From Centipeda felix (GTDB lineage: Bacteria; Bacillota; Negativicutes; Selenomonadales; Selenomonadaceae), in the NCBI RefSeq assembly GCF_900186465.1, contig NZ_LT891956.1:219626-283625 (forward strand): a stretch of 64,000 nt of DNA, given 5' to 3'. Positions 1-64,000 of this stretch are shown here, piece after piece. Numbering within the stretch: the stretch's first letter is position 1; each line of letters opens with the position of its first letter. A model generated the notes under the pieces. The model did no database searches, was not told the origin of the DNA, and saw nothing but the letters and a program-made list of their open reading frames with translations. The translations under genes were made by a program, and so were the position numbers.

Positions 1-230
1 ATTTGACCGGACTGTGCAACATACTGCTCATAGTACGTCCAATCGGAACGCTTCTGCGCTACCGTGCCGCGCTTTATTTCCTCGTACAAGGTGGAGCGGG
101 CGATGCCAAGGTCTTTGGCGATTTTCACCTTGGGGACACCGAGACGCAGCATCGCTTCGATCTGCCCGCGCTGATAGGCGTTTAAGTGCTTGAATGTGCG
201 GCGTTTTGTGGTAGAATGAGTGTGGGACAT
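1..230 (-). CDS. IS30-family transposase, N-terminal part (cut by window edge)
   Basis: The first 76 codons of a transposase; the gene continues beyond base 1. The protein begins MSHTHSTTKRR and carries an IS30-type helix-turn-helix at residues 17-55 (AYQRGQIEAMLRLG, then IAKDLGIARSTLYEEIKRG). In this family the HTH binds the terminal inverted repeats and a DDE catalytic domain follows; that domain would lie outside the window. The ATG at 230 is chosen because AGGAGG sits 7 bases upstream. Whether the full gene is intact cannot be judged. Confidence 0.8.
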   Translation of the reverse strand, partial: MSHTHSTTKRRTFKHLNAYQRGQIEAMLRLGVPKVKIAKDLGIARSTLYEEIKRGTVAQKRSDWTYYEQYVAQSGQ

Positions 231-324
231 ACAGAACCTCCTGGTAGTGTTTGTGCAAAGATATTTTACCAGATTGATTCTGTATGTTCTACTTTTTTAT
301 GTGTCCGATTTCATTTTACAATGA
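1..324 (-). mobile_element. IS30-family element, one end (runs off the window)
   Basis: The end of an insertion sequence lies at the window edge. It holds the start of an IS30-type transposase gene on the minus strand and about 95 bp of upstream DNA. The likely terminus is near 320, where the minus strand reads TTGTAAAATGAAATCGGACA, similar to termini known from IS30-family elements. The exact boundary and any target duplication cannot be set because the other end is outside the window. It abuts the 3' side of the next IS element, whose own 3' inverted repeat I could not find, so the IS30 copy may have inserted into or next to it. Confidence 0.6.
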
Positions 325-1778
325 ACCAAAATTATTCATGGAATCTTGAATGCCATACAGTTCCATCGAAGATATGATACACAGAATGCGGATAGCAATC
401 TTCAAACATCACCTGCGGTGGTCTGGGCAGCATATTCTTGCTTGGGCGAAAACCGTTCCCGATACTGCTTTGGCGTGAGGTACCCAAGTGTGTACGCCGG
501 TCGTTCTTCGTTAAAGAAACGGATGTAATCCGATACCTGTTTCGGGACGTTCTCCGATGAGGTAATATGGAAATCCGTAAATAGTTCGGCCTTGATCCAG
601 CCATTGATGGATTCCATAGCGGCATTATCGGTTGGTGTGCCGGCTCTGGACATTGACCTTGTAATGTTGTACATGGGCAAGAGTTCGTTATAGCTCTTGG
701 ATGCATAGACAGAACCTTGATCGCTGTGCAGGATAAGTTTGTATTCTGGATACTGCTTCTTGAACGCAAGCACATCCTGTAAGCCGGCAAGATAGGTCAT
801 GCGGTCTCCACGTCTCGATGAAAGCGCGTGAGCGATGAGTTCGTCATTCCACAGATCCATGTATAGTGTGAGCTTGTAGTATGTGCCCTTCACATAAAAG
901 ACGGTCATATCGCTCACAATACACTCCATAGGGCCTTGGATGTCGATTCCTGCGAGCAGCAGATTCGGATAGATTCTAAACGGATCCCCGGGCTTCTTGT
1001 ATTTGTAGTGTTTGGAAACACTCTTGATTCCTGCCATCTTGCAACATTTATGGGCATAGGGATCGGAAAAGATGATTCCCTTATCCAGTCTGATTTTGGC
1101 GTTCAGCCAACGGTACCCGTGAGAGGGAAAACGTATATGGTATTCCTGAAACAACAGGATACTCTGTACAAGCCGCTTCTTCTGCTTAGACGGATGTTCC
1201 ACACTCTTTTTCCAGTGGTAGAAGCTGCTGCGCGGGATGCCGATTCTTTCGCAGAGCAGCTGAACGGGAAATTGACCGGAAAGCTCCATCACTACTTGGT
1301 ACTCTTCCTGCCGATAGGAATGAACTTCTTGTGCGCACCAACTCCTTCCACCAGATAGCCTTTTTTTTAAGCGTGCCTCCGTAATTTTTGCCATCACGAG
1401 GGCATCGATCAGTTCTTCTTTTGTCATGGATTGGAGTTCTTCCAGCCCCGTTGGAGCCGGCGCAGATCTTGTTTTGGCAAGGCCACAGATATGTTGCGCG
1501 CCCTTTCGCGGCGGAAGATGGTTGACATCGTGGTACAGCCGCATGTAATTGCGTGCGGTCTGCTCGCTGATCTTGTATTCATCGGCTGCTTCATACCTTG
1601 TGAGCTCGCCGTCATAAATACGACGTCCTATGTCAAGCCGTTCCTCCTTGGTGTACTTCATGTGATAACCCCCTGTCTACATTGGGAGAGACGTTGTGCA
1701 CTGCTTGTTATCCTGTGCACAGGATACTCCAAGCAGTGTCCATTTTCTACCCCCTCTGTGTCCAGTTTTAGTTTACCA
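325..1778 (-). mobile_element. IS3-family insertion sequence
   Basis: An IS3-type element carrying one transposase ORF. The 5' terminus (minus strand) is probably near 1778, reading TGGTAAACTAAAACTGGACA. No matching inverted copy was found between the transposase stop and the IS30 end near 324, so the 3' end is either divergent or was lost when the IS30 element arrived. The left boundary given is therefore only the edge of the neighbouring element. Confidence 0.55.
402..1661 (-). CDS. IS3-family transposase, OrfA and OrfB in one frame
   Basis: A 419-residue transposase. Residues 1-60 form the HTH (YEAADEYKISEQTARNYMRL) and the rest is an IS3 DDE integrase. Catalytic residues visible are D in IVSDMTVFY, D in LILHSDQGSVYAS and E in AAMESINGWIKAE. 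IS3 elements normally make OrfA and the OrfAB fusion by -1 frameshifting on an A-rich tract. Here a run of eight A (T run at 1371-1378 on the plus strand) puts OrfA and OrfB in the same frame. Losing one A would restore a classical OrfA tail (LKKGYLVEGVGAHKKF, then a stop about a dozen codons on). The gene is AT-richer than its surroundings. Homopolymer sequencing error could also explain the fused state. Confidence 0.85.
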   Translation of the reverse strand: MKYTKEERLDIGRRIYDGELTRYEAADEYKISEQTARNYMRLYHDVNHLPPRKGAQHICGLAKTRSAPAPTGLEELQSMTKEELIDALVMAKITEARLKKRLSGGRSWCAQEVHSYRQEEYQVVMELSGQFPVQLLCERIGIPRSSFYHWKKSVEHPSKQKKRLVQSILLFQEYHIRFPSHGYRWLNAKIRLDKGIIFSDPYAHKCCKMAGIKSVSKHYKYKKPGDPFRIYPNLLLAGIDIQGPMECIVSDMTVFYVKGTYYKLTLYMDLWNDELIAHALSSRRGDRMTYLAGLQDVLAFKKQYPEYKLILHSDQGSVYASKSYNELLPMYNITRSMSRAGTPTDNAAMESINGWIKAELFTDFHITSSENVPKQVSDYIRFFNEERPAYTLGYLTPKQYRERFSPKQEYAAQTTAGDV

Positions 1779-1809
1779 CTTCAGAATGATAATGATTTGG
1801 TAGAGTGTA

Positions 1810-4409
1810 TCAAAAAACGTTAAATATACTGTTTTGTATGAGATGGTCTGCCAAAGATAAATTTTCCATAGCGTGGATCAACCTGTTTCCGGCGGCAATT
1901 TCCTGTGTGGCAGATCCCCAATCCTCCGGTATCGGAATTAGCATTTCTTGTATGTGACGAGGCTGTAAATGTTGTTGCACAGAGCCGTATTCATCAAGCA
2001 GCATCAGCGAGCGTGCCGTCGATGAAGAAAAGTATGTTAATAAATAGGCGCGCAGCGTTTTGTCCTGCACTCGGATTCGAATTAAGTCGTCACTGACCAA
2101 ATAGGCCATGGCTAAGTTCTTTGTGGCATAGGTGACTTTTCCGATTGTGCCTGAGCGCGTGATTAAAATATCCCCCTCCTTAATTTTGAGTAATGATCTG
2201 CACTCACGTTGCTGTCTTGTTGCCTTGGAAAAATCAAGCCATTTTACAGTAAAGCGACGTAATTCCAAGGCACCATTTGCCGTCAAATATGGAGTGAGTT
2301 CTGCTGTATTCGTAGGATTATCCACCTTTATTGTTGCAGAATTCCATCGCGGACCCATAAAAATTTTCATACCGGCTTCTAGTTGTCCGATCGTTGTTAC
2401 AGACCAGCCGGGTTTTTCATTATACTCCAACACATGATCGATTGCCCTGTTTAGGCGGGGAGAATAATGTTGGGGATTGAGGTTGAGGTGATCCTTAAGA
2501 TCATTCCTGTGAATAGAGAAAATATACTCAGAAGGGTGTATCGCCGTATTATCTTGAAGGAATGAAGAATATGCCTCGGCAATTTCATCCAGATCTTGAC
2601 TGAGAATACCTGTGCTGTTCCCGTTGTTGTCAACCACGTAAACGGCGTTTCCCTTTGAGTCTTGTCCAATTCTTTGTGATTGTGCCATAAATATTCTATA
2701 ATTATTTATTCCTTTGTGCCCCTTCGAATATTTTTCCAGTATCAGTACGCAAGTCCTTACACCGGTATCCGGTTGAAAGGTATCCTTATGCAGGGTGATA
2801 ATGGCTTTGATATTGCAGTTGTCCAGCAGCCATGAACGATATGCTTCACAGGTAATGTTGTCCAATACTCCTTTTGGTAGAACGATACCCAACCGCCCTC
2901 CTGGCTTCAACCAGTCGATGCAACGCTCCAAAAAAAGAAGTTCCGGGGATTGACGTGATAGGAGGTCATTATCAGATTCGGAAAAAATATAGGAACCATC
3001 CTGTTGTTGTGTATATGTATGTCCAAACTTAAAATTTCTCAAAATATTTCGGTCGGATATTTGGGAATCTGCTTTCTGACCAGAAAATGGCGGGTTTGTC
3101 ACGATGATAGACGGTGCATTTGTTGTATTTGCAAAACAGCGCGATTTAATCCAAGGATCCAGTCGGTCATATTGATCGATAGAGTTTCCCCTCGTCATTC
3201 CTGTTTGTCCATCACCGGTAAGGAGCATTGCGCATTTTGCGATTTTTACCAATCTGGCAGCAATCTCAACAAGGTAGATGCTGTCTTTAATCGTTGTTAA
3301 TTGGCGGTCTCGTGCTGCTGACCCATGTTTTGTAGACATGATCACTTTGCGACGCAAATAACGGAACATAGCTGTGGCAAATCCCCCGCCCCCGCCGGCG
3401 GGGTCTAGTATTCGGTCGCCAATTTCGGGGGCTAACATTTTTACCATCATATTGACGACAAGCCTATTTGTAAAGAATTGACCTTGTTGTCGCTTGAGGT
3501 TGATGTGGGTAAATTGCTCGTATGTTTCTCCCATGAGATCCCAGTCATCTGCGTCATCATTACATGCAGCAAGATTCCACTTTTGTAATATCCCGACAGC
3601 TTCCGCAATACAGTCATTGCCAACGGATATTTTTTCATGGGCATCAAAAATATCCGGATATTGATCTGCATACTCTCTAAAGAGGGTTTGTATCGTGGAA
3701 GCTACTGCGGCTCTTCCTTCTACGGTTTTGAAGTCTTCGTCCGTGATCCAAAAACGTGGATATAGACCGGGACCGGTTTCGTCTTGGATTTTTGCAAGCA
3801 GGATTCGCACCATATCCATCGCTAGATCAAAATCTTCATTCTCCATCCCACGCCCATATAACTTGTTGTGACAAGTTGCTAGGAGAAAGCGTATGTTATG
3901 CGGGCGTTTAAGCTCTTCTTTTTTGGGGATGGCATCGTGTTCAGACTGCCATAATTCGTGATAGAGTGGAAGGGATTGAATTTCTTCTAGCCTTCCGATT
4001 TCTTTGGTTTTGCGATATATATTGATTTGATTGCCGTTTGTCCACACTGCACCTATGGCAGATGTGTTAAATACATAGGAAACAAGCTGATTGTAACCCC
4101 ATCTGTTACATTGGGTTTCTTGCATTCTACAACAAATAGAATATTTCCTTGATCGCCATCTAGTGCGGCTCGTTTATTGTGGTAAACAACAATGTCTGCG
4201 CGAATGTCAGCACCGGTTTCGTCCTGTAAAATCTTTGATCCGCTTTGAATGCTAACTTCTCTGCGGATGATTTCTTTCGGATAAAGATAGTCTTCGTGCA
4301 GAGTGCGGATAAAAGTCTGGCGCACAATTTCCTCTGGTGTAGTTTTTAAGATAGTTCCCGTGAGATAGTCAGAAATCGTATCGCCATAATACATGTTTTC
4401 AGTAGCCAT
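1810..4409 (-). pseudogene. single-chain restriction-modification enzyme (HsdR-N nuclease, N6-adenine methylase, TRD), frameshifted
   Basis: Two overlapping frames together encode about 865 residues. The upstream part (ATG at 4409, behind GAGAGGATTCCT) is an HSDR_N-type nuclease domain with a PD-(D/E)XK pattern (ADIVV, then VVECKKP). The downstream part (to 1810) continues the same domain (GYNQLVSYVFNTSAIG) and then has an N6-adenine methylase with DPAGGGGGF (SAM binding) and TNPPFSG (catalysis). It ends in an HsdS-like target-recognition domain (GDILITRSGTIGKV, IPIPEDW). The frames join at a G4 run (CCCC, 4097-4100); a fifth G would restore one ORF. No separate hsdS or hsdR gene is adjacent, so the intact form would be a type IIG-like enzyme. 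AT-rich relative to the backbone, so probably acquired. The methylase half might still be made from the ATG at 4125. Confidence 0.75.
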
Positions 4410-4558
4410 AGGAATCCTCTCATGCAAAATAGAATTGTCTTTATATTATATAGAATATCATAGATTCCAAAGAAATTAAATAAATTCCATCAGCATACTG
4501 CAGAAGAATTTCGTCACGATGAGATCCCTTCGGGGCGTCTTTTTCTGTGTGAAATTTA

Positions 4559-4594
4559 GGAAGCACTGATAAAGACAGTCGTGCCGTCCTGACG
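4559..4594 (+). repeat. dispersed inverted-repeat element, one end only
   Basis: Reads AGGAAGCACTGATAAA and then diverges after CGTGCCGTCCTGACG. It matches one terminus of the dispersed repeat described at 6422-6586; the other end is missing. Confidence 0.55.
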
Positions 4595-4625
4595 AACTAC
4601 ACCTTATCGGCATTCCTTTCCGCAT

Positions 4626-4672
4626 AAAAAACGCCCGCCCACGAATGTTTGCACGTTCGTGGGCGGGCGTTT
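4626..4672 (+). terminator. strong hairpin, terminator-like
   Basis: AAAAAACGCCCGCCCACGAA, loop, then TTCGTGGGCGGGCGTTTTCG. A 14-bp GC-rich stem with A and T tracts on its two sides suits termination in either direction, but no gene ends immediately beside it. Confidence 0.5.
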
Positions 4673-5298
4673 TCGGCTGCTCCGGCAGAGGCAGGGGGCT
4701 CCCCATTGTGCCGCACTCCCGCAGGAGGCGGCGAAAGCGTACATATATTCAGGGGGCGAAAGCGTGTTTTGGTGTTGGGGAAAGTGCGTGCGGACGGGGC
4801 ATTGATGCGGCGTGTGTCTGCGGCAGGGTGCTGTACGGCGCAGTCTGCATCCGTACACTGTGCGTTCAGGGACGCCGTTGGGTGTTTCGGCCATTGCGTT
4901 TTACACGGCGAAGTGTGGTGGCGGTCTCTCCCGCCAGCCCCGCGTTCATCCGCCCTGCGGCATGGTCCGCCGATGCCAAGGCGCGGCGCGGGGGTGGTAT
5001 TTGAATTCTCCTCACAGGGAGTGTCTATACCATGTTTTGAGCTCTGTGTGCGGATACACACAGAGGGGGGTGTGCAGCCTCTTTGTTCATCTGCACCTGA
5101 ACCGGGAGTGGAATCCCTGCCCCTGCCGGAGCAGCCGTTATTTTGGTGCATCTTTTCCGTTTTCGCCCCTACCACCGCTTACGCGGTCCCCCTCCCCCGC
5201 TCTCGCAGGGGAGGCTGAAATGGCGGGATATTCGCTTCCTCCGTCGCTGCGGGGGAAGTGGCGCGCGCAGCGAGCCGAAAGGGGCGCCCTTGTTTTCG
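4673..5298. other. gene-free GC-rich stretch bounded by a 24-bp inverted repeat
   Basis: No convincing gene: the overlapping open frames on both strands have arginine/proline-rich compositions typical of GC-rich non-coding DNA. An inverted repeat bounds most of it: CGGCTGCTCCGGCAG at 4674 and its complement CTGCCGGAGCAGCCG near 5125, extending into GGCAGGGG on both arms. From about 5190 to 5290 there is a further palindromic unit (CTCCCCCGCTCTCGCAGGGG, then GCGCGCAGCGAGCCGAAAGG). The segment may be a non-autonomous mobile element or a relic. Confidence 0.4.
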
Positions 5299-5994
5299 CT
5301 ACTTCCCTTCCAGTGCCTCGATGATCTCCGTGAGGGAGGTGCCATCGCAGCCGAAGATGCGTTCAATGAGGCGGCGTTCGGCGCTGTCTTCGCCGAGGGG
5401 AGGCATCGTGATCGGGAGCTGCAGCGTGTAGTCAACCTGCACATTGAGGAGCGCCTCGTCAAGCGCACGGGACGTATCCGCTGCCGTTTTTGAAAGTGCC
5501 TCCTGCATGCGGCGCACGGCATTCCGATCGTAGTCGATCGTCTTTACTACCTCGATGTCGTAGCAGTAGGGGGTCTGGTTGCCGTCCTTGTTAAAGACGT
5601 AGCCCTTCCCGGCGCCGCGTTTCATCCTGCTCGTGGAACGCTGCTCGGATAGGTGCGCGAGCGTCTTGAGGAAGCGGCGGCGTGCCTTGTTCTCCTCGGC
5701 GGCGGTGTCGAAGTTCAGCGTCATTGTCGTCTTTGCCTGTGTAATGGCGCGCCCGAGCCGTTCCTTTTCCTCCATGAGGGCGTGCCATGCGCGCAGCACA
5801 GTCATGGGATTGTACGCCATGTAGAACTTCTCGCTGCAGTCCACGTCCTCGTCCGCCTGCTCGGGGACGACCTTGCTGCGGAGATGCTTCTCCGTCACCG
5901 TCATGACGTTGTCCGTATCGTCCAGATATGAGGCAGCCTCCTCCAGCAGGCGGCTGAGGATCTTCTGCATCTGGAATGCTTCCTTGAGATTCAT
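5299..5994 (-). CDS. unknown helical protein (231 aa)
   Basis: Not recognised. The ATG at 5994 has GGAGG nine bases upstream. The protein has no signal peptide or membrane segment. Residues 1-90 and 150-190 are rich in charged helical sequence (MQKILSRLLEEAASYL; AVRRMQEALSKTAAD), and the middle has a basic stretch (RSTSRMKRGAGKG). It is followed on its upstream side, 39 bp away and in the same direction, by the DUF1413 gene, so the two may be co-transcribed. Codon composition resembles the backbone. It is probably cytoplasmic; I infer no function. Confidence 0.65.
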   Translation of the reverse strand: MNLKEAFQMQKILSRLLEEAASYLDDTDNVMTVTEKHLRSKVVPEQADEDVDCSEKFYMAYNPMTVLRAWHALMEEKERLGRAITQAKTTMTLNFDTAAEENKARRRFLKTLAHLSEQRSTSRMKRGAGKGYVFNKDGNQTPYCYDIEVVKTIDYDRNAVRRMQEALSKTAADTSRALDEALLNVQVDYTLQLPITMPPLGEDSAERRLIERIFGCDGTSLTEIIEALEGK

Positions 5995-6033
5995 GTGTTC
6001 CTCCGTTTTCTCTCTTATTCCGTGCGTGTTCCT

Positions 6034-6378
6034 TTACACGCGCACGTACTGCATGATGTTTGAGCTGTCCTTGCCGAGTGCTTTGGCCGCGGTGACCTTG
6101 CCGCCGTCGACCATGTCGTAGAACGCTCTGCCGAGGGTCAGTTTGGTTCCGCGCGGCATTGTCCAGTCTGTGCCGAAGAGGGTCTTTAGGCTGAACTTTG
6201 TCCCCGGCGTCAGTGCCTCGACACGGCGCAATGTGTCGGCGTATGTCGCCGCAAACGCATCCTCCGTGCCGAGGAGCAGCGCGCGGATGTGCGCGAGGAC
6301 AGGAATGCCCTGCCTCTCCGCGGCCTCTGCAATATGGGCGTACTCATCGTCGTTCAGTAAGAGCTGGATATTTTTCAT
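6034..6378 (-). CDS. DUF1413-family protein
   Basis: 114 residues. The ATG at 6378 is preferred over 6393 because the ribosome site AGGAGCG lies between them. The N-terminus (MKNIQLLLNDDEYAHIAEAA) resembles a ribbon-helix-helix DNA-binding segment. The C-terminal half (GTKFSLKTLFG, then LGRAFYDMVDGGKV and a terminal YVRV) fits the DUF1413 pattern. Family members are small proteins of unknown role, sometimes near toxin-antitoxin or mobile genes. A regulator is plausible from the N-terminus but unproven. Confidence 0.6.
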   Translation of the reverse strand: MKNIQLLLNDDEYAHIAEAAERQGIPVLAHIRALLLGTEDAFAATYADTLRRVEALTPGTKFSLKTLFGTDWTMPRGTKLTLGRAFYDMVDGGKVTAAKALGKDSSNIMQYVRV

Positions 6379-6421
6379 GATAACGCTCCTCACATATTCT
6401 TGCTTGATGAAATGAATTTAT

Positions 6422-6586
6422 GGAAGCACTGATAAATTCGGTACAACCATCTTGACGCATCTTTTTTGCCCGCACTTCGGCGGAAAATCCTCCACAGAGC
6501 ACCACTCTGCGTCCGGTTTTCCACCTCGTTCGGACGAAAAAATCTACGCCAATCTGGCAGACCTCATTTTATCAGTGATTCCTTAG
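6422..6586 (-). repeat. dispersed inverted-repeat element, full length (about 165 bp)
   Basis: A reference copy. The left end is GGAAGCACTGATAAATTC and the right end ATTTTATCAGTGATTCCTTA; these are imperfect inverted repeats. Between them lie CATCTTGACGCATC, a central CGGTTTTCC-containing palindrome, and AATCTACGCCAATCTGG. It occupies the gap between two divergent genes. Strand is given so that the form starting GGAAT(T/C)(G/A)CTGATAAAA counts as plus. Confidence 0.8.
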
Positions 6587-6735
6587 TTGTCTGTGAGCAT
6601 ATTTAGATTATATATACTCTGATTGATAATGTCAACCAGAAAAAGAAAAATATTTTTCAGAACTTGAAAGAAAAGTAATATTGTTTTATTCTTGTCAAAG
6701 CAATATTCTTTTGATGAGAGAGAAAGGTGAGGGGC

Positions 6736-7659
6736 TTGTATCAAAGAGCATTGGGCGAAAATATGTTCCACGACTTTCAAAAGGGTGGCCCGCTCCACGA
6801 CCTGCTCGCGTACGTGCAGAATGATGACACCCTTGATTTGGAATTTCGCGGGGAGTACGCGGCGAATATTTACTATCGCGGCGGCAGCCTCTTCCGCATT
6901 GACCGCAGCGCGACTGGCTATACGCTCACGTTTGATACGAAGTATGATGAGGGGATGGCGGCAAATCCTTCGATCTGCGTGGCAGTCGGACTTATCCCGC
7001 TGTATAAGCATGCGATAGATGTCTGGTTCGCGAAGAATCGGAAGTATGAGCGGGAGTTCCAGCAGGTCGTCGTACGGGAGAATAATCGGCATGGCGCGAT
7101 CTCGCACGCGACGGATTATTATATCGCTGATGTGGAGTATGTCTATCGCGATACAGAGGGGACGAATGCGCGGTTTGATATGGTCGCTGTGAAATGGCCG
7201 TCGACCGCGTCTGCCCGAAAGGACGAGGGAGCACCGACGCTCGCTGTGATCGAGATGAAGTATGGAGATGACGCGCTGGATGGTTCGGCGGGGCTGGTCG
7301 CTCATCTGAATGATGTTCAGGCATTTGTCGACGGCGCAGCGATGCATCAGTTCTGTGCGGATATGGCGAAGGTGTTCCGGCAGAAATGCGAGCTTGGACT
7401 GATTTCGGATATGGCGGAGAAAAAGCATCATATCACGATATCCGAAGAGAACATCGAGCTGATCTTTCTCATCGCGAACCATGATCCGGACAAGACAAGG
7501 CTAAGAGCAGCGGTTGAGCAAATGGCAAATCTTGTTGCACATCAGCCGTATCCGTTCGCCATCAAATTCGCGGCCTCATCCATGATGGGGTATGCACTCT
7601 ATGCCGATCCGATGAAGACCCTTGGGGAGATGCAGGAGATGCTCGAAAAAAAGGCATAG
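6736..7659 (+). CDS. unknown protein with a PD-(D/E)XK-like core (307 aa)
   Basis: Not assigned to a named family. The TTG at 6736 is preferred because AGGTGAGG precedes it at good spacing; a GTG at 6727 and an ATG at 6763 are alternatives. Near the middle, FDMVAVKW followed about 20 residues later by AVIEMKYG gives the D...ExK spacing of PD-(D/E)XK nucleases. The N-terminal part has short beta-rich motifs (YYRGGSLFRIDR), and FLIANHD occurs near the C-terminus. No membrane segment. It stands alone between two repeat copies. A nuclease role is inference from one motif. Confidence 0.6.
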   Translation: MYQRALGENMFHDFQKGGPLHDLLAYVQNDDTLDLEFRGEYAANIYYRGGSLFRIDRSATGYTLTFDTKYDEGMAANPSICVAVGLIPLYKHAIDVWFAKNRKYEREFQQVVVRENNRHGAISHATDYYIADVEYVYRDTEGTNARFDMVAVKWPSTASARKDEGAPTLAVIEMKYGDDALDGSAGLVAHLNDVQAFVDGAAMHQFCADMAKVFRQKCELGLISDMAEKKHHITISEENIELIFLIANHDPDKTRLRAAVEQMANLVAHQPYPFAIKFAASSMMGYALYADPMKTLGEMQEMLEKKA

Positions 7660-7671
7660 CACATACGAAAA

Positions 7672-7708
7672 CGCGCCCCTCCGCGCATGGCGGAGAGGCG
7701 CTCTTTTG
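7672..7708 (+). terminator. rho-independent terminator after the PD-(D/E)XK-like gene
   Basis: GCGCCCCTCCGC, loop GCATG, GCGGAGAGGCGC followed by TCTTTTGTC. The stem is imperfect but GC-rich, 12 bases after the stop codon. Confidence 0.7.
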
Positions 7709-7727
7709 TCTGTGTGTGTAGAGGCTT

Positions 7728-7790
7728 AGGAAGAAGCACTGATAAATTCGACATGACCATCTTGGCATACCGTATGTTTCAGTGATTCCT
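7728..7790 (-). repeat. dispersed inverted-repeat element, short internal-deletion copy
   Basis: Both ends are present (GAAGCACTGATAAATTCG and TTTCAGTGATTCCT) but the interior is cut to about 30 bp (CATGACCATCTTGGCATACC). Confidence 0.7.
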
Positions 7791-7813
7791 ATCTGCAGCG
7801 TTTGCGTATATCA

Positions 7814-8401
7814 CTATTCACTGGCACGAACTTTAATTGAGGTTATCATACCGTTCTTTACCGTAAACCACATTGTCACAGACTCGTTTACATTATATGC
7901 ATATATCGTTTTGTCGAAACGTTTCCGATACTCCTCATTATCTTTTTCAGAAAGCTTCGGGGCCTTATGTCTTTCCGTAGATACACCATCTGCTGTGCCG
8001 TATATTTCGGATAATACAGTTTCTGACATTCCGACACTCACACCATCTGCTGTACTAAAGTCGCCTCTCCCATCTACGGTAATTGAGGTTACGATATAAT
8101 TATCATCCAAATCCCATGCGGTCAATTGAATACTTGCTCCCTTGTAGGAAAGGTCTATTCTATGGTCTGATTGTGACGTATGATACGGCTTTCCAAAAGC
8201 AGCAAGCAGTTTTTTCATAGAATCCCCTACACAGATACCATTGATTGACGTCTGCTCCTTGTATATAGAACAACTTATCGGAATAGCTCCGAGATTCCTT
8301 GTGTATTCCACGGGACGTTGAGCAACACATATAGGACTAATAAATAAGCAGAAAAAGAACACAATGCCTATCTTTTTGAAATATTGTCTTCCGAACATCA
8401 T
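7814..8401 (-). CDS. exported protein of unknown function (195 aa)
   Basis: The start at 8401 has GGAGG six bases upstream. Residues 1-28 are a signal peptide (hydrophobic IGIVFFFCLFISPICVAQ), with a possible cleavage after VAQ. There is no lipobox cysteine at the usual place. Two segments resemble each other: VGDSMKKLLAAFGKP and VGMSETVLSEIYGTA, each a 'G-x-S...L...G' unit as seen in small SmpA/OmlA-like folds. It is AT-richer than the backbone and lies between two repeat copies, suggesting recent arrival. Probably periplasmic or envelope-associated; no specific role can be given. Confidence 0.7.
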   Translation of the reverse strand: MMFGRQYFKKIGIVFFFCLFISPICVAQRPVEYTRNLGAIPISCSIYKEQTSINGICVGDSMKKLLAAFGKPYHTSQSDHRIDLSYKGASIQLTAWDLDDNYIVTSITVDGRGDFSTADGVSVGMSETVLSEIYGTADGVSTERHKAPKLSEKDNEEYRKRFDKTIYAYNVNESVTMWFTVKNGMITSIKVRASE

Positions 8402-8418
8402 CTCATTCCTCCATATTA

Positions 8419-8577
8419 AGGAAGCACTGATAAATTCAGCACCGTCATCTTAGCGCATTCTTTTGCCCTGTCTGTGCCCTCGATCCTCCGCATAGACTCT
8501 GCTATGCGTCCGGTTTGCCTCATTGACAGGAAAAAATCTGCACCAATCCACGGGCCTGTTTATCAGCCCTTCCCTAA
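8419..8577 (-). repeat. dispersed inverted-repeat element, long copy
   Basis: Starts AAGGAAGCACTGATAAATTC and ends TTTATCAGCCCTTCCCTAA. The internal part includes CTATGCGTCCGGTTTG and AAAAAATCTGCACCAATC. Confidence 0.75.
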
Positions 8578-8707
8578 CAATCGGCATTCCATTTCGGTAA
8601 AGGGGCGCTGCACCATGATGTTGCCTCTCTCGTCGTGCTGCTGTTTCCCTCTATTGTAATATTTCGGAGGCCAATCGTGCAACAAAAGAATTTATCAATA
8701 TTTCCTT
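8578..8707. other. short gap with a micro-ORF and half a repeat element
   Basis: On the minus strand an ATG at 8615 behind AGAGAGG opens 17 codons (MVQRPFTEMECRLLGKG) whose last codons and stop come from the repeat at 8419-8577. This could be the stub of a gene truncated by the element. At 8683-8707 one terminus of the same repeat (GAATTTATCAATATTTCCTTA) overlaps the stop codon of the next gene. Confidence 0.35.
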
Positions 8708-9941
8708 AGCTCTCAGAATCCCCCATCCACTCGTCGTCGAAGAGGGGGGCATCCTTGACGAGGGCAACGATTTCCTTGCGCGTTGCCTCGATCTGTTCGG
8801 GTGTGAGGACGGTCGAGAGCGGCTTTGCGAGCAGGGAGCCGATGTAGGCGATGTCCTCCTCGCGCATTCCTCGGGTCGTCGGGTTCGAGGTCGAGAGGCG
8901 CAGGGCGTGGAGGAAGAGTCCCGGATCCATCGTGGGCATGGTGTCGAGTTTGACGCGGATGCCCATCTGTCCGATGACCTTGACCGCCGTGCCGATGTCA
9001 ACGCCCGCCGCCGTGGAGGCGAGGACGAGGTGTGTGTCCGTGCCGCCGCAGAGGACGGACGCGCCGTGGTCGGCGAGGGTGCGCGCGAGCACCTGTGCGT
9101 TCTGCACGACCTGTTCGGCGTAGTTGCGGTAGCGCTCGCTGGCTGCCTCGCGCAGGACGACGCCGAGTGCGGCGAGGTGGTTCATGTGGAGTGCCTCATG
9201 CCCCGTGTTGATGACGGCGGCATCCATGCGCGAGGCGAGCTCCGCCTTCGTGAGGACGACGGCGCCGTCGGGCCCGCGCAGGGAGTCGCGCGTGGAGAAC
9301 GTGACGACATCGGCGAGGGGGACGGGCGAGGGGATGAGTTTGGATGCGACGAGGCCGACGCTCTGGCTGATGTCGACCCAGAGGTAGGCGTCCACGGTCT
9401 GTGCGATCTCATAGAGGATCTGGTAGTCGATCGTGCGCGGGAAGCTGACCGGGGAAAAGATGATGAGCCGCGGCTTTACGCGCTCTGCCTGCGCGCGCAC
9501 TGCTCCCCAGTCGATTTCCTGCGTGCCGGGCTCGATGCCGTAGTTCTCAAAGCAGTAGGAGAGTCCCGCGACGTGATCCTTTTTGCGCAGGTTGAGGGAG
9601 AGTACCATGTCGCCCTCTGCGAGGAGCGCCTGAAAGACGACGCGTGAGGCGGCGACGATGTTGCCGAGGCGGACGATGGCGTGGTCGCTGTGAAAGAGCT
9701 GCTTTGCACGGTCGCGCACGATGGCCTCGAGGTGGAGGCCGCCGGTCGGGGTCTCGTCGCTGCGGTCAAAGAAGCTGTTCGTGAGGATACTGCCCTCAAG
9801 ATACTTTGCGAACGGCGACATGGCGTTCATGTTCGGCATCAGCGAGAGTGTGTAGCGCTGGCGCTGGCGTTCTTCCTGCAGGAGGTTGTAGATCTCGGGG
9901 TCGAAGGCTTCGAGATGATGGACGACTTCTTCGCGTTTCAT
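8706..9941 (-). CDS. serine hydroxymethyltransferase homologue lacking the PLP lysine
   Basis: 411 residues, normal length for SHMT. The ATG at 9941 is chosen because AAGGAG is 8 bases upstream (a TTG at 9947 is too close). Clear SHMT landmarks are LVASKLIPSPVPLADVVT, LRGPDGAVV, and near the C-terminus LRLSTSNPTTRG. In SHMT the cofactor lysine lies in a THKTLRGPRGG motif. Here that site reads STRDSLRGPDGA, so Asp219 replaces lysine, and the HLTHG motif is also changed (DHVAGL). It should not form the usual PLP Schiff base, so glycine/serine interconversion is unlikely. It may be a non-catalytic or repurposed paralogue. The frame is intact over its whole length, which argues against simple decay. 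The stop codon overlaps a repeat-element end. Confidence 0.8.
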   Translation of the reverse strand: MKREEVVHHLEAFDPEIYNLLQEERQRQRYTLSLMPNMNAMSPFAKYLEGSILTNSFFDRSDETPTGGLHLEAIVRDRAKQLFHSDHAIVRLGNIVAASRVVFQALLAEGDMVLSLNLRKKDHVAGLSYCFENYGIEPGTQEIDWGAVRAQAERVKPRLIIFSPVSFPRTIDYQILYEIAQTVDAYLWVDISQSVGLVASKLIPSPVPLADVVTFSTRDSLRGPDGAVVLTKAELASRMDAAVINTGHEALHMNHLAALGVVLREAASERYRNYAEQVVQNAQVLARTLADHGASVLCGGTDTHLVLASTAAGVDIGTAVKVIGQMGIRVKLDTMPTMDPGLFLHALRLSTSNPTTRGMREEDIAYIGSLLAKPLSTVLTPEQIEATRKEIVALVKDAPLFDDEWMGDSES

Positions 9942-10135
9942 GGGCAATTCTCCTTAAAAATCGACAAAGAAAGGATACTGTTGACGTTTTCCATGCCCAC
10001 AGTATACCACAATATTTCCGTTTGGTCACCCACTTTTGACGTTTCTGAATATTGCTATCAGGGAGAGAGGGGGCTGCTATGCGCCCCTTCACTGTGCATA
10101 GCGCGCCCGATGGCGGAGCAGCACCCCGCCGCTCC

Positions 10136-10639
10136 TCAGTGCGGATGGACGACGGAGACGGCGCCATTGCTGCTGATGGCGCGGTATGTGCCGTCGCTGT
10201 AGACCTCGACGAACTCGTAGCCGCCGTGTGCGGCGAGCGAACGTGCGCCCTCCATGCCCTCGGGGAGGGGCTCGCCGCGCTTATAGTGCATGATGATGCC
10301 CCCGGTGATGTTGATGGTGTGCACCTCGTAGGGTGCGCCGAGAAAGCACTGCGCGACGATGCCGATGGGGATGGATGCGATGCTGACGATGTCGGGAAAC
10401 TCCGCGCGGATGGCGTCGACGATGGCGTCGCGCTCTGCCGCGCTCATGGTCGCGCCGCCCGCATCGAGCTTGTGGATGGCGTCGATGTACGCCTTGGAGC
10501 GCGGCTCTTTGAGACGGCGCGCGAGCTGCACGGCGTTTTCCTGCGCCTCTCTCTGCGTCTCTCGGGGGGCGGCGGTCAGGCTCAGGCGGCTTTCCTGCGT
10601 CTGTTCCGTCTGATTTCGGTGGAGTAGTGGTCGCGGCAT
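10136..10639 (-). CDS. unknown protein downstream of the AAA+ ATPase (167 aa)
   Basis: Not recognised. It starts 24 bp after the stop of the AAA+ ATPase gene, in the same direction; GGAACG-type purines precede the ATG at 10639. Residues 1-60 are polar and helical (TQREAQENAVQLARRLKE). Residues 95-165 look like a compact beta-rich domain (YEVHTINITGGIIMHYKRG; YEFVEVYSDGTYRAISSNG). No signal peptide or membrane segment. It is the last gene of the candidate operon 14765-10136, so a role as partner of the ATPase is inferred from position only. Confidence 0.65.
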   Translation of the reverse strand: MPRPLLHRNQTEQTQESRLSLTAAPRETQREAQENAVQLARRLKEPRSKAYIDAIHKLDAGGATMSAAERDAIVDAIRAEFPDIVSIASIPIGIVAQCFLGAPYEVHTINITGGIIMHYKRGEPLPEGMEGARSLAAHGGYEFVEVYSDGTYRAISSNGAVSVVHPH

Positions 10640-10663
10640 GTTCGTTCCTTTCTGTCGGGGGAG

Positions 10664-12238
10664 TTACACCAGTACCTTGCGCGTGCGCATCTCGGCGGAT
10701 TTTTTGAGCTCGGTCTCGCTGCCGATGGGGCGTCCGCTCGCGGGGACGGCACGCTCGCGTCCCCAGTCGCGGATGGCGGCGATTTTTTCCGGCGCGGTCG
10801 CGGAGAGCGGGACGACGTTTTCAAAGGCGCTGCGCAGGTTCTCTGCGCTCAGGCTGAACGCGGGGTTCGCGATGGCGCGGTAGGCGAGGTCGCGGACGGT
10901 GGACTCGAGATCCGCGCCCGTAAAGCCGTCGGTCATTGCGACGAGGGTGTCGGCGAATGCGCCCGCGAAGTCGAGCCCCAGATACTTTCGCATGTAGAGG
11001 TGCAGGATGTCGCGGCGCTCGTCGGCGGTCGGCAGGTCGATGAAGAAGAGCTCGTCGAACCGCCCGCGCCGCAGGAGCTCCGAGGGGAGCATGGAGACGT
11101 CGTTCGCCGTCGCGACGACGAAGACCGGCTTGCGGCACTCCTGCAGCCAGAAGAGGAACTGCCCGACCATGCGCGTGGAAACGCCGCCGTCGTTCGAGCT
11201 GCCCGCGCCCGAGAGTCCCTTTTCGATCTCGTCGATCCAGAGGATGCACGGCGCGACGTTCTCCGCCGTCTGAAGTGCGCTCTGCAGCTGCTGCTCGGTC
11301 TGCCCGACGTAGCTGCCTTGTACGGTCGCAAAGTCGAGGCGGTAGAGCGGGAGCTTCCAGCTGGCGGAGATCGCCTTGGCCGAGAGGGACTTGCCGCAGC
11401 CGGGCACGCCGACGAGCAGGATGCCGCGCGGGGACTTGAGTCCCTTTTCCCGCAGCAGGCTGCGTTTCTCCGCGGTAAAGAGGAGGCGTTTCTCGTCGAG
11501 CCAGTTCCGCAGTCCCGTGAGCCCGCCCACGTCGCGGACGCTCTCGTCGACGGTGATCTTCTCCAGTCCCGAGATGTCGGAAAAGAGGCGATCCTTCGCC
11601 GTGCGCACCTCGTCCATGTCCTCCCGCCGGATGGATTTTTTCGCGATGAGCGCCGCCATGACGTTCTCTGCCTCGATGGCGGTGACGCCGCAGAGGATGG
11701 AGGCCGCCTCGCGGATGTCGGCGTCCGTCCACTCGATCGTGATCTCGCCGCGGTAGTCGTCGATGTAGCCGCGCACGATCTGCTCCATCTCGTCCTCGTC
11801 GGGCAGCGGGAGCTCGAGACGCAGCCCGAGGCGCTGGAGGCGGTTCCAGATGGGGGAGGTGGTGAGCACGATGATCTGCCCGCCCGTCTCGTTCGCGAGG
11901 GTCACGAGGTCGAGGAGCTGCCGCGCGTCGTTCGTGTCGGTCGAGAGGTCGGGCGTCTCGGTCAGGACGAGGGTCGTGTTCGCGCGGTGCTTCATCTGCT
12001 CGCCGATGAAGTCGAGCGCGCCATAGACGGACTTGTCGTCGCTGAGCACCTTGTCCGTGGCGAGGTCGTAGACGCCCTTGGACAGGGTATGGATGCAAAA
12101 GGGTAGGGAGAGCTCCTCTGCGACCTCTTTGAGCAGTGTCAGCGCGCGGGCGCGCTCGACGGTGTGGAGCGTGATAAAGGGGATCCGTGCGATGCCGTAG
12201 CGCGCGAGCAGCTCCTTGCACGTCTGTCGTGCGGTCAT
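10664..12238 (-). CDS. AAA+ ATPase, Ycf46/Vps4-like
   Basis: 524 residues. The N-terminal 240 residues resemble the degenerate ATPase-like half of Ycf46 proteins. The C-terminal AAA+ module has Walker A GVPGCGKS (277-284), Walker B ILWIDEIE (332-339), sensor-1 VATAND (375-380), an arginine-finger region RRGRFDE (390-396), and the lid motif [12 protein letters not shown]+ proteins of this kind use ATP hydrolysis to remodel or thread protein substrates. The ATG at 12238 overlaps the stop of the preceding gene by four bases (ATGA), so the two are translationally coupled. The target is unknown; the nearby membrane protein and two small genes are candidates. Confidence 0.85.
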
Positions 12239-12810
12239 GAGAACGCCTCCGTTTCCAGTACGTTTACCCTGTGGCTGCGCACGAGCGCGCTCATGCGCCC
12301 CGTGCGGTCTGTCTTTGCGGAGGCCTCAAGGGACTCCTGCGTGCGGTCGGCCGCCGTCTGTACGGCAGCGATGGTCTCTTTGCGCGTCGCGGCGGGGAGG
12401 GCGGGGAGATCGGCCGCCGCATAGAGCGTGCGAAATCTGCGCCGCTGGGCGAGGAGTGCCGCGATGGTATCCTGCTCGGCGGATGCGCGCGCGAGGTCGC
12501 GCGAAAATGTGTCGCCGTCCTTCTGGATGCGCGTGTTCAGGGCATCGAGCAGCCGCTGGGTGAACCGCTCGGCGACTCCCGACTGCCACACGAGCGTCCC
12601 CGCGCGCATGGCGTGCACTGCCTCCTCGTCCGCCGTCCCCGCAGCGAATGTCGTTAGGAGCGCCGCCCACTGGGCGTAGGTGCGCGGCGGGGCGATCATG
12701 CGCGTCTCCTGCGCACGGGCGCGGTCGGCGGCTTGTGCGGCGGGGGTTGCTGCGCCGTGCGCTGCCGCATCGCTTGTGGGGATCGCAGCAAACGGATGTT
12801 GCTCGTTCAT
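12235..12810 (-). CDS. unknown helical protein coupled to the AAA+ ATPase (191 aa)
   Basis: Not recognised. The ATG at 12810 has AGGAGG seven bases upstream. Residues 1-45 are alanine-rich and low-complexity (AAHGAATPAAQAADRARAQ). The remainder is predicted to be alpha-helical, with a charged repeat-free helix (ALNTRIQKDGDTFSRDLA) and an Arg-rich stretch (LLAQRRRFRTL). No export signal. Its stop overlaps the ATPase start, a usual sign of stoichiometric partners. Confidence 0.65.
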   Translation of the reverse strand: MNEQHPFAAIPTSDAAAHGAATPAAQAADRARAQETRMIAPPRTYAQWAALLTTFAAGTADEEAVHAMRAGTLVWQSGVAERFTQRLLDALNTRIQKDGDTFSRDLARASAEQDTIAALLAQRRRFRTLYAAADLPALPAATRKETIAAVQTAADRTQESLEASAKTDRTGRMSALVRSHRVNVLETEAFS

Positions 12811-12864
12811 CGTAGGCCTCCTATATCTATATCCTCGGCGAGACACCTGCGGGCGCTGATCTAT

Positions 12865-13031
12865 AGGGAAGCACTGATAAATTCGGCACAACCATCTTGA
12901 CGCATCTTTTTCGCCCGCTTTTCGTTAGCAAATCCTCCACATAGCTCTTGCTATGCGTCCGGTTTGCTGCCTCAATCGGACAAAAAATCTACACCAATCT
13001 GGCAGACCTCATTTTATCAGTGATTCCCTAG
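12865..13031 (-). repeat. dispersed inverted-repeat element, full length, inside the AAA+ cluster
   Basis: Starts AGGGAAGCACTGATAAATTC and ends CATTTTATCAGTGATTCCCT. Very close to the copy at 6422-6586 across its whole length, including CATCTTGACGCATCTTTTT and CAATCTGGCAGACC. It separates the membrane-protein gene from the rest of the cluster. Confidence 0.8.
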
Positions 13032-13049
13032 CCCGTTCATTGTTGCCTC

Positions 13050-14765
13050 CTATATCTGCATCCTGCGGCCGCCCTCGCGGACGGTGCGGAAGGCGGAAAC
13101 GTCCAGTGCCGTGAGGTAATCCAGCGTCTTTTGGCTCTCGGCGTCGAGCGCGCGGTATGCCTCGCGGTAGTCCACGACCTCGGCGAGGAGGCCGCGCACG
13201 ATCTCCGCCCCTGTTTTGCCCTGCTCGGCAAAGTGCTCCTGCAGCTCCTCGCGCTGCGTTTCGAGGGCGCGCTTTGCGCTGCGGTAGTTCAGGTAGATGA
13301 GCACGCCGATGACCGCGCCGATGACGAGCCCGACCGCACCGCCGAGATAGAACCCGAGGACGATGGGGACGATGCCCGCCCACTTGCAGAGCTCCTGCTT
13401 CCCGGTCAGACGCAGCTTTGCCAGCTCGCGGTCGCGCATGGCGTCGTTCCACGCGGCGAACTGCCGCAGGAGCTCCTCCTCGTTCTCGCCGTTTTCCGTC
13501 TCCCCCTCGAACTCTCCGATGCGCAGCGCAATGCTGTGCGGCACGGCGGCGCGGTTCTCCGCGATGTGGTCGCGATAGGCGGAGAGCATCCAGTCCTTGG
13601 ATATGGCGAGCGCCATCTTCTGCGTCGCGACGCTCGCCTGCGCCTCCTTCGGGTTCATGGCGGCGTCGGTCAGGAGCTGCATAAAGTCGCGCCGCTCCTC
13701 GAACGCCTCCTGTTTGAGCTGCATTTCCTTCTTTGCGCGCGTCTCGTCGCCGCCCTCATCCGCGACGAGCTGCTCGAACGTCACCGCTTCGCGCAGGGGC
13801 TGCTCCGCCGCGTCGAAATCCGTCACGAGGCTCGTGAGGACGCGGTCGAGCTCCTGCACCAGCGTGCGCATGGGCGGGTTCTGCATGACGATTTGCTGGA
13901 CGTGCGCGTAAAATTTGCCGTGCAGCTCCGCGCCGGCGAGTGTGGACTTCAGATCGGCGACGGTCGGGCTGTGCTCCTCGAGATAGGGATAGTGGAACGC
14001 GGCGGGCGTCTCGGGCTGCATGAGGGAGAGTGCTTCCTTCCAGCGGCCCTCCTGCGCCTCGACAAAGCCCGGCTGCTCGGAGAGGCGGGCGAGCCATGCG
14101 TCGAGCTGCTGCGCAATCAGCCCCTCCGTGTCCACGCCTAGGAGCCCGCTCGCATACGCATCGACGATGAGGATCGCCTTGCGGTCGAGTGCCGTCTCAT
14201 CCTGACGCATGAGATAGTGCTGCGCCCAGTGCAGGGCAGGGGCACCGCGTCCCGCACGGCGGCAGACGAGGGCAAAGAAGAGCGCCGTCTTCTCCTCGTC
14301 ACGGCGCAGTGCCTCGCGGAGCGCACGCACGGCGATCTCCTCGTGGTCGCTGATCCAGGCGGAGAGGGCGACAAGCGCGGGCGCGAGCCAGTACTCGGGT
14401 GCGCGCAGCATCAGCTCCTCGCCTGCCGCGCGCACCGTCTCCTGCCGCACGATGGCGAGATCGTTCGCCTGCAGGATGCCTTTCGTCGTGCGGCGGATCT
14501 CGGCGTAGTGCCCGTACTTTTGCTCGAGCTCCTGCCGCAGCTTGACGAGACGAGTCTCCGCGAGCTGGGCGCGCGCGGTGAGGCGGTGCGCCTGCACGAA
14601 GGCGTGGAAATCCGCCGTCAGCGCATCGAAATCCTGCTGCAGCGCGTCGACATTCTTGCCGACGGTGATGACGTTGGAATTGGTTGTGTCGATGTACTCA
14701 CCGAGCTCCCGCAGACAGTTCCATATCCCGGAAAGATCCGCCTGCGCAATAATGCGGTCAGCCAT
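13050..14765 (-). CDS. large unknown protein with one hydrophobic hairpin (571 aa)
   Basis: Not recognised. The ATG at 14765 (MADRIIAQADLSGIW) has GGAGGGTACTGC upstream. Residues 1-100 include coiled-coil-like helices (RLVKLRQELEQKYGHYAEI). Residues 130-260 have the composition of helical repeats. Residues near 460-495 are strongly hydrophobic (WAGIVPIVLGFYLGGAVGLV and on), enough for one or two membrane passes, and a further helical tail follows (ALETQREELQEHFAEQ). It probably sits on the inner membrane with most of its mass in the cytoplasm. It is the first gene of the AAA+ cluster and reads in the same direction. Confidence 0.65.
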   Translation of the reverse strand: MADRIIAQADLSGIWNCLRELGEYIDTTNSNVITVGKNVDALQQDFDALTADFHAFVQAHRLTARAQLAETRLVKLRQELEQKYGHYAEIRRTTKGILQANDLAIVRQETVRAAGEELMLRAPEYWLAPALVALSAWISDHEEIAVRALREALRRDEEKTALFFALVCRRAGRGAPALHWAQHYLMRQDETALDRKAILIVDAYASGLLGVDTEGLIAQQLDAWLARLSEQPGFVEAQEGRWKEALSLMQPETPAAFHYPYLEEHSPTVADLKSTLAGAELHGKFYAHVQQIVMQNPPMRTLVQELDRVLTSLVTDFDAAEQPLREAVTFEQLVADEGGDETRAKKEMQLKQEAFEERRDFMQLLTDAAMNPKEAQASVATQKMALAISKDWMLSAYRDHIAENRAAVPHSIALRIGEFEGETENGENEEELLRQFAAWNDAMRDRELAKLRLTGKQELCKWAGIVPIVLGFYLGGAVGLVIGAVIGVLIYLNYRSAKRALETQREELQEHFAEQGKTGAEIVRGLLAEVVDYREAYRALDAESQKTLDYLTALDVSAFRTVREGGRRMQI

Positions 14766-14944
14766 GCAGTACCCTCCTGTTCAGCGATGCATCATATAAT
14801 TTGATTCTCATTATATCATATTGCGAAAAGCGTGAAAAGCCTGTGTATGTGCGAATGAATCCGCAGCAGATCGAACGCTGAACCGTGCACCTGACGAGGC
14901 TGGACGGGATCGCGGCGTACGCGAATGAAATCTGTGAAAAATAA
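14766..14944. other. intergenic, no gene seen
   Basis: Between divergent genes. The first 50 bp are AT-rich and probably contain the promoter of the 571-aa gene. The remainder has no open frame of note. Confidence 0.4.
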
Positions 14945-14973
14945 TTGACACTGCGATATGCCTACGGTATACT
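14945..14973 (+). promoter_or_regulatory. sigma-A promoter for the riboswitch-controlled receptor
   Basis: TTGACA (14945-14950), 17-bp spacer, TATACT (14968-14973), with the riboswitch starting about 19 bases later. Confidence 0.75.
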
Positions 14974-14991
14974 ACGATAGCAAATATAAAT

Positions 14992-15146
14992 AAGCAGGTT
15001 CGGTGCCCCTCGGGGCGTAACAGGGAAATTGGTGCAATGCCGATGCGGTCCCGCCGCCGTAATGCTGAGAATGCCCTATGATGTCACTGGGAAACCGGGA
15101 AGGCAGGGCAACGATGAAGCAGAGCCGGAAGACCTACCGAATCTCG
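14992..15146 (+). promoter_or_regulatory. cobalamin (B12) riboswitch
   Basis: Contains the class-typical elements in order: AGCAGGTTCGGTGCCCC, AACAGGGAAATTGGTG, GCGGTCCCGCCGCCGTAA, a variable arm, ACTGGGAAACCGGGAAGG, and the B12 box near 15125-15140 (AGCCGGAAGACCTACC). It lies in the leader of the TonB-dependent receptor and is followed by intrinsic terminators. It is therefore expected to cut expression by transcription termination when adenosylcobalamin is plentiful. Confidence 0.93.
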
Positions 15147-15181
15147 TACGCCGGTGCGCCCTTGGTGCGCGCCACTGCATC

Positions 15182-15250
15182 CTGCGATGGACAGGACGGC
15201 AGGCTTTTTTCGTGTGAAAATGCAGCCGTCCCTGCCGGGACGGTTTTTTG
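15182..15250 (+). terminator. riboswitch expression platform: tandem terminators
   Basis: The clear terminator is CCGTCCC-TGCC-GGGACGG followed by TTTTTT (15227-15250). A weaker hairpin ahead of it (CCTGC at 15182 pairing with GCAGG, then CTTTTTT) may act as a first stop or as part of the antiterminator exchange. Confidence 0.75.
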
Positions 15251-15293
15251 CGGGCGTACAGCGGATGTATGTGTATGGTATGGAGGAACAGCA

Positions 15294-17480
15294 ATGACAA
15301 AACGGAATTTGGCACTTGCGGTCGCATTGGCGACACTGAGCGCAGCATGGACGGTGCCGGCAGCGGCGCAGGAGGGCGCGGCGGACGTGCACGCATCACC
15401 AGATGAACATACCCTTGGCGAAACCGTTGTGACGGCGACTCGTATCGCAGAGTCACGCATGAAAATCCCTGCTAACGTGACGGTCATCACCGCGAAGGAT
15501 CTTGAAAAAAGGCATGCGTTTAGTCTGCGCGATGCCCTGACACGTGAGGCGGGCATTTACGTTGCACCAACAGCCGAAGTCAAGGATGGTGTCATGCTAC
15601 GCGGATTTTCGGGCGCAGATATCCTCGTCATGTATAATGGGCAGATGCTGAACACTGCCTTTGACGGAGGTGTCAATTGGGACTCCATCCCACTGACCAA
15701 TATTGATCGCATTGAGATCGTGCGTGGCGCCGGATCGTCGCTCTATGGTGGACATGCCGTCGCGGGCATCATCAATATCATCACGAAGAAGCCGACTGCA
15801 TCAGAGGCGACAAAACCTCAGATCCATGGACAGGTCGATCTTCAGAGAGGCAGCAACAATACATGGCAGCGCGGACTTCAGGTCACAGGTGGTGATAAGA
15901 ATATTTCCTTCCGCGTCGGCTATGAGAAGCGTACGTCGGACGGGTGGGTCGGTCATGCCGTAACGGCGGAGGAAGACAGTGGAAGTTATACGCCCGATGC
16001 GACCGGTTCCTTCAGGAGGCTGTCTGATGGCGACTATATTATAGGCAGCCGTGGGGCAAAGAAGAAGGACAGTGAGAATACCTTCGTCGATCTGAACTAT
16101 GCGTTTGACAAGAACCGCTCACTTGGCTACACCTATCTGCATGCCTCGTATCAGTACTCCTATCATGATCCCATCACCTATTTCAGGGATGCCGCCGGGC
16201 TCCCTGTTTTCTCAGGCACTGTCCTTCTGCCAAACGGAAACTATATCAGTGCTTCGCCCGATGATTTTCTTGGCTACTATGGCCAGCGGGAGCAGGATAT
16301 TCACAAACTGCGCTATGAGGATACAAAGAACGGTTTCAAGGCAGGAATTGGCTACAGCAATACTTGGAAGGATGGATACTCCAGTGCTGATGGAGCAACG
16401 GATATTGACTGGACGGGTGCCGGCGACCGTGCGGAGTATCCGGCCAAGAACTATAATGCGGATCTGCAGAAAAAGTGGACGCTTGGCAACAATACACTGC
16501 TTGCCGGATTCTCGTGGATGAAGGATAAAATGCGCTATCGCAGATTCGATCTCCTCCATTGGAAGGATTGGGGCTCGACCTATGGCGCACCGTATCAGCA
16601 GAGCGGCGGTTCTGTGATGTCGTCGGCACTCTTTTTGCAGGATGAGCTGGCACTGGATGCACGCTGGAAACTTCAGCTCGGTATACGCTATGACCGCTTC
16701 GACAAGAAGGACGGGTACTCCTACATTGGAGCCGCACGCAGGGACTACGAGGACACATCGTTCCATGCGTGGAGTCCGAAGTTTGCCGTTAGCTATGAGC
16801 CGCAAAAGGATACAATGCTCTATGTAAGCTATGGAAAATCCTTTAATCCCCCGTCGATCTATCGGCTCTATCGCCGTGCGGGAAACAGTGCGAGCTCTAT
16901 CCAGGCGAACCCGGATCTGACCCCGGAGATCTCCCGTACACTTGAGCTGGGAGTCAAGCAGAAGATCGGTAGGAATACCTCCTATGGACTGACGCTGTTC
17001 CGCGTGGACACGGAGGACAAGATTGCGATTGCAAAGAGGAATAACGTGCGTGCCTACTATAATCTGAACGAAGCGATGGTCAAGGGGGCGGAGTTTGAAC
17101 TGAAACACCGTTTTCATCGTGACTGGCGTGCGTATTTTAACTATACCTTTGAGTCCGGTGAGTATACGAGTGGCGGCAAGACCGAGCGTGACTGGGATCT
17201 GCCAAAACACATGATGCGGTTTGGTATCGAATATAATCGTAATAAATTTAACGGCGTACTCGATGCCCAGTACATTGCCGCGCGTCAGGGCGCGGACAGC
17301 GTTACGGGAGAGTATGGCTCGGAAGACAGTTACTTCGTGACCAATTTGTATCTCAATTACAAGCTCAATGAGAACGTTAAAATGCAGTTCGGCATTGAGA
17401 ACCTCTTTAACCGCAAATACTATGCAGGTGAAGCGGCAAACGAGAGAACCTACACCTTTGGTACAACATATTCGTTCTAG
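15294..17480 (+). CDS. btuB: TonB-dependent outer-membrane receptor, probably for cobalamin (BtuB-like)
   Basis: 728 residues. The ATG at 15294 is used, with GGAGG seven bases upstream; longer readings would start inside the riboswitch. Signal peptide residues 1-25 (LALAVALATLSAAWTVPAAA). A TonB-box-like segment GETVVTATR follows, then the plug domain (NVTVITAKDLEKRHAFSLRD, MLRGFSGADILV, IEIVRGAGSSLYGGHAVAGI). The beta-barrel ends with an aromatic C-terminal strand (ERTYTFGTTYSF). The family moves large substrates across the outer membrane using TonB energy. Cobalamin or a corrinoid is inferred from the riboswitch. No btuFCD or tonB genes are adjacent, so those partners must be elsewhere. Confidence 0.9.
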   Translation: MTKRNLALAVALATLSAAWTVPAAAQEGAADVHASPDEHTLGETVVTATRIAESRMKIPANVTVITAKDLEKRHAFSLRDALTREAGIYVAPTAEVKDGVMLRGFSGADILVMYNGQMLNTAFDGGVNWDSIPLTNIDRIEIVRGAGSSLYGGHAVAGIINIITKKPTASEATKPQIHGQVDLQRGSNNTWQRGLQVTGGDKNISFRVGYEKRTSDGWVGHAVTAEEDSGSYTPDATGSFRRLSDGDYIIGSRGAKKKDSENTFVDLNYAFDKNRSLGYTYLHASYQYSYHDPITYFRDAAGLPVFSGTVLLPNGNYISASPDDFLGYYGQREQDIHKLRYEDTKNGFKAGIGYSNTWKDGYSSADGATDIDWTGAGDRAEYPAKNYNADLQKKWTLGNNTLLAGFSWMKDKMRYRRFDLLHWKDWGSTYGAPYQQSGGSVMSSALFLQDELALDARWKLQLGIRYDRFDKKDGYSYIGAARRDYEDTSFHAWSPKFAVSYEPQKDTMLYVSYGKSFNPPSIYRLYRRAGNSASSIQANPDLTPEISRTLELGVKQKIGRNTSYGLTLFRVDTEDKIAIAKRNNVRAYYNLNEAMVKGAEFELKHRFHRDWRAYFNYTFESGEYTSGGKTERDWDLPKHMMRFGIEYNRNKFNGVLDAQYIAARQGADSVTGEYGSEDSYFVTNLYLNYKLNENVKMQFGIENLFNRKYYAGEAANERTYTFGTTYSF

Positions 17481-17525
17481 ATTTTTAAGGAATTGCGCCT
17501 GTTGAAGGATGAATAGAGGAACATA

Positions 17526-17572
17526 GAAAAAGCTGCTGCACGAGGAGATACTTCGTGCGGCAGCTTTTTCTA
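17526..17572. terminator. bidirectional terminator between receptor and SLC13 gene
   Basis: GAAAAAGCTGCTGCACGAGG, loop, then CTTCGTGCGGCAGCTTTTTC. A long stem with A and T tracts on the two sides serves both convergent genes. Confidence 0.85.
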
Positions 17573-17587
17573 TGCAATTTTGGCGTG

Positions 17588-18847
17588 TCAGAACGGCCAG
17601 ACGAGGGGGATGATGAGGACGCAGACGATGAGGGAGAGGAGGACGAGCGGAAGGCCGATTTTGACGTAGTCCATGAAGCGGAACTGTCCCGCGGCAAGGA
17701 CGAGCGTGTTCGGCGGGGTCGCGACCGGTGTGGTGAACGCGCAGGAGGCGGCGATGCCGATGGCCATAACGATCGGGTACGGCTCCGCGCCGATGGTCTG
17801 CGCGATGGAGATGGCGATGGGGGCGAGGAGTGCCGCCGCCGCCGTGTTGGACATGAACTGGGTCAGCCCGCACGAGAGGATGAACATCGCCGTGATGATG
17901 AGCATCGGCGAGGGGGCATCGCCCATGAGCCCGACGACAACATTCGCGATGAGCTGCCCCGCGCCGCTGCTCTCCATGGCATTGGCGAGCGGGAGCATCC
18001 CCGCAAAGAGGAAGATCGTTGTCCAGTCGATGCCGCGATACGCCTGCTTTTCTGTCAGGCAGCCCGTCAGGACACAGGCGAGTGCGCCGATGATGGCGAT
18101 GGTCTCCATGTCGACGCCGATGCTCTTTTCGAGCACCATGGCGAGGACGACGGCGATGAGGATGACGGCGCAGATGACCATTTTGCGCGGATCGCTTTTC
18201 TCCGCCTCCGACTCCTCGGAGACACTCTCCAGTGCGAGGTGACGCGGACAGAGATGGCGGCCGATCGTGAGCATGTAGATCATGCCCGTGAGGGAGAGCG
18301 GGATGCCGATCCATGCGAATTCAAAGAAGCCAAAGGGGCGCAGATGCGCCGTCTCAAGGGTCGCACTCATGAGGATGTTCGGCGGCGTGCCGATCATCGT
18401 GATCGTGCCGCCGACGTTCGCGGCGATGGCGAGCGCCATAAGCTGCGGCGAGACGGGGATCTGTGCCGTGCGGCAGATCTGGATGACGACGGGCATCAGA
18501 CACGCGACGGTCGCCGTGTTCGAGGAGACCGACGAGAGGATGATTGTGATGAGCATGAGGGCGGCCATCAGCGCGCGCTCGTTTGTGCCTGAGCGCCTGA
18601 CGACGGCGATGCCGATCTGCTGTGCGAGTCCCGTCTGGAACATCGCTGCGCCGATGATGAACATGCCCGCAAAGAGGACGACGGTGGGGTTCGACAGCCC
18701 GGCAAAGACTTGTGTCGGCGTCAGCACACCGAGGAGCCCGAGGACGATTGCCGCACTCATCGCTGTGACGGCGAGCGGAATGACCTCGGTCGCAAAGAGC
18801 ACCGCCGCAGCGGCGAGGACGATGAGCGTCAGTGTTGCCTGATCCAT
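17588..18847 (-). CDS. SLC13/DASS-family transporter
   Basis: 419 residues with about 11-12 membrane segments. Both halves carry the family's signature hairpin regions: SSVSSNTATVACLMPVV and MIGTPPN in the first, FMSNTAAAALLAPIAIS and TPVATPPNTLV in the second. Members import di- and tricarboxylates or sulfate, usually with sodium. The SNT motifs bind sodium and substrate carboxylates. A hydrophilic loop near residues 210-225 (SVSEESEAEKSDPRK) separates the halves. The substrate cannot be decided from sequence. Monocistronic, convergent with the receptor gene. Confidence 0.85.
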   Translation of the reverse strand: MDQATLTLIVLAAAAVLFATEVIPLAVTAMSAAIVLGLLGVLTPTQVFAGLSNPTVVLFAGMFIIGAAMFQTGLAQQIGIAVVRRSGTNERALMAALMLITIILSSVSSNTATVACLMPVVIQICRTAQIPVSPQLMALAIAANVGGTITMIGTPPNILMSATLETAHLRPFGFFEFAWIGIPLSLTGMIYMLTIGRHLCPRHLALESVSEESEAEKSDPRKMVICAVILIAVVLAMVLEKSIGVDMETIAIIGALACVLTGCLTEKQAYRGIDWTTIFLFAGMLPLANAMESSGAGQLIANVVVGLMGDAPSPMLIITAMFILSCGLTQFMSNTAAAALLAPIAISIAQTIGAEPYPIVMAIGIAASCAFTTPVATPPNTLVLAAGQFRFMDYVKIGLPLVLLSLIVCVLIIPLVWPF

Positions 18848-18983
18848 AGATTTTTCTCCATTCTCAATCAGTTCAGTTCTTCCTTGGCATGATTCCTGTC
18901 ATGCTCGTATCTGTATGATTTGGTGTAATTCGCGATAAAGTGGCGCATACCTGCTGTCGGACGCGGGTAAAATACACACGGCG

Positions 18984-19232
18984 TTATGTGTCGTGCGCCG
19001 TATTGATTCGCTCAAACCGATACCTCTGTGCGGCACCGGGGTATTTCATGCGGTCCACCTCGCTCAGGAACATCGCGAGCGGGCGCGCGTAGATGCCGTA
19101 TGTCCCGTAGAGTGCCTGATAGATGACGAGCATTTCGCCCGTTTCCGTGTGCTCAGCCACAGTCTCAATGCGGTAGAGCTTCCCTTTGAAGTGGCGCCAG
19201 ATCTCGCCGTGTTTTGGTGGTTCGCGCGTCAT
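18984..19232 (-). CDS. DUF1653 protein
   Basis: 82 residues. It matches the DUF1653 pattern: [37 protein letters not shown], and a late F...V-DR-KYPG. The start at 19232 has GAGGAAACG upstream. Family members are small, soluble, widespread and of unknown role. Short and apparently complete. Confidence 0.8.
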
Positions 19233-19294
19233 CGTTTCCTCCTGTTGTGAAATGCCGAGGCATGAACGTGTGGCCTATATCCTCCGAGATTCCC

Positions 19295-19357
19295 TGAGGA
19301 ATTGCTGATAAAATGAAGTCTCTTGGATTGGTGCTGAACGCATCAGTGAATTCCTAA
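19295..19357 (+). repeat. dispersed inverted-repeat element, short copy
   Basis: GAGGAATTGCTGATAAAATG at the left, GCATCAGTGAATTCCTAA at the right, with about 25 bp between. Confidence 0.65.
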
Positions 19358-19487
19358 GTCGTCACGATGATAGACGGAAGGCGGACGATTGTCAATCAAA
19401 TATTTTCTTCCCCATGAGAGAAAATTCGTGTAAAATAGAAAAAGCGATAAAAGGATTGATTCGGAGGACAGTCGAGGAGGAAATGTC

Positions 19488-20450
19488 ATGAAGATTGTTG
19501 TGCTCGACGGATATGCAGAGAACCCGGGGGACATCAGCTGGGCGCCGCTGGAGGCGCTGGGGGCGGTGACGGTCTATGACCGCACGGCGCTCACGGAGTC
19601 GCCGCTGATCGCGGAGCGCATCGGCGATGCGGAGATCGCCGTGACGAACAAGACCCCGCTCACGCGCGCGGTCATCGACGCCTGCCCGAACCTCAAGGCG
19701 ATTGCTGTACTCGCGACGGGCTACAATGTCGTGGACACGGCGTATGCACGACAGAAGAATATTCCTGTCATGAATGTGCCCGTCTATGGTACGGACAATG
19801 TGGCGCAGTATGCGATAGCGCTCCTCCTCGAGGCGTGCTCGCAGGTCGGACTTCACGATCACTCCGTGCATGCGGGCGACTGGACGCGGAGCATCGACTT
19901 CTGCTATTGGCAGCGTCCGCTGATCGAGGTCAGCGGCAAGACGGCGGGCATCGTTGGATTTGGGCGAATCGGTCAGGCGGTCGCACGCATCCTGCGCGCG
20001 ATGAACGTCCACGTGCTCGCTTACAGCCGCACGGAGCGCGCGGAGGGACGAGCGCTCGCGGACTATGTGCCGCTCGATACGCTGCTGCGCGAAGCGGACT
20101 TTATCTTTCTCCATTGCCCGCTCACGCCGGAGACGGAGGCACTCATCAATGCGGCGAATATCGCGAAGATGAAGGACGGCGTCATTCTCGTCAACAACGG
20201 GCGCGGGCAGCTCATCGTCGAGGCGGATCTCGCAGCGGCGCTCGCGAGCGGCAAGGTCGCGTATGCTGCGCTCGATGTGGTATCGATCGAGCCGATCAAG
20301 GCGGACAACCCGCTCCTCCATGCGCCGAACTGCATCATCACGCCGCATATCTCGTGGGCAACGAAGGAGGCGCGTGAGCGCATCATGAAGACGACGGCGG
20401 ATAATGTGAAGTCGTTTATCGAAGGGAAGCCCGAGAACGTCGTGAACTGA
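19488..20450 (+). CDS. D-2-hydroxyacid dehydrogenase, probably glycerate/hydroxypyruvate dehydrogenase
   Basis: 320 residues, start at 19488 behind GAGGAGGAAATGTC. Rossmann NAD-binding motif GFGRIGQAVA near 149-158. Catalytic triad: R in NNGRGQLI, E in VSIEPIKADNP, H in ITPHISWAT. These enzymes reduce 2-keto acids with NAD(P)H. Glycerate dehydrogenase (HprA type) is suggested by overall length and by the next metabolic gene downstream, a glycerate kinase remnant. With the kinase broken, its flux partner may be lost or replaced elsewhere. Confidence 0.82.
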   Translation: MKIVVLDGYAENPGDISWAPLEALGAVTVYDRTALTESPLIAERIGDAEIAVTNKTPLTRAVIDACPNLKAIAVLATGYNVVDTAYARQKNIPVMNVPVYGTDNVAQYAIALLLEACSQVGLHDHSVHAGDWTRSIDFCYWQRPLIEVSGKTAGIVGFGRIGQAVARILRAMNVHVLAYSRTERAEGRALADYVPLDTLLREADFIFLHCPLTPETEALINAANIAKMKDGVILVNNGRGQLIVEADLAAALASGKVAYAALDVVSIEPIKADNPLLHAPNCIITPHISWATKEARERIMKTTADNVKSFIEGKPENVVN

Positions 20451-20465
20451 GGGATTCCAATATTA

Positions 20466-20508
20466 TAAAAGCCTGTTTGGAGTTTGTGCTCCGAACAGGT
20501 TTTTCGAT
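20466..20508 (+). terminator. terminator after the hydroxyacid dehydrogenase
   Basis: AAAAGCCTGTTTGGAG, loop, CTCCGAACAGGTTTTTCG; 9-10 bp stem plus T tract, 16 bases past the stop. Confidence 0.85.
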
Positions 20509-20515
20509 AATATGT

Positions 20516-20545
20516 TTGGCTTTTCGCGTGGGCGTCCACTATAAT
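20516..20545 (+). promoter_or_regulatory. promoter of type I toxin copy A
   Basis: TTGGCT (20516-20521), 18-bp spacer, TATAAT (20540-20545). The transcript would begin about 55 nt before the toxin start codon and include the CCCCCGAAAGGGGG hairpin at 20583-20596, which lies right against the ribosome site. Confidence 0.65.
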
Positions 20546-20605
20546 GGATGTGGAACGTCCCCGGACTTGTGGCGGCTTCTTTCCCCCGAAAGGGGGTGCG
20601 TGAGT

Positions 20606-20680
20606 ATGACCGAATTTGACGCGATTGTATTGCTTGTCGTGGCAACCGGATATTTACTTGCAATAACCCAAAAGAAATAA
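20606..20680 (+). CDS. small hydrophobic toxin of a type I toxin-antitoxin locus, copy A (24 aa)
   Basis: A 24-residue peptide: acidic N-terminus MTEFDA, a single hydrophobic helix (IVLLVVATGYLLAI) and a basic tail TQKK. This is the layout of holin-like type I toxins in Firmicutes (TxpA/BsrG and related). The GGGGG arm of a CCCCCGAAAGGGGG hairpin forms part of the ribosome site and could mask it. The stop codon sits in the terminator shared with an antisense RNA. A near-copy lies at 26572-26646. High expression would be expected to depolarise the membrane. Too short for ordinary gene callers. Confidence 0.75.
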   Translation: MTEFDAIVLLVVATGYLLAITQKK

Positions 20681-20765
20681 CCGCCCAGCTTTGACCGGTC
20701 GAGCGGTTATTCTCTATGAATATAACACTTGACTCTGGAAAGATGCCGCTAGGGACGTTCTTTCT
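20665..20765 (-). ncRNA. antisense RNA antitoxin, copy A
   Basis: A perfect-spacing promoter on the minus strand: TTGTCA (20795-20800), 17 bp, TATAAT (20772-20777). The RNA would run from about 20765 to the shared hairpin AACCGC...GCGGTT (20679-20708) and T-rich tail, overlapping the 3' end of the toxin mRNA. Geometry matches TxpA/RatA-type loci. The 5' part (ATAGAAAGAACGTCCC) is conserved in copy B. Confidence 0.7.
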
Positions 20766-20863
20766 ATGTCCATTATAACAGGTGACATACAGATTGACAA
20801 GAGGCAGGGCGCCTCTTGAATCGTGTGTTATAATAGGAAGAAAGAAGAAAAGGAGCGATGATT

Positions 20864-21640
20864 ATGAATCTGCGCAGCGATGCGGATGGCATCATACAGG
20901 AATCATTGGCGGCGATTTTGCCGGATGCGGCGGTGGAGAAGGCTCTGCGCGGGCATACGTTCGGCACGGGGCGCATTGTGTTGGTCGCGGTCGGCAAGGC
21001 GGCGTGGCAGATGGCGCATGCGGCATCGGATGAGCTTGGCAGTCGTATTGACTGCGGCATTGTCATTACAAAGTATGGACATATCAAGGGCGATATACCA
21101 AACATTGCCTGTCATGAGGCGGGACATCCCGTGCCGGATGCGAATTCGTTTGCGGCGACGCAGGAGGCGCTTGACCTGACCGAGGGGCTCACGGCGGAGG
21201 ATACGGTGCTCTTCCTCCTCTCGGGTGGCGGGAGTGCGCTCTTTGAAAAGCCGCTGATCCCGGCGGAGGAGCTGAAGGATCTGACGGAGCAGCTGCTCGC
21301 CTCGGGCGCGGACATCGTGGCGGTGAATACGCTGCGCAAGCGGATGAGTGCTGTGAAGGGCGGGCGGTTTGCAGAGCACTGTGCGCCCGCACAGGTCTTT
21401 ACGATTGTACTGAGCGACATTCTCGGCGATCCGCTCGATATGATCGCATCGGGCCCCGCATATCCCGATACATCGACGGCAGAGGATGCACACGCTGTCG
21501 TGAAGAAGTATGGCATCCGTCTATCTGACGCTGCAACAAAGCTGCTCGATACGCCGCTGCCGTCGGAGCTGCCGAATGTGACGACGCACATCACGGGCAG
21601 CGTGCGCGAGCTGTGCGCGGCGGCGGCCGAGGCGGCCGAG
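20864..21640 (+). pseudogene. glycerate 2-kinase (MOFRL family), C-terminus missing
   Basis: About 255 genuine residues from ATG 20864 (AAGGAG 8 bases upstream; 20858 is too close). It matches the N-terminal domain of glycerate 2-kinase: VLVAVGKAAWQMA, CHEAGHPVPDANS, LFLLSGGGSALFE, and VVAVNTLRKRMSAVKGGR with IVLSDILGDPLDMIASGP. The family is normally above 400 residues with a C-terminal MOFRL domain. Here homology stops at HITGSVRELCAAAAEAAE and the frame runs into arginine-rich noise. The downstream DNA belongs to another gene in a different frame. It lacks the C-terminal active-site part and is probably inactive, unless the join is an assembly error. Confidence 0.8.
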
Positions 21641-22164
21641 CCGCCAAGGCGGCGCAGAAGGCGGCGCGTGACGCGAAGAAAGCAGAGGAAAAACGCGAGA
21701 AGAAGGCGCGATACAAGACCCTTTTTGTAGACAACGGCTTTACCTACTATCTGGACTCCAAAAACTCACGTTGGGTACTGCGTCCGAACAGCGGCAGGGA
21801 GCGCATGATCGAGGCGTGGGTGCGTCTCGTGGAAAACACGACGGGCGGCCCCGTTGCCGAGGATGGCAAGGTGCGCCCGAACAAGTATTTTTTGGAGCAC
21901 TACTACATCAGCCCCGAGCGGCGCGAGATCATGTTCATCTCAGAGCTCGAGGTGACGGGACGCCCCGAGAACGCTGTCAAGGAGCGCCCGTACGATGCTG
22001 CAAACTGGGAGCAGCTGGTGCCGGGCTCGATTGAGGACGATCTCTTTGACGCCATCGTCGCCAAGATGAAGCAGGCTCCAGGGGAACGCTCGGGCGTGCT
22101 CAGCGGCACGAGCGGCATGAGCCTGCGTGACATGCTCGAGGAATTCGCGCGTATCTCGCTCTGA
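21640..22164 (+). pseudogene. unknown gene missing its 5' end (about 175 aa remain)
   Basis: An open frame whose start is lost at the junction with the glycerate kinase. It begins with an Ala/Lys-rich helix (AAQKAARDAKKAEEKREKKA). A compact domain follows (RYKTLFVDNGFTYYLDSKN, RWVLRPNSGRERMIEAWVRL, NKYFLEHYYISPERREIMFI), with a tail ending DMLEEFARISL. The fold looks like a small exported or surface protein, normally with a signal peptide before the linker. No family was recognised. An internal ATG at 21613 exists but has no convincing ribosome site, so it is probably not expressed in its original form. Confidence 0.55.
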
Positions 22165-22325
22165 GAAATCACAGATCAAACCATGGATCAGATTTTCCTG
22201 TTCGGCTGCGCGAATTACCGAGCATACCGTCGCAGCCGGGCAGCAGCTGCGGCCCGGAAAAGCGGGGAAAGATGCACTGTTGCAGCACTGCGGGGCGATC
22301 CCCTTAGGGGGTAGGTGAGGCGAAT
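22165..22325 (+). promoter_or_regulatory. structured leader of the EAL gene, class unknown
   Basis: 160 bp with strong pairing potential: CGCAGCCGGGCAGCAGCTGC, CCGGAAAAGCGGGGAAAGAT, GTTGCAGCACTGCGGGGCGA, then a short hairpin CCCCTTAGGGGG beside the ribosome site. I could not match it to a known riboswitch. A structured 5' leader is an inference. Confidence 0.35.
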
Positions 22326-24485
22326 ATGGGAACAACATTACTGGAAAACTATAGTAAAAAAGAGGTCTGTCCCGTGACCGGCCTTCTCAATATGATGCAG
22401 TTCATGCGGCATGCGTCGCTCCATTTGCAGGATCCGATGACGCGGCCGCTCACGTTCATTTATTTTGATATTGAAAATTTCAAGAGTTTTAACCAGCGCT
22501 ACAGTTTTCAGCAGGGCAACCGTTTCCTGCGCTATATCGCGGATCTCCTGCGTGAGACGTTTCCGGGAGATCTGCTCTCACGGTTCAACGACGATCACTT
22601 CGTCGTGGCGACGCCGATCGAGCAGCCGGATCGACAGGTGCAGTTCATCCACGATCACGTCCGCATCTACGATACGCATCTTCCGCTCGAGCTAAAGGCG
22701 GGCATCTACCGCCCCGATGCAGATGTGACGGATGTCGCGCGCATCGTGGATCGCGCCAAGATCGCCTGCAACACCATCAAGAACACCTATGATCTCGTGT
22801 GGGCGGTGTTCGACCTCTCGATGGAGGAGGAGCTCAACTTCCGCAGCTACATCGTCCGCAATTTTTCCAAGGCAATTATGGGCGGGCACATCATGGCCTA
22901 TTACCAGCCCGAGATCCGTACGATGACGCGTGAGATCTGCGGATTCGAGGCACTCGCGCGCTGGCATGATCCCGTCTATGGTGTCATCTCGCCGGGCGTG
23001 TTCGTCCCTGTGCTGGAGGACGCGCATCTCTCGCCGCAGCTTGACCTCTGCATCATCGATCAGGTCTGTGCATCCATCGTACAGATTCAGCGTGATATAC
23101 CGGATTGGAGTCTTCTGCGTGTCTCGGTGAACCTCTCTCGGGCGGATTTTCGCCTGATGGATATGGTGCAGGCGGTCGAGGATGTCCGCCTGCGCCATGG
23201 CGTGGCACGGAAGATGCTCAACATCGAGGTCACGGAGGGCGTGCAGGGCGACGATGAGACGTTCCTGCAGGGCGAGATCGCGCGCTTCCGTGCGCTGGGC
23301 TACGAGGTCTGGATGGATGATTTCGGCAGCGGTTACTCCTCGCTGAACAACATCAAGGACTATATCTTTGACGTACTCAAAATCGACATGAACTTCCTGC
23401 GCTCGTTCGAGACGAACCCGAAGTCGGCGATTGTCATCCGCTCCATCGTCAACATGGCAAAGGAACTCGGGATGCACACGCTCGCCGAGGGCGTCGAGAC
23501 CGAGGCGCAGTTCGAGTTTCTGCGGGAAATCGGCTGCGAAAAGGTGCAGGGATATCTTTTCAGCCCGCCGATTCCGTATGCAGAGGCGATTGCCTACTGC
23601 CATGGCCCCACGGCGCGGGTAAAGGTGGAGCCGTTCCGTCTCGGCAGCTACTACGCGCGCGTCGGCGCGATCAACGTGCTCTCGAACACGCCGCTCGAGC
23701 GGCGCGGCTCACCTGAGATCGGCGACTCGCTCGCGCTCGCCATTCTCGAGGACTGCGACGGCTCGTTCAAGTACCTCTATCAGAACCACATGTTCCGCCT
23801 GTTCATGAAGAGCATCGAGCTCGACGATGGGAGTGTCGACACACCGCACTACGAGCGCCGCCTCGAGCAGAACCGGCGCATGATCGCGCGCATGATCGAG
23901 GAGGCGGACCGCACAGAGCGCGAGGTCTATACGGATTTCGTCACGCGCAACTCCTTTAACAGTGTCCGCCTGCGGCTCATCGCACGCGACGCGGACGACA
24001 CGCGCGCCGTCTTCCTTATGGCGACTGTGAATATCTCGCGCTTCAGTGCCGAGGCAGGCTCCACACAGGAGGCGATGAACCAGATCATCGAGCTCTACGA
24101 CCGCGTCGATCTTCTCGACCTCAATCGGCGTCGGCTTACGCAGGTGTACTGCTCCGTCACCGAGCCGAGCTATCTCAACAAATTTGATCCATTTGAGGAG
24201 TTGCTCGACCGCTACGGCAAGGCGATGGTGCTCCCCGCCGAGCTGCCGCTCTATCAGCGCTTTTACAGCACAGCGCATCTGCAGAGCCTCCTCCTCCACG
24301 CGGATGCGGAGAGTACGATCCTCCTGCACAAGCGCCTGCCCGATGGCACGCGCGTCCTGCGGCTGCACCACCTCATCCCGTTCCACATGGAGAACCGTGA
24401 CTACATCATCTCCTGCATCCAGCAGGTCGACGAGAACGTCATCAGTGCATCCCTTGCGTCGCTCGCGGCGCCTGAACTGCCGTAA
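22326..24485 (+). CDS. c-di-GMP phosphodiesterase: degenerate GGDEF, EAL, PAS-like C-terminus
   Basis: 719 residues, cytoplasmic (no membrane segment). Start 22326 with GGTGAGGCGAAT upstream. Residues 1-160: GGDEF-fold domain whose signature is changed to FNDDHF, so cyclase activity is unlikely. Residues 180-430: EAL domain with all main catalytic motifs (FEALARW, VNLSRADF, IEVTEG, DDFGSGYSSL, DVLKID, AEGVET, QGYLFSPP), hence predicted to hydrolyse c-di-GMP. Residues 450-719 contain a PAS-like region (LAILEDCDGSFKYLYQNHMF), probably sensory or regulatory, an unusual place since sensors usually precede the output domain. A terminator follows, so it is monocistronic. Confidence 0.88.
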   Translation: MGTTLLENYSKKEVCPVTGLLNMMQFMRHASLHLQDPMTRPLTFIYFDIENFKSFNQRYSFQQGNRFLRYIADLLRETFPGDLLSRFNDDHFVVATPIEQPDRQVQFIHDHVRIYDTHLPLELKAGIYRPDADVTDVARIVDRAKIACNTIKNTYDLVWAVFDLSMEEELNFRSYIVRNFSKAIMGGHIMAYYQPEIRTMTREICGFEALARWHDPVYGVISPGVFVPVLEDAHLSPQLDLCIIDQVCASIVQIQRDIPDWSLLRVSVNLSRADFRLMDMVQAVEDVRLRHGVARKMLNIEVTEGVQGDDETFLQGEIARFRALGYEVWMDDFGSGYSSLNNIKDYIFDVLKIDMNFLRSFETNPKSAIVIRSIVNMAKELGMHTLAEGVETEAQFEFLREIGCEKVQGYLFSPPIPYAEAIAYCHGPTARVKVEPFRLGSYYARVGAINVLSNTPLERRGSPEIGDSLALAILEDCDGSFKYLYQNHMFRLFMKSIELDDGSVDTPHYERRLEQNRRMIARMIEEADRTEREVYTDFVTRNSFNSVRLRLIARDADDTRAVFLMATVNISRFSAEAGSTQEAMNQIIELYDRVDLLDLNRRRLTQVYCSVTEPSYLNKFDPFEELLDRYGKAMVLPAELPLYQRFYSTAHLQSLLLHADAESTILLHKRLPDGTRVLRLHHLIPFHMENRDYIISCIQQVDENVISASLASLAAPELP

Positions 24486-24534
24486 GAAAATTTTGCGTAT
24501 GCTGCATGGGTGAAAAAACCCATCGAAAAGATAT

Positions 24535-24565
24535 CTGCCGCAGAGAAATCTGCGGTTTTTTCTGC
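24535..24565 (+). terminator. terminator after the EAL gene
   Basis: CCGCAGA-GAAA-TCTGCGG followed by TTTTTT. Confidence 0.88.
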
Positions 24566-24651
24566 CATCACAGGGATGATGCTTTTGCAGGGCGTTCATC
24601 GAGCTGATATACTCCAGATAACAAAACAAATGTTTGAAGGAGGAGTATCAA

Positions 24652-25281
24652 ATGGTATTCGATGGAAAACAAAGGTACGCGCCCCTAACGAAGGCGGAGG
24701 AAGACGCTGTCATCATGCGCGCCGTGCGCGGTGAGGCGGGCGCCATGGCGGAGATGACGGCGCGCTACCGCGGGCTGATCGTTGCGGAGGCGTATGCGCC
24801 GTATCTGCGCGGGACATCGCTCGCGGCAGAGGCGGAGAACGTCGCGGCGCTCGCCTTTCTCGAGGCACTACATGACTACGACGCACAGCAGGGTGTCCCG
24901 TTTGCGGGCTTTGTCAAGGCGCGCGTCCACCATGCGCTCATCGCGGAGTTCCGCCGTGAGCTGCGGCGGCGGGCGCGCACCTGTGCACCGCCGGAGGAAG
25001 CGGACGGTCAGGAACTGTGGCGGGGGTGTGCCGCCGACCGTCCGATGGAGCGGGCGGAGGAGCGGCTCCTCGCCGAGGATATCCTCACGCGCGCGATGCA
25101 CCGCCTCACGGCGCGAGAGAAGGAGGTGCTCGATCTCCACTACTTTCGCGACCTCACCCTGCGCCGTATCGCGGTGCTCCTTGGCACGAGCGCGGGCGCA
25201 CTCTCCAAGAGCAAGGCAAATCTCCTGCGAAAACTGCGTGCCTGTGCGGCTCTCCCTATTGCAACGGCGCACGAAATATGA
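24652..25281 (+). CDS. sigma-70-family (ECF-like) RNA polymerase sigma factor
   Basis: 209 residues. The ATG at 24652 has AAGGAGGAG nine bases upstream. Region 2-like: AVRGEAGAMAEMTARYRGLI and on to ALAFLEALHDYDAQQGVPFA, then GFVKARVHHALIAEFRREL. Region 4-like HTH: LTAREKEVLDLHYFRDLTLR with RRIAVLLGTSAGALSKSKAN. The arrangement is that of small sigma factors often found on mobile elements, or group 3/ECF types. No anti-sigma gene is adjacent; the next gene is a RelB-like antitoxin 43 bp downstream. Target promoters are unknown. Confidence 0.75.
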   Translation: MVFDGKQRYAPLTKAEEDAVIMRAVRGEAGAMAEMTARYRGLIVAEAYAPYLRGTSLAAEAENVAALAFLEALHDYDAQQGVPFAGFVKARVHHALIAEFRRELRRRARTCAPPEEADGQELWRGCAADRPMERAEERLLAEDILTRAMHRLTAREKEVLDLHYFRDLTLRRIAVLLGTSAGALSKSKANLLRKLRACAALPIATAHEI

Positions 25282-25324
25282 TATTCTTAGAAGAAAGTGT
25301 GAACTTGTAAAGGGGATGGCATAC

Positions 25325-25549
25325 ATGGCACAGACCAGCATTAGTATCCGCATGGATGCCGAGCTCAAAAAGAGCTTTGAGCAGTTCTGCGGTGCGGTCG
25401 GGATGAATATGTCGACGGCGATCAATATGTTCGCTATTGCGTGCGTGCGCACGCAGAAGATTCCGTTCGAGATTTCCGCGCAGCGCGCCCTGCCCGGAGA
25501 GTCGCTCGATCTCTTCACGGATACCTCGTGGGGGGAGAGCGAGGAGTAA
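25325..25549 (+). CDS. RelB/DinJ-family antitoxin without an adjacent toxin
   Basis: 74 residues, ATG at 25325 with AAAGGGG nine bases upstream. The N-terminus is the ribbon-helix-helix of RelB/DinJ (TSISIRMDAELKKSFEQFCG, GMNMSTAINMFAIACV) and includes the QKIPFEI hallmark that joins the DNA-binding and toxin-binding parts. A RelE/YafQ toxin gene normally follows at once, but here a terminator follows 11 bp later and then a convergent PHP gene. It may be an orphan or may act on a distant toxin. Its reading frame is intact. Confidence 0.8.
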   Translation: MAQTSISIRMDAELKKSFEQFCGAVGMNMSTAINMFAIACVRTQKIPFEISAQRALPGESLDLFTDTSWGESEE

Positions 25550-25558
25550 GAGGCGACG

Positions 25559-25600
25559 AAAAAGCACCGATCAAGAGCTTCTTGATCGGTGCTTTTTGCT
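25559..25600 (+). terminator. terminator after relB-like gene
   Basis: AAAAAGCACCGATCAAGAGC, then TTGATCGGTGCTTTTTGC; about 13-bp stem with flanking A and T tracts. Confidence 0.88.
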
Positions 25601-25673
25601 GCGGAAGCGTGCGTTATCCATGAAAGCAATAAATAACGATAAATATAAATAAATTACGATAAAATCAAAACAA

Positions 25674-26426
25674 TTAGGAAAAATAATCCAAGCCCTGTAC
25701 GCCATTTTTTGCACGGCGCTCCGTCAGCCATGCCTTCAGCCGTGCGGGATCATCGTTGAGCGCAAGCTCTGTGGGGAATCCGATCTCATCGAGAATGGCG
25801 TGTGTATAGCCGTGTTCCCCGACGTCTGCGTCGATGTGCGCATCACTCCCGAGGAGGATATGTGCGCCGTGACGGCGGCAGGCGGCGAGCAGATCGCGTG
25901 CGAGGCGATCACTGCCGGGGCGGCTGCCGTGCGGGTCGTGGGAGGAATTGTTCATCTCGATGAGGACGTGCTCCGCTGCGGCAGCACGCGCCAATGTGTC
26001 AAAGTCGACAGGGTAGGAGGGATTATCGGGGTGACCGATGATGTTGACGTAGGGATTTTTCATTGCGCCGACGAGCGCCGCCGTATTCTCCGCCGTGCTG
26101 CCGGGGGCGATCACGAGATCGTGCAGGCTCGCAATGCCGTAGTGGAGCTTTTTCAGCACCTTTTCGGGGAGATCGACGCGCCCCGTCTCATCCATGACGT
26201 TCAGCTCTGCCCCCATCATGATCTCGACGCCGTACGAGGCGTGACCGATCACCTTGAAGTTGTGAAAGTAGATCTCATGGAACGTCCCGGGCATGGCGGG
26301 CGCGTGGTCGGAGATGCCGAGGAGGGAGAGACCCTTCTCCTTTGCGGCTGCAGCCATCTCGCGGATGGTGCTGTATGCGTGCATGCTCGCGACGGTGTGG
26401 GTGTGCAGGTCGATGATATCCGTCAT
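25674..26426 (-). CDS. PHP-domain metal-dependent phosphatase (YcdX-like)
   Basis: 250 residues. Metal-binding PHP motifs in order: DLHTHT (6-11), GISDHAP, GAELNVM, NIIGHPDN, IEMNNSS and LGSDAHIDADVG. The arrangement is that of the YcdX family of trinuclear-zinc phosphoesterases. Soluble and cytoplasmic. Start 26426 behind AGAAAGGAAG. The natural substrate is not known for most members. Convergent with the relB-like gene. Confidence 0.87.
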   Translation of the reverse strand: MTDIIDLHTHTVASMHAYSTIREMAAAAKEKGLSLLGISDHAPAMPGTFHEIYFHNFKVIGHASYGVEIMMGAELNVMDETGRVDLPEKVLKKLHYGIASLHDLVIAPGSTAENTAALVGAMKNPYVNIIGHPDNPSYPVDFDTLARAAAAEHVLIEMNNSSHDPHGSRPGSDRLARDLLAACRRHGAHILLGSDAHIDADVGEHGYTHAILDEIGFPTELALNDDPARLKAWLTERRAKNGVQGLDYFS

Positions 26427-26455
26427 AGGGCTTCCTTTCTGCGGTGAGATTTATC

Positions 26456-26583
26456 TTGCGTGCAGGTGCGGGGTCTGTTATAATAACAATAGAAAGAACG
26501 CCCCAGGCGGTGTTTTTCCAGTATCATAGGTTATCTTTTTCTAACCGCTCCACCGGTCAAAGCAGGGGCGGTTATTTCTTTTT
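26456..26583 (+). ncRNA. antisense RNA antitoxin, copy B (with promoter)
   Basis: Promoter TTGCGT (26456-26461), 17 bp, TATAAT (26479-26484). The RNA from about 26491 has a 5' part (AATAGAAAGAACGCCCC) like copy A and ends at the shared hairpin AACCGCTCCACCGGTC...GGGCGGTT with TTTCTTTTTG (to 26583). Confidence 0.7.
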
Positions 26584-26646
26584 GTTTATCGCAAGAATAT
26601 AGCCTGTTGCCGCGACAAGAAATAAGATCGCGCCAATCTCGCTCAT
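26572..26646 (-). CDS. small hydrophobic toxin of a type I toxin-antitoxin locus, copy B (24 aa)
   Basis: 24 residues: MSEIGA, helix ILFLVAATGYILAI, tail NKKK. It aligns along its full length with copy A at 20606 (same length, VAATGY core and basic tail). The same CCCCCTTTCGGGGG-type hairpin (26656-26669) overlaps the ribosome site. A minus-strand promoter TTGCTT-16 bp-TATAAT lies at 26735-26708. The stop codon lies in the shared terminator. Expected to be a membrane-acting toxin held down by the antisense RNA. Confidence 0.75.
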   Translation of the reverse strand: MSEIGAILFLVAATGYILAINKKK

Positions 26647-26753
26647 TATTGCTCACCCCCTTTCGGGGGAAAAGACACCGCCGTTTGTCTGGGGGCGTTC
26701 TGTGGTTATTATACCGTGAATTCGGTGAAAAGCAATTGTTTCTTACGAAAAGA

Positions 26754-26800
26754 GGGCTGTTGCACGAAGTTTGCAGCTTCGCGCAACAGCCCTTGTTTCA
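26754..26800 (-). terminator. terminator after the chemoreceptor gene
   Basis: GGGCTGTTGC(A/G)CGAAG...CTTCGCGCAACAGCCC hairpin; on the minus strand it is followed by TCTTTTCG. Placed 9-55 bases after the gene's stop. Confidence 0.7.
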
Positions 26801-26808
26801 TGCGGGAT

Positions 26809-28785
26809 TTAGAATCTAAACTTCTGCGTCGTATTCTGCAGGTCGGTGGCGAGGGTTGCGAGTGCCTGTGAGGCAGCGGCGATCTCCTCGCTCGATGCGG
26901 ACTGGCTCTCCGAGGCGGAGGCGATGGTCTGCATGTGTGCCGCTGTGGTCTGCGAGATGGCATCGGCCTCGCCGGCAGCGTGGACGATCTCCTCCGCGCC
27001 CTGGGCAACGTTCTGCATGGCCGCGTTAATCGCTGTCATCTCCGTATTGATCGCGTCGACCTTGTGCATGATGCTGTCGAACTGCTCGCCGACGGCATGG
27101 ATCGCCCCCGCACCGACCTGCACCTCCTCGGTGCCCGTGTGCATGGCACTGACGGCGTGCGTCGTGTCGTTCTGGACGGAGGAGATGCGCTCCTTGATCT
27201 GGTCGGCGGCGTCGCGCGACTGCTCCGCCAGCTTTCTGACCTCCTCAGCGACGACGGCGAAGCCGCGCCCTGTCTCGCCCGCGCGTGCCGCCTCGATGGC
27301 AGCGTTGAGTGCGAGGAGATTTGTCTGCTCGGCGATGGCGGAGATGGACTCGACGATCTCGCCGATCTGCTGGGAGCTCTCGCCGAGTTTCTCCACGACC
27401 TCCGCCGAGCGCTGGACGCTCTGCTCGATGGCAGTCATTTTGTCCATGGCGTCGTTCATCAGGGATGCGCCCTTCTTGGCGGCGTCAGCGGTCGCGGCGG
27501 ACTCGTCGGCGACGGCATCGGACTTCGCGGACATTGCCCCGATGTCGTCCGATACCTTGTGGATCGTGTCGCGTGCCGCTGTGAGTGCGTGGAGCTGTTT
27601 CTCCGACCCCGTTGCCGTCGCGGAGACCGTGCCCGCGATCTCCGTGGCGGACTCTGCCATCTGATGTGCACTCGCCGTCAGCTCCTCAGAGGAGGCGGCA
27701 AGCTGCTCGGCGGTCGATGCGACCTGTTTGATGAGATCACGGATGTTCTTCGTCATGGTGTTGAAGTTCGCGGCGAGCCGTCCGAGCTCGTCGTCCGAGT
27801 TCACAGGGAGATCGGGGAGGTTCAGCCGTCCGTGGGCAAGCGCATCCACATGACCTGTGAGTTCCTCCGTTGCCGTTGTGATCGTCGCGGCAAAGCGCAG
27901 CAGGGCGATGATGATGCCGATGACGAGCAGGATGCCGACAATGGTCAGCCCCGCATAGGAGATGCGCAGATCCGCGAGCTGAGCAAATGCCACGTGCTCG
28001 GGAACGGCAATGGCGATGATCCATCCCGTTTCGGGGACGGTTGTATAGGCGATGATCTGCTCCTCATCATCGATGGGGGCGACGAAGTGTCCCTGTTTTT
28101 TCTCCTGCATTTCCGCGAGATGATCCTTGAGGACGGGATCATCCGACGCTTTGCGCAGGGTATTGCCGTCGGCATCCGTGATAATGATTCCTGTGCGGTC
28201 GATGATGACGCCTTTCCCTTCGCCGTGGTATTTCAGTTCCTGTACGCGTGCGGAGAGCGTGTCCAGTGTGACGTCGGCGCAGACGGCACCTGCGAAGGTT
28301 CCGTCTGGTGATCGGTAGGGAGCAGTAGCCGAGATGATCAGCTTTTTGTTCAGCGGATCCTGGTACACTGAGGTGAAGCCGGGGGCATCCGCTGCCTTTG
28401 CATCTTTGTACCAGTCGCGCGTGCGCGGATCCATCTCGGCGGTGATATCTCCATCCACCCAGCTGATGAAAGTACCGTTTTCGGCACCGTGACTGAGGTC
28501 AAGGATCGCCTTGTCGCCGGTGGCAAGACTCATGAGACTGCGGTCATGTTCCATGGGACTGCCCGCCATGGCGGTGAGCAGATTTGCCGCGCTCTGAGCG
28601 AGCTGCTTTCTTTCCAGCAGCCAGCCGTTCAGCGATGTAGCTTCGGCGTTCAGCGCAGCGTCAATCTCGTTGGAGGTGCTCTCAACAAGGGCACTTTGTG
28701 CCCTGTGATAGCCAACCGCGCAGATCACGCCGACAAGGATCGCCATGACGGCGCCCATAAGCAGCAGCTTTTGTTTGATGGACAT
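26809..28785 (-). CDS. methyl-accepting chemotaxis protein (dCache, HAMP, MA)
   Basis: 658 residues. Transmembrane helix 1 at 7-27 (LLMGAVMAILVGVICAVG). A periplasmic dCache domain at about 35-270 includes MDPRTRDWYKDAKAA, close to the DxRxRxWY motif of amine/amino-acid-binding members. TM2 at about 278-300, then HAMP (VDALAHGRLNLPDLPVNSDD) and the signalling domain with the hairpin tip SAIAEQTNLLALNAAIEAAR and AGETGRGFAVVAEEVRKLAE. It senses a small ligand outside the membrane and controls CheA. Start 28785 behind GGGGAGGAAG. No other chemotaxis gene is nearby. Confidence 0.9.
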   Translation of the reverse strand: MSIKQKLLLMGAVMAILVGVICAVGYHRAQSALVESTSNEIDAALNAEATSLNGWLLERKQLAQSAANLLTAMAGSPMEHDRSLMSLATGDKAILDLSHGAENGTFISWVDGDITAEMDPRTRDWYKDAKAADAPGFTSVYQDPLNKKLIISATAPYRSPDGTFAGAVCADVTLDTLSARVQELKYHGEGKGVIIDRTGIIITDADGNTLRKASDDPVLKDHLAEMQEKKQGHFVAPIDDEEQIIAYTTVPETGWIIAIAVPEHVAFAQLADLRISYAGLTIVGILLVIGIIIALLRFAATITTATEELTGHVDALAHGRLNLPDLPVNSDDELGRLAANFNTMTKNIRDLIKQVASTAEQLAASSEELTASAHQMAESATEIAGTVSATATGSEKQLHALTAARDTIHKVSDDIGAMSAKSDAVADESAATADAAKKGASLMNDAMDKMTAIEQSVQRSAEVVEKLGESSQQIGEIVESISAIAEQTNLLALNAAIEAARAGETGRGFAVVAEEVRKLAEQSRDAADQIKERISSVQNDTTHAVSAMHTGTEEVQVGAGAIHAVGEQFDSIMHKVDAINTEMTAINAAMQNVAQGAEEIVHAAGEADAISQTTAAHMQTIASASESQSASSEEIAAASQALATLATDLQNTTQKFRF

Positions 28786-28914
28786 GGTATTCTTCCTCCC
28801 CGATCGCCTGCATATCCTGCCATATAAAAAGAGTGTAGCGCATTTTTCTCAAAGAATCAAGGAAATTTCACATTTATTTTAATCTACATAAAATAAATTA
28901 TTGCCGCGGTACTT

Positions 28915-29022
28915 TAGGAGCTGCCGGTACAATGAAGTCTGTCAGATGGGCGTAGATTTTCCGCCGAAGTGCGGGCAAGAAAGATGCGTCAAGAGACGCG
29001 CGCTGAATTTATCCGTGCTTCC
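28915..29022 (+). repeat. dispersed inverted-repeat element, diverged left end
   Basis: TAGGAGCTGCCGGTACAATG (altered left end), then GGGCGTAGATTTTCCGCCGA, AAGATGCGTCAAGAGACG and a standard right end GAATTTATCCGTGCTTCCT. Confidence 0.7.
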
Positions 29023-29157
29023 TGTATTTGCGATGCGATGTGAGATGTGTTAAGATGAATCTCGTGCCGCAGGCAGGATATGTCCGCCTGACGGCGCGCC
29101 TGCGGCATCTCGTGGGAGCGTGTTTGCGCCGCTCCATACGATGCGCAGAAGGGCTTT
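29023..29157. other. gap between two repeat copies, no gene seen
   Basis: Contains an interrupted inverted repeat (GATGAATCTCGTGCCGCAGG and CCTGCGGCATCTCGTGG) and no credible ORF. Confidence 0.4.
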
Positions 29158-29322
29158 AAGGAATCGCTGATAAAATAGAGCCTCAGATTGGCGTAGATTT
29201 TTGTTCGGACGAGAGACCCCAATCGGACGCATCGCTAAAGCTATGTGGAGGATTTGCAGGTATTGAGCGGGCAAGAAAGATGCGTCAAGAGACGCGCGCT
29301 GAATTTATCCGTGCTTCCTTAG
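29158..29322 (+). repeat. dispersed inverted-repeat element, full length
   Basis: AAGGAATCGCTGATAAAATA at the left, GAATTTATCCGTGCTTCCTT at the right. The interior has TTGGCGTAGATTTTTGTTCG, CTATGTGGAGGATTTGC and AAGATGCGTCAAGAGACG. Its right end lies just before the ribosome site of yhdT. Confidence 0.8.
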
Positions 29323-29339
29323 TATCAAGGAGGTTCATC

Positions 29340-29600
29340 ATGCAGGATGAAAAATGGGCAGACGCCATCAGCCGTGAGGCGAGGCGTACTGCGGCGGTGG
29401 GCGTGCTCTTTGCGCTCATCTGGATCGTGCTCGGATTCGGGCTGTCTGCCGTCCCCGTGACGGTCATGGGGCTGCCGCTCTGGGCGGTTGCGTCGTCGGT
29501 CGGCGTGCTCGTCACGGGCGCGGTGCTCGCCGTCTGTCTCGCACATACGGCGGAGGATATTCCCCTCGACGATGAGGCGGGAGAGGGGGGGGCGCGATGA
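29340..29600 (+). CDS. yhdT: YhdT-family membrane protein
   Basis: 86 residues; ATG at 29340 behind AAGGAGG. Two membrane helices (VGVLFALIWIVLGFGLSAV; AVASSVGVLVTGAVLAVCLA) with an acidic C-terminal tail. The YhdT family is typically encoded directly upstream of panF, as here, with a four-base overlap (ATGA at 29597-29600). It is presumed to be an accessory of the symporter; its function is unproven. Confidence 0.85.
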   Translation: MQDEKWADAISREARRTAAVGVLFALIWIVLGFGLSAVPVTVMGLPLWAVASSVGVLVTGAVLAVCLAHTAEDIPLDDEAGEGGAR

Positions 29601-31048
29601 GCGGGAATCTCATGGTACTCCTGCCGCTCCTCGGCTTTATGGCGGGGATGCTCGCGCTCGGTTTCTACGTGCGGCGGCAGAGTGCGGCGGGCGGCTTCCT
29701 CTCAACCTACTTTGTCGGCGGGCAGTCGCTCGGCGGCTTCGTGCTCGCGATGACGATGGTCGCGACCTACAGCTCGGTCAGTTCCTTCGTCGGCGGTCCC
29801 GGCATGGCGTATGAGATCGGCTTCGGCTGGATCTACATGGCGGTCATCCAGACCATGACCATCTTCCTTGTGCTCGGGATCTTCGGGACGCGTGTTGCAC
29901 GGCTCGCACGGCGGATTCACGCCGTCACCATCGTGGACATCATCCGTCACCGCTATCGGTCGGATGCGCTCGCGGCAGTCGCGGCGTTCGTGATCGTGCT
30001 CTTTTTCGCTGCCTCGATGGTCGCGCAGTTCGTGGGCGGCGCGCAGCTCTTCGCCGCAGTGACGGGCTACTCCTATGAGCTGGGGCTCGTGCTCTTCGGC
30101 ATCGTGGTCGTCATCTACACCTCGATCGGCGGGTTCCGTGCGGTTGCGCTCACCGACACCTGCTGTGCGATCGTGATGATGCTCGGCATCGTCCTGCTGT
30201 TCTACTACGTCCTCGCGGCGGGCGGCGGATTCACAGCGATTCTGGAACAGCTGCGCACGGCGCATCCCGCGATGCTGACCCCAACGGCGGAGGGACGCAT
30301 GCCCATCTCGCTCTATGTCTCGCAGTGGCTGCTCGTGGGGGCACTCACCATCGCCCTGCCGCAGTCCGTCGTGCGCGGCATCAGCTATCGCAGCAGCCGT
30401 GATATGCACCGCGCCATGATCATCGGGACGGTGGTCATCGCCTTTATGAACATCGCCGTCAATCTCGTCGGCGTGCTCGGGCGCGGCGTGCTCGGCGTGG
30501 AGGCAAAGGAACTCGGGGGCGTCGACAGCGTGATCCCGCAGCTCATGGCGCACGTCATGCCGCCGGAGCTGCTCGGCTTTGCGATCATCGGGCCGCTCGC
30601 CGCCTCCATCTCGACCATCTCGGGCGTACTCATCGTTGCATCCTCCGCCGTGGTGAAGGACGTCTACCTCCACCACGCACAGAAGCACGGCAGGGACGTT
30701 CCCGAGGAGCGGCTGCGCCGTCTCTCCATGGGGGTCACTGCCGTGCTCGGCGTGATCGTCTTTCTCCTGGCAGTATCGCCGCCGTCGCTCATCTGGCTCA
30801 TCAATATGTTCGCGTTCGGCGGCCTTGAGACGGCGTTCTTCTGGGTGCTCGTCTTCGGCCTCTTTACGCGCTGGGCCAACCGCACGGGCGCACTCGCCGC
30901 GATGGCGGGCGGCACGGTCATCTACTGCGCCGCGATGGCACTCGGGATCAAACCGCTCGGCCTGCATCCGATCTCTGTCGGCATCACCGCCTCCCTCATC
31001 CTATTCCTCGCGGGGAGCTATGTGGGGCAGCACAGCGAGCGCACTTGA
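29597..31048 (+). CDS. panF: sodium/pantothenate symporter
   Basis: 483 residues of the sodium:solute symporter (SSS) family with about 13 membrane helices. Landmarks: GGQSLGGFVLAMTMVATYSS, FVGGPGMAYEIGFGWIYM, SIGGFRAVALTD and IIGPLAASISTISGVLIVAS. Assignment as PanF rests on overall similarity and the yhdT neighbour. It imports pantothenate, the precursor of coenzyme A, with sodium. The stop codon overlaps the -35 box of the small-RNA promoter that follows. Confidence 0.87.
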   Translation: MSGNLMVLLPLLGFMAGMLALGFYVRRQSAAGGFLSTYFVGGQSLGGFVLAMTMVATYSSVSSFVGGPGMAYEIGFGWIYMAVIQTMTIFLVLGIFGTRVARLARRIHAVTIVDIIRHRYRSDALAAVAAFVIVLFFAASMVAQFVGGAQLFAAVTGYSYELGLVLFGIVVVIYTSIGGFRAVALTDTCCAIVMMLGIVLLFYYVLAAGGGFTAILEQLRTAHPAMLTPTAEGRMPISLYVSQWLLVGALTIALPQSVVRGISYRSSRDMHRAMIIGTVVIAFMNIAVNLVGVLGRGVLGVEAKELGGVDSVIPQLMAHVMPPELLGFAIIGPLAASISTISGVLIVASSAVVKDVYLHHAQKHGRDVPEERLRRLSMGVTAVLGVIVFLLAVSPPSLIWLINMFAFGGLETAFFWVLVFGLFTRWANRTGALAAMAGGTVIYCAAMALGIKPLGLHPISVGITASLILFLAGSYVGQHSERT

Positions 31049-31180
31049 CAGGATTTTGTGGGGAGAATATAATAGAGATAGAAAAAGAGTGGCTGACGCG
31101 TGGGAACGTCGGTCTCTCCCTAAAGTCTTTGTACTTGAAGAAAGAACCGTCGTTGCCTAATATTCGGCAGGTTCTTTTTT
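31045..31180 (+). ncRNA. candidate small RNA with its own promoter and terminator
   Basis: Promoter TTGACA (31045-31050), 17-bp spacer, TATAAT (31068-31073): essentially consensus. The RNA would start near 31080 and end at the hairpin AGAACC...TTGCC-TAATATT-CGGCA-GGTTCT followed by TTTTTT (31142-31180), about 100 nt. No ORF with a ribosome site is present. It could be a trans-acting RNA or an antitoxin-like RNA; no family was recognised. Confidence 0.6.
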
Positions 31181-31185
31181 GATCG

Positions 31186-31221
31186 AAAAGGGGAATAGGC
31201 GAGTTGCCTATTCCCCTTTTG
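31186..31221. terminator. bidirectional terminator at the end of the ATP-grasp cluster
   Basis: AAAAGGGGAATAGGC-GAGTT-GCCTATTCCCCTTTT: perfect stem with A and T tracts; ends the minus-strand operon just after the stop at 31222. Confidence 0.88.
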
Positions 31222-32514
31222 CTATGCGATGACCAATGGTACGAAGAATGCCTCCGTCCCCGCGATCTCCTCGGGGGAGAACCGTGCGCCCACGGCGGAC
31301 GGCGTGCCGAAGAGCATGAAGCACGAGAGCGTCAGACAGCCCGTGAGGCTGCCAGAGTCGACCGTATGCGTAAAGCGCGGCTGACGGACGAAGTCCTGAT
31401 ACATTGCCTTCCTGCTCGCGCGGCAGATGATCTCCTCGGGGCTGTCGGGCTGCCGCTCGTAGACCATCTCCTCGCGCTCGCCGCGCTTCTCGACGAGGCG
31501 GACGTTCTTCCCCTCGCGTCCCCAGATCTCCTTGCGGATGTAGGTGCCGTCCCGCAGCGCATCGAAATCGTCCTCGAAATAGGACGGCGTGAGGTAACGC
31601 TCCACCAGCGCACATTCCTCGGGCGTCAAGAGCTGCCCCGTGCGTGCGAGCGCGTAGACGAGCGCCATAAAGGACTTGTTCTGCAGGAGAATCGCCTCGG
31701 GCGGATTCATCATGGCAAAACTGCCTGCGCGGTAGAGATCGAGGAACATCGTCCCGAGCGGTGCATCATCCTCCGTGCGTTCGTCCACGAGAATCTCCAT
31801 TGGATGCAGGCGGTAGAGTGCTGATGCGTATGCGTTGTCGTCCAGCGGAATGCCGTGCGCGTCGATCGCGAGATCATAGAACGAGAGAAAGCGGATGTCG
31901 CCGTGGGGGACGCCCTCCTGCATGAGTCGCATGAGGTAGAGCGTTGTCCCGAGATCCTCGGGATAGTCGTCGAACGCAGAGAAGACGAACGGCCGCCGCG
32001 TGAGCGCGCGCCGTCCGAGATCGGCGAGGGGGGAGGAGAGACGGTTGTGTACCTCCGTGAGGAAGCCGCGCAGCTGCGCCTCCATCCCCTCGTTTGGGTC
32101 GCGGCGTCCGTTGTATGCGGCGGCGACGCCGTTCGCGTAGAAGGACTCGATGACGAAGCACGGCGTATCGGCGTTGATCTCCACCATGTGCAGCTGCTGC
32201 GCCTCGTCGAGTACGAAGTCGAACCGCGAGAGCCACGTCGGCAGATGAAAGGCGTTCACCGTGTGCAGATAGGGCAGGATCTCGCGCGGCATATCCATCG
32301 CGCGTGCGAAGTCGTTCGGCGCACGCTGGAGCACCTCGGCGGCCTTGCAGAAGACGCGGAACAGCCCTGCCGATGCCGTGCGCATCTCCTCATAGAATGA
32401 TGCCGGGAACGCCTGCACTGTATGCGTGGGGTAGCGATCTGGATAGTCGGCGTATTGAATAAAAGGGAAAATCGAAGGATCGAGCTGATCAATATAGGTG
32501 GCTGGATGCATCAT
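31222..32514 (-). CDS. glutathionylspermidine synthase-like ATP-grasp protein
   Basis: 430 residues of the GSP-synthase ATP-grasp superfamily (E. coli YjfC/YgiC type). Landmarks: FDFVLDEAQQLHMVEINADT (metal/ATP-binding E-x-N), LLQNKSFMALVYALARTG, YIRKEIWGREGKNVRL and a final EEIAGTEAFFVPLVIA. ATP-grasp ligases join a carboxylate to an amine. The amidase half of true glutathionylspermidine synthetase is absent, as in the YjfC/YgiC group. The start at 32514 overlaps the stop of the upstream gene (ATGA). The cluster partners (DUF350, DUF4178) are its usual genomic companions. The substrate is not known; a polyamine or peptide amide is inference. Confidence 0.82.
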   Translation of the reverse strand: MMHPATYIDQLDPSIFPFIQYADYPDRYPTHTVQAFPASFYEEMRTASAGLFRVFCKAAEVLQRAPNDFARAMDMPREILPYLHTVNAFHLPTWLSRFDFVLDEAQQLHMVEINADTPCFVIESFYANGVAAAYNGRRDPNEGMEAQLRGFLTEVHNRLSSPLADLGRRALTRRPFVFSAFDDYPEDLGTTLYLMRLMQEGVPHGDIRFLSFYDLAIDAHGIPLDDNAYASALYRLHPMEILVDERTEDDAPLGTMFLDLYRAGSFAMMNPPEAILLQNKSFMALVYALARTGQLLTPEECALVERYLTPSYFEDDFDALRDGTYIRKEIWGREGKNVRLVEKRGEREEMVYERQPDSPEEIICRASRKAMYQDFVRQPRFTHTVDSGSLTGCLTLSCFMLFGTPSAVGARFSPEEIAGTEAFFVPLVIA

Positions 32515-33098
32515 GATGCTCCCGAGGAGGAGCGGATGCCTGCCCGTCCAAAGCCGGACTGCTTGCTGATGTCCTTGATGCGGCGGCTCTTGTTCCGCTC
32601 ATAGTTGTCGTTGTCGCTGTTTCCTCCGCGACCGCCGCCGCTATTGATGACCGTCGTGTGATGATGCCGGCCCGACCGTACGGGGATGGCCTCGGGCAAC
32701 GGTGTGAGCGCCCCGTCGATGCGGTAGGTCATCTGTGCGAGCTCCATGTGACCGCCGGGGTAGGAGAATCCGTGAAAGGCGAAATAGTTTGCCGCCAGAG
32801 GGGCGATCATGCTCGCCGTGCCGTACAGCCAGACGAGATCACCGCCCTCGTCGCGCCGGAAGGTCACCGCCGTATCGTTGTCGTAGAGCACGGTCTCCGT
32901 GCCGTCGCCGTTGTTGAGGAGGCTGCAGCGGCGATCGAGATCATCCGTGAGCCGTGCCTCCCCCTCATTCCATTCGGGATGTACGATGTCACATATTTTA
33001 TATATAATGTCGTTACGATAGTAATACCCTGCCCCAAGAGCGCCGACGGCCGCGACGGCAGCAGCGAGGATGGCAGCCTTGCGTCCCATATTTTCCAT
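32511..33098 (-). CDS. membrane-anchored protein of the ATP-grasp/DUF350 cluster (195 aa)
   Basis: The start at 33098 (MENMGRKAAIL) has AAGGAG eight bases upstream. A hydrophobic N-terminal segment (AAILAAAVAAVGALGAGYYY) could be a signal anchor. A polar domain follows (WNEGEARLTDDLDRRCSLLN, FRRDEGGDLVWLYGTASMIA, NYFAFHGFSYPGG), then a His/Gly/Asn-rich tail (GRHHHTTVINSGGGRGGNS) ending in basic residues. Similar low-complexity tails occur in DUF4247/DUF1190-type proteins of equivalent clusters, but I cannot assign a family firmly. Coupled to the ATP-grasp gene. Confidence 0.7.
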   Translation of the reverse strand: MENMGRKAAILAAAVAAVGALGAGYYYRNDIIYKICDIVHPEWNEGEARLTDDLDRRCSLLNNGDGTETVLYDNDTAVTFRRDEGGDLVWLYGTASMIAPLAANYFAFHGFSYPGGHMELAQMTYRIDGALTPLPEAIPVRSGRHHHTTVINSGGGRGGNSDNDNYERNKSRRIKDISKQSGFGRAGIRSSSGAS

Positions 33099-33109
33099 GC
33101 GTCCGCTCC

Positions 33110-33541
33110 TTAGTGCACTGCTCCGCTGATGACGAGGGAGAGCCCGACGAATACGCCAAAGAGGAAGATGCCCGCTGCCATGTTGCCGCGCATGATCTGC
33201 TCGGCGAGTGCGTACTTTCGATGCCACATCTTGATGATGAAGAAGCCGAGAACGAAGAACACGATGCCGACCGCAGCGTAGACGATGCTGAGCAAGACGC
33301 CCTGCAGGAAGTCGGGCGGGACAGCATCGTAGGCGGGGGAGAGGATCACGGCGCGCAGGATCTGCCCGATGCCGATGAAGGAGCCGGCGGAGAGCCATGC
33401 GACGGCACAGTTGCCGCGCTTGATCTCAGCGGCGAAATCGCCGGGGACGAAGAAATCCATGATCGTATTGGAGACGATCATCAGCAGGATGCCAAAGAGC
33501 GCATAGAACGCGGTGAGCAAGAGGGTGGACAGATCAATCAT
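33110..33541 (-). CDS. DUF350 membrane protein (YjfL-like)
   Basis: 143 residues, start at 33541 behind AGGAGAACCGCT. Four membrane helices in two repeats (LLLTAFYALFGILLMIVSN and AVAWLSAGSFIGIGQILRAV; VLLSIVYAAVGIVFFVLGFF and NMAAGIFLFGVFVGLSLVIS). Each repeat has the typical N/G-rich turn after the first helix (EIKRGNCAVA and EQIMRGNMAAG). DUF350 proteins are inner-membrane proteins of unknown function, commonly next to ATP-grasp GSP-like genes as here. Confidence 0.85.
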   Translation of the reverse strand: MIDLSTLLLTAFYALFGILLMIVSNTIMDFFVPGDFAAEIKRGNCAVAWLSAGSFIGIGQILRAVILSPAYDAVPPDFLQGVLLSIVYAAVGIVFFVLGFFIIKMWHRKYALAEQIMRGNMAAGIFLFGVFVGLSLVISGAVH

Positions 33542-33569
33542 AGCGGTTCTCCTATCGTCAGTGGACTGC

Positions 33570-33591
33570 ATATTATCAGCGATTCTCTAAT
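33570..33591 (+). repeat. dispersed repeat, terminal fragment
   Basis: ATATTATCAGCGATTCTCTAA resembles one terminus of the dispersed repeat; it provides the stop codon of the DUF4178 gene. Confidence 0.45.
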
Positions 33592-34777
33592 GTGCGAGAT
33601 GCAGGGATGGCTTTACCGCTCTCCCATCGGACGCCGCCTGCATTTTCTCAACCCATTCGGCGCGTGTCATGATAGATGACTTGTCCTGTGCCGCTGCCGC
33701 ATCAGAGGGCGCAGCTGTGGACGCAGGGGCGGCGGGGGCGGCAGGCGGCGTTTTCGGCGGCGGTGCATAGATGGATCGTGGGAGCGGCAGGGGGGCCTCA
33801 TTCGGGCCGGGCTCGACAACACCGCGGCGGCCGGTCTCACTCCACCCGCGCACCGTCTCGGCATAGTGGCCGAGCGTGCGGGCGGTCACCGACGCCACGC
33901 GATCTGCGGGAAGCGGCGCGTGTGAGACGACAATGCGCGCCTTCCCCTCGCCATCATCGGAGATCTGCAGGTTCTCTTTCTCCGCGCGGAGGAAAATCAG
34001 CTGCTGCGGCGCATCCGTGTCACTCTCGGCGATCTCATCCACGTACCCGCCCAGCCCATCGATGAGATCGAGGGCAGCGGCGTTCTTGTCGATACTGGCA
34101 CGGTAGACCTGAGCATCCCCCTCCGCCGGCTCCTCCGTGTAGTATGGCGCATCCGAGAGGCGCTCATGAAGTGCATACGGGAACCCGAACGTGCGGCGCA
34201 TGTCGTGGATGGAGTTGATGTCCAGGTCAACATCCAGCATGATGACGACGAGAAATATGGTCACCCCCCATACGGCACTGCTGGAGAACAGCTTGCTTAG
34301 GATGGCCTTCTGTTTCTTGGTCAGGAACCCATGGCGCTTTTGGGGGCCGGGGTCAAAGGTTTGAATCAGATGTGCATCGATTCTCACCCCGCGCGACCCG
34401 TATTTTGACCCGTCCCAGTCCTCAAGGAAGAAGTATTGATTGTCGTCAATCTCGTACTGCTCGTAGGCCGCACAATCGCCGTACGAGGCCTCCGTATCAC
34501 CGAGTGCGCTCGTGACGACCTCGATCCCCGTGTCGATCAGACGGTAGGATTTTGCCGGTACGACGCGCGCGACGGGGGTGGAGAGCGTGCACTCCGCGCC
34601 GTCCTCGCTGATGCTCAGCCACATGCGCGCCTCGCTGTCCTTGTCCTCCTCTAGGGTGAGCCCGTACTCCGTCCATGTGTCGCTCCCATTCTGCTCGCGG
34701 TAGCAGATCTTTTCCACGATGATGTAGCGTACCCCGCCGATGATGATGCCGGACCAGCAGTCAAACTCGATGGACAT
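33587..34777 (-). CDS. DUF4178-type protein with one membrane helix
   Basis: 396 residues; start 34777 behind GAAAGGAGGCGAGG. The N-terminal 150 residues match the DUF4178 pattern: GIIIGGVRYIIVEKICYRE, DTWTEYGLTLEEDKDSEARM followed by WLSI, then YFFLEDWDGSKYGSRG. A membrane helix follows (AVWGVTIFLVVIMLDVDLD). The outer half is divergent and ends in a Pro/Ala-rich linker (PPPKTPPAAPAAPASTAAP) and a short basic tail. It starts the cluster DUF4178 / DUF350 / anchored protein / ATP-grasp, all on the minus strand. The last codons come from a repeat-element end, so the C-terminus may have been altered. Confidence 0.68.
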   Translation of the reverse strand: MSIEFDCWSGIIIGGVRYIIVEKICYREQNGSDTWTEYGLTLEEDKDSEARMWLSISEDGAECTLSTPVARVVPAKSYRLIDTGIEVVTSALGDTEASYGDCAAYEQYEIDDNQYFFLEDWDGSKYGSRGVRIDAHLIQTFDPGPQKRHGFLTKKQKAILSKLFSSSAVWGVTIFLVVIMLDVDLDINSIHDMRRTFGFPYALHERLSDAPYYTEEPAEGDAQVYRASIDKNAAALDLIDGLGGYVDEIAESDTDAPQQLIFLRAEKENLQISDDGEGKARIVVSHAPLPADRVASVTARTLGHYAETVRGWSETGRRGVVEPGPNEAPLPLPRSIYAPPPKTPPAAPAAPASTAAPSDAAAAQDKSSIMTRAEWVEKMQAASDGRAVKPSLHLAH

Positions 34778-34815
34778 CCCTCGCCTCCTTTCTCCTGATA
34801 CAGCTTCTCGTTCAT

Positions 34816-34922
34816 CAGTTTATCAGCGATTTCTTAAAATAAATGAAATTTTATAAAATCTCTTTTATTGAAGGGCTCCAATGTCCCTAAGATGGCCGTG
34901 CCGAATGTATCAGGGCTTCCCT
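34816..34922 (+). repeat. dispersed inverted-repeat element, diverged copy
   Basis: Left GTTTATCAGCGATTTCTTA, right GATGGCCGTGCCGAATGTAT and CAGGGCTTCCCTAA; the interior is AT-rich and mostly replaced. Its right end overlaps the azlD stop codon. Confidence 0.5.
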
Positions 34923-35238
34923 AAAATCCGATCACAAGCCCCTCGACCACAAAGACCATAATGCTCGCTCCCGCCGCACAGCGAAAGAGACTCGCGCCGT
35001 TCCACGCGAGAAAGAGGGCAAAGACGAATGCCGCGCCGCCCGCCAGAGGGGTGCGCGTCGCGAGCACGATGGCGGGGAAGGTCATGACGGCGAGCGTCAC
35101 GTAGGGGACGTAGAACAGGAACGAGCGGACGAAACGGCTCTTGATCTCACTGCGCAGGACGAGCGGCGGGATGAGGCGGATGGCGAGGGTCACGATGCTC
35201 ATGACCGCGATGTAGATCCATACGTCACGCATCGGCAT
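34921..35238 (-). CDS. azlD: AzlD-type branched-chain amino-acid exporter subunit
   Basis: 105 residues with three to four membrane helices (IYIAVMSIVTLAIRLIPPLV; FLFYVPYVTLAVMTFPAIVL). The RLIPPLVL and YVPYVTLAVMTFPAI motifs are typical of AzlD. It forms the small subunit of a two-part exporter with AzlC. The 14-base overlap with azlC supports co-translation. Confidence 0.87.
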   Translation of the reverse strand: MPMRDVWIYIAVMSIVTLAIRLIPPLVLRSEIKSRFVRSFLFYVPYVTLAVMTFPAIVLATRTPLAGGAAFVFALFLAWNGASLFRCAAGASIMVFVVEGLVIGF

Positions 35239-35992
35239 CCTCCTTCTGCTCCGTGATGGGGAACAGCCACGCGCCGACGCCCGCGATGAGGAGAGTCAGG
35301 ATGATCGTGCGCGTGCCGCCCGAGAGCTCGCACGTGATGGGGGCGTACGTCGCCGCGAGCGAGAGCGCGAAGCTCACACTGACCATCCCCGCGATGGGAC
35401 GGCTCCTCTTTGCGGGCGGGAGGATCACCCAGACGAACATCCCATAGAGCGCGACCGAGAGCGCGGAGAGTGCTGCCGCCGGCAGAATACCGCCTGCGAG
35501 GATGCCCGCCGACGTGCCGATCGCCCAGGCGGGGACGGCAATCGCCATGGCGCCATAGTTATAGTAGGGATTGACCATGCCGCCGCGCGCCACCGTGATG
35601 CCGAAGATCTCGTCGGACACGCCGAAACTCACGGCGAGGCGGTGGAGGAGGGGCGTCTCGGGTGCAAACCGCTGCGTGAGCGCTGCTGACATGAGGAAGT
35701 AGCGCGCATTCGCGACGAGGGTCAGCACCGCGATCTCTAGATAGGGCGCCTGTGCCGCGATCACCGTAAAGCCCGCATACTCGCCCGCTGACGCGAGATT
35801 GACAAAACTCGTGAGAAAGCCCTGCCACGGCGTCAGACCCGCCGTCTTGGCGAGAATCCCGAGCGTAAACGCCACGACGAAATAGCCGAGTGCAATCGGC
35901 ACGCCGTCATGCACCCCCGCGAGAAAAACTGCGCGCCGCGACGCGCCGATGCTCTGCTCCATGAATCCTATCACCTTGCCCATGACTGTCAT
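35225..35992 (-). CDS. azlC: AzlC-type branched-chain amino-acid exporter subunit
   Basis: 255 residues. AzlC landmarks: GVPIALGYFVVAFTLGILAK, NLASAGEYAGFTVIA, NARYFLMSAALTQRF and FGVSDEIFGITVA. About seven membrane helices. With AzlD it exports branched-chain and other hydrophobic amino acids. The start could be 35992 or the internal ATG at 35983; AAGAGA upstream is a weak site for the first. Confidence 0.88.
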   Translation of the reverse strand: MTVMGKVIGFMEQSIGASRRAVFLAGVHDGVPIALGYFVVAFTLGILAKTAGLTPWQGFLTSFVNLASAGEYAGFTVIAAQAPYLEIAVLTLVANARYFLMSAALTQRFAPETPLLHRLAVSFGVSDEIFGITVARGGMVNPYYNYGAMAIAVPAWAIGTSAGILAGGILPAAALSALSVALYGMFVWVILPPAKRSRPIAGMVSVSFALSLAATYAPITCELSGGTRTIILTLLIAGVGAWLFPITEQKEDADA

Positions 35993-36215
35993 TTGATTCT
36001 CTTATTGTAAGATAAATCACGCCATTTGTAAATGTCGGGGCGCCAAGACAAATGATTGTCAAGAGGAGAGAGAACTGGTACAATGGAGGAAATAAGGGAA
36101 ACTTGATCGAATCGTCCCTCGGATGGATATAGATTTTTCGTTGAGGTGCGAAAAGAGACACGAATATGGCGGTGCAAAATGGATCCTTGCTCCGTTAGGA
36201 AAGGATGTGTAGGCG

Positions 36216-36419
36216 ATGTCACATGCGATGGCGTTGAATCCGCCGGCAGAATCGATGGAACAATGGGGAACGTCGGCGCATCGTCCCGTTGCCATGGGCA
36301 GCATGAGCCGTGCTGCTCTGGATGCGGCACTTGCAAAGGGCATGGCGTCACTGGAGACGGGGCGGGGAATGTCGCCAGATGAAGTAGATGCCGCATTGAG
36401 GCAGGAATTTGGCGCATGA
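36216..36419 (+). CDS. antitoxin of a ParE-type toxin-antitoxin pair
   Basis: 67 residues (MSHAMALNPPAESMEQW...MSPDEVDAALRQEFGA). The stop overlaps the toxin start by four bases, the usual arrangement. The C-terminal half is helical (SRAALDAALAKGMASLETGR) and ends with a motif seen in antitoxins paired with ParE/RelE toxins. The N-terminus lacks an obvious ribbon-helix-helix, so it may not autoregulate in the standard manner. Confidence 0.7.
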   Translation: MSHAMALNPPAESMEQWGTSAHRPVAMGSMSRAALDAALAKGMASLETGRGMSPDEVDAALRQEFGA

Positions 36420-36733
36420 GCCGCTATCGGGTACAGTATTCTCCTGCCGCTTATGATGATTTACGTGCCATCTATCGCTATATTGCATTTGAGCTGATGG
36501 TGGAAGAAACTGCACGGGCACAGACGGAGCGGATTCGATATGCGATCCGTGCACTCGACACGTTTCCACAGCGCTATCGAGCTGTGGCCTGGGAGCCGTG
36601 GGCATCACGGGGAATACGTCAGATGCCGGTGGATCATTATTGTATCTTTTATCGTATTGATGAAACTGGTGGTATCGTTACGATTATTCGTATTTTTTAT
36701 GCGGGCAGGGATATAAAAAACATCATAAAATAA
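36416..36733 (+). CDS. RelE/ParE-superfamily toxin
   Basis: 105 residues. Typical features: YRVQYSPAAYDDLRAIYRYI at the N-terminus, TERIRYAIRALDTFPQRYRA in the middle, MPVDHYCIFYRIDETGGIVT and IIRIFYAGRD near the end. ParE toxins poison gyrase, RelE toxins cut mRNA; the sequence does not decide between them, though the YYR/F-x-I-F-Y pattern favours ParE. A terminator follows, so the pair is a closed two-gene unit. Confidence 0.85.
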   Translation: MSRYRVQYSPAAYDDLRAIYRYIAFELMVEETARAQTERIRYAIRALDTFPQRYRAVAWEPWASRGIRQMPVDHYCIFYRIDETGGIVTIIRIFYAGRDIKNIIK

Positions 36734-36777
36734 ACGGTCATGCAGGAGATACTCCCGCATGACCGTTTATTTTCTTG
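36733..36777 (+). terminator. terminator after the ParE-type locus
   Basis: AAATAAACGGTCATGC, loop, GCATGACCGTTTATTTTC; long stem with T-rich end. Confidence 0.85.
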
Positions 36778-36793
36778 TGTATGTCCTATGCGA

Positions 36794-36994
36794 TCAGCCC
36801 AGTTCGTAGCCCGCGTCGTCGAGGACGGCAGCGTACTCGCTGTTGGGGATGTCGCGGCTCGTCTTAAAGGTCGCCGTGCCCGCCTCGAGGCTGACGACAA
36901 CGTCCGTGACGCCGTCCATGCCGCTGAGTGCCTTCGTGACGTGCTTGACGCAGTGCGGGCAGGTCATGCCCTTGACGTGAATGGTCTTTTCCAT
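36794..36994 (-). CDS. CopZ-like HMA copper chaperone, possible internal-start product
   Basis: The last 66 residues of the copA frame (MEKTIHVKGMTCPHCVKHVT...) form a complete HMA domain with the copper-binding CxxC. The ATG at 36994 has AAGGAAG upstream at good spacing. The preceding 40 residues are a low-complexity linker (ESAPAAPTIAPIDSDGAPDA). So the domain may be made both as a C-terminal fusion to CopA and as a free chaperone. Since copA upstream is broken, the internal start may be its only route. Confidence 0.55.
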   Translation of the reverse strand: MEKTIHVKGMTCPHCVKHVTKALSGMDGVTDVVVSLEAGTATFKTSRDIPNSEYAAVLDDAGYELG

Positions 36995-37919
36995 GAGATT
37001 TGCTTCCTTTCTGTCGGCGGCAGATTCTGCCGCGGCTTTGGTGATGGATGAGGACGGTGCGTCCGGCGCGCCGTCGCTGTCGATGGGGGCGATAGTCGGT
37101 GCGGCGGGAGCTGACTCCGTGCGCTCTGCCGTCTCCTTCGTGATGGAGAAAAAGCGCAGGCGCAGGGCATTCAGCACGACGCAGATGCTCGACAGGCTCA
37201 TCGCCGCCGCCCCGATCATGGGCGAGAGCTTGATGCCGAACGCGGGGTAGAGCACGCCCGCTGCGAGCGGGATGCCGATGACATTGTAGAAGAACGCCCA
37301 GAAGAGGTTCTCCTTGATGTTGCGCATGACACTGCGCGACAGGCGGATCGCACTGACCGCGTCGAGGAGATCGCTCCGCACGAGGACGGCGTCCGCACTC
37401 TCGATGGCGACATCCGTGCCCGCGCCGATGGCGATGCCGAGATCTGACTGCACGAGGGCGGGCGCATCATTCACACCGTCGCCGATCATGGCGACACGGT
37501 GTCCCTCAGACTGCAGTCTCTTGACGTGCTCCTGCTTATCCTTTGGCAGGACCCCGGCGATCACCTCCGTGATGCCGAGCTGATTGGCAATCGTGCGCGC
37601 CGTGCGTGCGTCGTCGCCCGTGAGCATGACGGGGGTGAGCCCCATCACCTTCATCTGGGCGATCGCCGCCGCGCTCGTCGGCTTTTCCGCGTCGCGGACA
37701 CCGAGGAGTCCGACGATCTGTCCCGCACGGACGACGATGAGTGCCGTCTCGCCGCGCCACGCCATCTCGGCACGCACCGTTTCAATGGCGGGCGGCAGGG
37801 CGATGCCGAGCTCCGTGAGGAGTGCGGTGTTGCCTGCCGCGCAGTCCGCACCGCTCACGCGGGCGCGCACGCCCTTGCCGAATACGGCGTGAAAATCCGC
37901 CGCGGCAGGGATGCTCTGC

Positions 37920-38040
37920 CCCCTCTCCCCTATTCACCCCTCACAGGGGATTAAAGATAGACCTAAAACGGAGAAGCACACCGCCTTAAACCCAACTATT
38001 TCAAGGGCCGGAGGAAAGAACTGTTGCTTATACACATCTA
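37920..38040. other. foreign segment interrupting copA
   Basis: About 120 bp without similarity to P-type ATPases. It contains CTCCCCTATTCACCCCTCAC, then AACTATTTCAAGGGCCGGAG (resembling the leader of the ammonia-lyase gene at 42322), and at 38021-38039 CTGTTGCTTATACACATCT, 17 of 19 identical to the Tn5 mosaic end. Confidence 0.6.
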
Positions 38041-39596
38041 CGCCGACGGGGCGGATGCTCGTGAGCTGCGGGCGCCCCTCGGTGAGCGTCCCCGTCTTGT
38101 CCATGAGGACAGTGTCGATGCCGCCCGCCGTTTCAAGTGCCGTGCCCGACTTGATGAGGATGCCGTGCGCCGCCCCGCGCCCCGTGCCGACCATGATCGC
38201 GACGGGGGTTGCGAGCCCGAGCGCACACGGGCAGGAGATGACGAGGATGGAGATCGTGATGGAGAACGCGAACTCAAGGCTCGCGCCCATCATGAGCCAA
38301 ACGCCGCCTGCGAGGAGCGCGATGGTGATGACCACGGGGACGAATACCCCCGCCGCGCGATCCGCCAGACGTGCGATGGGCGCCTTTGACCCGCCCGCCT
38401 CGTCCACGAGACGGATGAGCTGGCGGATGGTCGTATCCTCGCCGACGCGTGTCGCCGTGAATCGGATCGTCCCCTCGATGTTCTGTGTGCCCGAGGTAAC
38501 CGTATCCCCTGCCGCTTTGCTGACGGGCATCGACTCCCCTGTGACGGCGGACTCGTCGACGCTCGTCGTGCCCTCTGTGACCGTGCCGTCGACGGGAATG
38601 CGTGCGCCGGGACGCACGACGATGGTATCGCCCGCGGCGAGGGCACTGACGGGAACGGTCAGCTCCACCCCGTCGAGGAGAACGGTCGCCTCCTGCGGTG
38701 CGAGCTTCATCAGCGCGCGCAGGGCGTCCGTCGTCTGCCCCTTGGCGCGCGCCTCCAGATATTTTCCGACCGTGATGAGAGTAACGATCATGCCCGCCGA
38801 CTCAAAGTAGAGATTCGTACTGTACTCCGCGGTGAGAGCGAGGTCGCCGTGCCCCAAACCGTAGCTCATGCGCAGCATCGCAAATGCGCCGAAGAGGGCA
38901 GACGCCATCGAGCCGATGCCGACGAGGCTGTCCATGTTCGGCGCCCCGTGCAGGAGATTGCGAAAACCGTTGACATAGTATGTACGATTGACATACATGA
39001 TCGGTAAAATAAGCAGGAATTGTACGAGTGCAAAGGTCAGCGCATTCTCCGCGCCCCAGAAGATATCAATAAAAGCGGGCGCGTAGGGGATTCCCCATGC
39101 CGCGAATGTATGGCTCATCGAGATGGCGACCGTCGGCACGAGAAAGAGGATGGAGATGAGGAGACGCGTGCGCATCGCACGGATGGCCTTGCCCGCCGCA
39201 TCGTCCTCCGCGTTTCCTGCCTGCGGTGCAGCGGGGGCGGCAGTCTGCGCCGTCTGCGCAGCGGATCCGCCCTTGACGCTCGCACCGTAGCCCGCCTCCT
39301 CCACCGCCGCAATGATGGCGGCGGGGCTCGTGACATTCTCGTCGTAGGCGAGACTCATCGTATTTGTGAGGAGATTGACGGAGACATCCGCCGTTCCTGC
39401 CATTTTCGCCACCGTGCGCTCAACCCGCGCCGAGCACGCCGAACAGGTCATGCCTGTGATATTAAAACGTTCCTTTTGCATTCGATCCCTTTCCTATTGA
39501 GAACTGTTACACTCATTATATAATTGTTGTCAAGAGATAACAGCCACAGTCTTTTGGCGCGATATTTGCGTACGGATGCGGGCAGCGTCCCTCGAT

Positions 39597-40070
39597 TCAG
39601 CGGGGGCGAGCCAGCGCATCGGCAGGATCCTCATCGTGGTCGATGCAGTATGAGACAAAATCCGCTGTTTTCGGTATGCTTCGGAACGTATCTGTTTGGC
39701 GAAAATCCGCTAAAATCTCCTCGCACAGCCGGCGCATATCGGCGCATTGCCTCTCCATGTTGTCCTGATAGCGCGCGATGAGTTCCTCCTCCTTGAACAG
39801 TTCTGCCTCTGCGATATCCGTATACGTCCAGTCGCCGGGGTTATAGCGCAGATTCGCGGCGGCAGACGCATCCGTGCGATCGCTCGCGCCACCCTCTTGG
39901 TATTCCCTCAGCGTCTTTTGGAACGCCTCCTCTGTGTTCATCCCGACAAGAAACTCCGCATACTCTGTATTGCAGTCAAACGCCAGCGCGTAAAATCTCT
40001 CCCGGGGATGTGCGCGGAGAAACTCCTCCATCGCGGCAGAGATCTGCGCGACAAGATCTTTTTTATTCAT
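39597..40070 (-). CDS. DUF4303-family protein
   Basis: 157 residues from ATG 40070 (40079 is an alternative). It matches the DUF4303 layout: N-terminal helix LVAQISAAMEEFLRAHP, then ERFYALAFDCNTEYAEFLVG, NLRYNPGDWTYTD, and a late helix FVSYCIDHDED. Family members are soluble and of unknown function, some in polymorphic-toxin immunity neighbourhoods, but no toxin gene is adjacent here. Confidence 0.7.
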   Translation of the reverse strand: MNKKDLVAQISAAMEEFLRAHPRERFYALAFDCNTEYAEFLVGMNTEEAFQKTLREYQEGGASDRTDASAAANLRYNPGDWTYTDIAEAELFKEEELIARYQDNMERQCADMRRLCEEILADFRQTDTFRSIPKTADFVSYCIDHDEDPADALARPR

Positions 40071-40086
40071 GTGGTACATCACTTTC

Positions 40087-40199
40087 TAGGGAGTTGCTGA
40101 TAAAATGAAGTTCGTCAAATTGGCGTAGATTTTTCGCCGAAGTGCGGGCAAAAGATGTGTCAAGATGGTAGTGCTGAATTTATCAGTGCTTCTCTAGGA
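40087..40199 (+). repeat. dispersed inverted-repeat element, medium copy
   Basis: TAGGGAGTTGCTGATAAAAT at the left, GAATTTATCAGTGCTTCTCT at the right, TTGGCGTAGATTTTTCGCCG inside. It overlaps the last codons of the GNAT gene, supplying its residues LEKH and stop. Confidence 0.8.
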
Positions 40200-40464
40200 C
40201 ATCTCGATAGGCGTCCTTTCTCTGCAGCATCATCTTCGCAGCGTAGGAGCAGACGGGGACGATCTTCCTGCCTTCACGGCGTGCCGCCGCGATGATCTCC
40301 TCGATCAGACGGCGGGCGATGCCCTGTCCCCCGTAGGCGGGATCGACCTCCGTATGCGGGATGACCCAGCGGCCGCCCCTCTCCTCGATGACGGCATAGC
40401 CGATACATGAGGCTCCGTCGTACGCCGCGCTGCGGCAGCGCTCTTTTTCAAATACAATGTTCAT
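40183..40464 (-). CDS. GNAT N-acetyltransferase (YjdJ-like), C-terminus rewritten by a repeat
   Basis: 93 residues. It matches the small GNAT family PF14542: IGYAVIEERGGRWVIPHTEV, DPAYGGQGIARRLIEEII (acetyl-CoA-binding Q/GxGxA), IVPVCSYAAKMM. Start 40464 behind AAGGAAATCCCC. The protein ends YRDVLEKH, whose last residues derive from the dispersed repeat. The usual family C-terminus is only slightly longer, so activity may be kept. Confidence 0.8.
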   Translation of the reverse strand: MNIVFEKERCRSAAYDGASCIGYAVIEERGGRWVIPHTEVDPAYGGQGIARRLIEEIIAAARREGRKIVPVCSYAAKMMLQRKDAYRDVLEKH

Positions 40465-40479
40465 GGGGATTTCCTTCCT

Positions 40480-40644
40480 TCATATACTGCGCAACAAAGG
40501 CGGCAATATCTTCCCGCGCATGCAGCGCTGTTTTGCACCGTCTGTCATGACAATGCCATACTCCTCCCTGCGGTTCGGAGCAGAGAACATCTCCTGCGGC
40601 AGGAGGGCGGCGGTGAGCAGAACTGCGGCGAAGAAGTGCATCAT
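40480..40644 (-). CDS. possible short exported peptide
   Basis: 54 codons (MMHFFAAVLLTAALLPQEMF...LLRSI) with a signal-peptide-like start. The nearest ribosome site (AAAGGAG) is about 25 bases upstream, too far, so expression is doubtful. It may be a gene remnant upstream of the GNAT gene. Confidence 0.25.
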   Translation of the reverse strand: MMHFFAAVLLTAALLPQEMFSAPNRREEYGIVMTDGAKQRCMRGKILPPLLRSI

Positions 40645-40716
40645 GGGGACGGGATCGTGTATCTATCTCCTTTCTATCGTTATAGCGCAGAATTGGGTAC
40701 GGGTCAAGAGGCGTGC

Positions 40717-40757
40717 GAAAAGCCTCCCCCGTGAGGTCGGGAGAGGCTTTTGTATAT
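40717..40757 (-). terminator. terminator in the gap after the porin gene
   Basis: GAAAAGCCTCCCCCGTGAGG / TCGGGAGAGGCTTTTGTA; imperfect stem with T tracts on both sides, downstream of the porin stop on the minus strand. Confidence 0.65.
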
Positions 40758-40785
40758 AGAAGGAAGTTGACCAAATGGAAATCGT

Positions 40786-42069
40786 TTAGAAGAAGAACTC
40801 GACGCGGCCGAAGAGCTTCGATGCCCTGTCCTTATCCGAGCCAAGATAGCGCGCATAGAGATCCTTGCCACGGAAATACTTCGCGGAGAGCACGACGTTC
40901 GGCAGCAGCGTGTAGTCGGCACCGATCTCGACGCCTCTTGCCCCCTCCATCGCACCATCCGTCGTCGGTGCCACGGAGGCACCTGCGATCTGGCGGTAGG
41001 CGACGTATGCCCCCCACGAGCCGCGATCCTCAGGCTCTGCACCCCTGTACTCGTACGCGATCTGATAGGATTTGTCAGGCATATTTCCCATCTTGAAATC
41101 CTTGCTGTATGCGTACGCACCCGAGAGGAAATTATACTTGTCGAAGCGATAGGCGAGGTTCACCCCGAAAATCTGCATCGTCTTCTTGTTGTTCTTGAGC
41201 ATCGCTTGGAGATCTTCTGCATTGAGGCGGTAGTAGCCGAGCCCTGCCGTCAGGCGTCCGTTGTACTGGAGCTCTGCGCCCTGATAGTTTGCCGCCTTGT
41301 CATACTGGAACTCGTCACTGCCCATGCGTCCTGCCTGCAGCTTGACACGCAGGTCCTTGCCAAAGTTGACCTCAGCTCCTGAAAACTCGCGGTCGAAGAC
41401 GATCGCACCCGGCTTGGCATACGCCTCTGCCGAGAGCATCTCCAGCTTGCCGAGCTTGACGTTGAAATTGCCGTAGTCGCCCTGTGCCCATGCGCGCTGG
41501 AGCGTTACCTTGTCGTTGTCCTCTTCGCCCGCGTCCTTGTTCACCTTTATCGAGGCATCGAGGCGTGCATTGACGTGCCAGTGGCTGTTGATCTCGGCAG
41601 ACGGCTCAAGACGGAACAGCAGATTGTTGTCGTTGACTTTTGTCGCTCCTGAGGGCGTACGCGATACTTCCGTGCGGTCGCTCGTGTAGGTATACTCAAC
41701 TTTGCCGTTCCACTTCACCATGTCGGCGTTGCGCTCGAGGTTCGATACGCGCACGCCGAGATTGTTCAGCTCGTCGGCGAACTCGGCGGCGAGGCGATCA
41801 ACGAGTGCGCGGTCGGAGGCGGACAGGTCGCCCTTTGCCATCGCCTTGGCGACCATCTGTGCCATCTCGTAGCGCGTGATGTTGCGGTCGCCGCGGAACG
41901 TCCCGTCGCCGTAGCCCTCAACCACGCCGTCATTGGCGAGCTGCGTTACGGCATCATACGCCCAGTGGTCGCGCGGCACATCACTGAACGGATTCGCCGC
42001 CGCGAACGTCGTTCCTGCCGCTCCCACGACGAGAGCCGCCGCAAGTGCGGACACCAGAGTTTTCTTCAT
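40786..42069 (-). CDS. SLH-domain outer-membrane porin
   Basis: 427 residues. Signal peptide 1-24 (LVSALAAALVVGAAGTTFAA). SLH domain at about 25-85 (NPFSDVPRDHWAYDAVTQLA, VVEGYGDGTFRGDRNITRYE). A short coiled-coil link (RLAAEFADELNNLGVRVSNL) leads to a 16-18-strand-type barrel ending in an aromatic residue (LFGRVEFFF). In Selenomonas and Veillonella such proteins (Mep45 type) are major porins. The SLH domain binds polyamine-modified peptidoglycan and ties the outer membrane to the wall. Start 42069 behind AGGAGGATTTTCC. Confidence 0.92.
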   Translation of the reverse strand: MKKTLVSALAAALVVGAAGTTFAAANPFSDVPRDHWAYDAVTQLANDGVVEGYGDGTFRGDRNITRYEMAQMVAKAMAKGDLSASDRALVDRLAAEFADELNNLGVRVSNLERNADMVKWNGKVEYTYTSDRTEVSRTPSGATKVNDNNLLFRLEPSAEINSHWHVNARLDASIKVNKDAGEEDNDKVTLQRAWAQGDYGNFNVKLGKLEMLSAEAYAKPGAIVFDREFSGAEVNFGKDLRVKLQAGRMGSDEFQYDKAANYQGAELQYNGRLTAGLGYYRLNAEDLQAMLKNNKKTMQIFGVNLAYRFDKYNFLSGAYAYSKDFKMGNMPDKSYQIAYEYRGAEPEDRGSWGAYVAYRQIAGASVAPTTDGAMEGARGVEIGADYTLLPNVVLSAKYFRGKDLYARYLGSDKDRASKLFGRVEFFF

Positions 42070-42210
42070 CGGAAAATCCTCCTTTTCGGATCATGCGAAC
42101 CGGCACCGCCTGTCTGTGTTTCCCATCGTGGATGGTGTCCGTGACGTTTGCTGCATCCATTCGCATAAATAATAATAACCTTTCTCATTATATATGAAAC
42201 TAAGATGAGA

Positions 42211-42251
42211 CGTCAAGATGGTAGTGCTGAATTTATCAGTGCTTCCCTAAA
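42211..42251 (+). repeat. dispersed repeat, right half only
   Basis: CGTCAAGATGGTAGTGCTGA then ATTTATCAGTGCTTCCCTAA, the same right half as in the copy at 40087-40199. Confidence 0.65.
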
Positions 42252-42353
42252 TACAGAGAATAAACATGACGAACATGATTCGTATCATTAGAGCGGGAAT
42301 CTATGGTATAATAAAAATACAGAACTATTTCAATGGACGGAGGAAAGAATCGT

Positions 42354-43553
42354 ATGAATGAATCAATCAAGGCGGCACATCTCACGCATGATGCAGCGCC
42401 GCAGGCAGATCTCACGCCCTACAGTGCAGAGGCAGCAGCGCGTGTGGAGGCGTTTCATCGGACACTGCCGACGTACGAGCCGACGCCGCTCGCCGACCTC
42501 AGGCATCTCGCACGGTCGCTCGGACTGGCGCGGATCGCCGTGAAGGATGAGAGCAAGCGGTTCGGGCTGAACGCGTTCAAGGGGCTCGGTACGAGCTACG
42601 CCGTGGCGCGCTATCTCGCGCAGTATCTGGACATCCCTGAGGAGGAGATGACCTATGAGCGCCTGCGCGCACCGGAGAACCGCGAGCGGCTGCGCGGCGT
42701 CACCCTCGTCACTGCGACGGACGGCAACCACGGGCGCGGTATTGCGTGGGCGGCGAAGCTGTTCGGGATTTTTGCGCATGTCTTTATGCCGAAGGGCGGC
42801 TCGCCCGAGCGTCTGGCAAACATCCGCGGACTCGGCGCAGAGGCGTCGTTCACCACCTACAACTATGACGATACCGTGCGCTATGCCTCGCAGATGGCGC
42901 AGGAAAAGGGGTGGGTGCTCATGCAGGACACGGCGTTCGGCGGCTACACGGAGCGGCCGCAGTGGATCATGCAGGGCTATTCGACGCTTGCCCATGAGGC
43001 AATGGAGCAGTACGCTGAGATGCCGACGCATATCTTTTTGCAGGCAGGTGTCGGGTCGCTGCCGGGGGCGATCACGGGATACTTTGCCGCGCACTATGGG
43101 GCGGAGTGTCCCGTCATCACCATCGTTGAGCCGAACCGCGCCGACTGCATCTATCGCACGGCTGCCGCCAGCGACGGCGAGCGGCATATCGTGACAGGCG
43201 AGATCAGCTCCATCATGGCGGGTCTCTCCTGCGGCGAGCCGAATCCCCTCGCATGGGAAATCCTGCGGGACTATGCCGACCACTTCGTCTCCGTCCCCGA
43301 GTGGGTCGCGGCGAAGGGCATGCGCATCCTCGGCAACCCGCTGGACGACGACCTGCGCGTCGTCTCGGGCGAGAGCGGCGCCGTCACCACGGGACTCGTC
43401 GCCGAGCTCATGCAGAACGCGAGCCTCGACTACCTGCGCGACGCCATCGGCCTCACGAAGGACTCCCGCATCCTCTGCATCTCCACCGAGGGCGACACCG
43501 ACCGCACGAACTACCGCCGCGTCGTCTGGGACGGCTTGTATCCGAGTTTTTGA
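42354..43553 (+). CDS. dpaL: diaminopropionate ammonia-lyase
   Basis: 399 residues; ATG at 42354 behind ACGGAGGAAAGAATCGT. Fold-type II PLP enzyme with the cofactor lysine in RFGLNAFKGLGTSYA, substrate loop ATDGNHGRGIAWAAKLFG, the glycine-rich phosphate loop QAGVGSLPGAITGYFAA and C-terminal LCISTEGDTD. The enzyme splits 2,3-diaminopropionate into pyruvate and two ammonia. No linked catabolic genes are present; it is a single-gene unit. Confidence 0.92.
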   Translation: MNESIKAAHLTHDAAPQADLTPYSAEAAARVEAFHRTLPTYEPTPLADLRHLARSLGLARIAVKDESKRFGLNAFKGLGTSYAVARYLAQYLDIPEEEMTYERLRAPENRERLRGVTLVTATDGNHGRGIAWAAKLFGIFAHVFMPKGGSPERLANIRGLGAEASFTTYNYDDTVRYASQMAQEKGWVLMQDTAFGGYTERPQWIMQGYSTLAHEAMEQYAEMPTHIFLQAGVGSLPGAITGYFAAHYGAECPVITIVEPNRADCIYRTAAASDGERHIVTGEISSIMAGLSCGEPNPLAWEILRDYADHFVSVPEWVAAKGMRILGNPLDDDLRVVSGESGAVTTGLVAELMQNASLDYLRDAIGLTKDSRILCISTEGDTDRTNYRRVVWDGLYPSF

Positions 43554-43565
43554 CCCTAAATAGAT

Positions 43566-43606
43566 ACAAAATGCCCCTGCATCGAAATGGTGCAGGGGCG
43601 TTGTCA
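43566..43606. terminator. hairpin between convergent genes
   Basis: AATGCCCCTGCATCGAAATG followed by GTGCAGGGGCGTTG. Good stem, weak T tract. Confidence 0.55.
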
Positions 43607-44110
43607 TAGGCGAAAGCATTCTTGCCGCATCATATCAAATAGGGATGTGTATGGTACTTGGAAATGGCATGCGACATCGGGAAGTTTCGGATTGTTCGAG
43701 CGCGTCGTTATGCGACCGGCTGACTGCTCGAAGCTCAGGAGCGTATAGCCATATACTTTGGCGGCGGAAATCAGCCACGGGTCAGCAACATTTTCTCGCG
43801 ACCAGAGACGAAGTGCGGCTTCGCTGTATTGATCGCTTTGCTGAATAAAGCTCAGAACGTCTCTATACATTTGAATGATTTGTATCTCCTGCGTCGACAG
43901 AATACATTCGTTCGGAAGATCGCTTATCCAGGCAGAGAGTTCGTCTGTTCCCTTTAGAATCTCATCCCGTACCTTATCCAGAACGGCTATTTTATCCAGT
44001 GAAATTTTAGGACGCAGCTGCTGCCAGAAAGATGGGGCGAAATCAAAAGGATAGTATGCACGGGATGGGCGTATCAGGCTATTGGCATCGATGAGGTATT
44101 TTTTGCTCAA
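43604..44110 (-). CDS. DUF4411 (PIN-like) protein, probable toxin
   Basis: 168 residues from the TTG at 44110, behind GGGAGGCG (the TTG at 44134 lies inside the previous gene). PIN-like motifs: KKYLIDANSLI (first acidic residue), VLDKVRDEILKG, NVADPWLISAAKVYGYTLLS and PDVACHFQVPYTSLFDMM. DUF4411 proteins are predicted PIN-type RNases and are known to be paired with HTH-ImmA/IrrE partners, as here one base upstream. RNase action is inferred from the fold family. Confidence 0.82.
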   Translation of the reverse strand: MSKKYLIDANSLIRPSRAYYPFDFAPSFWQQLRPKISLDKIAVLDKVRDEILKGTDELSAWISDLPNECILSTQEIQIIQMYRDVLSFIQQSDQYSEAALRLWSRENVADPWLISAAKVYGYTLLSFEQSAGRITTRSNNPKLPDVACHFQVPYTSLFDMMRQECFRL

Positions 44111-44111
44111 C

Positions 44112-45269
44112 TCAGACGCCTCCCATCCGCTCAAGCGCCTCTCTGTAGGTCTTGCGATTGGTTGCTGTCAGCCGGTAGGCATCTGTATCCTGTGTGTTTC
44201 CCTGAGTTACACTTCGTTCAAGGGCGGCGAGGAAACGATGATCAAGGTTCGAGAGCAGAGTGTTGTAGAAATCTCCGCCGCTGCTTTTCTTTTTTTGTGC
44301 CTTTGCATGCTCCCAGCGCTCCTTTTGCAGAGCTAGCATACGCGCATATACATCCCGTGGTATTCTTTTCATCTCATAGGCGCGCCGCAGAATTACGGAT
44401 TCACTGCATCGGAAATGACGTGCGGCCCGTTCTATCATATCTTCAACAGGAATGGACGATTCCCATATCTCGGAAAAATCTGCTGCAGGGACGAGCAATT
44501 CTGCTGCAACGGCATTGCACTTCTGTTCGAGCAGACTTACGTGTTCATCCGACCATTCGGAGTTGTTGAAGAGACTGTTTTTGCCGAGCCATACATGAAC
44601 CGTTTCGTGCAGGAGGGAGAAGAGGCGTCCGTTTGCTGTGTCTGTTGTGTTTATAAAGATGAGCGGCGCGTATGCATCGACGAGTGTAAAGGCACGAAAC
44701 TCCTTCACATCAAGTGGACGATGTGTATTTGCTCCGACCTTTCCCCCCGTAAAGATGAGAAGCCCATACTGTGCGAGCGTGTTGCGGAGGTGATTGAAAT
44801 TATCTTCCGCATTTTTTCCTTCTCTGTACCAGTTTGTTTTGAGTGCAAGGGCATCCCGTATCCGTTGCGCAATCTCGGTTGCAGAATCGTGGAGACTGCA
44901 ACATCCGACGAAGGGAAGAGCGTCCGATTGTTCCCGTTTGAGGTCATCCCTCATCCAATCCTGAATTGCCGTCATCTGATCCAAAATGTCGATGAGCTCA
45001 CGGCTCGGCTTTTGATGTTTTTTACTCCCAACCGTGCGATATTCGGCAAGCGCAATATCCTCGTCAGGCGGTGTCTGTAAAAGAAAATAGCCGAATGGAA
45101 TACGTGTCTTCCTGCTCATCGCTTCCAGCTGTTTCAGCGTAGGCTGCTTCTCGCCGGTCTTCCATGCGTTCAGCTGGTCGAGCGCATCAGGGGTGACCTG
45201 ATCTTCATGGATGTTCTGCACAATCCAGTCGATCACAGGTGCATGAACCGGTACGGTAACTCCCGCCAT
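44112..45269 (-). CDS. XRE-type HTH plus ImmA/IrrE metallopeptidase, partner of DUF4411
   Basis: 385 residues; the ATG at 45269 behind AAAGGAGGTGAGCC is the true start (the open frame continues upstream without one). N-terminal HTH-like region (ALDQLNAWKTGEKQPTLKQL). Zinc peptidase domain with HExxH in LLHETVHVWLG and a downstream E in CNAVAAELLVPA. ImmA/IrrE proteins cut repressors or act as antitoxin-like regulators. Here the locus order and one-base spacing to DUF4411 indicate a two-gene toxin-antitoxin-like module. Confidence 0.85.
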   Translation of the reverse strand: MAGVTVPVHAPVIDWIVQNIHEDQVTPDALDQLNAWKTGEKQPTLKQLEAMSRKTRIPFGYFLLQTPPDEDIALAEYRTVGSKKHQKPSRELIDILDQMTAIQDWMRDDLKREQSDALPFVGCCSLHDSATEIAQRIRDALALKTNWYREGKNAEDNFNHLRNTLAQYGLLIFTGGKVGANTHRPLDVKEFRAFTLVDAYAPLIFINTTDTANGRLFSLLHETVHVWLGKNSLFNNSEWSDEHVSLLEQKCNAVAAELLVPAADFSEIWESSIPVEDMIERAARHFRCSESVILRRAYEMKRIPRDVYARMLALQKERWEHAKAQKKKSSGGDFYNTLLSNLDHRFLAALERSVTQGNTQDTDAYRLTATNRKTYREALERMGGV

Positions 45270-45479
45270 ACGGCTCACCTCCTTTTGTTCATTTCTTTTA
45301 TGATAACATATCGAGAGAGCGAGTTCCACACAAAATGACCTACTGGATGCCGAAATACAGAGCTCCACCGGAGCGGTGTTTCCGTTTCTGTTGAAAAACG
45401 GAAATACAAAAGGGATAAGGGGCGTAGAAAATTCCGTTTGTATGGGAGGGAATCGGTATGGACACGCGCGCAGGATATG

Positions 45480-46094
45480 AATGCGGCGATGTCCGCACTT
45501 GAGACGTATATACACGCAGAGGACACACTCGAACCACTGATTCGTACGGCACTCGTTCACTATCAGTTCGAGACGATTCACCCCTTTCTTGATGGGAATG
45601 GACGCATCGGACGGCTGTTGATTACACTTTTCCTGATGGAGCAAAATCTCCTGAGTACGCCTGCACTCTACATCTCCTATTTCCTGAAGCAAAACCGTAT
45701 CGAATACTATGACCGTATGACCGAGGTGCGGCGCACCGGGAATTATGAGCAGTGGATCCTGTTCTTTCTGCGTGCTGTTGTAGTGTCATCAGAGGACGCT
45801 GTGAATACCATTGACCAGCTGCACGAGCTTCATGAAAAAAATGTTGCACTACTTGCGGACGGGGCAAATCATCGTCAGCTTGCCACACTAACAAAACTCT
45901 TCTCCTACATCGAGTCGCATCCCATCATTGAGATAAAAAAGACTGCTGAGGCGCTGAACGTCTCCTATAATGCTGTTTCACGAGGTGTTTCTATTCTAAT
46001 GGGAAAGGGGATCTTGGAGCAGTGTCAGCGGGTCGGAAAAACGCGGATTTACTCGTATGCGCAGTATGTAGAGGTACTGCGGAAGGATATATAA
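45480..46094 (+). pseudogene. Fic-family protein, N-terminus missing
   Basis: About 204 residues remain. The Fic catalytic motif HPFLDGNGRIGR is intact, followed by helices and a winged-helix C-terminus (IIEIKKTAEALNVSYNAVSR). The family's N-terminal part, including the usual inhibitory helix region of about 150 residues, is absent. Upstream DNA reads into the oppositely oriented ImmA/IrrE promoter. No good ribosome site precedes the first ATGs (45438, 45480). It may be a remnant. If expressed it would be an AMPylase lacking part of its fold. Confidence 0.7.
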
Positions 46095-46192
46095 AGAAAT
46101 ATGTACTTATTGGATCACATTGAAGGATTATTATTGCAGTTCATAGAATTATTGTTTTATTAATTGCTTTCACAAGAAAGGGATGTTGCCTT

Positions 46193-48718
46193 ATGCCACA
46201 AAAGAGAAAAGAACTTAGTGAGAAGGAAATCAGTAGAATACGTGAGGTTACAGCATATGATCATCACGATAAAAAAAGGTCGAATAACCCTGCTATTGGG
46301 ATGGCAAAATATGATCGCAGCGATGAGGAGATGACAAAATATGAATATGATCCACATATCGATCCGTCACTGCAGTGGGCTGGCAAAGCCGAAGGAATCT
46401 CGTTTGAAGTGTCAGCATCGTCTATTCATATTCACGAATCAATTAAACCATCAAAAATACTGCGCGCTGTGCAGACAATCGGAGATGACTTTGAAGAGGT
46501 TCAAACATCGCTTTGGGAGAGTCCATTAGAACGGCAACGGCGTCACCGGGATGCTCTCGAGTTTTATCAGCATGGAGTGGATTGGACCAATCGTCTTATT
46601 GCTGGAGATAGCCTTGTCATTATGAACTCACTGCTTGAGAAAGAAGGATTGGCAGGGCAAGTTCAGATGGTATATGTAGACCCTCCATATGGAATAAAAT
46701 ATGGATCAAACTTTCAGCCATTCGTAAATAAGAAAGAGGTGCAGGATAATAAAGATGACGATTTGTCACAAGAGCCTGAAATGATTACGGCATTTCGTGA
46801 CACATGGGAACTAGGGGTTCATTCTTATTTAACCTACATCAGAAATCGACTACTTTTAGCAAGGGGATTATTGGCAGATAGTGGAAGTATATTTATTCAA
46901 ATTAGCGATGAGAATGTACATCATATTCGTGAAATATGTGATGAGGTGTTTGGTGGACAAAACTTCATTAGTCAGATTTATGTACGGAAAACAGGAGGAT
47001 TCTCAAGTTCTCGTATAGATAATGTTGGAGATTATATTATTTGGTATGCAAAAGACATTAATATGGTGAAATACCGCCCTCTTTATAAAGAGAAAAGTTT
47101 ATCGAAGAGTGGTGTTTCTAATTATTCTTATGCTTTGTTGCCGGACGGAACATCTCGTACATTAAAAAAGGAGGAGAAAATAGATTTTACTATTCTTCCA
47201 AAGGGTACAAGACTATATGGTATTCACTCTTTAACCAGTAAGGGAGCTGCCAATACGTCGCAAATCTATGATTTTAATGGGAAAAAATTTTGCCCTAAAG
47301 AAAATGAACATTGGAAAGCCTCCTATCCAGCTGGCCTTGATAATTTGAAGAAGGCCGGAAGATTAAGAGATACTGGTAAGCGTTTAGGTTACATTCGCTA
47401 CTTCGATGATTTTCCTCTTGTGAGTATTGATAATAATTGGGATGACACACGAGGAGAAATGGATATGATCTATGTTGTTCAAACTGCGGAAAAGCCAGTT
47501 CAACGTTGCCTTTTAATGACAACAGATCCTGACGACCTAGTTCTTGATATTACATGTGGAAGTGGAACAACCGCATATGTTGCTGAACAGTGGGGCCGTC
47601 GCTGGATTACTTGTGATACATCGCGCGTTGCAATTGAGCTCGCAAAAGAGCGGTTGATGACAGCAACTTATGATTACTATAAGCTTGCGTATCCTAAGCA
47701 GGGCATATCGAGTGGATTTATCTATAAGACGGTTCCGCATATTACCTTAAAATCTATAGCGAATAATGAACCACCGCCAATGGAAATCCTGTATGATCAG
47801 CCGGAAATTGATAAAACCAAAGTACGCGTCTCTGGCCCCTTTACAGTTGAATCACTTCCTGCACCCCTTGTGAAACCTCTTGATGAGGTTGTTACGCCTT
47901 CAGAGGTTAATGCGGTAACTTCAAAACAAGATGGCTGGCGCGCAGAGCTGCTAGCTACAGGCATCCTCGGGAAAAATGGGAATAAGTTGGACTTTTCTCG
48001 TATAGAACCTCTTGGAGGAACAACATTTTTCCAAGCGGAAGGTGAAACAAAGGAAACGGAACCAAAACGTTTTATTATTTGTTTTGGCAGTGAAAATAAG
48101 GTTATGGATGCTCGTTACATCGAAGCTGCTCTTGATGAAGCTCAAACAATGCGTCCGACGCCAGGTTATATTATCTTTGCAGCGTTCCAATTTGGTCCAG
48201 AAGCAGCTCAGCTTGTAGATGATGTTGTTTGGCACGGTGTCACTGTGCTTAAAGTTCAGATGAATACTGACCTTATGACAGATGATCTCAAGAAAAAAAG
48301 ATCATCGAATCAAAGTTTTTGGCTTGTTGGTCAGCCAGATGTTGAGCTCATACAAGATCAACGCAGTAAAGGAAAGTATAAAGTCAGAGTGAAGGGATTT
48401 GATTATTATGATGTAAAAAATGGCACCGTAAAATCTGGATCGGCCAGCAATATCTCGATGTGGATGCTCGACACTAAGTATGATCCGATGAGTTGTATTG
48501 AGCCTCATCAGGTCTTTTTCCCGATGAGTGGCACAAAAGGTGGATGGATAAAGCTTGCTAAAACTCTTAGGGCGGAAATTGATCAGGAACGCATTGAACG
48601 CTATGCTGGAAATGAATCGCTCTGGTTCACAGCAGAGCCGCATAGCAAGATTGCTGTCAAGATTATTGATGATCGGGGAATTGAGAGTATGCGAGTATTA
48701 AAGGTCGGTGAGGAATGA
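46193..48718 (+). CDS. mod: type III DNA methyltransferase (Mod)
   Basis: 841 residues. Beta-class N6-adenine/N4-cytosine methylase order: catalytic DPPY (163-166, in YVDPPYGIKYGSNFQP) before the SAM motif DITCGSGTTAYVAEQWGR. A variable C-terminal region probably holds the target recognition. Start 46193 behind AAGAAAGGGATGTTGCCTT. AT-rich (visibly below the backbone GC), pointing to horizontal transfer. Its stop overlaps the res start (ATGA). The frame is intact, so it may modify DNA without a working partner. Confidence 0.88.
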   Translation: MPQKRKELSEKEISRIREVTAYDHHDKKRSNNPAIGMAKYDRSDEEMTKYEYDPHIDPSLQWAGKAEGISFEVSASSIHIHESIKPSKILRAVQTIGDDFEEVQTSLWESPLERQRRHRDALEFYQHGVDWTNRLIAGDSLVIMNSLLEKEGLAGQVQMVYVDPPYGIKYGSNFQPFVNKKEVQDNKDDDLSQEPEMITAFRDTWELGVHSYLTYIRNRLLLARGLLADSGSIFIQISDENVHHIREICDEVFGGQNFISQIYVRKTGGFSSSRIDNVGDYIIWYAKDINMVKYRPLYKEKSLSKSGVSNYSYALLPDGTSRTLKKEEKIDFTILPKGTRLYGIHSLTSKGAANTSQIYDFNGKKFCPKENEHWKASYPAGLDNLKKAGRLRDTGKRLGYIRYFDDFPLVSIDNNWDDTRGEMDMIYVVQTAEKPVQRCLLMTTDPDDLVLDITCGSGTTAYVAEQWGRRWITCDTSRVAIELAKERLMTATYDYYKLAYPKQGISSGFIYKTVPHITLKSIANNEPPPMEILYDQPEIDKTKVRVSGPFTVESLPAPLVKPLDEVVTPSEVNAVTSKQDGWRAELLATGILGKNGNKLDFSRIEPLGGTTFFQAEGETKETEPKRFIICFGSENKVMDARYIEAALDEAQTMRPTPGYIIFAAFQFGPEAAQLVDDVVWHGVTVLKVQMNTDLMTDDLKKKRSSNQSFWLVGQPDVELIQDQRSKGKYKVRVKGFDYYDVKNGTVKSGSASNISMWMLDTKYDPMSCIEPHQVFFPMSGTKGGWIKLAKTLRAEIDQERIERYAGNESLWFTAEPHSKIAVKIIDDRGIESMRVLKVGEE

Positions 48719-51477
48719 TGTCTGGAATCAAGCAATTAATTATAAACTCAGCTTACCAAGAACCTTCTTCTCATTGGAAATATAATATTGAAACACAGAC
48801 TTTTGCGCGAGAACAAGGGAGACGCCCCGCTGGTTATATTGTAGCTGGGCAGCAGCGGAATAGTTACAATGATCAAGGCGAATTTAAGCTCCTTCCGCTT
48901 GTCAACAAAATCCGACCACGTGTAAAAAACTGGCGTGAATCAGGTTATCCTGGCGTTACGGGGATAACGAGACGTTTGTTGGAGTATTGGTACGATACAG
49001 AAGCACGGCAATAACCCTTTTTCTTCTGCCAGCTTGATGCCATTGAAACGATTTTATGGCTCGTTGAAGCCTCTGATATGGAGAGGATAGGAATTGAGGT
49101 TCCGAATGACGGCGGGACGTTTCAGCGTATCTGTACAAAAATGTGTACGGGAAGCGGAAAGACCACTGTCATGGCGATGCTTATTGCATGGCAAATTTGT
49201 AACAAAGTTGCTTATCCGCGTGATAAGCGCTTTGCAAAAGATATATTCATTGTTGCTCCTGGGCTTACGGTCAAAAGCAGGCTCTCTGTATTAGAGCTGG
49301 GGGGGATGGATAACTATTATATTCAATTTGGTATCGTTCTGTCCAGTATGTTGGATCAGTTGCGCCAGGGACAAGTTCGAATTACGAATTGGCAAGCTTT
49401 ATCATGGGATAGCGATCAAGATATTGCTAAGAAAAAAACGGTTGATAAACGTGGTGCTTTGAGTGATGAGGCATATACGCGACAAGTACTTGGAGAAATG
49501 TCGCATGCACGAAATATACTAGTTATTAATGATGAAGCACATCATGCATGGCGCAAAAATCCAGAGGTGAAGGTCGCGTTAAGTGGGAGGGATAAGAAAG
49601 AGTATATTGACAATGAGGCCGAGGCTACTGTTTGGATTGGCGGATTGGATCGCATTCATAGGACCAGGAATATCCTTTGCTGTTATGATTTTTCTGCGAC
49701 TCCATTTGCACCTTCAGGTAAAAAAAATGATGAGGGCTCATTATTTGGCTGGATTGTCAGCGATTTTGGATTAAATGATGGTATTGAGTCTGGACTTGTG
49801 AAGACACCTCGTGTCGTTGTGAGAGACGATGCAATTCAAACTAAAATTGGGAATAAATTCCGCTCAAAACTGTATCACATTTATTCTGACCCTACAGTTA
49901 AAGATGATATTAATCGTTCAGCTGATGAGACCGAGCCGTTGCCAGACTTGATAAATCAAGCATATACGTTGCTTGGAAAAGATTGGCAGGCAACGTATGA
50001 GGAGTGGAGGTTGCTCGGAATGCAAACGCCTCCAGTTATGATTACGGTTGCTAATCGAACAGAGACTGCTGCAAGGATAAAAAACGCATTCGATAAAGAA
50101 CATGTTAATGTGCCGGAACTATGTGTTCCTGATTATACTGTGCGTATTGACTCGAAGATTATGAAAGAAGCAGAGACTGGAGCAGGCTCTAAAAAGGAAG
50201 CCGCTGTTGCTTTACGTGAAAAAGTTGATACTGTTGGGAAGAAGGGAAAACCTGGAGAAAACGTGCGTAATGTTATTTCTGTTGGTATGTTATCTGAGGG
50301 ATGGGATGCCAAGACTGTCACCCATATCCTTGGACTTCGAGCATTTAGCAGCCAACTTCTTTGTGAACAAGTGATTGGTCGAGGCCTGCGGCGTACTTCG
50401 TATGATCTTCAAGATGGCGAAGATCAGTTGTTTGTTCCGGAGTATGTTAATATATTTGGTATTCCGTTTCGTTTTCTTCCAACGGAAGAGGATAGTAGTC
50501 AAAGTCCTCCTCTATCAAGTCCCAAAACTCAGATTGAATCCATACCAGAGCGTGCAGAGTACTGTGTTTCTTGGCCCAATATTATCCGGCTAGATCGTAT
50601 TTGGAAGTCTAAACTAGAACTTGATGTTAATTCAGTTCCCTTGTTGGAAATTGACGCCAATGAAACACGTATTAGAGCTGACCTTGCACCTGTTCTGGAC
50701 GGGAACACTGATCTTACAAAATGTACCGAAATTGATCTTGAGAAATTAGATGCAGAGATGCGCATGCAGAGTATTATCTTTAAAGTCGCTGGACGTGTTT
50801 TTGATGCAACAAATGCGAAATGGAAAGATAGTGGCACAAAATATGGGCTTTTGGGACAATTATTTCGAGTTGTTGAACAGTATTTGGAGCGGCCTAACAC
50901 AATCCATGTGTCGCCGCCTTTGTTTTTCAGGTCGGAGCTCAGGCGTCGTATTGTTTATATGCTGAATATGAATAAGATTGTTCAGCATATTGTGGATTAT
51001 ATTAAAACGTCACAGTCTGAGAAACTTATTCCTATCTATGACACAAATCATCGTATACGCAGTACAGCTGATATGTTGACATGGTTTACCTCTAAACCTG
51101 TGGAGCTTACGAAGAAGTCTCAAATTAGTCATGTTGTTTGTGATGGTAGCTGGGAAGGGACAGAGGCCTATCAAATAGAAAAGAATCAACACGTTCTTTC
51201 ATATGCCAAAAATGATCACCTTGGATTCAAAGTGCCCTATACGTTCTCAGGAGTTATTTATAGCTATATCCCAGATTTCCTTATTCGACTCAATAATGGG
51301 GTCACACTCGTACTTGAAGTAAAGGGGCAAAAGAATGCTCGATCTGAAGCTAAACGGAAAGCTTTGGAAGAATGGGTACGTGCAGTTAATGAAACAGGTG
51401 AGTTCGGCCGGTGGGAGAGTGATATATCGTATGCAGTAAAGGATGTTGATGGGATTATAGAGAAATATTTGATATAA
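48715..51477 (+). pseudogene. res: restriction helicase-nuclease (Res), interrupted by an in-frame stop
   Basis: One frame of 921 codons with a single TAA at 49012-49014 (after TEARQ, before PFFFCQLDAIET). It has the layout of the large Mod-linked restriction enzymes: conserved N-terminus (IINSAYQEPSSHWKYNIETQ, EGRRPAGYIVAGQ), helicase motif I CTGSGKTT, motif II NDEAHHAW, a VI-like VIGRGLRRTSYD, and a C-terminal PD-(D/E)XK with PDFLIRL and LVLEVKGQKN. Homologues have a residue, commonly aromatic or basic, where the stop lies. A one-base change would restore it. Internal initiation at 49078 would give 799 residues without the N-terminal segment. Confidence 0.85.
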
Positions 51478-51479
51478 CC

Positions 51480-52051
51480 TGCGGTAAAGAAGGCTATGGG
51501 TGTATTACGTTTCACTGCCGGAGTCGATGGGATGATGTTGCGACTGCAGAGGATATTCTCTGCGAACTGACGATCCGTACGGAGCACCAGGGCACGTTTG
51601 GCACATAACGCCGTTTGCCATGAATTTTCTCTTACGAATTTTCCTGTGTGCACTTGCTACACGACGCGAGAATGCAATCACTTGGATGATTGCAGAGATG
51701 TTACTTGGATATTTCTGGGTGGTCGTGGAATGTATACATATAGGGGGAGGCGATGGCGCGCATCGATCCATTTCCGCACGTCTTCGATCTTCTTCGGGAG
51801 GAATATATCTCTGGTCGGTGGTCTATAACGAGGAGAAGGATGAGCTGTGTTGGGAGGAGGAGATCCAGTAGACGACGGCCATTCATGAAATGGATAGCCT
51901 TCACCTTGCAAGTGCAGAGTTCGGACGTGTTGATGTGTTCCTGACAACAGATACAAAGCTGATTCGTGCTTGCCGGAATACAGTAACTCGTATGCGTGTG
52001 ATGAATCCTGTATCCTACTTGGCTGAGGTGATTGAAGATGATGGATATTAA
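51480..52051 (+). pseudogene. decayed region with a PIN-domain gene remnant
   Basis: From 51872 to 52051 the plus strand encodes the end of a PIN-domain (VapC-like) protein: EMDSLHLASAEFGRVDVFLT, TDTKLIRACRN, VMNPVSYLAEV. In the same frame upstream, across a TAG at 51869, lies a worn stretch (GGIYLWSVVYNEEKDE). The earlier 250 bp have no clear frame. The 5' half of the gene has probably been lost. The small gene that follows is likely its former operon partner. Confidence 0.55.
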
Positions 52052-52238
52052 CGTGAACAGCCCCGGCGAGGTGAGGGCAGCAGGGATGCAGGTGCTGGCT
52101 GCTGCACTGGAGCCAGTTGGGTTCACGAGATTTCTCCAGCAGTTCGAGAACGGTCGGGGGAACTATACACTGGAAAAGTATGAGCAGCCTGCGCTGGCAT
52201 TTGATATGATGGATGAGATGCTTCGCGCCTACTCGTAG
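52038..52238 (+). CDS. small protein downstream of the PIN remnant (66 aa)
   Basis: MMDINVNSPGEVRAAGMQVL, then LEPVGFTRFLQQFENGRGNY and LEKYEQPALAFDMMDEM. It overlaps the end of the PIN remnant by 14 bases, as in an operon. Purines (AGGTGATTGAAG) precede the ATGs at 52038/52041. A small helical protein; possibly the antitoxin or companion of the lost PIN toxin. No named family was recognised. Confidence 0.5.
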   Translation: MMDINVNSPGEVRAAGMQVLAAALEPVGFTRFLQQFENGRGNYTLEKYEQPALAFDMMDEMLRAYS

Positions 52239-52273
52239 ACAATCAAGGATGATAAGTAGGTCCGTGGGGGCTA

Positions 52274-52296
52274 GTTCGTCAGTGCTTCCTTAAGGC
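52274..52296 (+). repeat. dispersed repeat, terminal fragment
   Basis: AGTTCGTCAGTGCTTCCTTAA; matches only the right terminus of the family. Confidence 0.45.
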
Positions 52297-52347
52297 TTTG
52301 CTCCATATTTTTTAGAGGCTGGCATCAGTAGAGGAGATGAGTTCATC

Positions 52348-52989
52348 TCAGTTATCGTTATTCATCCATGGGGGGATATCCAGCGACTGCAGATCCTCTT
52401 GTGTGATGGGAGATTGCACCGTTCCGCTTGGCATATAGAATATCTGGTCTTTTTCTTTGATTTGGACGACATCGTCAACAATAAATTTGATCAAAGGGAA
52501 TATTTCTGACATATTGGGAGGGATAATAGGGCTCACCTCGTATTCTCTGGGCACACGACCATCAATTTTTAGATAGTATCTATGCCCATCCAGCCCAATA
52601 ATACGATCAACGAAAGATGATCCCCAATCTGCATTTATGACGGCGTTGATAAGTGACATATCGTGTTCTTTCAGTACCTTCTCGTTTACCGGAGTAAACT
52701 GCTTCACGTAGCGAATAAAACCGTTATCATGTTCTGCCATTGTGACAGCTTTGTTTATTTTCATTTTGGATAGAGCATCTCCCATTCTTGGGGAGTAGTA
52801 ATCCACTATTTTGTGAAAGTAGTCGATAGAGGTCAGCCCTACGTTCCAGTATATCCTGTAGTCATTATTGCCCATCTGATATACTTGGGCGCAAATTGCA
52901 GGGGGCCGCTGAGAACAGACGATTTTCAATTCAAGGAGTCGCTGTCCATTTTCCACACAGAAGGAAAAACAATCTTCATAATTACTCAT
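52348..52989 (-). CDS. unknown protein (213 aa)
   Basis: Not recognised. Start 52989 behind GGAAATATTTGCA (moderate site). No signal or membrane segment. Sequence features: CFSFCVENGQRLLELKIVCS, YRIYWNVGLTSIDYFHKIVD, NADWGSSFVDRIIGLDGHRY and a Pro-rich end (SPIIPPNMSEIFPL). The beta-rich look could suit an immunity-type or hypothetical phage-derived protein. AT-rich compared with the backbone and next to repeat fragments, so probably acquired. Confidence 0.6.
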   Translation of the reverse strand: MSNYEDCFSFCVENGQRLLELKIVCSQRPPAICAQVYQMGNNDYRIYWNVGLTSIDYFHKIVDYYSPRMGDALSKMKINKAVTMAEHDNGFIRYVKQFTPVNEKVLKEHDMSLINAVINADWGSSFVDRIIGLDGHRYYLKIDGRVPREYEVSPIIPPNMSEIFPLIKFIVDDVVQIKEKDQIFYMPSGTVQSPITQEDLQSLDIPPWMNNDN

Positions 52990-53046
52990 TGCAAATATTT
53001 CCTTGGTAGTCGCATCCGTCCATGCTAGGGGACGAATGTTGTTGCT

Positions 53047-53353
53047 CGGATGTGCGAATTATGTTATTCTGAGCATGTCAAAGAATGGATGAGCAAGGGT
53101 CAGCTCCACTTTCCCTACTCGTTTTTGCAGTGATGCATAATGGCTGTGCCGCCAACAATAGTGGAGCCTCTCGCGAGTTGTGCGGACGGCCGTTTTCTTT
53201 GATGCGCTCGTGCGCGTGATGGGAGGCATTCATTGTGGAGGCCTTGTATGTCTGCGTATGCGTGTCCTTGTCCCCGTCCTGAAATGAGGGGACAGGGCGC
53301 CCCATCACAAAACTGAATGTCGGCACCTACTGTTATGGTAGGTGCTTTTTTAC
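53047..53353 (+). ncRNA. candidate non-coding transcript with promoter and terminator
   Basis: A plus-strand promoter TTGCTC-17 bp-TATTCT (about 53042-53070) and a strong terminator GGCACCTAC-TGTTATG-GTAGGTGC-TTTTTT (53325-53351) bracket about 270 bp with no convincing ORF. Local hairpins are visible (CTTGTCCCCGTCCTGAAATG with AGGGGACAGGG; GAGCAAGGG with CCCTACTC). The neighbouring genes are both on the minus strand, so the terminator cannot belong to them. No known RNA family was recognised. Confidence 0.4.
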
Positions 53354-53403
53354 TGGTTCGTATTTGCTGTGTCGTATTTGCTGTGTCGTATATCGTGTTT
53401 ATC

Positions 53404-53796
53404 TCATGACGATCTTCCCTCTTGCCCCTTTGTGTGCGGCACGCTGCTCTCATCCGGCGGGATGCGTGCGCTGTCGTGTCCGTCCGGGCGGGCGCGGTCC
53501 TTTGGCAGCCAGAAGCCCCACACGTTGTTGGAGAATTCACCGGCGGCGAAGCGGTGAACGCTGCCGTCCACGGTGATTTCGTATACGTTCATGGTGTAGG
53601 GCTGCCCGTAGAGCGGATCATGGACACGGATACATTTGCGCGTGTCTGTCCATTCGTGGGCAAATACGTCCACGCCGAAGAGGAAGCATTCCTCGCCGAT
53701 GGCGGTGGCTGCGTACTCAAAGTCCGATGATTTCTCCACGCGGTACTTCTTGCCGATGGCGGTTGTTATGTACTCTTGATCTGCTGATTTTGTCAT
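53404..53796 (-). CDS. unknown small protein (130 aa)
   Basis: Not recognised. ATG 53796, with GAGGCGTGACACC upstream. The N-terminal half contains two similar units (QEYITTAIGKKYRVEKSSD and FEYAATAIGEECFLFGVDV). The middle is beta-rich (RKCIRVHDPLYGQPYTMNVY, EITVDGSVHRFAAGEFSNNV), followed by a charged disordered tail. Cytoplasmic by composition. Confidence 0.55.
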   Translation of the reverse strand: MTKSADQEYITTAIGKKYRVEKSSDFEYAATAIGEECFLFGVDVFAHEWTDTRKCIRVHDPLYGQPYTMNVYEITVDGSVHRFAAGEFSNNVWGFWLPKDRARPDGHDSARIPPDESSVPHTKGQEGRSS

Positions 53797-53817
53797 GGTG
53801 TCACGCCTCGTTCCTGC

Positions 53818-53852
53818 TGAAAATCCCCCGCAGAGTATCTGCGGGGGATCCG
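53818..53852 (-). terminator. terminator after lipoprotein paralogue 1
   Basis: ATCCCCCGCAGATACTCTGCGGGGGAT then TTTTC on the minus strand, 20 bases after the stop. Confidence 0.85.
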
Positions 53853-53871
53853 TGTTTAGGAATTGCTTTCC

Positions 53872-54780
53872 TTACTTTTTCTTTTCGTCGAGTTCCTTGA
53901 TGTCGACGAGGTTGCCCGCGGCGACAAGGTAGTTGAACTTCGCGATGACGTTGCTGAACTTCTCCGGGTCGGGGTTCCCGGCGGTGTACTCACGCACCTG
54001 AGCGATGAAGCTGTCGACCTTGCTCTTGTAGAAGGAGAGGGAGGCTGTGCCGGATGGGAGCTTTTCGAGGAGGGCGCTGATCTCACCGATCTTCGCCTCG
54101 GCGGCGTTCTTGTCGACCTGCCCGTCGCTGATCATCCTGAAGAGCTCTCGTGTCTTGCCGGTCAGCTCGAGGAAGGTCACTGCATTTACCCTGCCCTCCT
54201 TGCGCATCGTATCGATCTCGGCAAGGCGTATTTCTTCGAAGTGATCGGTGACGATGGCGCCGAATTTGTCGTAGGCAGCGCCGAATTTGTCATAAAGCGG
54301 AAAGAACTGTGCGACCATCTCGTCTGACTGCGCGTAGTTATCGGTCAAGTAGGTATTGGCGGAGTAGTAGGCCTCCATCTTTGCGGCGAGCGGCGCGAGA
54401 TCCTTCAGGATGGCGAGCAGGTCATCTGCCGCTGCATCGATGTCGGGGTAGACACCTGCGACTTTCGGGTCGGAGCGTGCCTTCTCGAGCCTGTCTTTCA
54501 GCTTTTCAAAATCTGGCAGGAAGATGTACTCCTTGCGCTCTCCCTTGCGGAGGCTGTCGAGGGAAGGGGTAATGATAACATCACAGGTGACCTGGCCACG
54601 GTTGTAGTGGTTTATCGCATCGATGTACGGATTGAGCGACTGTCCGTTGCTTGCTGTGGCCTGCTGTGATGCGGCGCTGTCGCTATTGCTGCCGCAGCCC
54701 GTAAGCAGTACGGCAGGGGCGGCGAGCAGACTGCACGCGGTGAGGATGGAGAGGGCACGCCGAATCGATGGATGGGTCAT
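53872..54780 (-). CDS. YiiG-like lipoprotein (DUF3829), paralogue 1
   Basis: 302 residues; ATG 54780 behind AAGGAGGATTTCC. Lipoprotein signal ending in lipobox LLTGC (SLLAAPAVLLTGCGSNS). The mature part is all-helical: LNPYIDAINHYNRGQ, VYPDIDAAADDLLAILKDLA, PLAAKMEAYYSANTYLTDNY, AQSDEMVAQFFPLYDKFGAA, and TFLELTGKTRELFRM. It fits the DUF3829/YiiG family of unknown function, anchored in the inner or outer membrane. Two paralogues lie upstream (56490, 57613); an IS element separates this copy from them. Confidence 0.83.
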   Translation of the reverse strand: MTHPSIRRALSILTACSLLAAPAVLLTGCGSNSDSAASQQATASNGQSLNPYIDAINHYNRGQVTCDVIITPSLDSLRKGERKEYIFLPDFEKLKDRLEKARSDPKVAGVYPDIDAAADDLLAILKDLAPLAAKMEAYYSANTYLTDNYAQSDEMVAQFFPLYDKFGAAYDKFGAIVTDHFEEIRLAEIDTMRKEGRVNAVTFLELTGKTRELFRMISDGQVDKNAAEAKIGEISALLEKLPSGTASLSFYKSKVDSFIAQVREYTAGNPDPEKFSNVIAKFNYLVAAGNLVDIKELDEKKK

Positions 54781-54923
54781 GGAAATCCTCCTTGCTGAAA
54801 GCATCTGAATATGAATATAAGATGAATATTGCAATGAGTATAACGCGGGTGAGAAATTCTGTCAAACTTTATGCGACGTGATGCACCTTGTTTTGCCGTG
54901 CATGGGAGATGTGGCGCAGCGCA

Positions 54924-54956
54924 AAAAAGTCCCTCCTGCGATGAAGCAGGAGGGTA
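54924..54956 (-). terminator. terminator probably of paralogue 2, displaced by the IS
   Basis: CCCTCCTGC-TTCAT-CGCAGGAGGG then ACTTTTTTGC on the minus strand. It lies just outside the IS150-like element and matches the style of the terminator after paralogue 3, so it probably belonged to the gene at 56490 before the insertion. Confidence 0.65.
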
Positions 54957-55012
54957 GTGACCCCAAAAAGTTAGACCTGAAAGCGTAGGAAAGCAAAATC
55001 CTGCGCTTTTTG

Positions 55013-55960
55013 CTATGCGGCGAGATGTTTGCGGCGATACTGTGCAGGACTGAGCCAGCCGAGAGATTCCTTAATGCCGGTACTCGTTGTAGTAGACGAT
55101 ATATTCCTCAATCGCCGTTTTGAGCTCCTCGTAGCTATGGTAGACACACACGCCCATAGTAAATCTCTTGCTTTAAGAGTCCAAAGAAGTTCTCCATCAC
55201 ACTGTTGTCCAGACAGTTCCCTTTGCGCGACATACTCTGAAAGATTCGCTCCTCCTTCAGCCGCTTTGTGTACGACTTCATCTGATACGCCCATCCCTGA
55301 TCCGAGTGAAATGTACGCCGATAGGGACAGTCCGCTGTCACACGAATCGCTTCCTCGAGTGCGCTCTGAATCCCCGCGGCAGATGGTGTCTTCCGATATG
55401 GAAGCTGACAATCTCGCTGTTAAACAGATCCATATATGGATCGAGATACAGCTTGTGTACGACGGGCTTACCATTATCCTGCCCCCAGTATTTGAATTCA
55501 CTCGTATCCGTTGTTATCTTCTGGTGCGGGATAGAGGTTTTGAATCTGCGGCTGAGGAGATTGTCTGCAGCCTTGCCGACAGCTCCCCTATAGGAGCTGT
55601 ACTTGCGCGTTCTGTGCGTAAAGGAATGCACTTGCAGTCCAAGCTTCTGCACAATCCGCTGCACCGCCTTGCGATTGATCTTGTGCCCAAGATTTCGTAG
55701 CTGTGCCCATAGGCGGCGATAGCCATAATCTTTGTGTTCTTTACGAATGGCAAGGATAAGCTGTTCCCGCTCATCCGGCACTTCCGGTTGAGCAAATTTC
55801 TTTTGCCAGTACATATAGGTCGCTTTCGGAAAACCTGTGACGGCAAGGATATCTTTCAGCTGAAATTCTCCTCGGAGGCTGTGGACGATCCTTGCCTTTT
55901 GCTCTGCATCTTTTCCTGCAGACGCAGCCTCCTGAGTCCTTTTAAATAGGCGACCTCGAT
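55013..55960 (-). pseudogene. IS150-like transposase OrfB, multiple frameshifts
   Basis: Fragments in different frames: IVHSLRGEFQLKDILAVTGF and EHKDYGYRRLWAQLRNLG with ITTDTSEFKYWG (first D) down to about 55400; then RTFHSDQGWAYQMKSY (second D) and NCLDNSVMENFFGLLKQE (catalytic E) from 55341 to 55135; then SYEELKTAIEEYIVYYNEYR and KESLGWLSPAQYRRKHLAA in two further frames. At least three shifts, so no active integrase is made. Confidence 0.8.
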
Positions 55961-56416
55961 GCGCAGTCTCTGATTTTCGTCCTGCAGGGCCTTCAGCTGC
56001 TGCGTGGTCTCGTCTTGTGGAAGGTCTTGGGGACGCTCTTTCATCTTTCTTGGCATGGTGGGTGCTCTTCCTTTCGGTTTTGGTTTCAGGGCATCCACAC
56101 CGCCAAGGCGATATTCCTTCGTCCAGCGGGCGAGCAGGGGCGGATTGTTCAGGCCAAGCGCGATGGCTACATCCTGATAGGATGCCTCTGTTGACAGATA
56201 ACATTCTACCGCAGAACGCTTAAATTCGAAAGAGTAGGTTTGCTGTGCACGGGAGCATTTCAGGCCATCTTCTCCAAAAGCTCGATATGCTTTCACCCAA
56301 TGTTTGATTTGAGATTTCGTAATCTCGTGCCGTTTGGATAAGGCTCTGTATCCTCCTTGTCCTGCAAGGTATTCCCTTACAATCTTCAGTTTATATTCTG
56401 TACTGTATTTTGCCAT
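55856..56416 (-). CDS. IS150-like OrfA (helix-turn-helix protein)
   Basis: 186 residues, intact. Two HTH units: YRALSKRHEITKSQIKHWVK and YQDVAIALGLNNPPLLARWT, then a leucine-zipper-like helix (LKALQDENQRLRIEVAYLKG). It ends after a slippery TTTAAAAGGA where -1 frameshifting would normally produce OrfAB. With orfB broken, it may only repress or bind ends. Confidence 0.82.
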   Translation of the reverse strand: MAKYSTEYKLKIVREYLAGQGGYRALSKRHEITKSQIKHWVKAYRAFGEDGLKCSRAQQTYSFEFKRSAVECYLSTEASYQDVAIALGLNNPPLLARWTKEYRLGGVDALKPKPKGRAPTMPRKMKERPQDLPQDETTQQLKALQDENQRLRIEVAYLKGLRRLRLQEKMQSKRQGSSTASEENFS

Positions 56417-56489
56417 TACAATACCCCCAAAAGTTAGATTCCTTAAGTCTAACTTTTGGGGGGCAGGTCAGAGGAAGGGGGGATCGGTG

Positions 56490-57407
56490 CTATTTTTTCG
56501 CGTCGAGCGCATTCACATCGACGTTGCTGCTGGTGGAGGAGAGTCTGTTAAACTCCTCGATGACGTTGTTGAACTTCTTCGGGTCGGGGCTTCCGGAGGT
56601 ATACTCGCGCACCTGACCGATGAAGCTGTTGACCTGGCTCTTGTAGGAGGAGAGGAAGCCCGTGCCGGAGGGGAGTTTTTCGAGGAGGGCACTGATCTCG
56701 CCGATCTTCGCCTCGGCGGCGTTCTTGTCGACCTGCTCGCCGTCGAGCATCTCGACGAGTTCTCGTGTCTTGCCGTTCAGCTCGAGGAAGGAGGCGGCGT
56801 TCTCCTTGCCCTCGCTGCGCAGCGCATCGATCTGGGCGAGGCGGAGTTCCTTGTAGCGGTCGGTGACGACGGCGTCGAATTTGTCGTAGGCAGCGTCGAA
56901 TTTGTCATAGAGAGGGAAGAACTGCGCGACCATCTCGTCCGACTGCGCATAGTTGTCGGTCATATAGGTCTTGGCGGAGTAGTAACTCTCCATCTTCGCG
57001 GTGAGCGGGGCGAGATCCTTCAGGACGGCGAGCAGATCATCCGCTGCCGCATCGATGTCGGGGTAGACACCTGCGGCCTTCGGGTCGGAACGTGCCGCCT
57101 CAAGGGCACTTTTCAGATTTTCAAAATGCGGCAGAGAGATATGCTCCTTGTGCTCTCCCTTGCGGAGGCTGTCGAGGGACGGGGCGATGGAAAAGTTAAA
57201 GGTGACGATGTTGTGGTTGTAGTCGTTCGTTGCCTCGAGGTAGGGGTTGAGTGCCGTCTCGCGCGACTGTGCATTGCTTGCTGTGGTCTGCTGTGATGCG
57301 GCGTTGTCGTTGCTGCTGCCGCAGCCCGTGAACAGTACGGCAGGGGCGGCGAGCAGGCTGCACGCTGTGAGGATGGAGAGGGTACGTCGGATCGTGGAAC
57401 AGATCAT
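56490..57407 (-). CDS. YiiG-like lipoprotein (DUF3829), paralogue 2
   Basis: 305 residues, ATG 57407 behind AAGGAGGCTCCTC. Lipobox LFTGC (AAPAVLFTGCGSSNDN). Very close to paralogue 1 over most of the length (GVYPDIDAAADDLLAVLKDL, YAQSDEMVAQFFPLYDKFDA, IGEISALLEKLPSGTGFLSS), indicating recent duplication. Predicted helical, envelope-anchored, function unknown. The IS element begins 25 bp after its stop. Confidence 0.83.
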   Translation of the reverse strand: MICSTIRRTLSILTACSLLAAPAVLFTGCGSSNDNAASQQTTASNAQSRETALNPYLEATNDYNHNIVTFNFSIAPSLDSLRKGEHKEHISLPHFENLKSALEAARSDPKAAGVYPDIDAAADDLLAVLKDLAPLTAKMESYYSAKTYMTDNYAQSDEMVAQFFPLYDKFDAAYDKFDAVVTDRYKELRLAQIDALRSEGKENAASFLELNGKTRELVEMLDGEQVDKNAAEAKIGEISALLEKLPSGTGFLSSYKSQVNSFIGQVREYTSGSPDPKKFNNVIEEFNRLSSTSSNVDVNALDAKK

Positions 57408-57563
57408 GAGGAGCCTCCTTCTTGAAAATATCTGAATATAAGATAAATAATCACAACAAGTATAACCCAGGTGATAATTTCTGTCAAACATTATGTGCCT
57501 TTCATCCGTGGATCTTCGTTGTGTGTCATGGGGGAATCGTGTACGGGATTATGTTGATCGGCA

Positions 57564-57598
57564 CGCAAAAACCTCCTGCCGTGAAGTGGGAGGGGGAG
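57564..57598 (-). terminator. terminator after lipoprotein paralogue 3
   Basis: CCCTCCCACTTCACGGCAGGAGG followed by TTTTTGCG on the minus strand. Confidence 0.7.
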
Positions 57599-57612
57599 AT
57601 TTATGTTGTGCG

Positions 57613-58539
57613 CTATTTCTTTTTCGCGTCGAGCGCATTCACATCGACGTTGTTGCCCGTGGCGGCGAGGCGGTTGAACTCCTCGACGACGTTGTCGAGT
57701 TTGTTCGGGTCGGGAGGTCCCGCATTATACGCGCGGACGGCCGTGACGAGGCTGTTGATGCCGTTCTTGTAGCTCACGAGGTAGCCGGTGCCGGCGGGGA
57801 GTTTCTCGATGAGGGTGTTGATCTCGCGGATTTTCGCCTCGGTGGCTTCCGGATCGTGTCCACCGCTGCGCAGCATACGGACGAGCTCGCGTGCCTTCGT
57901 GCGCAGCTCGAGGAAGGTGGCGGCGTTCTCTCTGCCGTCGCTATGCATCGCGTCGATCTGAGTGAGCCGCATCTCTTTGTAGTGGTCGGTGACGATGGCA
58001 TCCAGTCGGTCGTAGGCTGAGATGAACCGGTCATAGAGTGGGAGAAACTGTGCCGTCATTTCGTTCGCCTGCGCGTAGCCGTCCGTCGTGTACGCCCCGG
58101 CGGCGTAGTAGTTCTCCATTTGGTCGGCGAGCGGGGCGAGCTCCTCCAGCGTGCTGCGCAGTTCCTCTGTCGCCGCATCGACGTCGGGATAGACGCCCGT
58201 GCCGCCGGGCGCAGCGTGCGCCGCGTCGAGCTCACGGCGGAGTTTTGAGAGCGGCGGGAGCGTGATCCTCGTCAGGTGCTTCCCCTGCCGCAGGTCGCTG
58301 ACGGTGGTGGAGACGGCGAGGCTCAGGGGGAGCATCGTGCTGTTGTAGGCGGTCGTTGCCTCCATATACGGGCCGAGTGACGCTCTGCGCTCCTCCATGC
58401 TGCGCGCGGGCATTTGCTGCGTCGGGACGGGGGATTCCGCGCTGCGTCCGCCGCAGCCCGTGAGCAGTACGGCCGGCGCGGTGAGCACGATGCAGAGGGT
58501 GAGGGCAGCGCATACGCGCCGCAAAAATGGGTGCAGCAT
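57613..58539 (-). CDS. YiiG-like lipoprotein (DUF3829), paralogue 3
   Basis: 308 residues, ATG 58539 behind AGGAGGATTCCC. Lipobox LLTGC (LTAPAVLLTGCGGRSAES). More diverged from the other two (ATTAYNSTMLPLSLAVSTTV, VYPDVDAATEELRSTLEELA, TAQFLPLYDRFISAYDRLDA) but with the same helical order and the same ending (VDVNALDAKKK). It has its own gap and terminator, so the three may be separate units. Confidence 0.82.
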   Translation of the reverse strand: MLHPFLRRVCAALTLCIVLTAPAVLLTGCGGRSAESPVPTQQMPARSMEERRASLGPYMEATTAYNSTMLPLSLAVSTTVSDLRQGKHLTRITLPPLSKLRRELDAAHAAPGGTGVYPDVDAATEELRSTLEELAPLADQMENYYAAGAYTTDGYAQANEMTAQFLPLYDRFISAYDRLDAIVTDHYKEMRLTQIDAMHSDGRENAATFLELRTKARELVRMLRSGGHDPEATEAKIREINTLIEKLPAGTGYLVSYKNGINSLVTAVRAYNAGPPDPNKLDNVVEEFNRLAATGNNVDVNALDAKKK

Positions 58540-58623
58540 GGGAATCCTCCTTTACATAAAACCTTCATTATAAAAAGTATATGATAGATGAAAGTCTCTG
58601 TCAAGAAAGATTACGGTGCACTG

Positions 58624-59643
58624 TTACTCTGTTGTACGTTCCTGCTGCATTGCGCCGCGGATGACCTCGGTGATGACGCGCGTCCAGTCGATGCCGCCCC
58701 GCGCGCCGCCGTCACCGCGCTCGGCGTGGCGTGCCTCCTGCTCCGCCTTGTGCTCGGCACGGCGCAGTTTCATCCAGAGCTCGTCGTCTGTCTTGTCGGA
58801 GGCGTCCCACGCCGTGCGCAGTTCGTCTGCCGCATCGTCGTAGCGGCCCATGTCAAAGTAGATCTGCCCGCGGTAGCGGTGCAGCTGCCAGATGGGATAG
58901 GGCGTGTTCGTGTGCGGTGTGCGGTCGGCCGCGTCGAAGTCATTGAGTGCGAGACGGTCGCTGCGGAGCTCGTAGTAGGCGCGCCCGCGCAGGTAGAACG
59001 CATACGCACGCGCATTCCCTGTGACGGCGGGATCCTCGATGAGGAGGGAGAGGTCGGCGATGGCGTGCTGCTCGTCACCGCGCTGGATCATGGATGCCGC
59101 GTCGTCAAAGATGCGGCCAAGCTTGTAGCTCTCCTCGAGCTGTGCGCCGATCTCCGCCTTTTCTGTGCCGCGTGCCTGCTCGTAGCGTGCGAGGAGCTCG
59201 TCGTTCTGCCGCTTCAGCTCGTCGCGTTCCTTCTGGAGGCGTGCCAGCTCCGCCTTGTTCTGGGCGAGGGCGGCGAGATCGACCTTGGACGTGTCGACCT
59301 CGCAGACGAGATGCACGCGGTAACGCCATACGTCGCCGATCAGTTCGGGGGTTACGTCCTCGTGCAGGACGCGCAGCACCGTACCCGCGACCATGCGCAC
59401 CTCGTCCTTGGTGAGGGTGAGGTTCTGCGTCTCCGTGTAGCTCTCAACGTAGACGCCGGCCTGCTCCGTCGCGGAGCGCATCGCCTCCTGCCGTGCGGCG
59501 TCGCGGGCGATCTTTGGCGAGTCGTTGTCACCGACGGTGTAGACGCCCTCCGCCTCGATGGTCTGCGGGGCGGCGAGTGCCGTACTCGCTACGGTGAGGA
59601 GACACAGCGCGCAGCAGAGGGCGCGCAGAATATGTCCGATCAT
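58624..59643 (-). CDS. exported protein with FlgT/LPP20-like and TPR-like domains
   Basis: 339 residues; the ATG at 59643 (MIGHILRALCC) with AAGGAG nine bases upstream is preferred over an upstream start. Signal peptide to about residue 25 (CALCLLTVASTALAAP). Residues 25-115 resemble the LPP20/FlgT N-terminal domain (AEGVYTVGDNDSPKIARDAA, RQEAMRSATEQAGVYVESYT, WRYRVHLVCEVDTSKVD). A coiled coil follows (LARLQKERDELKRQNDELLA), then TPR-like helices (AYAFYLRGRAYYELRSDRLA, YRGQIYFDMGRYDDAADELR). Probably periplasmic; exact role unknown. Confidence 0.75.
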   Translation of the reverse strand: MIGHILRALCCALCLLTVASTALAAPQTIEAEGVYTVGDNDSPKIARDAARQEAMRSATEQAGVYVESYTETQNLTLTKDEVRMVAGTVLRVLHEDVTPELIGDVWRYRVHLVCEVDTSKVDLAALAQNKAELARLQKERDELKRQNDELLARYEQARGTEKAEIGAQLEESYKLGRIFDDAASMIQRGDEQHAIADLSLLIEDPAVTGNARAYAFYLRGRAYYELRSDRLALNDFDAADRTPHTNTPYPIWQLHRYRGQIYFDMGRYDDAADELRTAWDASDKTDDELWMKLRRAEHKAEQEARHAERGDGGARGGIDWTRVITEVIRGAMQQERTTE

Positions 59644-59841
59644 GCAGTTCACTCCTTGATGGGCATGAGATGCCCCGAGATGCTGTCCATAAACTACCTC
59701 GTATTGTTCCAAATAATCCTTAAAGTGAAGTGAAACGGGGATTAGCCGCAGATGATTCCCACTGTGAAAAAAATATTTGCTGCGGGGTTGACAGGAGCGC
59801 GCGGCTCGGGTATAATTCCACTATCGCCTGTGAGGCGGTAT

Positions 59842-59917
59842 GCTGATTTAGCTCAGTTGGTAGAGCAGCTCATTCGTAATGAGCAGGTCGTAGGTTCAAG
59901 TCCTATAATCAGCTCCA
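59842..59917 (+). tRNA. tRNA-Thr (anticodon CGT)
   Basis: 76 nt with encoded CCA. Acceptor GCTGATT/AATCAGC, D-loop AGCTCAGTTGGTAGAGC, anticodon stem CTCAT-TCGTAAT-GAG around CGT, T-arm TAGGTTCAAGTCCTA. All arms pair. A promoter-like TTGACA (59789) with TATAAT (59811) precedes it. Confidence 0.95.
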
Positions 59918-59925
59918 TTTGAAAC

Positions 59926-59962
59926 GCAGAGGCTTCCGAGAGATCGGAAGCTTTTTTTCTTG
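59926..59962 (+). terminator. terminator after the tRNA
   Basis: GAGGCTTCCGA-GAGA-TCGGAAGCTTTTTTTCT. Confidence 0.9.
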
Positions 59963-60064
59963 CCTGTGAGAAGTTCACATATTTTGTCATAATAGAAGAA
60001 GGGATGAAAGGGGCAGAGGGAGAAGTAGGAAAGCACAGATTGCGTACGTAAAGGAGGAGTGATG

Positions 60065-60940
60065 ATGCAGGGGCGTGTCTATTTCTATGCCGTCAGCGCA
60101 GTCCTCATGTGGTCGACGACAGCGGCACTGGTGAAGAGCCTCCTCACGGCGATCCCAACGTATGAGGCACTCTTTGTGAGCAGTCTCGCGGGCTGTCTCT
60201 TTCTCATCGTCATGCAGCTCGTGCGTGACGGCGGACGCGTGTTCCGCGCCTACGATGTGCGCGGTTATGCGGCGATGGCGGGGCTGGGCTTTCTCGGGAT
60301 CTTCCTCTACTCGGGGCTCTACTACTACGGGCTTTCGCAGCTCACCTCGCAGGAGGCGTGCATCCTCAACTTCCTCTGGCCGATGATGATCGTCCTCTTT
60401 GCGGCGTTCCTTCTCGGGGAACGGATCACCGTCCGCACGGCCGCCGCCCTCCTTCTCTCGTTCTCGGGGGTCGTGGTGCTCACGCTCGGCGGGGAGGGCA
60501 GCGCCGAGGGAAATGGAATGCTCGGCGCCGCCGCCTGCATACTTGGGGCACTTTGTTACGGCCTTTTCTGCGTGCTGAACAAGCGGCGGAACATCGATCA
60601 GATCGTGATGATGGTGATGGCGTGGGGCGTGACGGCGCTGTGCTCGCTGCCCGTGACGCTCATCATGGAGGAGTGGGTCACGCTCTCGTGGATGCAGTGG
60701 GGCGGGATTCTCTGGCTCGGGATCTTCATCGATGCCGTGGGCTATCTCTGGTGGGCGATGGCGCTCCAGCAGGCGACGAACTCCGCCGCCGTCGCGAATC
60801 TCGCCTACGCCGTGCCGCTGCTCTCGCTCATCGTCTCCGCCGTTACCCTCGGCGAGCGCATGACAGGGGCGGCACTCCTCGCGTTCGTGCTCATCATGGG
60901 CGGGATATTGCTCCAGAATGTGCGGCGGGGGCGTGGGTAG
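60065..60940 (+). CDS. EamA-family (DMT) transporter
   Basis: 291 residues; ATG 60065 with AAAGGAGG at good spacing (60062 and GTG 60059 also possible). Ten membrane helices in two EamA repeats (AVLMWSTTAALVKSLLTAIP; ILGALCYGLFCVLNKRRNID; and the end VSAVTLGERMTGAALLAFVL with IMGGILLQNVRR). Such proteins export metabolites or amino acids; the substrate is not shown. Its 3' end is partly duplicated at 61766-61879. Confidence 0.87.
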   Translation: MQGRVYFYAVSAVLMWSTTAALVKSLLTAIPTYEALFVSSLAGCLFLIVMQLVRDGGRVFRAYDVRGYAAMAGLGFLGIFLYSGLYYYGLSQLTSQEACILNFLWPMMIVLFAAFLLGERITVRTAAALLLSFSGVVVLTLGGEGSAEGNGMLGAAACILGALCYGLFCVLNKRRNIDQIVMMVMAWGVTALCSLPVTLIMEEWVTLSWMQWGGILWLGIFIDAVGYLWWAMALQQATNSAAVANLAYAVPLLSLIVSAVTLGERMTGAALLAFVLIMGGILLQNVRRGRG

Positions 60941-60947
60941 ACGAGGA

Positions 60948-61598
60948 TTACTTTGTATCGATCATGCGCCAACGAACGGATGAGAACATGGCGTCGAGCA
61001 TATCATCAGTGATCTCGCGGTCATCGGCTCTGTATTCAAACATGACAACCCAATCCTCTGTGTCGGTACAAACGAAGAGATATTCCATCTTAAAAATATG
61101 CCACTCCCCGCTTTGAAAGCGATAGGGATACATGACGGAAACACGTTTGACAGGAGTGTTGCCCAGTCGTAATGATTCACTGCGCAAAACGGTCCAATTT
61201 GGTGTATCATTGTCAGTGAGGCGATCCAGTGCTTTTTCGATGATCTCCTCTTGGGATGGGCGGGAGAGGGGGGCGTCATTTGACGAAGGAGGCTCGTAGA
61301 GGCGGTGGAAGAGGGCAAAAGCGATGTGTTCATTCTTGCTGGTGAGAAAATATTCATCGGAATCTCTATACCTGCGAAAAGGTCTTTTTACATCAAATGG
61401 CAGGCTGATGTACAGTGCATGCCCCCGATCCTTGAGCACATTGTCGCGCAGTTCCCATGACGGGGGAACGTCTTCTGTGCCCTCGCCCGTAAAAAAGAGC
61501 ACCTCATCGCCAACGTTTTCCGTCTGTGCCGAGACGGTCGGCATGAACAGGAGGAGTACGGCGCAGATGGTCAGCGCATAGATTGTTTTGATGGACAT
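60948..61598 (-). CDS. exported protein, secreted paralogue A
   Basis: 216 residues; start at 61598 (MSIKTIYALTICAVLL) behind AGGAAACCTGTT. Signal peptide to about 24 (LLLFMPTVSAQ). The mature part resembles two downstream genes: a middle region with helices (EIIEKALDRLTDNDTPNW) and a C-terminal core (NTPVKRVSVMYPYRFQSG, YLFVCTDTEDWVVMFEYRAD) with the same spacing as PARRLTV...W in its paralogues. Envelope protein of unknown function. Confidence 0.75.
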   Translation of the reverse strand: MSIKTIYALTICAVLLLFMPTVSAQTENVGDEVLFFTGEGTEDVPPSWELRDNVLKDRGHALYISLPFDVKRPFRRYRDSDEYFLTSKNEHIAFALFHRLYEPPSSNDAPLSRPSQEEIIEKALDRLTDNDTPNWTVLRSESLRLGNTPVKRVSVMYPYRFQSGEWHIFKMEYLFVCTDTEDWVVMFEYRADDREITDDMLDAMFSSVRWRMIDTK

Positions 61599-61621
61599 AA
61601 CAGGTTTCCTTTCATGTCCCT

Positions 61622-61765
61622 TGGGATCCGCGACTGAAATGGAGTCGGTTGATTGGCGCAGACATTTTCGTCCGAATGAGGTAAAAAAAGGGACGCACAG
61701 CAAGGGCTGCGCGGAGAATTTTCCGTCGAAGCATGGAAAAATGTGTCAAGAGAGGCTGTCTGAAT
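61622..61765 (+). repeat. dispersed repeat, degenerate copy 1 in the duplicated region
   Basis: Contains GAAATGGAGTCGGTTGATTG, GCGCAGACATTTTCGTCCGA, CGTCGAAGCATGG and TGTGTCAAGAGAGGC: the interior of the family, with altered ends (TGTCTGAATGTATCC). Confidence 0.6.
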
Positions 61766-61879
61766 GTATCCGCCGTTACCCTCAGCGAGCGCATGACGGG
61801 GGCGGTACTCCTCGCCCTCGTGCTCATCATGGGTGGGATCCTGCTCCAGAATGTGCGGCGGGGCAGGAGCTCGAGGTGA
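61766..61879 (+). pseudogene. duplicated 3' fragment of the EamA transporter gene
   Basis: About 114 bp encoding VSAVTLSERMTGAVLLALVL with IMGGILLQNVRRGRSSR and a stop, nearly the same as the end of the EamA gene (60833-60940). It has no start and follows directly on the repeat. It marks the start of a second copy of the block 'EamA 3' end / secreted gene / repeat'. Confidence 0.8.
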
Positions 61880-61918
61880 GCCGCTCTATGCATGCTGTCT
61901 TTGGTGTTGGAGTAAGGA

Positions 61919-62578
61919 TTATTCTTCCGTGTCCGTGCGGATCACTGCACTGTCCAGAAGGCTGGCTGCGTGGTAGGGGATGATCGGATCGCTTGTGTCG
62001 TAGATTACCTGAATACACCATACGTCGTTCTTATATGAGAGGAAAAGCACCTCGCCGATCGTTTCCCGTCCGGTTCTAAGAGACCACCACACCGTGAGCC
62101 GCCGCGCAGGAAAACCGTTTTGCAGCAGGGCTTCGTTGCGGCGCACTTCCTTCTTGTATCCATTTTGAGATGTCATAACACTGTCGATGAACCCCTCGAC
62201 CATCTCATCGAGGCTTTGGTTGATTGGTTTTGTCTGCAGGTCGTCCTTTGCCGGGAAATGTAGCAGCATCATCGCCATGGCGAGTGGTGTCTTGTAGTAG
62301 TTGGCAAATTGATTGTTGACAAAGAGAGTGTCCCCTGTGCGTACCGTAGATTTGGCAAACGGCGTGTCCGTCGAGGGGATGTCCATCGTTAGGACAGAGC
62401 CGCGGTCGTGGAATTCGCCGATTTTGACGGACATAACAGGGATGGTCGGTGCAGGGAGATGACGTACCTCCTCCGATGTTGACTCTGCACTGGCGTATGA
62501 CTGGATTTCTGCATGCACCGGTGCGCAGGCAAAAAAACATAGGAACGTAAGACACAGCGGCACTATTTGTCGGAACAT
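61919..62578 (-). CDS. exported protein, secreted paralogue B
   Basis: 219 residues. Signal peptide to about 24 (LTFLCFFACAPVHAE). Core motifs: VNNQFANYYKTPLAMAMMLL, NQSLDEMVEGFIDSVMTSQN, GFPARRLTVWWSLRTGRETI, then EVLFLSYKNDVWCIQVIYDT. Shares its arrangement with paralogues A and C. Start 62578 behind GAAAGGAATTCGTAA. Probably periplasmic. Confidence 0.75.
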   Translation of the reverse strand: MFRQIVPLCLTFLCFFACAPVHAEIQSYASAESTSEEVRHLPAPTIPVMSVKIGEFHDRGSVLTMDIPSTDTPFAKSTVRTGDTLFVNNQFANYYKTPLAMAMMLLHFPAKDDLQTKPINQSLDEMVEGFIDSVMTSQNGYKKEVRRNEALLQNGFPARRLTVWWSLRTGRETIGEVLFLSYKNDVWCIQVIYDTSDPIIPYHAASLLDSAVIRTDTEE

Positions 62579-62603
62579 TTACGAATTCCTTTCTCTAACG
62601 AAA

Positions 62604-62762
62604 CGCGGCTGAAATGGAGTCGGTTGATCGGCGCAGACGTTTTCGTCCGAATGAGGTGAAAAAAGAGGACGCACAGTAAGGGCTGCGTGGAGAATTTTTC
62701 GTCGAAGCATGGAAAAACGTGTCAAGGGCCGCTGCCTAAATGTATCTGTGATTTTCTTGGCA
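62604..62762 (+). repeat. dispersed repeat, degenerate copy 2 in the duplicated region
   Basis: GAAATGGAGTCGGTTGATCG, GCGCAGACGTTTTCGTCCGA, CGTCGAAGCATGG, CGTGTCAAGGGCCGC, closely matching the copy at 61622-61765 and ending AATGTATCTGTGATTTTCTT. Confidence 0.65.
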
Positions 62763-62767
62763 GGTTC

Positions 62768-63949
62768 CTATGCGCCGATTTTTATGGAGGATAAGAGAAC
62801 GGGGACAAGCTCCGCCAGTACCGTGTCCTCTGCATAAAAGGTCAGCTCGGCGATCCATGTATCTGTCTTGCCGCGGATGAGCAGGATCTCGGTGATGATG
62901 TTTTGACCTTGATAGTGCGCCTGCACGGTCAGCCGCCGTGCGGGACAGCCGTTTTGGGATTGGACGTCGTCGCGGAGGATCTTTTTCTCGCTTCCCTGCG
63001 GGGAGGTCAGGATGCCTTGGGTCAGCAGCGTCGTTTGTTCGTTCAGGCGCTCCCCCATGGATTCGTTCGTTTGCCCTGCGTCCATATCGGGCGTATGGAT
63101 CAGCACGGCGGACAGGGCAAGAGGCGTGTCATCGTGTGAAAATCGGTTGCTGGTAAAGAATGCACTTTCCGTGTGCGAGGTGTCGACGGAAAACGGCACC
63201 CCAGAGGTTGGCAGCTGCATTGTGAGGATGCTGTCACGGTCGCGGATCGTTGTGGTGCTGAGCGCGTGGGAAGATACATCGCCGTTCTCAGCGGCTCTCT
63301 TTGTGAACTCGATGGGCTGTATGCCGTCTATGTGAACGCGAGGCACTGTCGCCTCGGAAGAGCTGAGTTTGACAGAGGTCAGTATCGTGTCGATACGCCT
63401 TTCCTGCTGTGCGCTCGGGGCGTGACACAATATACTGATGCGCCAGATCCTCCCCTCGTCGGCAATGAAGAGAAAGTCACGCCGCGCAGCACCCCCGTTA
63501 TAGGAGAGGCTGATCATCCATGCAGGATGTTTGTCCCGTGAGAGCAAATATTCACGGATGATGCGGGGGGCGGAATCGGATGCGGGGATGGTGGAAATAA
63601 AATTGTGCGCATAGTCGGAGAGCTGATTTATCGTATCGCCGTCCTTGGAAAAGGCGGCATTTTCTTCGCAGGAGATTCCAATGTAGAGGGCATCACGGGC
63701 ATCCCCTGACGAGAATGTGTTTCCGACAAATCCAAAGTCGTTTCCCTCCGATTTCGTCGGAAAACGTCCCAGCTGGCAGTATTCCAGGGGCGGCAGATCG
63801 ATGGTGAGGCGTGCGCCGAATCCCTCCAGTGTCGTTGCCTGCAGAGATGCTGCCCACGGGTTGGTCTCTGTCTTTTCCTGTGCCGAGACCGTCGCTGCAG
63901 CAAGGAGAAGAGCGCAGACGGTCACTGCGAGAATCTTTCTGATGGACAT
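62768..63949 (-). CDS. exported protein, secreted paralogue C (two-domain form)
   Basis: 393 residues; the ATG at 63949 behind AGGTGGTTTCC is preferred to GTG 63958. Signal peptide to about 23 (VTVCALLLAAATVSAQ). It appears to contain the paralogue unit twice: first LTIDLPPLEYC...YALYIGISCE-type region to ILTSVKLSS, then ILTMQLPTSGVPFS...NGCPARRLTVQAHYQGQNII with EILLIRGKTDTWIAELTFYA. Paralogues A and B correspond to one unit each. Envelope-located, function unknown. Confidence 0.77.
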   Translation of the reverse strand: MSIRKILAVTVCALLLAAATVSAQEKTETNPWAASLQATTLEGFGARLTIDLPPLEYCQLGRFPTKSEGNDFGFVGNTFSSGDARDALYIGISCEENAAFSKDGDTINQLSDYAHNFISTIPASDSAPRIIREYLLSRDKHPAWMISLSYNGGAARRDFLFIADEGRIWRISILCHAPSAQQERRIDTILTSVKLSSSEATVPRVHIDGIQPIEFTKRAAENGDVSSHALSTTTIRDRDSILTMQLPTSGVPFSVDTSHTESAFFTSNRFSHDDTPLALSAVLIHTPDMDAGQTNESMGERLNEQTTLLTQGILTSPQGSEKKILRDDVQSQNGCPARRLTVQAHYQGQNIITEILLIRGKTDTWIAELTFYAEDTVLAELVPVLLSSIKIGA

Positions 63950-64000
63950 GGAAACCACCTTGTTTTGTGTCTGATGATGCTGTGCGCGCGCCGTACGCTT

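Follow-up and report, generated by a model that had tools for sequence, protein, structure and literature searches.

An SHMT-derived protein family without the PLP lysine, encoded mostly beside organic-anion permeases in Selenomonadaceae

Paralogues of PLP enzymes that lack the PLP lysine are a known kind of protein; the new element in the case described here is the adjacency to a permease gene. In Plasmodium falciparum, an SHMT homologue named PfSHMTm, in which 16 of 21 active-site residues are missing, coexists with a functional SHMT; it was reported to be inactive as a recombinant protein and was proposed to form mixed dimers with SHMT and to regulate it (PMC3014972). PfSHMTm differs from the protein described below in that it is 18% identical to the SHMT of its own organism and carries a putative mitochondrial tag, and no permease link is mentioned in the passages that describe it (PMC3014972). 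LCB1 (SPTLC1), a paralogue of the PLP-binding LCB2 that has no PLP lysine, is kept for catalysis and regulation and has been considered to form one active site jointly with LCB2 (PMC3794620), whereas the family described here has lost the shared-site residues.

On the transport side, the permease upstream of the gene considered here belongs to the group of VcINDY-type DASS/SLC13 permeases. Nothing among the literature matches listed described an SHMT-like partner gene of a DASS permease, an SHMT-like protein encoded next to a permease, or a pseudo-SHMT from Selenomonas. A link between INDY transporters and pyridoxal kinase was also looked for, and the term pyridoxal kinase was absent from the best 8 of 69 literature matches.

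The window, that is, the whole stretch of 64,000 nucleotides of Centipeda felix DNA that was analyzed, contains the gene for one protein of a monophyletic family that derives from SHMT and that was seen, in this analysis, only in Selenomonadaceae. The PLP lysine is missing from every member, together with the phosphate-binding glycines and a large part of the folate site, and most members are encoded directly beside an organic-anion permease. We infer that these proteins neither carry out SHMT turnover nor hold PLP covalently.

The SHMT-like gene and its altered active site

The SHMT-like gene (positions 8706-9941, minus strand, ATG to TAA) encodes a protein of 411 residues, member A of the family. 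The frame is intact, a 100% identical protein is encoded on contig 14 of the genome assembly (G000), and a ribosome-binding site, AAGGAG (9950-9955, minus strand), lies 8 nt 5' of the ATG; the site also occurs in the S. flueggei locus (L033). The G+C content is 0.641 overall and 0.852 at third positions. The Pfam SHMT model, PF00464, matched the protein at 7e-63 with 213 bits, above the curated cut-off of 27, but with the NCBIfam SHMT model, PRK00011, the score of 241 bits fell below the cut-off of 335. The SHMT motifs LIPSPVPLADVVT, LRGPDG and TTRG are present, and the segment that reads TTHKTLRGPRG in the GlyA of the same genome reads STRDSLRGPDG in the window protein. The THK position is occupied by T217-R218-D219 (ACG CGC GAC, 9285-9293, minus strand), with D219 (GAC, 9285-9287, minus strand) in place of the PLP lysine. 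The initial annotation, made from the sequence alone, had described a full-length SHMT framework in which THK is changed to TRD. This description was confirmed, on the minus strand, and the lysine replacement is real, but many further altered catalytic residues had been missed and the strand had not been stated.

The SHMT fold of the window protein is intact according to an AlphaFold2 model (14 rows; mean pLDDT 75.5, pTM 0.80). When the model was compared with solved structures, the best rows were SHMTs, including 4n0w with a Z score of 36.0 and an rmsd of 2.9 over 354 residues. The weak parts of the model are residues 30-41, 57-66, 353-355 and 399-411, of which the first two align with active-site stretches of GlyA.

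A search for a canonical glyA elsewhere in the genome had been proposed, and one was found. The assembly (2.40 Mb, 17 contigs, completeness 100) contains two SHMT-family genes: the canonical glyA at G000:C17:573054-574187, with 594.8 bits in the own-genome search, and the SHMT-like gene, with 212.3 bits, which is thereby ruled out as the sole SHMT gene of the genome. The GlyA protein (locus L029) carries THK and shares 33% identity with the window protein. Each of the 14 genomes of the genus has a GlyA, with 33-35% identity to the window protein.

Residues were counted in an alignment of 70 distinct family members with four GlyA sequences, and 20 further members were read separately. In the lysine column the 70 members have Asp in 64, Glu in 2, Ala in 1, Gly in 1 and a gap in 2; the two gapped rows have AYVL at that place, without lysine. 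The 20 further members have Asp in 19 and Asn in 1. Lysine is therefore found in 0 of 90 distinct orthologues and paralogues and Asp in 83. The initial annotation had named two findings that would speak against its reading, namely orthologues with lysine at this site and the absence of any other glyA with proven SHMT activity from this gene; neither was encountered.

Like GlyA (PF00464, PRK00011), the window protein has kept the fold, the full length and the arginine of TTRG, which is found in 70 of 70 members. Two further residues are invariant in all 70: D190 (9372-9374, minus strand), the equivalent of SHMT D200 (E. coli numbering), which is the partner of the pyridine nitrogen, and R348 (8898-8900, minus strand), the equivalent of the substrate-carboxylate arginine R363. 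The equivalent of the stacking histidine, H123, is kept in 57 of 70. Unlike GlyA, the window protein and most of the family lack the phosphate glycines, Tyr64/65, His203, His228 and the folate Asn, and they have a shortened active-site loop and a C-terminal EW motif. Among the PLP-phosphate and folate positions (E. coli numbering), the equivalents of G98, G262 and G263 are kept in 0 of 70 and Tyr55 in 10 of 70, and neither glycine of the G262-G263 pair is present in any of the 90. Tyr65 is kept in 1 of 70, with an alignment gap there in the other 20. His203 has become Gln in 67 of 70, and the window protein has eight residues fewer in the stretch that follows the stacking histidine. In SHMT, Tyr65 and the GG pair (G262-G263) are lent by one subunit to the active site of its partner. 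The position of the folate-site Asn, N347, is occupied in the window protein by K331 (8949-8951, minus strand); it is Lys in 67 of 70 members and Asn in none, and the earlier suggestion of a folate-binding role is not supported by this change.

New residues have become fixed as well. The family has 43 positions with a weighted conservation of 85% or more for a residue unlike that of the four GlyA sequences; these include S33, P36, P43, R91, R119, K120, W188, Q193, D219, N254, K331, S350 and W405. The pair R119-K120 (9582-9587, minus strand), which is Thr-Asp in GlyA, is family-specific with a weighted conservation of 1.00 and immediately precedes the shortened active-site loop. W405 (8727-8729, minus strand) lies in the C-terminal EW motif, which is absent from the GlyA rows and common to five lysine-bearing relatives described below. 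We also asked whether the former active site, taken together, is the best-conserved region of the protein. This was not supported: the conservation of its 21 positions as a set was not significantly above the rest (p 0.18), and a pocket preserved in its entirety is accordingly not supported either. Some of these positions are invariant and some are free.

Spread, constraint and lysine-bearing relatives

All 14 genomes of the genus have an orthologue of A, at 71-100% identity, and 12 of the 14 also have a paralogue, B, at 54-58% identity. The named relatives are Selenomonas and Centipeda contigs (Selenomonadaceae, class Negativicutes, according to NCBI). Family members occur in 89 of the 189 Selenomonadaceae genomes and 16 of the 30 genera (best E below 1e-150, counted from the search table), many of the 189 genomes being incomplete, so that absences are soft. 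The score gap to GlyA is wide, with members at 535 bits or more and GlyA at 337 or less. No outside match reached family scores in an order search, which comprised the same 189 genomes, or in a class search of 380; the best match outside the bacterial family scored 380.6 bits, and the lowest member, a shortened one, 535.1 bits. In the tree the lysine-less family forms one clade of 30 rows with a support of 100/100. Short remnants of a further SHMT-like copy, with one stop each, were seen between B and A in two genomes, at G010:C18:19460-19642 and G006:C16:216099-216275.

For A, the median pairwise omega (Nei-Gojobori) was 0.152 over 91 pairs of 14 genes; the corresponding medians were 0.218 for paralogue B (66 pairs of 12 genes) and 0.085 for GlyA (6 pairs of 4 genes). 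Gene A is under purifying selection and is less tightly constrained than GlyA. A loss of lysine that is common to the family, combined with purifying selection, fits a pseudoenzyme, and another reaction may still be catalyzed. The possibility was considered that the gene is a decaying relic of a duplicated glyA, or that there is a sequencing error at the lysine codon. Although many catalytic residues have been lost, the gene is of full length and has a ribosome-binding site, it is present throughout the genus and in 89 of 189 genomes of the family, its omega is low, and the 43 positions are conserved yet unlike GlyA. The relic is refuted by these observations, and a sequencing error or recent mutation is ruled out by the absence of lysine from all 90 members. 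The loss of the lysine is old and common to the family. Selection for another role, as the initial annotation had suggested, is supported by the missing lysine, the low omega and the normal GlyA that exists alongside.

The class search gave five matches above GlyA outside the bacterial family, from four genomes (L109-L113), all with the lysine; a sixth, L114, was an ordinary GlyA. Some of these genomes have further, lower-scoring SHMT-type matches, of which one, in L109, was read. These lysine-bearing paralogues of the same class keep S35, E57, H126, D200, H203, K229 and R363, and G262 in 5 of 5. All five carry the changes Y55N, Y64F, Y65V and G98A, and four also have H228Q. Several fixed positions of the lysine-less family recur in them, as do the C-terminal EW (5 of 5), an SP pair (5 of 5) and a WVD motif (4 of 5). 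In the tree they form a group of five rows with a support of 98/90, the nearest group to the lysine-less family, and the mean distance to that family is 3.21 for the lysine-bearing group and 3.67 for GlyA. When a sample of 398 genomes of the phylum was searched with a profile of the lysine-bearing group, there were six matches (E up to 1e-160), and the five that were read, with L116 left out, were all ordinary THK GlyA.

For four of the five lysine-bearing genes, an amino-acid or dicarboxylate symporter gene (SDF or GltS) is found less than 2 kb away. In L109 and L110 the nearby symporter is SDF, with a gene for an Asp/Glu racemase also in the neighborhood; L112 and L113 are near GltS, L113 also having HutD, formiminotransferase and FolD genes and L112 a HutD-like ORF recognized by eye. 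In L111 no adjoining permease was visible by eye. The simplest reading of these sequences is that GlyA gave rise to an altered lysine-bearing paralogue near symporters and that the lysine was lost afterwards, and the lysine-bearing relatives may show the stage that preceded the loss. The tree has no outgroup beyond GlyA, and this descent rests on distance, motifs and neighbors rather than on a rooted test.

Two other features were seen at these loci. L109 12871-17602 contains a row of genes for a GntP-family transporter close to DsdX, a D-serine ammonia-lyase, a divergent third SHMT with STTKTFCGP and, by eye, a RidA-like protein, possibly a cluster for D-serine use. A DUF3870 gene lies directly 5' of the lysine-bearing paralogue at L109 8440-8778 (Pfam match) and at L111 9169-9498 (by eye).

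The partly altered active site of the lysine-bearing relatives also bears on the possibility that PLP is still held by the family, either without a covalent bond or by a lysine at another place (K120 or K331), in a modified SHMT-like or aldolase reaction. This would agree with the invariant D190, the stacking histidine in 57 of 70, Lys at the K331 position in 67 of 70 and the fixed K120. However, the phosphate site is gone, with G98, G262 and G263 absent from all 70 and Tyr55 from all but 10, and the stretch after the stacking histidine has been shortened by eight residues in the window protein; retention of PLP is quite unlikely.

The adjoining permease

The neighbors were read in a first set of loci that was chosen before any neighbors were known. 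It comprises 28 loci (7 named contigs, 20 stretches from other genera and the window) with 35 family genes. Among these loci, in which most neighbors are unannotated, the permease was the sole same-strand neighbor common across genera; within the genus and in some small sets, additional flanking genes were common too. The permease gene is directly adjacent to 29 of the 35 genes, with gaps of 12-400 bp, and it precedes the SHMT-like gene in all of them except L060, where it follows. Four A genes lie directly behind paralogue B, in the order permease-B-A, and no transporter adjoins the window copy or the second of the two copies in L074. In a second set of 20 loci, the permease was adjacent in 17, with gaps of -37 to 467 bp; an MFS_2 transporter adjoins the SHMT-like gene in L136 (149 bp) and L137 (190 bp), and a flavodoxin, with no transporter, in L138. 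In total, 46 of 55 genes have a same-strand DASS or CitMHS-like permease as direct neighbor, 48 of 55 have any transporter there, and 52 of 55 are transporter-linked if the four permease-B-A genes are included; the 55 loci are related to one another and represent far fewer independent events. L038 and L039 show the order permease-B-permease-A, that is, two successive pairs of permease and SHMT-like gene, the permeases of L038 being partly masked and the frame of the second permease of L039 being split. Upstream of the MFS_2 transporter, a cytidylate-kinase-like protein (PF13189) is encoded at L136 6120-6716, and L137 has a similar ORF by eye.

The three permease models gave no match in the flanks of 12 canonical glyA loci, flanks that were mostly 1.5 kb, with one shorter, two of the 12 loci being the same gene. 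The neighborhood thus described bears on the suggestion of the initial annotation that the protein is a partner of GlyA, taken here as a dead subunit that would form mixed dimers and regulate the enzyme. GlyA is present in every genome of the genus, and there are precedents in PfSHMTm (PMC3014972) and in LCB1/LCB2 of serine palmitoyltransferase (PMC3794620). Against this, the conserved neighbor is a permease and not glyA, and the residues lent to the active site of the partner have been lost (G262 and G263 in all 90, Tyr65 in 69 of 70). This loss speaks against a catalytic partner, so that an LCB1-like role is disfavored, and a GlyA partner subunit, which could still be a purely regulatory one, is very unlikely.

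The adjoining permeases are of several kinds: a DASS permease of 419 residues, a longer DASS type, a divergent CitMHS-like permease (about 470 residues) and MFS_2. The 419-residue DASS permease matched TIGR00785 with 225.5 bits (cut-off 198.6) and the VcINDY entry at 1.9e-36, and the longer type scored 294.5 bits. The CitMHS-like label is based on weak Pfam scores of 33.1, 28.8, 16.9, 31.0 and 26.6 bits, with none for L069, and profile comparison gave no significant link between the DASS and CitMHS-like permeases. Among the tree rows for which the neighbors were read, the short DASS permease accompanies most early branches and the genus, and the longer DASS and most CitMHS-like types accompany nested branches; the two MFS_2-linked copies are absent from the tree. 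Because the type of permease differs by branch, permeases appear to have been exchanged while the link itself held across permease types.

In the window, the DASS/SLC13-type organic-anion permease (17588-18847, minus strand, 419 residues), which is the usual direct upstream neighbor of the family, is found 7640 bp upstream of the SHMT-like gene (start 9941), on the same strand. Between the two lies a block (10054-17554) with an AAA ATPase and unknown genes on the minus strand and a TonB-dependent receptor on the plus strand; three of its proteins have no Pfam match. This block is absent between the two genes in S. flueggei L033, where the permease and the SHMT-like gene are separated by 400 bp and the SHMT-like protein is 92-93% identical. 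The matching blocks of the two sequences end at window positions 17555 and 10053, and matching continues outward from there, to 19232 on one side and, with two interruptions, to 4671 on the other. The DNA identity to S. flueggei is 98.8% for the permease (window 17555-19232 versus L033 5950-7627), 88.5% for the stretch with the SHMT-like gene and 95.3% for the downstream block. From these values, the window permease may have been exchanged recently.

Other observations concern the same DNA. The two interruptions, at about 6730-7650 and 7718-8708, hold ORFs of 310 residues (plus strand) and 195 residues (minus strand) without a Pfam match, and both stretches are missing here in L033. Within the L033 spacer between the permease and the SHMT-like gene, 47 bp (7642-7688) recur at window 56423-56469 with 93.6% identity and are perhaps a remnant of an insertion element. 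Type I restriction-like genes occupy window 1810-4427 on the minus strand; one protein combines an N6-methylase with a specificity-type domain at its C terminus, and a short ORF resembling HsdR-N overlaps the start of the N6-methylase ORF.

Possible function and its meaning

The reading that we favor, at a probability of roughly 0.4, is that the window protein is a PLP-free, SHMT-derived cytosolic ligand-binding partner of the permease, probably a ligand sensor. The rebuilt pocket would consist of the invariant D190 and R348 together with the new residues R119, K120, Q193, D219 and K331; an arginine, an aspartate and new basic residues would suit it to a carboxylic acid. It would bind the imported organic acid, or a product of that acid, and ligand binding would then set the activity, the stability or the expression of the permease. 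The different permease families that adjoin the gene argue against a contact surface specific to one permease, and a role that holds across permease types is better fitted by a sensor of the imported substrate than by a lid fitted to one transporter. A more far-reaching version, in which the fold of a PLP enzyme has become a cofactor-free intracellular receptor that reads an imported acid in the old amino-acid pocket, controls the transporter and has been paired successively with different permease families, is doubtful but possible.

The main alternative is a PLP-independent enzyme in which Asp219, His123 and Lys120 are used in another reaction on the imported organic acid. Such an enzyme would also explain the invariance of D190 and R348, the H123 equivalent in 57 of 70, the aspartate at D219 in 64 of 70 and the fixed R119 and K120. 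Furthermore, it predicts the same gene order as the one observed, since a permease adjoins the genes of uptake-and-use operons as well, and amino-acid symporters, racemases and genes for the use of D-serine or histidine are found near the lysine-bearing relatives. However, D219 is replaced by Glu, Ala, Gly or Asn in single members, unlike a catalytic residue, and across genera no further gene is common beside the module. To our knowledge, a PLP-free enzyme on the SHMT fold has no precedent. We regard such an enzyme as less likely than the sensor, although the data here fit either reading.

A transport-regulatory module made of such a receptor and a permease, if the sensor reading is true, was not met among the literature matches listed. 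On a Pfam match alone the protein would be filed as an SHMT, and a second glyA could be wrongly included in one-carbon models of these bacteria. A candidate for the stage before the loss survives in related bacteria, where the lysine is kept and Tyr55, Tyr65 and mostly His228 are changed. If the permease link is functional, the family would show a route from a paralogue of a PLP enzyme to a transport partner, and the steps from enzyme to non-enzyme would be open to direct test on purified proteins.
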